From contig CAKJZE010000017.1 in NCBI GenBank assembly GCA_918285425.1, positions 1 to 34,420 on the forward strand: a stretch of 34,420 bases of DNA, written 5' to 3'. Position 1 is the first letter of the stretch. Every line of letters starts with the position of its first letter. The stretch comes from Clostridiales bacterium. Its GTDB lineage: Bacteria > Bacillota > Clostridia > Christensenellales > UBA1242. The notes beneath the pieces are model-generated. The model saw nothing but the letters and a program-made list of their open reading frames with translations, was not told the DNA's origin and made no database searches. Position numbers and translations under genes: made by a program. Shown one piece after another: positions 1-34,420 of the stretch.

Positions 1-2000
1 ATGTTAAAGTCGCCACGTCCCTGAGTCTTGCTGCGGAGGTCTGAAATATATCCAGTCATCTCTGCAAGAGGAACTTGCGCTCTTATAACTTGACTTCCAG
101 CTATGGAAGATGTACCCAAAAGGTTTCCGCGGCGTTTAGAGATATCACCCATAACATCGCCGAGGTATTGGTCAGGAACGGTGATTTCAACGTTCATGAC
201 AGGTTCGAGAAGCACGCTGTCGCCTTTCTTGAAAGCATCTTTGAATGCAAGGCTTCCTGCAATCTTAAATGCCATTTCAGAAGAGTCGACTTCGTGGTAT
301 GAACCATCGATCAAAGTTGCTCTGAAGTCAACAGTTTCATATCCAGCAAGCACACCGCTCTTGGCAGCTTCTTGGATACCTTTATCAACTGCAGGAACAT
401 ACTCTTTAGGGACTGAACCGCCGACAGTTTTATCAACGAATTCATAGCCTTTTCCAGCTTCGAGTGGCTCAAACTCAACAAGACAGTGTCCGTATTGACC
501 TTTACCACCTGACTGTTTGATATATTTTCCTTCAGATGTAACTTTCTTTTTAAGTGTTTCACGATATGCAACTTGAGGTGCACCAACATTACATTCAACT
601 TTATATTCACGTTTCATTCTGTCAACAATGATTTCAAGGTGAAGTTCACCCATACCAGAAATGATTGTTTGTCCAGTTTCTGTATTGGTTGATCTGCGGA
701 AAGATGGGTCCTCTTCTGCAAGTTTTGCAAGAGCATTTGCCATCTTCTCTTGGTCAGCTTTTGTTTTTGGTTCTACCGCAACAGAGATAACTGGCTCTGG
801 GAAATCCATGGACTCAAGGATAATTGGGTGTCTTTCATCACAGAGTGTTTCACCAGTTGTTGTGTCTTTAAGACCAACGATAGCAACGATATCACCTGCA
901 TAAGCTTCTTGTTCTTCAGTTCTGCTGTTAGCATGCATACGAACAAGTCGACCAACACGTTCTTTCTCACCTTTGTTTGCATTGTATACATAAGAACCAG
1001 ATGTAATCTTACCACTGTAAATTCTATAGAATGTAAGAGTTCCAAATGGGTCCTTTGCAATTTTAAATGCAAGACCAGCAAGAGGTTCATCATCAGCAGT
1101 TTTTCTTGTTGCTGGATTACCATCAAGGTCAACACCTTTGACATCAGGAATATCAATTGGTGATGGCAAATAATCAATAACTGCATCAAGCAATTTTTGA
1201 ACACCTTTATTACGAAGTGATGATCCACAAAGTACTGGAGTTATCACAAGGTCAATTGTTGCTTTTCTTAAAGCAGTTTTAATTTCTTGCTCGGTAAATT
1301 CTTCACCACCGAAGAATTTTTCAAGCAAAACATCATCAACTTCAGCAACGGCTTCGACCATTTCACTGCGGTACTTTTCAGCATCAGCTTTCATATCTGC
1401 AGGGATTTCACGAACCTCAATCTTTTCACCTTTATCATCCATGTAATAATAGGCTTTCATATCAATAAGGTCAATAATTCCTTCAAATGATTCAGCACGT
1501 CCAATTGGAAGTTGAATAGGCACAGCATTTGCTTTAAGTTGTTCACGAATAGATGAAACAACGTTATAGAAATCTGCACCAAGGTTATCCATTTTATTTA
1601 CAAATGCAATTCTTGGAACATGGTATTTATTGGCTTGGTTCCAAACTTTTCTTGATTGAGCCTGTACACCCTCTTTAGCGGTGAACACCTCAATCGCACC
1701 ATCAAGAACTTTAAGGCTTCTTTCAACTTCAATAGTGAAGTCAACGTGTCCTGGAGTATCAATGATGTTGACTTTATAGCCTTTCCAATGAGTAGTGGTT
1801 GCAGCAGATGTGATAGTTATACCACGCTCTTGCTCTTGAGCCATCCAGTCCATTGTGGCTTCACCATCATGTACTTCACCAATTTTATGGCTTTTACCAG
1901 TATAATACAAAATACGTTCAGTAGTTGTAGTTTTACCGGCATCGATATGAGCCATGATACCAATGTTTCTTATTTTGCTTAGTTCAAAATCTCTAGGCAT
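1..2000 (-). CDS. fusA: Elongation factor G, C-terminus cut by the window edge
   Basis: Reverse translation from 2000: [89 protein letters not shown]; reaches ...[12 protein letters not shown] at position 1. Absent from the ORF track, probably because it has no stop in the window. Confidence 0.97.
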
Positions 2001-2024
2001 AATTTTCTCCTAATTTAAAGTCAC

Positions 2025-2092
2025 GTAATATTTCCCACATTTGCCAAGAAATATTACAAATATTATTATAATATAATTTTTTAGATTTTCAA
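2025..2092 (-). promoter_or_regulatory. Putative fusA promoter (TTGAAA-16-TATAAT) followed by a hairpin near the 5' end of the transcript
   Basis: Minus strand: TTGAAA (2092-2087), 16-nt spacer, TATAAT (2070-2065); perfect 10-bp stem GTAATATTTC/GAAATATTAC (2025-2034 / 2048-2057), 13-nt loop. Confidence 0.5.
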
Positions 2093-2289
2093 AATGTTTT
2101 AATTATTTTATTTGATTTTTAAATAACTAATAACACTTTTTTGTTGATTGTAAAGATAACGGGATTTTAAGTTCAAATTCAGATGCAGGGCAAGGCTCTG
2201 AAAAATTTACAGGCATGATTTTATATTAATAAATGAGTGTCTGGAAATTTTTCAAGAAACGCAGCACTGCGCTTAATTTGGACTTAAAA

Positions 2290-2778
<489 letters not shown>

Positions 2779-2792
2779 TTAAAGTTTAAAGA

Positions 2793-3173
2793 TTATTTAG
2801 GCTTTTTAGCGCCATATTTACTTCTTGCTTGCTTACGGTCTTTAACACCGGCAGTATCAAGTGTTCCACGAATGATGTGATAACGCACACCAGGAAGGTC
2901 CTTAACACGACCTCCGCGGATAAGAACAACAGAGTGTTCCTGCAAGTTATGACCAATACCTGGGATATAAACAGTACCTTCCATACCTGTTGAAGCAAGT
3001 TTAACCCTTGCAATCTTACGAAGAGCTGAGTTAGGCTTCTTTGGTGATGTAGTAGTAACTGACAAACAAACACCACGTTTTTGTGGGCATTCTTCCAAAA
3101 TTGGAGATTTTGCTTTTGTTGTTTGTGGTTCACGTCCCTTACCATGTCTTAAAAGCTGGTTAATGGTTGGCAT
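2793..3173 (-). CDS. rpsL: 30S ribosomal protein S12
   Basis: [17 protein letters not shown]...[15 protein letters not shown]...[37 protein letters not shown]. Confidence 0.98.
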
Positions 3174-3277
3174 AATTCTACCTCCTTAAAATTTGTTGAA
3201 CTTCACACTGCCCCAAGAGGAAATTCTTGGATAATTTCACACTCAAATTTGCACACCACTACAAAATTGAACATAAA

Positions 3278-3337
3278 AATAGCCAAGCATGACATTCATG
3301 CAATGGCTATTGTAAAACATTTTTGCTTTTAAGTCAA
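3278..3337 (-). promoter_or_regulatory. Putative str operon promoter (TTGACT-17-TACAAT) overlapping a 34-bp interrupted palindrome
   Basis: Minus strand: TTGACT (3337-3332), 17 nt, TACAAT (3314-3309); AATAGCCA.GCATGA.CAT.TCATGC..TGGCTATT at 3278-3311. Confidence 0.6.
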
Positions 3338-3412
3338 TAGTTTTACGCGTTTTTATGCGATTTTTATAAGATTTTTCTTGTTTTTAATATAAATAGTGGT
3401 CTAATTTCTGAT

Positions 3413-3440
3413 TAATAAAAACAACAACCGGTTGGTTGTT
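3413..3440 (-). terminator. Rho-independent terminator-like hairpin after the 173-aa gene
   Basis: Minus strand AACAACC-AACC-GGTTGTTGTTTTTATT. Confidence 0.55.
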
Positions 3441-3960
3441 ATTTTTCAATGTTTATATTTTTAAGATAACCAATTTTGTAATCAATCTTTTTTATGTTGC
3501 CAAGCACTGGTGAAAGCTCCATAGGAAGGGCTTGTTCAATCTTTGCCAAAAGTGCTTTTGCATCTTTTTTACTTAAATTATATGTGAAGTTATAACCAAG
3601 TTTCTCTATGTCAATGTCAAGCAAACCGCCATACTCTTTCAATTTGTTATATGGACAATGCAGCCTGTATTCATTTATTGCAAACAAAAGAACTTCGTTG
3701 ATTTTTTCATCTTCAAAAATATCTGTATGCTTTATTATTTTATAGATTCTTTTTCTGAATTTTTTTGGCAGTACATCTATAATGGCCTCAAAGGTAAGAA
3801 GGTACTTTTCTTTTGGCATACTGTCAGCAACTTGCACAATATAACTTACATTTTCAATATTTGATATTTTTTCATTAAATTCATAGTTGATAAATCCATC
3901 ATCAACATTTACAATTTCAAACCCCACAGCAGTGGCAAGTTCGTGTAAAAAATTTTTCAT
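3439..3960 (-). CDS. Hypothetical protein (173 aa)
   Basis: Full-length ORF between terminator-like hairpins; no family recognised. Confidence 0.7.
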   Translation of the reverse strand: MKNFLHELATAVGFEIVNVDDGFINYEFNEKISNIENVSYIVQVADSMPKEKYLLTFEAIIDVLPKKFRKRIYKIIKHTDIFEDEKINEVLLFAINEYRLHCPYNKLKEYGGLLDIDIEKLGYNFTYNLSKKDAKALLAKIEQALPMELSPVLGNIKKIDYKIGYLKNINIEK

Positions 3961-3978
3961 ATATATTCCTTATTCAAA

Positions 3979-4002
3979 AAGCCACAAACTGTGGCTTTTC
4001 AT
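3979..4002 (-). terminator. Terminator-like hairpin AAAAGCCACA-aac-TGTGGCTTTT
   Basis: Perfect 10-bp stem with flanking A/T tracts, downstream of the 187-aa gene. Confidence 0.6.
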
Positions 4003-4017
4003 AAATATTCTTTTTAT

Positions 4018-4581
4018 TTATTCACCTTTTTGGCTTACACGGATATCAATTTCTTCTTGAGCTTTACCCAAATCGTCAATAATTTGACTGTCAATTGCAT
4101 CAACAAGCTCTCTTTTTAAACCAGCTGTCTGTGCAACAGGATTTGATAAGAAGGAATTTTGTCTTACACCACTTGATTTGTGTACAAAAGGATACTGTCC
4201 CGCTTTATCACCTTTTTTAAATTTTGCGTCATACATTTTCTCTGCAATGGCGTCACCAAGTGCAACCAAATCTCCGCCAGCTTCTGCATAATCAGAAACA
4301 CTTAATTTTAAATCACCTGCAATGTGATCATATGCCCAAAGAACATATTTTTCATCCAATTCGCTTGAATCAGTTGGAACAGAAAATCCACCATCCATCT
4401 TAATGTCTTTTGTTTTATAATCATAATTCAATTGATATATTCCAATACTGTTTTTGCCAGTATAATCACCTTGTTGAGGAACTGGGAAACGGCCGTCTAA
4501 CACAGCCAGTCTGATAATTTGCCCAATTACTTTTTCTTTATCCGTAAATTTGCTTTCACTTATGATGTTTTTAAGTTTCAT
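4018..4581 (-). CDS. Hypothetical protein (187 aa) directly downstream of a HicB-like gene
   Basis: ORF starts 5 bp after the HicB-like stop codon; no family recognised. Confidence 0.75.
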   Translation of the reverse strand: MKLKNIISESKFTDKEKVIGQIIRLAVLDGRFPVPQQGDYTGKNSIGIYQLNYDYKTKDIKMDGGFSVPTDSSELDEKYVLWAYDHIAGDLKLSVSDYAEAGGDLVALGDAIAEKMYDAKFKKGDKAGQYPFVHKSSGVRQNSFLSNPVAQTAGLKRELVDAIDSQIIDDLGKAQEEIDIRVSQKGE

Positions 4582-4586
4582 AAATT

Positions 4587-4922
4587 TTATTCCTCCGCAT
4601 CAACCAAGTATTTCTGAACAAAATTTTTGTATGCTTCCTCTTGAGAATTCAGTGCCAGACCATCTTCAACATCTGTGTCTGCCAAAAGCACAAATCTTTG
4701 TGGATTGAGCTTTAATGCATCTTCATACTTTGTTGCCTCTGGAACAGTCGCACCCATTTTACTTGCAAACTCAAGATAAGCCTTTAAATATTCTTCCGCT
4801 TGAACATATGCTTCTTCAACAGTCTCACCACAAGCAACAATGTCCAAATCTGGGAATAATACCGTATAGGTTTTGTCAGTCTTATCAGAAAATAACACCA
4901 CTGGATAAATAAATTTTTTCAT
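4587..4922 (-). CDS. HicB-like protein (partial RNase H-like fold), no HicA found
   Basis: MKKFIYPVVLFSDKTDKTYTVLFPDLDIVACGETVEEAYVQAEEYLKAYLEF matches the HicB N-terminal pattern. Confidence 0.75.
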   Translation of the reverse strand: MKKFIYPVVLFSDKTDKTYTVLFPDLDIVACGETVEEAYVQAEEYLKAYLEFASKMGATVPEATKYEDALKLNPQRFVLLADTDVEDGLALNSQEEAYKNFVQKYLVDAEE

Positions 4923-5106
4923 AACTTTACCCCAATTTACATTTTAATGATTTTATTTTACCACCAAAATTTAAAAAAGTAAAATGATTTTAGGGGTTAT
5001 TTTGCTGATATTTATATAAGTTTTTCAACTTACAAACTTATTATAGCATAAAAAGCCTTTTTTGTAAATACACATTTTAAAATTCATATCAGATATTTCT
5101 GAATTA

Positions 5107-5136
5107 AAAAATGCAGGTCTTTGCCTGCATTTCATC
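5107..5136 (-). terminator. Rho-independent terminator of the ABC transporter gene
   Basis: AAATGCAGG-CAAAGA-CCTGCATTTTTT on the minus strand. Confidence 0.75.
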
Positions 5137-5144
5137 TTTACTTA

Positions 5145-6932
5145 TTAAATATTTTCCGCAAGAAACATGGTTTTAAATTTTTGATTTTTCTTAAATAATT
5201 CATCAAAACTTCCACTGTCAACAATTTCACCTTTGTCAAGAAAATATATGACATCTGCATCTTTAATTGTTGAAAGTCTGTGAGCCACAATAACTATAGT
5301 ACTTTTACCTTTAAGCTTGTCAATAGACTCCTTTATGCTTTCCTGTGCAAAGTTGTCAAGAGAGCTTGTACTTTCATCAAACAAGATTATACTTGTATTT
5401 CTTAAAAGCGCCCTTGCGATTGCAATTCTTTGCTTTTGTCCGCCAGATAACTTTATTCCATTTTCACCAAGTTTTGTGTCAACCCCTTTATTAAGAGTTT
5501 GTACAAAGTCATAAATTGCAGCATCTTTCAATGCCTGATTAATTTCTTCATCAGTCGCATCTTTCTTTGCAAGAAGCAAATTCTCTTTAATTGTCATGTC
5601 AAATATATAAGGAAATTGGTTTACAAGGGAAATAGCATTTCTTAAAGAATGTTTACTTAATTCGTTAATATTTACTCCGTCAAGCAAAACTTCTCCACCA
5701 TCAACCTGATACATTTTTGACATAAGACTTAAAAGTGTTGACTTACCACTTCCAGACTGTCCAACAAATGCAACAGTTGTGTTCTTTTTAATTTTAAAGT
5801 TTAAGTCCTCAAACACTTTAGTTGATGACACAAGCTTTTTATAAGGTTGTTTAATCCTCTTGCCTTTTTCATCTTTGCTGACAACCTCATAATCTTTGTA
5901 AGTATAGCTGACATTTTTAAATTCTATCTCACCATCAGTGATTGCAACTTCTTTATCACCAAATTTTTCTGTAATAAAGAAATTTTCATCAAACAACATA
6001 AATATTCTTTCATTATTTATTTTGATAGAAGTAAGCTTTGACCAAACATTTCCAAGTTGCCAAATAAATCCATAAAGATGACCATGATATGAATAAATGA
6101 TGATGAAAGATGCAAGAACAATAAGTGATTTCTCCACCAAAATCACACCAAGCACCATACAAATCACGCCGGCAATCTCAATCAATAAATTACGACTGTT
6201 AAAGAATAAAGCATCAACCACATTTGATTTAATATAGGCTTTTTTATGTTGATCATAGTACTCTTTTGAAACTTCGCTTAATTTATCTTCAAGAGATATT
6301 GATTTAATATCTTTTTCACTTGCCACAATCTGTGTGGTCAATGAGTTGATTTTTTCATTTGTCTTTTTAACTTCCTTTGCATATCTGTGGTGTACCTTAT
6401 TTCTGAACATTTCCCAAATGACACATAAAATCACTGTTACAAGTATGATCAATCCAATAATCCAGTTAAGCATTGCAATATAAACAAGCATAACAAAATC
6501 GGAAATTATTTCGGTAATCATAACTACTATGTCAGAAAGACTTTCAATGGCATCTTTGGGATCATTTACTATTCTTTGAATAAATGTACCACTGTCATGA
6601 TTGGCATAGGTTTCAGAATTTAACTTAAACGCTTGCTTTGACAGATCTAAATTAATTTCTGATAATATCACAACAGAATATTTATCATAAATAATGTCAG
6701 AACAAAACCAAAAGATTCTTTGCAACAACCCAAATCCAAATGCAACCAAGAAATAGGTTATCGCAAGAGAATAAGAAGCATGTGTCAAAAATGCAACAGC
6801 TTGTGCAGTTGAAAATGTTATTCCAACAGTGCTTGCTGCGGCAAAAATGTTTATAAAAACATACAGACACACAACAAACTTGTGTCTTTTAAAATAAGTA
6901 AAAATTGATAATTTATTTTTATTTTTTGCCAT
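5145..6932 (-). CDS. ABC exporter, fused transmembrane and ATP-binding domains (595 aa)
   Basis: N-terminal TM helices; Walker A GQSGSGKST, signature LSGGQKQRIAIARALL, Walker B IILFDESTSSLD, H-loop IVAHRLSTI. Confidence 0.95.
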   Translation of the reverse strand: MAKNKNKLSIFTYFKRHKFVVCLYVFINIFAAASTVGITFSTAQAVAFLTHASYSLAITYFLVAFGFGLLQRIFWFCSDIIYDKYSVVILSEINLDLSKQAFKLNSETYANHDSGTFIQRIVNDPKDAIESLSDIVVMITEIISDFVMLVYIAMLNWIIGLIILVTVILCVIWEMFRNKVHHRYAKEVKKTNEKINSLTTQIVASEKDIKSISLEDKLSEVSKEYYDQHKKAYIKSNVVDALFFNSRNLLIEIAGVICMVLGVILVEKSLIVLASFIIIYSYHGHLYGFIWQLGNVWSKLTSIKINNERIFMLFDENFFITEKFGDKEVAITDGEIEFKNVSYTYKDYEVVSKDEKGKRIKQPYKKLVSSTKVFEDLNFKIKKNTTVAFVGQSGSGKSTLLSLMSKMYQVDGGEVLLDGVNINELSKHSLRNAISLVNQFPYIFDMTIKENLLLAKKDATDEEINQALKDAAIYDFVQTLNKGVDTKLGENGIKLSGGQKQRIAIARALLRNTSIILFDESTSSLDNFAQESIKESIDKLKGKSTIVIVAHRLSTIKDADVIYFLDKGEIVDSGSFDELFKKNQKFKTMFLAENI

Positions 6933-6936
6933 AAAA

Positions 6937-7004
6937 AACTCCTTTATGTGATAAAGGAGTTCAAATTATATAAAAAATTATAAAAGAGATATCCTTTATG
7001 CACA
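6937..7004 (-). promoter_or_regulatory. Candidate translational/transcriptional attenuator with two mutually exclusive hairpins upstream of the ABC exporter
   Basis: Minus strand: arm A UGUGcAUAAAGGA (7004-6992), arm B AACUCCUUUAUCACA (6961-6947), arm C AUAAAGGAGUU (6947-6937, contains the exporter SD). B:C is an 11-bp perfect stem with a 3-nt loop. A:B is 12 bp (AUAAAGGA/UCCUUUAU + UGUG/CACA) with one bulged C. Confidence 0.7.
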
Positions 7005-7043
7005 TTGTATTAAATTTTTGTTAAATAAAACAGCAATGTTCAC
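6996..7043 (-). CDS. Putative 15-aa leader peptide MNIAVLFNKNLIQCA (GTG start)
   Basis: SD AAAGGAGG (7060-7053), 9-nt spacer, GTG AAC ATT GCT GTT TTA TTT AAC AAA AAT TTA ATA CAA TGT GCA TAA; stop codon lies inside attenuator arm A. Confidence 0.6.
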   Translation of the reverse strand: MNIAVLFNKNLIQCA

Positions 7044-7091
7044 TTTTGATATCCTCCTTTTTAAATATTTTGCTTTTGATTTAACGATTTC

Positions 7092-7120
7092 ATTATACAC
7101 AGTAAAAATCATTTTGTCAA
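7092..7120 (-). promoter_or_regulatory. Consensus sigma-A-type promoter for the leader/ABC exporter transcript
   Basis: Minus strand TTGACA (7120-7115), 17-nt spacer, TATAAT (7097-7092). Confidence 0.85.
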
Positions 7121-7130
7121 CAGTAAAATT

Positions 7131-7160
7131 AAAAATGTGAGCATTATGCCCACATTTTAT
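7131..7160 (-). terminator. Terminator-like hairpin of the DUF4097-like gene
   Basis: AAAATGTGGGCATAATGCTCACATTTTTAATTTT on the minus strand. Confidence 0.6.
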
Positions 7161-8690
7161 TTATGCCCCAAGATATAATCTTATTTTTGCATAAACACTT
7201 GTTGCGTTTATTTGATATTGTCCCGACTCTATATTTGATATAATAGACTTTTCTGCAATAAGCTCTTCACCAGCATAGACTTGTGCTTTTTCCCCTTTAG
7301 TTGATCTTAAGACATAGCTTACAGATCCTGCAGGGGCGCTTGTTGCATAGATATCAACTTGATTTGCTTTACTTCCAGCATCTACAGATACATTTGAAGA
7401 TATTTGTTCGAATTGCAAATATGTGTCCCCATTTGATTTAATGGTCACATCACCCATCAACTTTTCAGCTTTAACTTTTTTACCCGCTTTTAAAGTGATC
7501 TTATTACTTGTCAAATTTTTGAAAGTAACATCATTATTTACTGATTCAATATTCACTTCACCAGAAGTGTTGTAAACTTTTATTATACCAGTTGTGGTAT
7601 TAACTTTAACATTATTTAAACTGCCATCTTCACCAAGCGTAACATATCCGTTTTTGCCTTCAATTTCAATGTTGTTCGTATTATTTTTTACAAATGTTTG
7701 TCCTATGGTTGTTTTAATATTTAAATTGTCTGAATTATTGATTGTAATTTTACCAGAATAGGTTTCAATCTGTCCGTTTTTTAACTCATCAACAGTGATA
7801 AAACCACTTTTTGTTTTTATGCTTGTGACTTTTTCGCCTTCACCTTGATTAACTTTACCAAGCTCTACATCACCACTTGAGGTTTCTATGTTCACATTAC
7901 CACTCACAACACCTGTGCAACGCACAGCTCCAGAGCTTGTTTGAACATTAAGATTTCTACAATCTTGTAATTTTACGTCACCACCCACAGCTTTAATATT
8001 TATATCACCACTTACGTTGTTGCTTATGTTGACAGTGTTATTACTTGTTGTGGAAATATCCAAAAATTCACAAGAATAAGTTTCATCAATAGTTATTGAA
8101 CTGCCCAAATCAAGTTTAAGCAAAGCTTCAGTTGTAAGCAATCCTTCAATATTCAGTTTACCATTTGTTTTTAAGCCAAAAGTATCCAAAACCGGTGAAC
8201 CAATGATTTTAACTGAAGAATTGTTGGAGTTGATATAAATAGATCTGTTACCATCTCTAAAGTAGTATGCAGGAATCTTTAAGTCAAAGTGGTATGCATC
8301 ATAATCTTCTTTTGCATAAATAAACTTAACAAATTCCGATGTTTTGATTTTAAGGTCACCATCTTCTTTATAGTCAAGTTCCAAATTAGCTTGACTCATA
8401 TGAGAGGTAGTAAAGCCAGTAAAGTTTTGGTGAAAACTTACACTGTAAGTATAGTAGTTTGTGAAATCAATGGTGATTGGCACACCTTCAGTATCAATGT
8501 AAAGATCACCATGGAAAGTTTCAAGTGATACGTCTTTTTCATAATTACCAACAAGTGCCGACACATACCTTACGCCAAAAATTTCTGTTCCTGGTGCAAG
8601 AAACATAATAACCGCACATGAAGTAAAAAATAAACATACAAATGCGATAAGTATTATAATTGTTATGCCAATTCTTTTACTTGTGCTCAT
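7161..8690 (-). CDS. DUF4097-like beta-strand-repeat protein with N-terminal membrane anchor
   Basis: N-terminal TM helix then repeated short beta-strand motifs (NIETSSGDVELGKVNQG..., IETYSGKITINNSDNLNIKTTIG...). Confidence 0.75.
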   Translation of the reverse strand: MSTSKRIGITIIILIAFVCLFFTSCAVIMFLAPGTEIFGVRYVSALVGNYEKDVSLETFHGDLYIDTEGVPITIDFTNYYTYSVSFHQNFTGFTTSHMSQANLELDYKEDGDLKIKTSEFVKFIYAKEDYDAYHFDLKIPAYYFRDGNRSIYINSNNSSVKIIGSPVLDTFGLKTNGKLNIEGLLTTEALLKLDLGSSITIDETYSCEFLDISTTSNNTVNISNNVSGDINIKAVGGDVKLQDCRNLNVQTSSGAVRCTGVVSGNVNIETSSGDVELGKVNQGEGEKVTSIKTKSGFITVDELKNGQIETYSGKITINNSDNLNIKTTIGQTFVKNNTNNIEIEGKNGYVTLGEDGSLNNVKVNTTTGIIKVYNTSGEVNIESVNNDVTFKNLTSNKITLKAGKKVKAEKLMGDVTIKSNGDTYLQFEQISSNVSVDAGSKANQVDIYATSAPAGSVSYVLRSTKGEKAQVYAGEELIAEKSIISNIESGQYQINATSVYAKIRLYLGA

Positions 8691-8776
8691 TTTATCCCTC
8701 CCATTTCATTTATTATATTATACCACAACAATCAAAATAAATCAACTTTTTGACTGAAGCGTCTTTCTTCACAATT

Positions 8777-10612
8777 TTATTCCAACACAGCCTTAATTCG
8801 GCGCACACCTGCACTTGAAGCTTCTTCCTTTTTAATAATGAAATGTCCAAGCACACCCGTATGCTCAACATGTGGTCCCGTGCAAATTTCTTTTGACGCA
8901 TTACCGATTGTATAAACTGAAACAATATCAGGGTATTTTTCAATAAACTGATGTTCTGCACCAGCTTTTACTGCATCTTCTTTCTTCATCTCTTCCCTTG
9001 TGACAGTTATGTCATCTTTGATCCAACCATTGACAAAATCTTCTGCCTGTTTAATTTCATCTTCAGAAAGTTTATGATCACAAGCAAAGTCAAAGCGAAG
9101 TCGCTCTGCTGTGATGTTGCTTCCCATCTGATGGCTTGTTTCCCCAACAACTCTTTTAAGTGCAGCATTTAAAAGGTGAGTTGCAGTGTGATATTTTGTT
9201 TCCATCTCACCACTGCCAGCAAGTCCACTTTTTGCAACTTGACTGTTTGCCCTTGCAAGCTCTTGGTGAGCTTTAAATGCTTCTTCATAGCCAGCCATAT
9301 CAACTTTAAGATCTTTTTCCGCAGCCATTTCAACAGTCATTTCAATTGGAAATCCATACGTCTCATAAAGCCTGAAAGCAGCTTTTCCGCTGATGACTTT
9401 ATCAGCCTCTGTTGGAACATAGTTTGGATTGTTTTTTGTCATAAACTCAACTTTCTTTTGCATATTTATTATAGTTTTATCAAACTCTTTCTCTCCTGTT
9501 TCAAGAGTCTTATTAAACTTGTCAATTTCTGCCTTTATGCTTGAAAGTATGTATTCTTTTTTCTCCACAAGAAGTGGGTAAGCCTCATTATAAACTTCAT
9601 CAATATAAATTCTTGCGACTTCAATCAAGCCCTCTGTGTTAAGTCCAATTTTCTTTGCATGACGAATTGCACGACGAAGAAGTCTTCTTAAAATATAACC
9701 AGCCCCAACATTGCTTGGAAGTATGCCATTTTTATCTCCAATAAGCATAACACCTGTGCGCATATGGTCAGAAATGATACGCATTGACTTTGTCTGGTCA
9801 GCATTTGCATCATACACGATACCGGTATTTTTTTCAATAGAAGATATAACACCAGCAAACAGATCAGTTTTATAGCAGTCTGTAAGTCCATTTAAAAACA
9901 TCAAAAGCCTTTCAAGACCAAAACCGGTGTCTACATTTTTGTTTTTAAGTGGAACATACCCATTTTCAGTTTTTTCGTACTGCATATAAACATCGTTTCC
10001 AATTTCAACATATCTTCCGCAACCACAAGCCGGGCCACAATCCTTGCCACATGCATTGTCGTGGCGTGGATAAAACCACTCATTATCAGGGCCACATGGG
10101 GTTCCAACTGTACCCTCAAGCTCCCACCAGTTATCTTCTTTTGGAAGATAGAAAATTCTGTCTTTTGTTATGCCAAGATTTTGAAGATATGATGCAGTTT
10201 CCTCATCACGAGGGGCACTTTCATTGCCCTCAAAAACAGTAGCACAAATTTTATTTCCATCAAAACCAAGAACTTTTGTTAAAAACTCAAAAGTCCAAGC
10301 AGTTTTTTCTTTTTTGAAATAGTCGCCTAAACTCCAGTTGCCCATCATCTCGAAAAATGTAAGATGTGAAATATCGCCAATGCTTTCAATATCATTTGTC
10401 CTGACACATCCTTGAACATTACAAAGTCTTGTCTTGCCGCTTGGATGTTTTGCACCAAGAAGATAAGGCATAAGTGGTTGCATACCTGCAACATTGAACA
10501 TAACACCAGTTGTTCCATCACCAACAAGAGATGCAGCACCAATGTCAACATGTCCCCTGTCTTTATAAAAATTTAGCCATTTATCACGTAATTCTTTACT
10601 TGTTATTTTCAT
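8777..10612 (-). CDS. alaS: Alanyl-tRNA synthetase, short form (611 aa)
   Basis: NVAGMQPLMPYLLG...TRLCNVQGCVRTNDIESIGDISHLTFFEMMGNWSLGDYF...; editing-domain motif TATHLLNAAL and CTGPHVEHTG; ends directly after the editing core. Confidence 0.95.
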   Translation of the reverse strand: MKITSKELRDKWLNFYKDRGHVDIGAASLVGDGTTGVMFNVAGMQPLMPYLLGAKHPSGKTRLCNVQGCVRTNDIESIGDISHLTFFEMMGNWSLGDYFKKEKTAWTFEFLTKVLGFDGNKICATVFEGNESAPRDEETASYLQNLGITKDRIFYLPKEDNWWELEGTVGTPCGPDNEWFYPRHDNACGKDCGPACGCGRYVEIGNDVYMQYEKTENGYVPLKNKNVDTGFGLERLLMFLNGLTDCYKTDLFAGVISSIEKNTGIVYDANADQTKSMRIISDHMRTGVMLIGDKNGILPSNVGAGYILRRLLRRAIRHAKKIGLNTEGLIEVARIYIDEVYNEAYPLLVEKKEYILSSIKAEIDKFNKTLETGEKEFDKTIINMQKKVEFMTKNNPNYVPTEADKVISGKAAFRLYETYGFPIEMTVEMAAEKDLKVDMAGYEEAFKAHQELARANSQVAKSGLAGSGEMETKYHTATHLLNAALKRVVGETSHQMGSNITAERLRFDFACDHKLSEDEIKQAEDFVNGWIKDDITVTREEMKKEDAVKAGAEHQFIEKYPDIVSVYTIGNASKEICTGPHVEHTGVLGHFIIKKEEASSAGVRRIKAVLE

Positions 10613-10642
10613 AATCTATTTCATTTTCCCTTTATAAAGTTA

Positions 10643-12130
10643 TCAATTAAAAATGTCATCAGCACCAGCAAAGTCAACTTCAGTCACTTCGTCTTGTGGC
10701 GGAGGGGTCAAGCCCTCTATGTTTTGTTCCATGCTCTTTTGGTTGGCGTCTGCCGCAAGATTTGTGAAACTTACTCTGCTTCCAACCCATGCAAGTGGAA
10801 TTGTACCAAGCTCACCATTTCTGTGTTTTGCAACAATAAGTTGAACTTGATAGTTTCTTGGAGCTTCCTGACCTTTTGCAAGAGCAGTTGCTGGGTTTTG
10901 GTCATCTGGACGATGCAGAAACATTACAATGTCGGCATCTTGCTCGATCGCACCAGAGTCACGAAGATCTGAAAGACCTGGAACGCTGTTTGGACGTTTT
11001 TCAACCGCACGTGAAAGTTGTGAAAGAAGAATAACTGGCACGTTGATTTCCTTGGCCAAAATTTTCATTCTTCTTGAAATTTCACGGATTTTATCCTGTT
11101 GACTGTCACTTTTAACATCACTTTCCATAAGCTGCAAATAGTCAATCATGATCAAGTCAAGTCCACGTTCACGTTTAAGTTTTCTGCACTTTGACATAAT
11201 CTGCGATGGAGTGTTAAGCGCATTGTCATCAACATATATTTTGCTATTTGAAAGTTTTTTATGAGCTTTCCAAAGTTTTGTCCAATCCTGATCTTCAAGT
11301 TCACCATGAAGAGCTTTTGTCATATCAACATTTGCAACAGAGCAAAGCATACGTTGTGCAAGTTGTTCCTTACTCATCTCAAGACTGAATACTGCACATC
11401 TTGCCGCGCCCTCAAGCGCTGCATTTGACACTATATTCATGGCAAAAGATGTTTTTCCAACCGATGGACGTGCTGCCAAGATGATAAGGTCACTTTTTTG
11501 AAGGCCATTGGTCATACGGTCAAGCTGATAGAACCCTGTTGGAACACCTCTTACCTTTCCACCACCTTTGTTGATATCGTCAAAAGTTTCCATGACGTCA
11601 GACAAACTGTCTGCAAGCTTTTCAAGTGCAGAGACCTGCCCTTTTTCGCTTATTTCAAAAATTGATTTCTCGGCAAAGCCAAGTGTATCTTCATTATCAC
11701 CTGAATAAGCTTTATTTATAATTTGATTTGATGCAACAATAACCTCACGAAGCGTGCTGTTTTTCTTCACTATGTCCACATAGCTTGCATAATGTGCAGC
11801 ACTTGGAAGCGTGTTTGTAAGACTTGTAAGATAGGAAATACCACCAATACTTGCAATCTGGTCATGACTTTGCAAATAGTCAGCCAAAGTAACAAAATCC
11901 ACAGTTTTATTTGCCATGTAAAGATCTTGCACAGCTTTAAAAATAATTTTATGAGATTCAGAATAAAAGTCATCTTCTTTAAGACGAGCAACAATATTAA
12001 GCAAGGCATCTCCATCAATCATAGCACAGCAAAGTACAGACTGTTCGGCTTCCAAACTGTTTGGCATATTCTTTGGAAGAGACACTTTATCTTCTTGTTT
12101 TTTTCTTTTTTTATCTTCAGCCATGGGCAC
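10643..12130 (-). CDS. dnaB: Replicative DNA helicase
   Basis: MPNSLEAEQSVLCCAMID...; Walker A ARPSVGKTSFAMNI; LDLIMIDYLQLM; LSDLRDSGAIEQDADIVMFLHR. Confidence 0.97.
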   Translation of the reverse strand: MPMAEDKKRKKQEDKVSLPKNMPNSLEAEQSVLCCAMIDGDALLNIVARLKEDDFYSESHKIIFKAVQDLYMANKTVDFVTLADYLQSHDQIASIGGISYLTSLTNTLPSAAHYASYVDIVKKNSTLREVIVASNQIINKAYSGDNEDTLGFAEKSIFEISEKGQVSALEKLADSLSDVMETFDDINKGGGKVRGVPTGFYQLDRMTNGLQKSDLIILAARPSVGKTSFAMNIVSNAALEGAARCAVFSLEMSKEQLAQRMLCSVANVDMTKALHGELEDQDWTKLWKAHKKLSNSKIYVDDNALNTPSQIMSKCRKLKRERGLDLIMIDYLQLMESDVKSDSQQDKIREISRRMKILAKEINVPVILLSQLSRAVEKRPNSVPGLSDLRDSGAIEQDADIVMFLHRPDDQNPATALAKGQEAPRNYQVQLIVAKHRNGELGTIPLAWVGSRVSFTNLAADANQKSMEQNIEGLTPPPQDEVTEVDFAGADDIFN

Positions 12131-12154
12131 TTCCCCTTATACTTTAATATTTAT

Positions 12155-12183
12155 AATATAAACTTAAAAAGAAATATTGTCAA
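12155..12183 (-). promoter_or_regulatory. Putative dnaB-alaS promoter (TTGACA-17-TATATT)
   Basis: Minus strand TTGACA (12183-12178), 17 nt, TATATT (12160-12155). Confidence 0.65.
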
Positions 12184-12260
12184 GATTTTATTGGAAATGT
12201 GGAAACATAAATTTTATTTGACTTTAGTACTCATATGTGATAACCTATATTTAGAGGTAT

Positions 12261-13403
12261 ATGAAATTTAAAATGAATAACACTTTAGATGAAAATATAA
12301 ATCAATATTGTATTAAATACAAAATTGTGCCACCTCAAAAATTTGTAAAAGGAATAATAAATCCTGGAGTAAAAACTCCTCAAAGCATAACAGATAAAGT
12401 TGTTCGCAAAATAGAAATCGAGGAGGCAAAAGATTTTAAACTACACAACATTTCTGATATAGTACGTGGAACAATAATAATTGAAGATTATTCAATTGTT
12501 CCTAGTTTAATATGGAAGTTGAAAGAAAATATACCAAATCTTTATGGTTACATATCCTCATGGACAAACGGCTATAAGGGAATTCATTTAAATTTTTCCA
12601 TTGATGAAACTAATGCCGAAATACAAATACATACACCAGAATCATTTGCTGTGAATAAAGCAACTTCTGAAGTTTATGCAAAATGGAGAAATTACAATCC
12701 AAGAAGAGAAATAGAAAATTTATTAGAACTCAAAGCTGTTGACAGTCCAATGTTTAAGGAAAAGAGAAATCAGTTCTTTGAATTGAGATCAGAATACAAT
12801 AAAGAAAACCAAGATGCAAGATTTCTATATGATAAATTATGGAGAACTGTAAACTTAAATAAACATGAAAATCTAATAAATGCTGTTTTATTTAAAATTA
12901 ACAAAATAAAATCACCTGACACAGACATCAATAAAAAACTTCACGAATCTCTATATGCAAATTTAATTGATATCAATACAGGATTAGTTGATAAAAATGA
13001 GACATATAAAAATGCAATTAATATAAGTTTAAATAATAAAGATAACCAGAACGTTTTTGTTAAAAAATTAACAAATATTTATGAAAACACTTTATCTAAT
13101 TTAAATACACAATACATACAAAATGAAACAGATGAAAACATCATAAAAACTATAAACCAGTGGGAAACATTTTTAAATGAAGAATTAAACAAATTAAAAA
13201 TGAATCTGAATTGTCAACAAGATTACTGCTCGTTTATATATTTGAAGAAATTTAACTTTATTTCAAATGCACTTAATTTGCAAAACGGACAATATATACT
13301 TACAATTGATCAAAAATCATTAAAGAATAATGTAATGGAGTGTGCAAAAGAGATACAAAAAAGACAAAATATTCTTACAAATTCTATTGAAAAAGTTAAT
13401 TAA
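12261..13403 (+). CDS. Divergent RelA/SpoT-type nucleotidyltransferase domain protein, toxSAS-like candidate (380 aa)
   Basis: VKTPQSITDKVVRK (K-x3-S-x3-K spacing as in RSH synthetases), LHNISDIVRGTIIIED, WTNGYKGIHLNF (GYxSxH-like), AEIQIHTPES (E-[IV]-Q-[IL]-x-T). Confidence 0.75.
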   Translation: MKFKMNNTLDENINQYCIKYKIVPPQKFVKGIINPGVKTPQSITDKVVRKIEIEEAKDFKLHNISDIVRGTIIIEDYSIVPSLIWKLKENIPNLYGYISSWTNGYKGIHLNFSIDETNAEIQIHTPESFAVNKATSEVYAKWRNYNPRREIENLLELKAVDSPMFKEKRNQFFELRSEYNKENQDARFLYDKLWRTVNLNKHENLINAVLFKINKIKSPDTDINKKLHESLYANLIDINTGLVDKNETYKNAINISLNNKDNQNVFVKKLTNIYENTLSNLNTQYIQNETDENIIKTINQWETFLNEELNKLKMNLNCQQDYCSFIYLKKFNFISNALNLQNGQYILTIDQKSLKNNVMECAKEIQKRQNILTNSIEKVN

Positions 13404-13621
13404 ATATTCAATATTTTGTCTATTAGTTGTTTCAATGCTTGTATATCTGTTTTATAACTTGCTTCTATTTCAGAAATTTCAATTCCTATGTTATCTTGTA
13501 AAAAATTAAGACTGAATGGTAAAACTTTCCATTTGTGATTAACAGAATCAAAAACAAAATCTAAAGAACATACATCATCATATGCATAAATATTATTATT
13601 AATATCAACATAAAATTTCAT
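13400..13621 (-). CDS. Small hypothetical protein (73 aa) between the RSH-like and HD genes, opposite strand
   Basis: Complete ORF filling the gap; protein-like composition but no clear SD. Confidence 0.5.
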   Translation of the reverse strand: MKFYVDINNNIYAYDDVCSLDFVFDSVNHKWKVLPFSLNFLQDNIGIEISEIEASYKTDIQALKQLIDKILNI

Positions 13622-13656
13622 AATTAAATGATATTATAATTGGAGGAATATGTCAA

Positions 13657-14193
13657 ATGAATAATTATTGGAATGGCGATTTATTTTATAAAACTATAGA
13701 ATTCGCACAAAAAAAACATGAAGGCCAAAAAATAATGCTTTCACAAATGCCTTATATTGGCCATGTATTTGAAGTATTTGGTGAATGCGTAAGCGGATGT
13801 TTAGAAGATAATGCTAATATAAATTGGGATTATCTTATGCAGGTTGCATTATTACATGATACGCTTGAGGATACAAATTGCACATATAATGAATTATGTA
13901 TTACATTCAACAAGGAAATAGCAGATGGCGTTTCTGCGCTCACAAAAAATACAGATTTGCCTTACAATTTAAGAATACAAGATTCTTTAAGAAGGATAAA
14001 ATTGTGTAAACCAGAAATTGCTTTGATTAAATTAGCTGATAGAATTGTTAATTTGCAAGAAAAACCTATACAATGGGACAATAACAAACTTATAAATTAT
14101 AAACAAGATGCAGAATTAATATTGGAAGAGATAGGATATGTATCTAAAACGTTGTCTTATAGGTTACAACAAAAAATAGAAAATTACTTATGA
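13657..14193 (+). CDS. Single-domain HD hydrolase, small alarmone hydrolase-like (178 aa)
   Basis: HEGQ...MPYIGH...LLHDTLEDT...IADGVSALTKN...LIKLADRIVNL matches the RSH/MESH1 hydrolase motif order; SD TTGGAGG upstream. Confidence 0.85.
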   Translation: MNNYWNGDLFYKTIEFAQKKHEGQKIMLSQMPYIGHVFEVFGECVSGCLEDNANINWDYLMQVALLHDTLEDTNCTYNELCITFNKEIADGVSALTKNTDLPYNLRIQDSLRRIKLCKPEIALIKLADRIVNLQEKPIQWDNNKLINYKQDAELILEEIGYVSKTLSYRLQQKIENYL

Positions 14194-14243
14194 TATTCCA
14201 TTAATAATTTTAAATATTAATAATTGAATTTGTTTAAAATAAG

Positions 14244-14662
14244 AAATTTTTCACGCAAAATTTACTTTTGTAAATAAGCATGTGAGATTTTGATAAATTG
14301 TTTTAATTCAAGAAATTTAGGGCAAAATTTAAATATAATTGATACTATAAAATAATAACTTTTTTACAGGTCAGAGTTTACATATATGACTATGTAAAAT
14401 TTATATCTTCAAACATTAATTTAGGGCGAAATTTATTTTGATAACAAGGCAACAAAAAATCGCGACCCATTCGACTTCGTGCTTTGCACTCCGCTCAGGG
14501 CAGGCTCCACAAGCACTATATTCACATAACGCGATTTCAGGGCGGAGTTTGCGTATATAAAAAAGAAACAAAAAAGTTCCACGCTTGAGTTTACTTTCGT
14601 AAATGAATGTGTGGAACTTTTGTAGTTTCTGCATTTAGATGCGTGAAATCCGCCCTGAAATT
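14244..14662. repeat. Cluster of degenerate hairpin/inverted-repeat elements
   Basis: Two related hairpins (14244-14290; 14573-14621) sharing CACGC...TTTACTTT(T/C)GTAAAT...GTG; five copies of a YAGGGCRRA-type motif at 14314, 14361, 14418, 14531 (+) and 14641-14662 (inverted). Confidence 0.7.
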
Positions 14663-14951
14663 AGCTGTGCATCCACTTAACCAAAGGCTCCCTTATTGCA
14701 TAAAGCACAGCCAAAAGAATTAAAACAGTAACCGCACCAATAACACCATTAACAAGCACCTTTTGCAACTTTGCCCTTTCCTCTTTTCCTTCAGCTTTTG
14801 CGAATTTAACACCAACTATAACGCCATAAAGAATACCAAGTGTCAAAACAACCCCGATAGCATAAGGTCCAATAAGCGTGATGGCTTTATAAAGTGGATC
14901 AACTGCATTTTCTCCAGTGCCAAGCAGATTAAAGAAGTTTGTAAATCCCAT
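14661..14951 (-). CDS. Small two-TM protein, TrbC/VirB2 pilin-like (96 aa)
   Basis: N-terminal segment plus two TM helices with a basic loop (KFAKAEGKEERAKLQK); divergent from a VirD4-like gene. Confidence 0.55.
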   Translation of the reverse strand: MGFTNFFNLLGTGENAVDPLYKAITLIGPYAIGVVLTLGILYGVIVGVKFAKAEGKEERAKLQKVLVNGVIGAVTVLILLAVLYAIREPLVKWMHS

Positions 14952-15051
14952 ATTTTGTTACCTCTTTCATATTTGTTAACTTTATCTTATCATTTTTAAG
15001 CACGTATGGCAACTAAAATTTAAAAAAAGATGAAAACCATGCCAATTTTAT

Positions 15052-15080
15052 TTGATTTATATTTTTATTATGTGTATAAT
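15052..15080 (+). promoter_or_regulatory. Putative promoter of the VirD4-like gene (TTGATT-17-TATAAT)
   Basis: ttgatt 15052-15057, 17-nt spacer, tataat 15075-15080. Confidence 0.65.
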
Positions 15081-15110
15081 ATCCTTAATCTTATTGAAGG
15101 GGTGCGATCT

Positions 15111-17081
15111 ATGGCTGAAAAAAAAGGAAGTAAATTTTTAATCAGATTGTTTGGTATAGGGCTGACATTTGTTATTGGTCTTTTTGCGGCGTCAGCTGTA
15201 ATTAATTACTTGACAACAAAAGAATTTGATCTTATTGCAACTGTTAAAGGCATTACAGATGGTAAGGCACTTTTTGCCGCTGGTGTTATGGCAATGGTTG
15301 TTTTGCTTATGATGCTTATTAGCGGTGACAAATCCGGGCCAAAGCTTAAAGGTAAAGACAAAATGGAAAATCAACGCTTTCTTAAAGATGATGAACTTGA
15401 CAAAACCTTTAAACATTGCCTATACAGTGAACTTTCATCTTTCAGCCACACAGGTGTTCCCTTCCGTGTTGTAAAAAAAGGAAACAACAACTTAAAAATA
15501 CATTTCACACCAGACTGCCACACACTTATCGTCGGAGCTACTGGTACTGGTAAAACTGTTTCCTTCATTGAACCTGCACTCCAAATCATTCCTTGCTTAA
15601 AGAATAAGCCATCATTCTTTATCACTGACACAAAAGGTGAGCTTTATGCTCATCACAGCCAAAACCTTGTAAAGCAAGGCTATAAACTGGTGCTTCTTGA
15701 TCTTGCTGAACCATACAATTCTGTTCAGTGGAATCCACTTGAAAATATTTACACACAATGGCAAAAACAGCTTCATTTGGAAGAAGAAATTTTAAGACAT
15801 ACAAATGATCCAGTTAAAAACTATAATTTCATCAAAGTCGGTGAAATATATGATGATGAATGGTATGAATTTGAAGGGAAAGCTTTTGCTTCACTTAAAG
15901 ATGCACTCTTGGAAGTCGAAGTTGAAAAATCTAAAATTCGTGACGATTGCTTTGAAAACTTAAATGATATTGCAGCCGCAATTTGTACAATTGAAAACAA
16001 AAGTGAACCGTCTTGGGAACAAGGCGCAAGGGATTATTTCTTGGCAGTTTTAATTGCCATGCTTGAAGACAGCGAAAACGAGGCTTTAGGTATGACAAAA
16101 GAGAGATATAATTTCTTCAACGCCTATAAAATTGCCATGAATAAAGAAGAGGACTTTGAGGTTGTCAAACAATACTTTAACGGCAGAAATCCTCTTTCTA
16201 AAACCCGTCAACTTGCAGCCAACATCACACAAACTAATGCAAAAGTTACTCGTGATGGTTTCATGTCAACTTTAAACACAAAACTCTCTATGTTTTCGGA
16301 CAATGGTATCAGCTTCTTAACCTCAAGAAATGATATTGACTTTTATAACATGGACGAACAACCAACTGCATTCTTTGTTAAAATTCCTGATGAAAGAGCA
16401 ACAAGATATACACTTGCTTCTGTATGTATTTCACAAGCTTATAAGCTGTTTGTTGCAAAAGCTCGCGCAAATGAAAGAACCAACAGCGATAAAATGGCAC
16501 ACCTTAAACGCCCTGTTTTGTATTTAATGGACGAGTTTGCAAACCTTCCAAAAGTTTCTGAACTTGAAAAAATCATAACAGTCGCACGTTCAAGATGGAT
16601 CTTCCTGAACATGGTTATTCAGTCTTACAGCCAGCTTGACAATGTCTATGGCAAAGAGGTTTCTGAAATCGTGCGTGGTAACTGTCGTGCAACAATCTTC
16701 CTTGGAACCCCTGACCTTGCAACAAGAGAAGCCTTCTCTAAAGAGCTTGGAAGTTACACAATTGAGCAATCATCAAAAACCACTCCTGATAAAAAAGACA
16801 AAAAAGATGCTGGAGGACCTACAACAAGCACATCTTTGACCACTGTACCTCTTGTCTATCCTTCTGACCTTGACAAAATACCACTTGGTAACAACTATAC
16901 TAAAATATTTGGAAATTATCCTGTAAAATCAGTCATAACACCTTACTTCAAGTGCACAGATATCTATAAGATTGGTAAATACGAGATGCCATTTATTCCT
17001 GGAAGAAGAATGAATGAACAAGAAGTTTTCTATGATATAAGAAAAAGAAACGAACTTATCTTATCTGCATACGATGAATAA
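15111..17081 (+). CDS. VirD4/TraG-family type IV secretion coupling ATPase
   Basis: Walker A VGATGTGKT, FITDTKGELYAHHSQNLVKQGYKLVLLDL, Walker B LYLMDEFANLP, IQSYSQLDNVYG. Start moved from 15030 to 15111 (MAEKKGSK, SD GAAGGGG) because the predicted promoter lies between. Confidence 0.9.
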   Translation: MAEKKGSKFLIRLFGIGLTFVIGLFAASAVINYLTTKEFDLIATVKGITDGKALFAAGVMAMVVLLMMLISGDKSGPKLKGKDKMENQRFLKDDELDKTFKHCLYSELSSFSHTGVPFRVVKKGNNNLKIHFTPDCHTLIVGATGTGKTVSFIEPALQIIPCLKNKPSFFITDTKGELYAHHSQNLVKQGYKLVLLDLAEPYNSVQWNPLENIYTQWQKQLHLEEEILRHTNDPVKNYNFIKVGEIYDDEWYEFEGKAFASLKDALLEVEVEKSKIRDDCFENLNDIAAAICTIENKSEPSWEQGARDYFLAVLIAMLEDSENEALGMTKERYNFFNAYKIAMNKEEDFEVVKQYFNGRNPLSKTRQLAANITQTNAKVTRDGFMSTLNTKLSMFSDNGISFLTSRNDIDFYNMDEQPTAFFVKIPDERATRYTLASVCISQAYKLFVAKARANERTNSDKMAHLKRPVLYLMDEFANLPKVSELEKIITVARSRWIFLNMVIQSYSQLDNVYGKEVSEIVRGNCRATIFLGTPDLATREAFSKELGSYTIEQSSKTTPDKKDKKDAGGPTTSTSLTTVPLVYPSDLDKIPLGNNYTKIFGNYPVKSVITPYFKCTDIYKIGKYEMPFIPGRRMNEQEVFYDIRKRNELILSAYDE

Positions 17082-17088
17082 ACTTTAA

Positions 17089-17121
17089 AAGAAAAGTCGA
17101 AAGAAACGGCTTTTCTTTTTT
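17089..17121 (+). terminator. Rho-independent terminator-like hairpin
   Basis: AAGAAAAGtcgaaagaaacggCTTTTCTTTTTTT. Confidence 0.6.
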
Positions 17122-17244
17122 TGATAAAAATACAACCTATATTAGAATTTTTTTATATTTTATACCACATTACTATATTAATTATAAAAAAATAAATAAA
17201 ACCTATCAAATTGTTTGCCAGGTGCAATAGGATTGTGATAAAAT

Positions 17245-19005
17245 GTGTGTATGAAAATGAAAAACCGCGTATTTAAAAAATTTGTATGTCTTGCTGTTTG
17301 TATGGTTTTATCCATACTATGTTTATCATTGGCATTTATTATTCCACCAGTAACACAAATAACTTTAGGTGAATCAACGCAAAACACACATTTTGCAACC
17401 ACAGACAGCAGTACATTATCAATTGACTATACAATCTTGAATTACATTTCAATTTCTCAAGAAAATCATGTGTTTACGCAAAGCGATTTTACAACTGTCA
17501 CAATGGAAGATACTGATTATCCAGCTATCTTTTCAAACAACACAATCTCAATGCGCAATGTGTCAGCAAAAACATTCAGAGTAAATAGTATTAATGATAA
17601 CACTTCTGTCTCTTTATATGAAAAAACAATAAATGGACAAAAATATTATGTTTTCAATATTGATGAGATAACTGAAGATGCTTATTATATAATTTCAATG
17701 GAATGTACACAAGATATTCAAACCAGCAGAGGTACAGTTCAACAGACATATCACTTGACTTTCTGCATAGTTCAAACCACGACCAATTTCAAAAAGGCAA
17801 GTTCACAATATGGCGCAGAAAATGCAATAAACTGGCACTATACAACAGGAAGCAAAGACTTTGATGTTTCCGCTCCAGAAATGAACCAAACTTATTCAAC
17901 AATCACTCTGTCCTTCCCTGCCGGATCTTTTTTAAATCCAGTATTTGTAAATTTCATCTATCTTGGTGAAAGTTATACTCTTGTAAGATATAAAGATACC
18001 TCAAATCACATCATAACTTATAATCAAGCAAATAATGTGACAATAGACGATGTCACAGACTTGTCTGAAGCAATGAAATTGACATTGGATAAATCCGGAG
18101 CATATACTGTTAAAATTTATGACAAAACATCAACAGTTGCATCTAATGTTAACAACATGTTAGAGTATCATTTCAACATTAAAAATCAAGCTGATCCATT
18201 TTATATCAGTGTAGTAAATGCTGTAAATGGCAGCATGATAATGAATGGACAAATAATTAACACAAATGCACTTGTAAATTTTGTGAACTTTTCAGAAATA
18301 AGATCAACCACTTCAAAAGTTGAGGTAAACAGATCATACAGACCAACAGACAATCAAAATACAACTGATACTACCTCTTATCCAGCTTCTACCCTTCCAG
18401 AAAATATCACCATTGATAAAGATGGTGTGTATGAAATAATTGTATATGATCGTCAACTTACTCCAATAAAAACCTATGGTTTCACAATTTTACAAAGTAT
18501 AAGATCATCATTTACAATTGAGGGTGAGACAATCAGTACCGAAGTAAGTGACCCTGTCAACACCCCTATCTCAAGGACAATGACAAGCAATATCAGCAGC
18601 TCATACCGCACTTTACAAACATCAACTGAATACTCTTTCGTGGTAACTGTCGCAAAATCTTCACCAAGTATTACAGGAATTAATAACAATTCAGGTACTT
18701 CAAATTCAGTCAATTTGACAGTTCATGGCGTTGGAAATATTGATGTCTATGCCTCACTTGACGGAAAATCACTTGACCTGAGCAACTATACTTTTGAAAA
18801 CGGTTCCACTCTTCCAACATTTTCTGAAAGGGGAAACTATTATGTAAGAATAACTGATGAAATGGGTACGATTGCAACAAAAAGCTTTGCAATAACAATC
18901 CAGTTGAATACTGCTTCTATAATTCTGATATCAATTGCTGCCGCTGCAATCTTGTTCATTTTAATATTTGTTATAGTTTCAAGAATGAGAATTAAAGTTC
19001 GTTAA
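17245..19005 (+). CDS. Secreted/membrane-anchored surface protein (586 aa), unknown function
   Basis: Signal-peptide-like N-terminus, beta-rich Ser/Thr/Asn-rich ectodomain, C-terminal TM IILISIAAAAILFILIFVIV with basic tail RMRIKVR. Confidence 0.7.
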   Translation: MCMKMKNRVFKKFVCLAVCMVLSILCLSLAFIIPPVTQITLGESTQNTHFATTDSSTLSIDYTILNYISISQENHVFTQSDFTTVTMEDTDYPAIFSNNTISMRNVSAKTFRVNSINDNTSVSLYEKTINGQKYYVFNIDEITEDAYYIISMECTQDIQTSRGTVQQTYHLTFCIVQTTTNFKKASSQYGAENAINWHYTTGSKDFDVSAPEMNQTYSTITLSFPAGSFLNPVFVNFIYLGESYTLVRYKDTSNHIITYNQANNVTIDDVTDLSEAMKLTLDKSGAYTVKIYDKTSTVASNVNNMLEYHFNIKNQADPFYISVVNAVNGSMIMNGQIINTNALVNFVNFSEIRSTTSKVEVNRSYRPTDNQNTTDTTSYPASTLPENITIDKDGVYEIIVYDRQLTPIKTYGFTILQSIRSSFTIEGETISTEVSDPVNTPISRTMTSNISSSYRTLQTSTEYSFVVTVAKSSPSITGINNNSGTSNSVNLTVHGVGNIDVYASLDGKSLDLSNYTFENGSTLPTFSERGNYYVRITDEMGTIATKSFAITIQLNTASIILISIAAAAILFILIFVIVSRMRIKVR

Positions 19006-19007
19006 TA

Positions 19008-19041
19008 AAAAAAGTAAGGATTTGTCCTTACTTTTTGTTTT
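19008..19041. terminator. Bidirectional terminator-like hairpin
   Basis: AAAAAGTAAGGA-TTTG-TCCTTACTTTTT. Confidence 0.7.
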
Positions 19042-19109
19042 ATAACAACAAATTAACATAAAAAATAAAAATCCGTATTAGTGATGTGAACCCCTAAAAT
19101 GACATATTA

Positions 19110-19143
19110 TAAAAAAGACAGGTTTTTATACTTGTCTTTTTTG
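19110..19143. terminator. Bidirectional terminator-like hairpin
   Basis: AAAAAAGACAgg...ctTGTCTTTTTT. Confidence 0.6.
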
Positions 19144-19185
19144 TAATTGTAAAGATATAAATAAACTATATCTAGAGTACTTAAC

Positions 19186-20232
19186 TTAAAACAATAATTG
19201 TCCCTTATAAACAAATATAGATTGCAAACTTTCACAAATATCTGATATTGGACATTGAATTTCAACTTTAATTAGTTTATCCTTAATATGTTCAAATTGA
19301 TTTCTGCTTAAAATTCTTTCAATTATTTCTTCATTATCTCTAAGTTCAAGAATTCCCGTTCCTGCCCAAAAATCTGTCATTGAAGATTTAGAACTTCCAA
19401 TATGAAGCCACGCTTCTCCGCCAGGTCCTAGTCCAAATGAGAATAAAAGTGGAATATTTGTTTCTTTTTCAAAAAAGTCATTACCTCTAACCTCATAATC
19501 GGCATCCAAAAACGCTTCATTAAGAATTCGTGATTGTTTATATAATTCTTGCTTTTGCTCGTCTGTGTAAGACGAATAATCTACAACTCCATCTATTTTA
19601 AAGTTCGTTTGAGCTTTTTTAATTCTTCTCGCTTTATCTTCTTCATCATAGCTATCAAATCTTTGGGTGTATTCTGGCAACATTTCTTTAATTCGCTTTA
19701 ATAACTTTTGCTTGTCAAAATTATAATCTTTATATTGCTCTCTTGCCAAACTTAATTTTAACTCAACTTTACCATTTAATTTGTCATTAAACCAATCACA
19801 AGCTTTTCTGAAAGTCTTTGTATACTCATCAAGCCCACTTTGTGGCACATTATTTAATTCACTAAGTATTATTTCTTCGCTTTCATACTCGATTGTTGTT
19901 TTGTTATCTTTGTAATTTTCAAATATTGGAGATAGATATTCTAGCATAAATTTCATATTAAAAATTTCTGCCCAGTCAATTGTTGGATATGTAGGACTCC
20001 ACCAGTGTTTATATCCACCGAAACTAGGAACGAATGTTAAGGGCAGCTTTTTGTTGATTATATTATTTAATTTTTCATTGACGCTAACTTTAACATCGGG
20101 AGCAATTGCGTATTTTCTAAACTTTTTTGCAAAAAGTCTGTCTATCATTTTGCCATTTAGCTCTGTTGGCAAATTACTTACATTTAATAGTTGATTGTTA
20201 ATATAATCGTTTACAATTTTCGCAATTTCCAT
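19186..20232 (-). CDS. Hypothetical protein (348 aa), in operon with pnuC-like gene
   Basis: Starts 2 bp after the pnuC-like stop; motif-like block LLFSFGLGPGGEAWLHIGSSKSSMTDFWAGTGILEL. Confidence 0.75.
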   Translation of the reverse strand: MEIAKIVNDYINNQLLNVSNLPTELNGKMIDRLFAKKFRKYAIAPDVKVSVNEKLNNIINKKLPLTFVPSFGGYKHWWSPTYPTIDWAEIFNMKFMLEYLSPIFENYKDNKTTIEYESEEIILSELNNVPQSGLDEYTKTFRKACDWFNDKLNGKVELKLSLAREQYKDYNFDKQKLLKRIKEMLPEYTQRFDSYDEEDKARRIKKAQTNFKIDGVVDYSSYTDEQKQELYKQSRILNEAFLDADYEVRGNDFFEKETNIPLLFSFGLGPGGEAWLHIGSSKSSMTDFWAGTGILELRDNEEIIERILSRNQFEHIKDKLIKVEIQCPISDICESLQSIFVYKGQLLF

Positions 20233-20234
20233 TT

Positions 20235-20951
20235 CTATTCTCCAATTTCATCTTTTACTATGCTAGATGTCTTTTGCTTCTTTTCTAACTTTATCCATTC
20301 AATTAAACCATAAACATCATAAGTTATTTGAAAGATGTGATAAATGCAAAGTGGTAAAATGTACAAACTTCCTTCAATTACTAAAATCAGCCATAATATT
20401 GGAACAATGAAGTCATTTACAAGAAATCCAACTTGATTCCATTTACATCTTCTAATGAGTAAATAAACAGCAGGAAGCATTGATATGAAAGACAAAGTAC
20501 TAACAACCAATTGTGCAGTATTAAGCGCTTTAAGCAAAAAGAAAACTCCTACAGAAACAAAAATAAAAGCAACAGAAGAACATACCCATTCTTTTTTAGA
20601 TAAATTACTCCTAACAATTACAACATTGTCTTTTTTGTCTCTATTAGCTAGCCAGTGAATAACACCATAAATATACATTGGCAACATAATGGTCAAGTAT
20701 AGGATAGCTTCACCATACAATTGTTCTTTGTAGGAAATGAAAATGTAAAAAACAAAATAAACAACACCAATAAACTGTGTGGCAATTTTGCCTTTTGCTT
20801 GAGTAAAAACACACAATAGTCCTAATGTTGTGCTAACAATTATATACCATTTTGATTGAAACAGAATACCTGTTGTAATAACAGTTATCAATCCCAATGA
20901 TATCAAAATTAAATCTAATAAATTATAACCTTTCCAAGTTTTTAATTTCAT
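20235..20951 (-). CDS. pnuC: PnuC-like nicotinamide mononucleotide/riboside transporter
   Basis: IGVVYFVFYIFISYKEQLYGEAILYLTIMLPMYIYGVIHW and multiple TM helices. Confidence 0.85.
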   Translation of the reverse strand: MKLKTWKGYNLLDLILISLGLITVITTGILFQSKWYIIVSTTLGLLCVFTQAKGKIATQFIGVVYFVFYIFISYKEQLYGEAILYLTIMLPMYIYGVIHWLANRDKKDNVVIVRSNLSKKEWVCSSVAFIFVSVGVFFLLKALNTAQLVVSTLSFISMLPAVYLLIRRCKWNQVGFLVNDFIVPILWLILVIEGSLYILPLCIYHIFQITYDVYGLIEWIKLEKKQKTSSIVKDEIGE

Positions 20952-21056
20952 ATAGGTTTACCGCTAAGCCTATTATATCATACTTCTCTTAAATTTGTAT
21001 CACTTTTGTTAATAATTATGAACTTTTCTTTAAACTCTGTATATCTAATTGTCTTT

Positions 21057-21716
21057 TCATTTTCCTCTTATTCTTTCATTATCATATCTATAAAACCAAT
21101 CAAACAGTTTTTCTTTAAGTTCTTTCATTGTTTTTATTTCTTCATTCCAAATTGTTTCGGTTTTCATTCTACTATGAAAGCTCTCTATAACAGCGTTGTC
21201 TAGTGGAGTTCCTTTTCTGCTCATTGAAATTTGATAGCCATAATTCCTACATGCGGTTTGGTATTCATAAGATGTATATTGAAACCCTTGGTCGCTATGT
21301 ATTATCAAATTTGTTGCATCTATTCTATAAAGTTTTGCCCACTTTAAAGTATCTGTTACAAGAGAAACAGGGTTTGTATTACGATATTGCATCGACACAA
21401 TACTTCTATCATACAAATCTAAAATTGTAGAAATATATAAGACTTGACCTTCAATATGAAATTCTGTTATATCTGTAACCCAAACTTTATTTGGTTCACT
21501 TACATTAAAATTTCTTTTTAACAAATTTGGTTTTACGTTTTCTTCAAACTTTCTCTTACTATAATTGTATCTTGTTTTCTTTGAATAATTCGGCATTATG
21601 TGGTATTTTTGCATTATTCTTAATATCTTCTTATGATTCATAACTAAGCCATATTTAAGTAATAATGCTTTTTGTATTCTTCTATAACCATATGTTTTAT
21701 GCGATTTATTAAACAC
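21057..21716 (-). CDS. IS3-family transposase OrfB (DDE integrase core); real frame extends to about 21897 through a -1 frameshift
   Basis: HKTYGYRRIQKAL..., VWVTDITEFH, IHSDQGFQYTS, MSRKGTPLDNAVIESFHSRMKTE; early stop at ERIRGK*. Confidence 0.92.
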   Translation of the reverse strand: MFNKSHKTYGYRRIQKALLLKYGLVMNHKKILRIMQKYHIMPNYSKKTRYNYSKRKFEENVKPNLLKRNFNVSEPNKVWVTDITEFHIEGQVLYISTILDLYDRSIVSMQYRNTNPVSLVTDTLKWAKLYRIDATNLIIHSDQGFQYTSYEYQTACRNYGYQISMSRKGTPLDNAVIESFHSRMKTETIWNEEIKTMKELKEKLFDWFYRYDNERIRGK

Positions 21717-21850
21717 TTCAAATATAAGTTGGGCATCAACATCATCTTTATTTAATGTGTTACGATTTCTGTAATACGTTCTTAAAGATATATCTAAAGT
21801 GTTACATAATGTTTTTAATGGATATTCTTTGCGATATACATTTATAAAAA

Positions 21851-22366
21851 TTACTTTATCTCTTGTTGAAGCTTCAAGAATTCTTCCATTTTTTTTAGTA
21901 TCTCAACCTGTGTTTTATAGTCAATTTCCGAGTTTAGTTTTCTCCCGCTTCTTCCTTTCTTTGATGTATTGTAAATGTTTTTTCCTTCTTGTTCCATTCT
22001 TAACCAAGTTTTAATTGTATGAAATGATATACCATACTCTTTGGCAAGTATTTTTACTCCTGCATAACCAGATTTATATTTATCCATTATCTCTCTCTTA
22101 AACTCTGGCGTGTATTTGTTATTTTTTCGAGTAGGGACATATTTCAATTTTTTTGAATCATTGGACTTTGACTCAACTTTAGTTCTATTTGTCTTTTTCC
22201 TAGAAAGGTTATATTCGTGATTATTTCTATCTGCATTAATCCAATTCCAAAGGGTTTGTTTGGCAATTCCTTGTGACTTAGCAAACTCAGTACAACTCAT
22301 ATTGCTTGAACGAAACTTTTTTAACATTTCTTCTTTGTATTCTTCTGTAAAACCTCTATAATACAC
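21851..22366 (-). CDS. IS3-family transposase OrfA (double HTH)
   Basis: FTEEYKEEMLKKFRSSNMSCTEFAKSQGIAKQTLWNW and YTPEFKREIMDKYKSGYAGVKILAKEYGISFHTIKTWL; A8 slippery run at 21889-21896 near its end. Confidence 0.9.
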   Translation of the reverse strand: MYYRGFTEEYKEEMLKKFRSSNMSCTEFAKSQGIAKQTLWNWINADRNNHEYNLSRKKTNRTKVESKSNDSKKLKYVPTRKNNKYTPEFKREIMDKYKSGYAGVKILAKEYGISFHTIKTWLRMEQEGKNIYNTSKKGRSGRKLNSEIDYKTQVEILKKMEEFLKLQQEIK

Positions 22367-22426
22367 TGTTTCAACTCCTTTAAATTAATTTCAGTATAAC
22401 ATAAAAAAAGATTTTTTAGACACAAA

Positions 22427-22467
22427 AAAAGAAAGAAGCTGATAAAAACATCAATTTCTTTCTAGAT
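22427..22467 (-). terminator. Rho-independent terminator inside the IS right end, oriented with rpsT and the transposase
   Basis: Minus strand AGAAAGAAATTGATGTTTTTATCAGCTTCTTTCTTTTTTTG. Confidence 0.65.
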
Positions 22468-22525
22468 ACTTTTATTTTTTTGTGACACAAATGGGGTGCA
22501 GTTCATTAGCACGGATTTTATTATT

Positions 22526-22954
22526 TTATTCTTGTTCTTTTTTTGCAGTTTTTCTTACAGTCTTTTTTGGTTCTTCAGCAACTTCTTCTGCTTTCTTTGT
22601 TGCGCGCTTTTTAACAGCTGGTTTAACCTCTTCTGCTTCTGTTTCAGCAGGTTTTACATCTTCTGCTTTTGCAGGCTTTACTGATTTTGAGCTTTGAAGC
22701 TTAACAAGTTTTGTTCCAAGATCTGCTTTCTTTCTATCTGCTTTGTTCTTATGAATAATACCTCTTGTTACACTTTTATCAATAAGCTTTACAACCTCTG
22801 GTAAGCATTTTTCTGCAGCTGCAACATCACCTGCGCCAATCAATGCATTATATTTTTTCAAACCAGTGGCAAGCTCTGATTTAAAGGCTTTGTTATTTTG
22901 CTTGTTTTGTGCTGATACCTCAACTCTTTTTTTAGCTGATTTAATGTTAGGCAT
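22526..22954 (-). CDS. rpsT: 30S ribosomal protein S20 with extended K/E/A/P-rich C-terminus
   Basis: MPNIKSAKKRVEVSAQNKQNNKAFKSE...KSVTRGIIHKNKADRKKADLGTKLVKLQ then about 55 extra residues. Confidence 0.93.
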   Translation of the reverse strand: MPNIKSAKKRVEVSAQNKQNNKAFKSELATGLKKYNALIGAGDVAAAEKCLPEVVKLIDKSVTRGIIHKNKADRKKADLGTKLVKLQSSKSVKPAKAEDVKPAETEAEEVKPAVKKRATKKAEEVAEEPKKTVRKTAKKEQE

Positions 22955-23054
22955 ATTTAAAACTCCTTATCTTGTTTAGTACGAGTGTTATTCTAGCACA
23001 CCAACTTGCAATTTGCAAGTAAAATTTTAAATTTCACAATAAAAAATTTAAAAA

Positions 23055-23843
23055 TTATTGTGTTACTTTATATTTAGATAAAAGATCATTGAAAATCTGC
23101 ATATATCTTTGACTTTTCTTTTTATCACCCGACGCAAGCAAAAATTTTAAATTATTATCCAACCTAGTGCCTTGTACTTCCCCATCTTTATTGAAACTCA
23201 ACACTCGCGCTGCAACCCCATAATTTCCATCAATAATATTTAGTTTTAGTATGCCAAGCTGCTGTTTTATAAGACTGTAATGGGTACATCCTAAAACCAA
23301 CGTATCAATAAGTGGATTAGATAAAATATTTTTTCTTATCAGTTTCATTTCTTCACTTATTTTGAGTGGTTGCTTTTGTACAAAATGTCTTTCAATCTTA
23401 TCTGCTAAATGTGGCATTTTTTGGCTTGTTATGACACCTTTATTTAAGGCTATCAAATGCCTATATTTATCTTGCTGCAGTGTAAGCGCCGTTGCAATAA
23501 CAAGCAAATTTTTAGTTTTACTCTGCGCCAGTGCAGGCTTTATTGCAGGCTCTGTTCCAATAATGATTATATCAGTGAAATATTTTCTCAATTTTTCCAC
23601 CGTACAAGCTGTCGCAGTGTTGCATGCAATAATTATCATGGAAATGGCATATTTGGCTCTTATGGCTAAAATATTGCTTAAAACCAAGTCATATATCTCA
23701 TCTGCCGTTTTGTTTCCATATGGACAATTTTTGTCATCAGCAAAGTACAAAAAATCTGTGCAGTTAACTTTTAAATAAGTTTCCGCCATTGTGGTAAGAC
23801 CACCAATACCACTGTCATAAAAAAGAAGATATTTTTTACTCAC
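23055..23843 (-). CDS. murI: Glutamate racemase
   Basis: FYDSGIGGLTTMAE...FADDKNCPYGNKTADEI...IIACNTATA...LVLGCTHYSLIK. Confidence 0.95.
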   Translation of the reverse strand: MSKKYLLFYDSGIGGLTTMAETYLKVNCTDFLYFADDKNCPYGNKTADEIYDLVLSNILAIRAKYAISMIIIACNTATACTVEKLRKYFTDIIIIGTEPAIKPALAQSKTKNLLVIATALTLQQDKYRHLIALNKGVITSQKMPHLADKIERHFVQKQPLKISEEMKLIRKNILSNPLIDTLVLGCTHYSLIKQQLGILKLNIIDGNYGVAARVLSFNKDGEVQGTRLDNNLKFLLASGDKKKSQRYMQIFNDLLSKYKVTQ

Positions 23844-23881
23844 AATATCATTTTATGATTGTCCTGTCTTTTATGACAAAT

Positions 23882-23910
23882 AAAAAAGGGTTTTAAACCC
23901 TTTTATAATT
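23882..23910 (-). terminator. Terminator-like hairpin AAAAGGGTTTAAAACCCTTTT
   Basis: Inverted repeat with T tract downstream of the M28-like gene. Confidence 0.6.
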
Positions 23911-25295
23911 TATTCATCATTATCACTGTCTTTATTTTTGGAATCTATATCCTTTTTAACCTTTTCATCAATCAGATTTTCAATATCTTCAGAATCCCCA
24001 ATATTTTTTGCAATTTTTATAACTAATTGATCTAAATGACCATTTGTCAAAGCTTTTCTGCTCTTGTTTTTAAGGTGTAAAAATATCATGTACCATACAA
24101 AGATGAAAAGCACAAACATAGTTGCCACCATAAAACACGCAAGTTTGGTATTTATCCAAAATGAGTACATTTCATTAAGCTTGTTATCTTTTTGCATTTG
24201 TGAAGCCAAATTACTGTCATGCACTATACCACTTATAGCACTAAAATTATTGAAAAGATTTTTGTTAAAGTTATCATACTTGCTGACAACATAAACAAAA
24301 TTATCATTTTTTGTATAAGTAACATTAGCAACATTATCATATTCACATCTGCCAATAGTGAACTTTTCATAGTCGCCACTGAACAAATTTACGCAATTGA
24401 TATTTCTGCTTACAAACATAAGATTATCACTTTCAAGGCCTATATGTGTATAGTCCAGCCCATTTACATTGTCACAATTAACATGTGAAACGTTGGCAAT
24501 ATTAAGCTTTTTAAAGCCAAAATTATCGGTCAAAATAGATGACAAATAAGTTTCTTGCGTTGTTGTAAATTCATTTACATAGAAATAGTTGTATGTACCA
24601 AGAGCAATTTTATCAATATTGATTGCAAGCATGATATTTGAAGCAGTTTTATCATCAATCCCGCGCAAGTAATAACTGCTTCCGGCATAGCTATTTGTGC
24701 TTGCGCCAAAGAAAATTATTTCAATATCAAAACCAGGGTCAAGTTCTTCACCATCAAGCACATCTGCAAGTGCAAGTAGCATTGCAACTGACGCAGCACT
24801 GTCATTTAAACCATCTGTAATAAGGGTAACATAACCATCTGCATTTTTCTCAACTGGTAAATAGGCAGAATCATAGTGAGTACAAATGACTATTTTTTTA
24901 TCAGTTTCAAGCAATGCCTCCCTTCTGTATATCAAATTTTGTGATCTTCCCTTATTTCCATTGAAGTCATTAATAAATTCGAAACTTTCCACACCATCAA
25001 CTGTGGATGCATTATTTACTGGCAAAAAATTATCCAAGGAATCCATTTTACTTTTTATATACATTGCTGCATTGTATTCAATATCAGAACCCGGAAATCT
25101 GCCATTTCTTGTTTTATTTTCCTCACTTACTGAAGTTTCAATAAATTCTGTCAGATAATTGTAAATAAGAGTAGTATATTCTTCTTGAACAGAACTGTCA
25201 GCCAAAGCAATGTCAGCTGCACCAGACAAAAAAGCAAAGATAAGCATAAGTGTAAAAATTATAATGCTATATATAATTTTTCTACATTTTACCAT
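23910..25295 (-). CDS. M28-peptidase-like membrane protein, probably catalytically degenerate
   Basis: CTHYDSAYLP, DGLNDSAASVAMLLALADVL, IIFFGASTNSYAGSSYYLRG, LAINIDKI; N-terminal signal/TM and C-terminal TM. Confidence 0.75.
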   Translation of the reverse strand: MVKCRKIIYSIIIFTLMLIFAFLSGAADIALADSSVQEEYTTLIYNYLTEFIETSVSEENKTRNGRFPGSDIEYNAAMYIKSKMDSLDNFLPVNNASTVDGVESFEFINDFNGNKGRSQNLIYRREALLETDKKIVICTHYDSAYLPVEKNADGYVTLITDGLNDSAASVAMLLALADVLDGEELDPGFDIEIIFFGASTNSYAGSSYYLRGIDDKTASNIMLAINIDKIALGTYNYFYVNEFTTTQETYLSSILTDNFGFKKLNIANVSHVNCDNVNGLDYTHIGLESDNLMFVSRNINCVNLFSGDYEKFTIGRCEYDNVANVTYTKNDNFVYVVSKYDNFNKNLFNNFSAISGIVHDSNLASQMQKDNKLNEMYSFWINTKLACFMVATMFVLFIFVWYMIFLHLKNKSRKALTNGHLDQLVIKIAKNIGDSEDIENLIDEKVKKDIDSKNKDSDNDE

Positions 25296-25867
25296 TACAT
25301 CACCCTCACAATAAAAGAAACTAAATTATAAATCTCATACAAGATAAATGGCAATGTGATTGCTCTGAACACAAACTGACCAATAAGTGCATCAACGTAT
25401 TCTCTTGCAATATTAAAATATAAACAAATGATAAATAAAAGATCTATTAAAATTTCAAATGCTAACAAATAAAGGTTTATAAATGGTAAGAAAAATCTTG
25501 CATTCAAGAAAAAACCTAAAACAATATTTCTTAAAATAAACCAGCCTCTAAATTTATTTGCAAGAACCTGCTTAGGTATCGTGTAAGAATAGATTGAAAA
25601 TCCAATAATTAAACGATAAGCAACAAACAAAAGCTCAAATATAATGTATGAAAATAACGCAGAAAATAATATGTTCAAGACAAAATAATTCTCTGGTGAA
25701 GCAAGAATTTTCAAAGGACTTATTCTGTCAATCTGTGCAATAGCTTTATAAATATTAAGCCAAACAAAAGAAAGGTACAAAAGCAGAGGTAAAATTCTGC
25801 TTAATATCAGTTGTTTTTTGTCAATTTGCCCATAGTTTATTGTCAGTTGTTTAACTTTGGTATTCAT
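25295..25867 (-). CDS. Hypothetical integral membrane protein (190 aa)
   Basis: Several TM segments; overlaps the start of the M28-like gene by one base. Confidence 0.7.
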   Translation of the reverse strand: MNTKVKQLTINYGQIDKKQLILSRILPLLLYLSFVWLNIYKAIAQIDRISPLKILASPENYFVLNILFSALFSYIIFELLFVAYRLIIGFSIYSYTIPKQVLANKFRGWFILRNIVLGFFLNARFFLPFINLYLLAFEILIDLLFIICLYFNIAREYVDALIGQFVFRAITLPFILYEIYNLVSFIVRVM

Positions 25868-25868
25868 C

Positions 25869-26879
25869 TTATCCTCTTATCTTTAGTATATTTAAAGTTG
25901 CAGTTTTTATAGCAACTTCTTCTTTAATTCTGCCCTGTTTTATATCTCTGTCAAATTTATAAAGCATGTCAACAATCTGCTTAAGTTTTTTTGGTGAAAA
26001 AATCTTTGCTTGATTCTTTACCATTTTAACAGCATACTCTTTGACACCTAAAAGTGAGGCGATTTCTGCATCTGTCTTGTCTTTATTGACAGAAACATAC
26101 AATGCTCTGCGATAATTGTTGTATAGCGGTGAAAGAAGTGAAAATCCACCCTTGCCCGCAGTGGTCAGTGTATAAACCAAATCTAAAGCTTTCACGCTGT
26201 CACCCTTTGCAATATACTCTGCAAGCTCAAAAACTTGATATTCCTTATCTTGCACCACAAGATTTTTAACCATATCTGAAGTAACCATCTTGCCATCTGC
26301 AAATGAGATAAGTTTTTCAACCTCACCCATTATTCTGGTCATGTCATTATTGCAAAAGAGTATAAGATTGTTCAAAGCCTGTGTATCTATGTTCGCACCA
26401 TTTTCAGAAAGTTTTTGTTTTACTATTGCCACAATGCTTTCAGGATTAAGTTTATCACAATCCACAACTGTTAAATAATTTAAATATGATTTCAGCACAT
26501 CTGCCCCACTTGGACTGAAAAACACTATCACACACTGTTCTGAAGGGCTTTGTAAGTATTTTAAAAGTTCATCATCTTTTCCTTTTGACTTGTTTTTACC
26601 TGTAAAGCCCATCACTTCAACAAGCCTTACTTTATCAACAAAAGGAAAAACGCATGCACTTCGCGCAATATCTGCAGCAGAGGCATTTTCGCCCAAAATA
26701 TCCTCATTAAGATCTGGCATGGTAAGAGCAGCAGCAGATTTAATTGTATCAAGAGCATCAAAACACAAATACCTGTCATTTCCGGTTATCAAATATGCAG
26801 GCATCAATCTTTTTGCCACAGAGTTTTTAAGATCTACAAATTTCACTATTTGCCCCCAAGTACATTCATATTTTAACAT
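25869..26879 (-). CDS. holA: DNA polymerase III delta subunit
   Basis: AYLITGNDRYLCFDAL..., LILFCNNDMTRIMGEVEKLISFAD, VFELAEYIAKGDSVKAL...; adjacent to comEC-like gene and near rpsT. Confidence 0.9.
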   Translation of the reverse strand: MLKYECTWGQIVKFVDLKNSVAKRLMPAYLITGNDRYLCFDALDTIKSAAALTMPDLNEDILGENASAADIARSACVFPFVDKVRLVEVMGFTGKNKSKGKDDELLKYLQSPSEQCVIVFFSPSGADVLKSYLNYLTVVDCDKLNPESIVAIVKQKLSENGANIDTQALNNLILFCNNDMTRIMGEVEKLISFADGKMVTSDMVKNLVVQDKEYQVFELAEYIAKGDSVKALDLVYTLTTAGKGGFSLLSPLYNNYRRALYVSVNKDKTDAEIASLLGVKEYAVKMVKNQAKIFSPKKLKQIVDMLYKFDRDIKQGRIKEEVAIKTATLNILKIRG

Positions 26880-26907
26880 ATCAAAAAATCATTGTAAAGT
26901 TTTTGGC

Positions 26908-28473
26908 CTAAATAAAGATAAAAGCCAATCCCAACAGTAACATACTTAAAATTACGCCTGAAAAATTAATAATTTTCTTTGTTTTTGCACCAGCAAAGAC
27001 ATAGTCAGATCCAAATACAATACTTGTCACCAAAACAATACTGAACAAAAGTACACATATCTGATTTGCACCTGATAAAGTAAGTGCACCAAACACTTTA
27101 CTTATGGCTGTCACAACGCTCATTAAAAGCTCATAAATATAGGTAAACGCACCCAAAGCTGGCGTCAACATACCTGATATAACAAAGACAAACATAAACA
27201 TAAATGCAAAGCTTGCCAAAGGTATTGCAAGTATATTTGCAACCACTGAAAACAAAGATAATCTGTCAAATTTAAGCATAACAACAAGCGTGCCCAAAAA
27301 GACCGCAAATGTTATTGCAATTGCAGATGCAAATTTCTTATGAAATACTTTTTCAAACCACCTTGTTAATGGCTTTGAAAGGAGAAGAATTCCAAGAACA
27401 GCTGAAAAACTTAATTGAAATCCAACGTCATAAACTTCAAATGGTTTAAAGAATAAAATAATTATCGCAGCAAAACTTAAACAAGAAAGTCCATCATATT
27501 CTTTAAGTCGCAACTTAAAGTAAAGCAGTACCACCGTCATAATAAGCGCACGAGTTACAGATATAGTAAACCCACACGCAAAAGCATAAAGGAATATAAT
27601 TATGCTTATCACCCAAAATTTTACTTTATCATTTGCTTTAAAAAGTTTAAGCAAAAATCCAAGTAAAGACACAACAAAACCTATGTGCAAACCACTGACC
27701 GCCAAAAGATGTGCAGTTCCGCCCGCTTGATAAGTCTTTGTCATATCCTCACCAAGCCCAGACTTATCCCCAAACATCATTGTATATCCCAGTTCACTGT
27801 ATTCTTCAGAAAGATGAGTACTTAAAACTTCCTTTGCCTTGACCTTAAATTTCTGAAAAATATTTCTTTGTATTTGGCCAGTACTGCATGCAAGTTCCTC
27901 ATTACCTTTGCCAATAAGGCTGATGCCTTTATTATAAAAATAAAAACTTGGATTATCCTGCTGATAAAGCGAAGTTTTAAAGAAATAGGTTGTACCTGAT
28001 ATGACTTCCCCAATCTCATACTTTTCACTGCGACCATCCATAACAGAAAGATATAAGCGCACACGCTTTTGTGACAAATTAACTTCAGTTTTAGTATTTG
28101 TCATCTTCACATCAACAAGAGTTATGACATAATTGTCATTTTCATTAATATATGGCTGATTTTCAACAGCTCCGATAAAAGAATATGTGCCACTTTCCAC
28201 ACCTGAGTTGTTATATGTCAATATTGATAAAAGGCTGAGTCCAACGCCCAGCATAAAACTTATTGCAACTGCAAGCACCTTGAACAGCTTGTACTCTTTT
28301 GCTACAACAAGCTTGGTCAGTACGGTCACAACAAACAATGTCGCAATTATACAAGATAAAACAATTCTTAAATTATTTCCGCTAAAAAATCCGCCTATGC
28401 AAACAATACCACCAATTAAAAACAAACTGACAGACACAAGCGGACGATAGTTAAAATATTTTTTCTGACTCAT
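26908..28473 (-). CDS. comEC: ComEC/Rec2-like competence membrane protein without the metallo-beta-lactamase domain
   Basis: AGGTAHLLAVSGLHIGFVVSLL, RALIMTVVLLYFKL, FSAVLGILLLSKPL. Confidence 0.88.
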   Translation of the reverse strand: MSQKKYFNYRPLVSVSLFLIGGIVCIGGFFSGNNLRIVLSCIIATLFVVTVLTKLVVAKEYKLFKVLAVAISFMLGVGLSLLSILTYNNSGVESGTYSFIGAVENQPYINENDNYVITLVDVKMTNTKTEVNLSQKRVRLYLSVMDGRSEKYEIGEVISGTTYFFKTSLYQQDNPSFYFYNKGISLIGKGNEELACSTGQIQRNIFQKFKVKAKEVLSTHLSEEYSELGYTMMFGDKSGLGEDMTKTYQAGGTAHLLAVSGLHIGFVVSLLGFLLKLFKANDKVKFWVISIIIFLYAFACGFTISVTRALIMTVVLLYFKLRLKEYDGLSCLSFAAIIILFFKPFEVYDVGFQLSFSAVLGILLLSKPLTRWFEKVFHKKFASAIAITFAVFLGTLVVMLKFDRLSLFSVVANILAIPLASFAFMFMFVFVISGMLTPALGAFTYIYELLMSVVTAISKVFGALTLSGANQICVLLFSIVLVTSIVFGSDYVFAGAKTKKIINFSGVILSMLLLGLAFIFI

Positions 28474-28519
28474 TTGTCATATTATATCAAAATTCGACAA
28501 ACGCAATCAAGAATATATA

Positions 28520-28574
28520 ATAAAAAAAATAAAAAGTCCGGCTCTTACTGCTTAAAGCAGTTCGAGTCGGACTC
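28520..28574 (-). terminator. Strong rho-independent terminator downstream of tRNA-Glu
   Basis: Minus strand AGTCCGaCTCgaACTGCTTTAAGCAGTaaGAGcCGGACTTTTTATTTTTTTT. Confidence 0.85.
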
Positions 28575-28577
28575 TTT

Positions 28578-28652
28578 TGGTACCACCACGGAGAATCGAA
28601 CTCCGGTCCCCAGCGTGAGAGGCTGGTGTCCTAACCGCTAGACTATGATGGC
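28578..28652 (-). tRNA. tRNA-Glu (anticodon CTC), CCA encoded
   Basis: GCCATCATAGTCTAGCGGTTAGGACACCAGCCTCTCACGCTGGGGACCGGAGTTCGATTCTCCGTGGTGGTACCA folds as a cloverleaf; anticodon loop CTCTCAC. Confidence 0.93.
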
Positions 28653-28758
28653 ATATAAACCCAACAGGCAGAGTATATCATAAAATATTCAGTTAGGCAA
28701 TAGATTTGTAAAAATTTTATATTAAATAATTTTAACGATGTAATAATTATGTGTATAA

Positions 28759-29043
28759 TTATTCTGGATCAACAAATTTTTTCTTTCTCTCTTGTTCAAG
28801 TTCGGCATTTACCTTGTCACAAAGCTCGTTATATTCCTCTGACAATGGAACCATATATTTTGCATACTTATTTGCCACAGCATCCAATTTTTTCTTCCAC
28901 TTTTCCGAATATTCATCATAGCCTTTCTGTTGGGTGATTTCCATGTAATCATCAACATAGGCTTTTTGTAATCTTGATAAATGGCCTTCAATTTCTTTCA
29001 TTTTTTCTCTGTCAGTCATAAACCTTCCCCCATTAAGCATCAA
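28759..29043 (-). CDS. Hypothetical protein (94 aa)
   Basis: Start overlaps the end of the upstream 241-aa ORF (coupled). Confidence 0.65.
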   Translation of the reverse strand: MMLNGGRFMTDREKMKEIEGHLSRLQKAYVDDYMEITQQKGYDEYSEKWKKKLDAVANKYAKYMVPLSEEYNELCDKVNAELEQERKKKFVDPE

Positions 29044-29758
29044 TAAACGATTTCGTCACAACATCTGCGATACCATTAAGGCGATGTTCGATTTCTTTAT
29101 CTTTGCCCTTACCTGCCTTCATTGCGAGAATCAGAGCTTTCACATATTGATAGTTTCCATCTTTTACAACATTTATTAACGTATTAACAATTTGCAAAAA
29201 TTCACCTTTTGTTAAAGTGCTTTTCTTGACTTTTTTAAGGCCATTAACATAGTCTTTAAGATCTTTTGCCAAGAAAATTATACGAGAACAAATATCTTTG
29301 TCAACTTCAGTGTATGTTGCTGCATTTACCTGCGCATTTTCAGCTTTTTCGTCAGGAAGCACCATTGATTTAACAGCATTTTTGAATTTCATTATCAAAC
29401 TTTGGCAAAATTCTGCATAAGGTCCTGCAGGATTTTCAGTTTTTGTAAAATATTTTGAAAGCAAATCTGAAGCACTGATTTTTTTATCATCAACGCAATT
29501 GAGTACAGCAAAAACAAATGCAACAAATTTATAAGTTTCCTCTGGAGGATTTAAACAGCCCGCCTTTGTGGTTGCCCTTTTCCATTCAGCATCAAAATTA
29601 AAGTTGACCATGCACTCTTTAATAAGATTAAAAACAACTTCAGACTTCGCAATAGATTTCAGAACATCACTGATACGTTTATCAATCATAATAAACTTTG
29701 AAGATGCCATTTTATCACAGGCATTTAAAAAGTCTTTAATATCTTCTTTTTTATCCAT
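29033..29758 (-). CDS. Hypothetical protein (241 aa)
   Basis: Complete ORF, no family recognised. Confidence 0.7.
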   Translation of the reverse strand: MDKKEDIKDFLNACDKMASSKFIMIDKRISDVLKSIAKSEVVFNLIKECMVNFNFDAEWKRATTKAGCLNPPEETYKFVAFVFAVLNCVDDKKISASDLLSKYFTKTENPAGPYAEFCQSLIMKFKNAVKSMVLPDEKAENAQVNAATYTEVDKDICSRIIFLAKDLKDYVNGLKKVKKSTLTKGEFLQIVNTLINVVKDGNYQYVKALILAMKAGKGKDKEIEHRLNGIADVVTKSFIDA

Positions 29759-29934
29759 AATACTTTCACCATCACTTTTTAGTTACTGATATTTTACCAT
29801 ATAAAAAAGAATAAGAGCAATCAATTTTGTCAAATTTTAGCGTATTATTGCACTAAAAATAACAAAATTTACTGTAAACACTTCTTTTTTTGAAAATTTG
29901 TGTTATAATGAATATAATTTAAACGGAGGTAGAC

Positions 29935-30465
29935 ATGGACGTTTCAAACAACACAACAGTCAGTAAACTTGTTTTGCTTTATGTTTTTGATAAGATGGAA
30001 ATTCCACTGACAGAAGCAACCATAACAGATATGTGTTGTAACAGAAACAGTTGGGTTGGCTACTTAACATGCAAGGAAGTACTTGCAGACCTCATCGAAA
30101 ACGGCTTTGTGGTTATTACCGCAAACAACTCTGGTGAAGAGTACTATGCAATCACAACAGACGGACGATCTTGTGTCTCATACTTTTTCATGAAAATACC
30201 TGCAAGCCTTCGTGATGAAATTGATGTGTTTATTCGTGAAAACAGGCAAAGCTTCAGAAGAAAACAAGAATACTTTGCTGACTACTATAAAAATGCAGAT
30301 GGAAGCTATACCGTCTTAATGAAAATAATAGAGCCTCTTGGCACAAAAATGGAACTCAAACTTAATGTTGCCAACCGTGGTATAGCAAAACTGATTTATA
30401 ACAAATGGGAAGAACGTGCAAGTCAAGTTTACGCATCACTTTATGATATTTTAATTGATCAATAA
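29935..30465 (+). CDS. DUF4364-family protein
   Basis: SKLVLLYVFDKMEIPLTEATITDMCC...WVGYLTCKEVLADLIENGFV...YAITTDGR; SD ACGGAGG upstream. Confidence 0.8.
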   Translation: MDVSNNTTVSKLVLLYVFDKMEIPLTEATITDMCCNRNSWVGYLTCKEVLADLIENGFVVITANNSGEEYYAITTDGRSCVSYFFMKIPASLRDEIDVFIRENRQSFRRKQEYFADYYKNADGSYTVLMKIIEPLGTKMELKLNVANRGIAKLIYNKWEERASQVYASLYDILIDQ

Positions 30466-30480
30466 ACTTTTAACAAACAA

Positions 30481-30514
30481 TAAAAAAAGATTTCGTATTT
30501 GAAATCTTTTTTAA
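30481..30514. terminator. Bidirectional terminator-like hairpin between convergent genes
   Basis: AAAAAAGATTTC-gtattt-GAAATCTTTTTT. Confidence 0.75.
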
Positions 30515-30517
30515 TTT

Positions 30518-31891
30518 TTATTCAGCAAGTCCAATAAATTCTGCAGCTTTTGCCTCATCAGGAGTTTCAAGCTTAATTCTGTACATATACGTTAAATTTG
30601 TACTTGAATCTTCGCAGAAGCAATAAAGATATCCATTTATAATTTCAGGAGCCATCAATTCATCAGCATCTTTAATTTTAGAGGTTGACAACTGAACAGG
30701 TATTTTTTCTTCCTCATCAGCCCAGTTTTGGAATTTACTTTTATAGATAATACTTGAACTTTGATAGATTACCCAGTCACCATCTACGCCAATAAATGTA
30801 ATTTTTTCATCGCTGTCAAATTCATGAAAATTCTGATTTGTCATCACTCCATTATTCCAAGTTATGCTTCTTAACACTTCATCTTCATAAACCAAAACTG
30901 TCAACTTGCCATCTTGAGCCAAAAAGATGATATTTTCATAGTTGTTATAGCAAACTGCCGCATCTGCATCAAAGCTTAAAGTATCTTCCCCTGATGTAAT
31001 TGCTTTAGCATATATAGCAGAGTCATATGAATAGATGAGTTTGTCACCTTTAACCGTTAAAAGCGTAACATCTTTACCACTGTTCATCAAAATCTCACCC
31101 TTTCCATCTGGAAGAACTTTGTATACTTTCACTCCTCTTTTTACTACATCATCATCACCATAAGAGAGAGTATAATAAACATAACCATCAGCAACAGAAT
31201 CAGTATTTTCGTCACTTATAAGAGCAGATTTAACTTCTTCTTTAACAAATACACTTGTCACCTTATCTCCCATAAGTAAAGAGGTCAATGTGGCACTATT
31301 TTTTTCAAATATAACAAGATAAAGACTTGTGCTCTGCTTTACGAATCCAAATGTAAGGTCATCATCACTGGCATTTGATGTATAAAGCAATTGATCTTTT
31401 TTATTTACAAGATCATACCTTCTGAACTCTGTTTTACCATAAAGCATTTCACCAGATTTATTTTTTTCAGTACATGGAGTTGTATAGTACAAGAAATCAC
31501 CATAGATTCTTATTGAACCATACTTAAAACCAACAAGTTTATTGATAACAAGCTCAATTTGATCAAATGACTTAATTTCATTGCCATCATCATCAGTGGT
31601 TGTATTATAAAGAATATTTCCTTCAGCATCGGCTTTCACACGGTAAAGAGCACCATTGACAATATTCCCCGTAACATTTGATTTACTTGCAGTTTTTGTT
31701 CCGTTAACAAAATACAGCCAACCATCATAATATACAGATACACCACCGTTTGAAACCACACCTTCAGAACTGTTAGTTGTTGCGCTTAAATTATTATCAC
31801 AAGCTGTAAAAGTAAACAGTGTGCACAAACATAATACAAAAGCAAATAATGATTTAATAATTTTTTTCATTTTGTTCATTCCTTTCAGCAA
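30518..31891 (-). CDS. Putative lipoprotein with repeated beta-propeller-like/DUF5050-like segments; start probably 31876 or 31870
   Basis: MNKMKKIIKSLFAFVLCLCTLFTFTACDNN: lipoprotein signal with Cys; repeated DGWLYFVN/GDFLYYTT/DGYVYYTLS segments. Confidence 0.75.
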   Translation of the reverse strand: MLKGMNKMKKIIKSLFAFVLCLCTLFTFTACDNNLSATTNSSEGVVSNGGVSVYYDGWLYFVNGTKTASKSNVTGNIVNGALYRVKADAEGNILYNTTTDDDGNEIKSFDQIELVINKLVGFKYGSIRIYGDFLYYTTPCTEKNKSGEMLYGKTEFRRYDLVNKKDQLLYTSNASDDDLTFGFVKQSTSLYLVIFEKNSATLTSLLMGDKVTSVFVKEEVKSALISDENTDSVADGYVYYTLSYGDDDVVKRGVKVYKVLPDGKGEILMNSGKDVTLLTVKGDKLIYSYDSAIYAKAITSGEDTLSFDADAAVCYNNYENIIFLAQDGKLTVLVYEDEVLRSITWNNGVMTNQNFHEFDSDEKITFIGVDGDWVIYQSSSIIYKSKFQNWADEEEKIPVQLSTSKIKDADELMAPEIINGYLYCFCEDSSTNLTYMYRIKLETPDEAKAAEFIGLAE

Positions 31892-31951
31892 TATTTAATT
31901 CACCTTATAAATATATAATTATTATCGTCATTTGTCAACCATTATTTAAAA

Positions 31952-32749
31952 TCAATGTCTTAAAATCAAATTTTCTTCAAAATACAACTCTCCATCACTA
32001 GCCCGTCTGAAAGATAAAAACACACCCTGCTGACCATTTTGAAAAGTTTGAGAAGTAATATAACAATATTGTCCAACATCTGCTGGCACAATAGCCTCTG
32101 GTTTTTCACAACCAACTGCAAGCAAAAATGGCTTGTTATCACGATAAATTATTCCCAGATAAGAATTCTCATCACCATTTTTGCATTCTATAAATTTTGA
32201 ACATTTAAACATATTTTCCAAATCTTTATTTCGTGAAAAAACTGAAAACAAGTGAATCAAATTGTCTTTAATTTGATCAAAAAATGTATCATTTCTTACA
32301 ACATTAAAAAGTTTATATACAAGATCATCTGTCACTTTATTTTTATTTATCACGAATTGTCTTTCATTTTTTAATTTTAAATACTGTTGATCAATAGCTT
32401 TTAAAATTTTACCAAGCTTACCAACATTATTGTATATGCCAATAAATTTTTCACCTTCACAATAAAGACAAAACAAATAACTCTCCTGTTTTGTAAATTC
32501 ATGGTCAAGTAAAAAAGTACTTTTATTGTCAATTTTTATCAATATACATTTTGTTTTAAAATGAATAAACAAATATTGTGCATCTTTGCGAGCATTGTCC
32601 AGTGTAATTATGGTTTTATCTGCTCGCTTTTGAGCACAAATAAACATACCAGACTGACAGCTCAACTCACCTTCTTTATAAAGTGACACAATAAATTGTT
32701 CATATTCCATATAATAAGAATAACACAAAAAAATATAAAAAATAGACAT
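31952..32749 (-). CDS. Hypothetical protein (265 aa; start may be the internal MEYEQF)
   Basis: Complete ORF; no family recognised. Confidence 0.65.
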   Translation of the reverse strand: MSIFYIFLCYSYYMEYEQFIVSLYKEGELSCQSGMFICAQKRADKTIITLDNARKDAQYLFIHFKTKCILIKIDNKSTFLLDHEFTKQESYLFCLYCEGEKFIGIYNNVGKLGKILKAIDQQYLKLKNERQFVINKNKVTDDLVYKLFNVVRNDTFFDQIKDNLIHLFSVFSRNKDLENMFKCSKFIECKNGDENSYLGIIYRDNKPFLLAVGCEKPEAIVPADVGQYCYITSQTFQNGQQGVFLSFRRASDGELYFEENLILRH

Positions 32750-32768
32750 AAAACTGTCTATTTTTGTA
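32739..32768 (-). terminator. Terminator-like hairpin AAAAATAGACA-taaaac-TGTCTATTTTT after rsmA
   Basis: Perfect 11-bp inverted repeat with T tract. Confidence 0.65.
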
Positions 32769-32802
32769 AAAAAGTGTGTTTATTAACAAAATTTTATACA
32801 TT

Positions 32803-33594
32803 TTACTTAAATAACTTTAAATAAACATCATAAAGTTGCTTTACGCTTAAAGCATCTGCTCGCTTTTGCAAAAGTTCATTTGATAACTTTTGTGACAACT
32901 GTTCTTTTGATATATCATAGCTGCTTACCAAATTATTTAATATTGTTTTTCTTTTCATTTTAAATACATTTTTTAAGAATTCAAAAAAGTCACTTGGATA
33001 ATTATTTTCTTTTGTATTCAGCAAAACAATACAGCTGTCAACTTTTGGTGCAGGCGTAAACATATTTCTTTTTACTTGTCTTACAATCTTTGCATCTGCA
33101 TTTGCACGAACATAGGCAGAAAAGTAACCATAATTACTGTTTTGTGCATCTGCAACAATGCGTTCCCCAACCTCTTTTTGCACCATTATAACAATAGTTT
33201 TTGGTCTGTAGGTTAAATCAAAAAGCTTGGTTATTATTGGTGTAGTAATATAGTATGGCAAATTGGCAACCACCTTAAAATTTTTGCCAGCAAGTTCATA
33301 AATTTTTTCCGCATTAATATTCAAAAAATCTTCATAAATAATATTTACGTTATTAAAATCAGCAAGATTTTGACTTAAAATACTTTCAAGTTCTCTGTCA
33401 ACTTCAAAAGAAATAACTTTCTTTGCAACTTTCGCGATCTCTTTTGTAAGAGTTCCTGCACCTGCACCAATTTCCACAACAACATCTTCACCAGTTACCC
33501 CAGCATCTCTAACTATTGATTGCAAAAGGTTGGTATCAGTCAAAAAATTCTGACCAAATCTTTTTTTGAAATTGATATTTTCAAAATTATTCAT
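32803..33594 (-). CDS. rsmA: 16S rRNA dimethyladenosine methyltransferase
   Basis: KKRFGQNFLTDTNLLQSIV..., VVEIGAGAGTLTKEIA, VVANLPYYITTPI, FTPAPKVDS. Confidence 0.96.
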   Translation of the reverse strand: MNNFENINFKKRFGQNFLTDTNLLQSIVRDAGVTGEDVVVEIGAGAGTLTKEIAKVAKKVISFEVDRELESILSQNLADFNNVNIIYEDFLNINAEKIYELAGKNFKVVANLPYYITTPIITKLFDLTYRPKTIVIMVQKEVGERIVADAQNSNYGYFSAYVRANADAKIVRQVKRNMFTPAPKVDSCIVLLNTKENNYPSDFFEFLKNVFKMKRKTILNNLVSSYDISKEQLSQKLSNELLQKRADALSVKQLYDVYLKLFK

Positions 33595-33595
33595 A

Positions 33596-34363
33596 TTAAT
33601 CCCTCTTCATCTTTTTATAAACTCTGTATGTATTTTCAACAGTTTGATTGCAAAAACTTTCAAAATCCATTTCAAGCTCATCTGCTATTTTCTGTGCAGT
33701 CAGTCGCACATTTGCCGGAAAATTAACTTGTCCCCTATATGGCTCTGGAGAAAGGTGTGGGCTGTCTGTTTCCACCAATATTTTGTCAAGTGGCAATTCT
33801 TTCAAAAAACTGCGATCGGATTTTTTAAATGTGATATTTCCTGAAAAAGAAATATAAAATCCAAGTTCAATGAATTTTTGTGCATATTCTCTATTTTCAC
33901 TAAAACAGTGCATAACTCCCTTATTTTTTAACCTTGGGGCATATTCTTTTAAGATCTCATACGTATCTTGCACTGCGCTTCTTGTATGTATACAAACCGG
34001 CAAATCATACTTCACAGCGATTTCAAGCTGGTCTTTAAAAAGCTTAATTTGTTTTTCTTTATTGTTCTGAAAAACATGATAATCCAGCCCAATCTCTCCA
34101 ATTCCAATCACTTTGTCTTCAGCTGCAAGACGCTCAATAGTCTTTAAATCTTCCTCAGTTATATCATCAGCATATTCCGGATAAAGTCCAACAATAGCAT
34201 AGATATCTTTATTATTTTTGGCAAGCAAAACAGAGGCCTGTGAGTTCTTTGCATCTGTTCCAATTGTTATAATTTTCTCCAGACCATCTTTTTTCATGTC
34301 ACGAATAAGTTGTGGTGAATTTAATTCTTCATTTAATAAATGTGCATGTGAGTCAATAAGCAT
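33596..34363 (-). CDS. tatD: TatD-family metal-dependent hydrolase
   Basis: MLIDSHAHL, GIGEIGLDYH, PVCIHTRSA, HCFSEN, ILVETDSPHLSPEPYRG. Confidence 0.95.
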   Translation of the reverse strand: MLIDSHAHLLNEELNSPQLIRDMKKDGLEKIITIGTDAKNSQASVLLAKNNKDIYAIVGLYPEYADDITEEDLKTIERLAAEDKVIGIGEIGLDYHVFQNNKEKQIKLFKDQLEIAVKYDLPVCIHTRSAVQDTYEILKEYAPRLKNKGVMHCFSENREYAQKFIELGFYISFSGNITFKKSDRSFLKELPLDKILVETDSPHLSPEPYRGQVNFPANVRLTAQKIADELEMDFESFCNQTVENTYRVYKKMKRD

Positions 34364-34420
34364 TTTAATTTCTCCTTCATAAATTTAAATTTTAAGCATA
34401 TTTTTTAATATGAATAAAGT

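Follow-up and report, generated by a model that had tools for sequence, protein, structure and literature searches.

Several described toxSAS systems provide a background for the locus considered here. In a Cellulomonas marina operon, faRel is flanked by aTfaRel, which encodes a small alarmone hydrolase (SAH), and by aT2faRel (PMC11782079). The apk2-iapK-aph1 system consists of a (p)ppApp synthetase and two immunity proteins, IapK and Aph1, one of them binding and one hydrolyzing; the syn2 motif of the Apk2 (p)ppApp toxins reads RYT, whereas that of the RSHs reads AVR (PMC12226406). A phage SAH, PaSpo, neutralizes toxSAS and was co-expressed to permit the production of CapRel (PMC9712102). Finally, the residues of FaRel2 that bind the donor ATP are R64, K66, S70, K74, R77, D90 and R95 (PMC11782079).

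The window, by which we mean the whole stretch of 34,420 nucleotides that was analyzed, corresponds to contig C17 in a genome assembly (G000) of 886 kb and 89% completeness. It contains three adjacent genes that we read, with a probability of roughly 0.55, as a chromosomal three-gene toxSAS toxin-antitoxin module made up of a (p)ppApp-making toxin, an SAH antitoxin and a binding antitoxin. These roles are assigned by analogy with faRel (PMC11782079) and apk2 (PMC12226406), such that the synthetase would be the toxin, the SAH would remove its product and the small protein would be the binder. The features of the locus are the following.

12261-13403, plus strand: synthetase, candidate toxin, 380 aa, with a toxSYNTH domain at about residues 20-150 followed by a C-terminal extension of about 200 aa
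12366-12407, plus strand: syn1, G-x-K-x3-S-x3-K-x2-R, residues 36-49, placed by the family alignment and by FaRel2 R64/K66/S70/K74/R77 (PMC11782079)
12456-12476, plus strand: syn2, DIVRGTI, residues 66-72; D66 is a Mg ligand by homology, and the Arg is at D+3, not D+5
12570-12635, plus strand: syn3, GYKGIH (G104-H109), and syn4, EIQIHT (E120-T125), placed by sequence and family alignment
13400-13621, minus strand: third component, candidate binding antitoxin, 73 aa, placed by profile homology to the small proteins of relatives
13628-13656, minus strand: promoter-like site, TTGACA-17-TATCAT, 11/12 matches, directly upstream of the 73-aa gene
13657-14193, plus strand: SAH, candidate enzymatic antitoxin, 178 aa, with an HD domain

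A first-pass annotation had placed ORFs of 380 and 178 aa at these positions, and both are there, together with every motif that it quoted: K38-x3-S42-x3-K46, DIVRGTI, GYKGIH and EIQIHT in the longer protein and PYIGH, LLHDTLED and KLADR in the shorter one. All three ORFs are open. The synthetase and 73-aa genes are convergent and overlap by 4 bases, while the 73-aa and HD genes are divergent, with start codons 35 bases apart. The promoter-like site of the 73-aa gene is one of 14 in the 34-kb window that score at least 11/12, and the count of such sites across the whole region is not higher than in shuffles. An Rfam search of the region returned no RNA family.

Several other features of the window were recorded. 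Directly downstream, at 14661-17081, a T4SS pilin-like gene and a gene for a VirD4/TraG-type coupling protein lie on opposite strands. A sequence of about 130 bases that has inverted-repeat arms is repeated at 14420-14663 and at 2156-2292, and it also adjoins dnaB in a related genome, G006 (L192:4456-4592). The alanyl-tRNA synthetase-like ORF at 8777-10612 is only 611 aa long, the usual C-terminal part seemingly missing, and a pair of ORFs at 21057-22366 (integrase-like and HTH-like) resembles an IS3-type transposase.

As a single query the 380-aa protein yielded no RSH synthetase match in Pfam, NCBIfam, PADLOC, PHROGs or the PDB. When seven synthetase domains, from the window protein and relatives of the same genus and family, were combined in a profile, this matched YwaC (RelP) best in the PDB (5.7e-8), then another RelP-type protein at 1.5e-4, CapRel-SJ46 (5.8e-4), FaRel2 (1.1e-3) and Tas1 (0.024). 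Pfam RelA_SpoT was matched by two of the eight family members, the better of them at 2.5e-5. The RSH synthetase homology that had been proposed for this protein is therefore present by family profile, in both the PDB and Pfam, though not by the window sequence alone. A family profile from which the window sequences were left out recovers the 380-aa protein among the 527 ORFs of the window with an E value of 2.3e-56. Matches of the full-length profile to dynein were dismissed as coiled-coil noise. The AlphaFold model of the protein is poor (pLDDT 47.8); its best 15 PDB matches are all RSH synthetases, with FaRel2 first (E 0.0098) and with low TM-scores, which lends weak support to an RSH fold. 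The roughly 200 residues of C-terminal extension, described from the start as helical, are real, their helicity being predicted at low confidence.

The 380-aa protein starts with the synthetase domain, and no N-terminal MuF domain was matched in it. Searches of plasmids and viral contigs with the toxin as query gave no match, and the phage search returned three Helicobacter prophage records that are nearly identical. One match, without an annotated feature, falls in an ORF of 1816 codons of a Helicobacter ailurogastricus prophage (BK070046.1, L006:804-6251), the C-terminal part of which contains a RelA-like domain. Viral contigs L057/L059 and L063 encode a large phage protein that by eye resembles a portal or MuF protein and ends in a RelA-like domain; a gene for an HD hydrolase lies downstream of it.

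The active site bears on the product. K38, S42, K46, R49, D66, Y105, E120 and Q122 are conserved across the synthetase family. The loss of the first Arg of the RxK motif, noted in the first-pass annotation, is confirmed by the alignment, in which G36 of the window protein takes the position of R64 of FaRel2. The full set of equivalents of the FaRel2 donor-ATP residues is G36, K38, S42, K46, R49, D66 and T71, and since G36 and T71 replace R64 and R95, both of the arginines that touch the donor base or ribose are missing. Instead, R69, three residues past D66, is invariant, and all eight family members have Arg at D+3 and S, T or A at D+5. Among the homologues aligned, no row combines Arg at D+3 (present in 26 rows) with Arg at D+5 (present in 22); a few of the rows repeat a single protein. 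The Arg stands at D+5 in long Rel-type proteins and at D+3 in the window family, in a group linked to dinB and in proteins of phage or MuF-like type. The members of a related RelA-like group with Arg at D+3 (L015, L045-L053), about 280-430 aa long and mostly from one genus of the host family, usually adjoin a dinB-like polymerase gene and have no adjacent HD gene.

The D+3 pattern in syn2 points to adenosine chemistry in the window family. It does not prove it, because syn3 and syn4 of the window protein are unlike those of Apk2. The same three genes might alternatively encode a module whose toxin, like CapRel, FaRel2 and PhRel2, adds pyrophosphate to the tRNA CCA end and whose SAH reverses this modification. 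That CapRel-SJ46 and FaRel2 are the nearest solved toxic relatives by profile is in keeping with such an activity, as is the GxH of syn3, which the window protein shares with CapRel (GYSGIH) and FaRel2 (GFRGIH), and the SAH would fit as well, given that PaSpo neutralizes CapRel (PMC9712102). However, both donor-site arginines are kept in CapRel (RLK; DIGGCR), in FaRel2 (R64-x-K66; R95) and in YwaC (RVK; DIAGVR), whereas the window family has neither and carries its Arg at D+3, as do Apk2-type toxins. The R-x-T type of syn2 (PMC12226406) leads us to favor (p)ppApp chemistry and to regard modification of tRNA as rather unlikely.

The first-pass annotation had also taken the 178-aa HD protein for a hydrolase of this family, and it is indeed an SAH, with full-length matches in the PDB to 6yvc (1.9e-25) and 6z3n (2.9e-25), the E values for 6yvc and 6z3n/6z3o together spanning 1.9e-25 to 7.8e-25. 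It has a single HD domain, in which H36, H67-D68, E71-D72, D128 and N132 are all present; we take these residues to have the metal-binding and catalytic roles generally known for the SAH family. A leave-one-out profile recovers the gene among the 527 window ORFs with an E value of 2.6e-56. A second SAH of the same type (E 1.7e-69) is encoded elsewhere in the genome (contig C46, L140:4757-5284), with no toxin beside it in the 466 bases up to the contig end, and the genome also encodes a long Rel of about 700 aa. Close relatives of the SAH on plasmids stand alone, which counts against the toxSAS reading, and on this ground the presence of an SAH was rejected as proof of a toxin. Nor does an SAH by itself reveal the product of the toxin, since the phage enzyme also neutralizes the tRNA-modifying CapRel (PMC9712102).

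The synthetase was found in 8 of 297 genomes of the host family (E 2.6e-39 or better). At a threshold of 1e-8, an order-level search of 396 genomes found it in the window's own genome only, and a phylum-level search of 399 genomes gave one remote match. The hosts are uncultured Clostridia with small genomes. Where both flanks are visible, an SAH of the same type adjoins the synthetase at six of seven loci (G000, G001, G232, G255, G266 and G287), a count from which G131 was left out because its locus is truncated by a contig end. The HD gene comes first in G255, G266 and G287 and last in G001, G232 and the window, and at the co-directional loci the module genes overlap or sit close together. 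G030 has a diverged synthetase of 286 aa that lacks the C-terminal extension, an adjacent SAH and the small protein (L003/L038), an exception that counts against the toxSAS reading. Since leave-one-out profiles recover both genes and the arrangement recurs in other genomes, as the first-pass annotation implied that it should, the pairing is beyond chance. In the toxin gene of G001 (L037:4607-5848, also L002 and L004) an in-frame TAA separates the synthetase part from the C-terminal extension, the sequence past this codon still matching the family.

The genes that flank the module vary from locus to locus and the chromosomal sites differ. In the synthetase tree, G001, which belongs to the genus of the window, groups with G232 and not with the window protein (99/96), and in G006, which has a dnaB of 94% identity, the module is absent and a different gene stands next to dnaB. 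Together these observations fit horizontal transfer. No clean empty site emerged in G006, where a lipoprotein-like gene occupies the position. The distribution of the module also bears on the possibility that the synthetase and the hydrolase are a non-toxic signaling pair, whose role in stress physiology would be to tune (p)ppGpp or (p)ppApp. Enzymes of the SAS and SAH classes can act as regulators, and orphan SAHs exist, including the second one in this genome and the plasmid copies. Yet a presence as patchy as 8 in 297, differing chromosomal sites and a toxin tree that conflicts with genus are not what such a pair would lead one to expect, and a third domain is linked to the two enzymes in a genome that already has a housekeeping long Rel. 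We therefore consider a signaling pair improbable.

The third linked domain was recognized from relatives. G255, G266 and G287 encode an HD protein of about 262 aa, in which the SAH is followed by a C-terminal domain of about 70 residues, whereas G001 and G232 encode a separate protein of 80-95 aa upstream of the toxin. A profile of these two small proteins found the three fused SAH C-termini among 10,154 ORFs (1.2e-19, 1.2e-15 and 1.3e-8), and in the reverse direction a profile of the fused domain recovered the stand-alone proteins of G001 and G232. Orphan copies of the small protein occur in G310 and G272, and orphan SAHs occur as well. In the window, the 73-aa ORF ranks first of 527 ORFs in the leave-one-out small-protein search (8.3e-5) and second, after the HD gene, with the HD-fusion profile (1.5e-4). 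On score alone its membership of the family is weak (E 0.0065 and 0.024 among 10,154 ORFs), the next-best score in the window search, which counts against membership, is that of a lipoprotein-like ORF, and pairwise BLASTP against the G001 small protein gave no match. Membership gains weight from the location of the ORF, with the toxin gene on one side and the SAH gene on the other, and from the promoter-like site in front of it. On these sequence grounds we judge that the 73-aa gene belongs to the module as its third component and as a candidate binding antitoxin. The first-pass annotation had registered an interposed gene on the opposite strand; the gene does lie between the other two, but it is not incidental, its relatives being fused to the SAH elsewhere. 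A model of the small domain derived from two sequences has a pLDDT of 74 and gave non-significant best fold matches to beta-propeller blades; sequence and fold searches with the small domain matched no known family, no solved fold significantly and no solved antitoxin, pZFD and Tis1 included.

That the locus is a decayed or inactive remnant of a toxSAS module is very improbable: a related toxin gene (G001) does carry an in-frame TAA, orphan antitoxin-like genes are common and the small gene of the window is inverted, but the three window ORFs are open, the catalytic motifs of both enzymes are intact and the small gene has its own promoter-like site.

If the three-gene (p)ppApp module is the correct reading, the free 380-aa synthetase would transfer pyrophosphate from ATP to the 3' hydroxyl of an adenine nucleotide, and the resulting formation of (p)ppApp and drain on ATP would stop growth. 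The HD protein would remove the product, and the 73-aa protein may act as a non-enzymatic antitoxin that binds the toxin. In the relatives with the SAH-small-domain fusion, both antidotes would possibly reside in one protein. The analysis shows homology, intact catalytic residues, recurrent linkage, the fusion and signs of transfer between genomes; that the synthetase is toxic and makes (p)ppApp, that the small protein binds it and that a trigger such as a phage infection sets it free are inferred. PADLOC models of anti-phage defense matched none of the three window proteins; of the original suggestion of a toxSAS/SAH or defense module, the first half is now the best reading, on the strength of homology, the SAH and co-occurrence, and for the second positive evidence was not found. 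More tentatively, the locus may represent a toxSAS subfamily that is new and has an antitoxin domain likewise new, the two antidotes being joined in relatives as a bifunctional antitoxin and the helical extension or the small domain serving to sense an invader.

The module can be compared with several known systems. It resembles faRel/aTfaRel/aT2faRel (PMC11782079), in which a toxSAS that makes (p)ppApp is combined with an SAH and a second, non-enzymatic antitoxin. The AT2faRel protein has Tis1-like and pZFD domains; for the small domain described here, modelled from two sequences, searches gave no significant match to a solved structure. The predicted helical extension of about 200 aa on the toxin is a difference, as is the joining of the small domain and the SAH into one protein in three relatives. 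With Apk2 (PMC12226406) the toxin shares the R-x-T of syn2 (DIVRGT in the window) and the module shares one binding and one hydrolyzing partner, which here are candidates. In contrast to Apk2, the toxin is encoded by a free-standing chromosomal gene outside any phage-head context, and since it has no MuF domain it is not an Apk2; the syn3 GxN and syn4 YH of Apk2 are replaced by GxH and by IH (window) or LS (most members). CapRel-SJ46 and FaRel2 (PMC9712102, PMC11782079) have the toxSYNTH fold in common with the window toxin, but they are controlled by pZFD antitoxins and keep the syn1 and D+5 arginines, for which the window has G36 and T71; lacking the donor arginines, the toxin is not of their type. 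RelP/YwaC, the best PDB match by profile, has the canonical motifs DIAGVR, GYRSLH and EIQIRT. The hydrolase matches the solved SAHs 6yvc and 6z3n/6z3o over its full length, and three of its relatives carry the extra C-terminal domain of about 70 aa. The synthetase family sequence, its C-terminal extension and the small domain, with its fusion to the SAH, were not found in the toxSAS literature compared, which did not include the founding paper (Jimmy 2020). The module would extend toxSAS to small-genome uncultured Clostridia, in a family mostly missed by standard models, and its new candidate antitoxin domain, free or fused to the SAH, offers a natural comparison for asking why two antidotes accompany an alarmone toxin. 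The arginine patterns of syn2, which exclude each other, provide a testable marker that may separate adenosine-type toxins from canonical alarmone synthetases and from the tRNA-modifying toxSAS.
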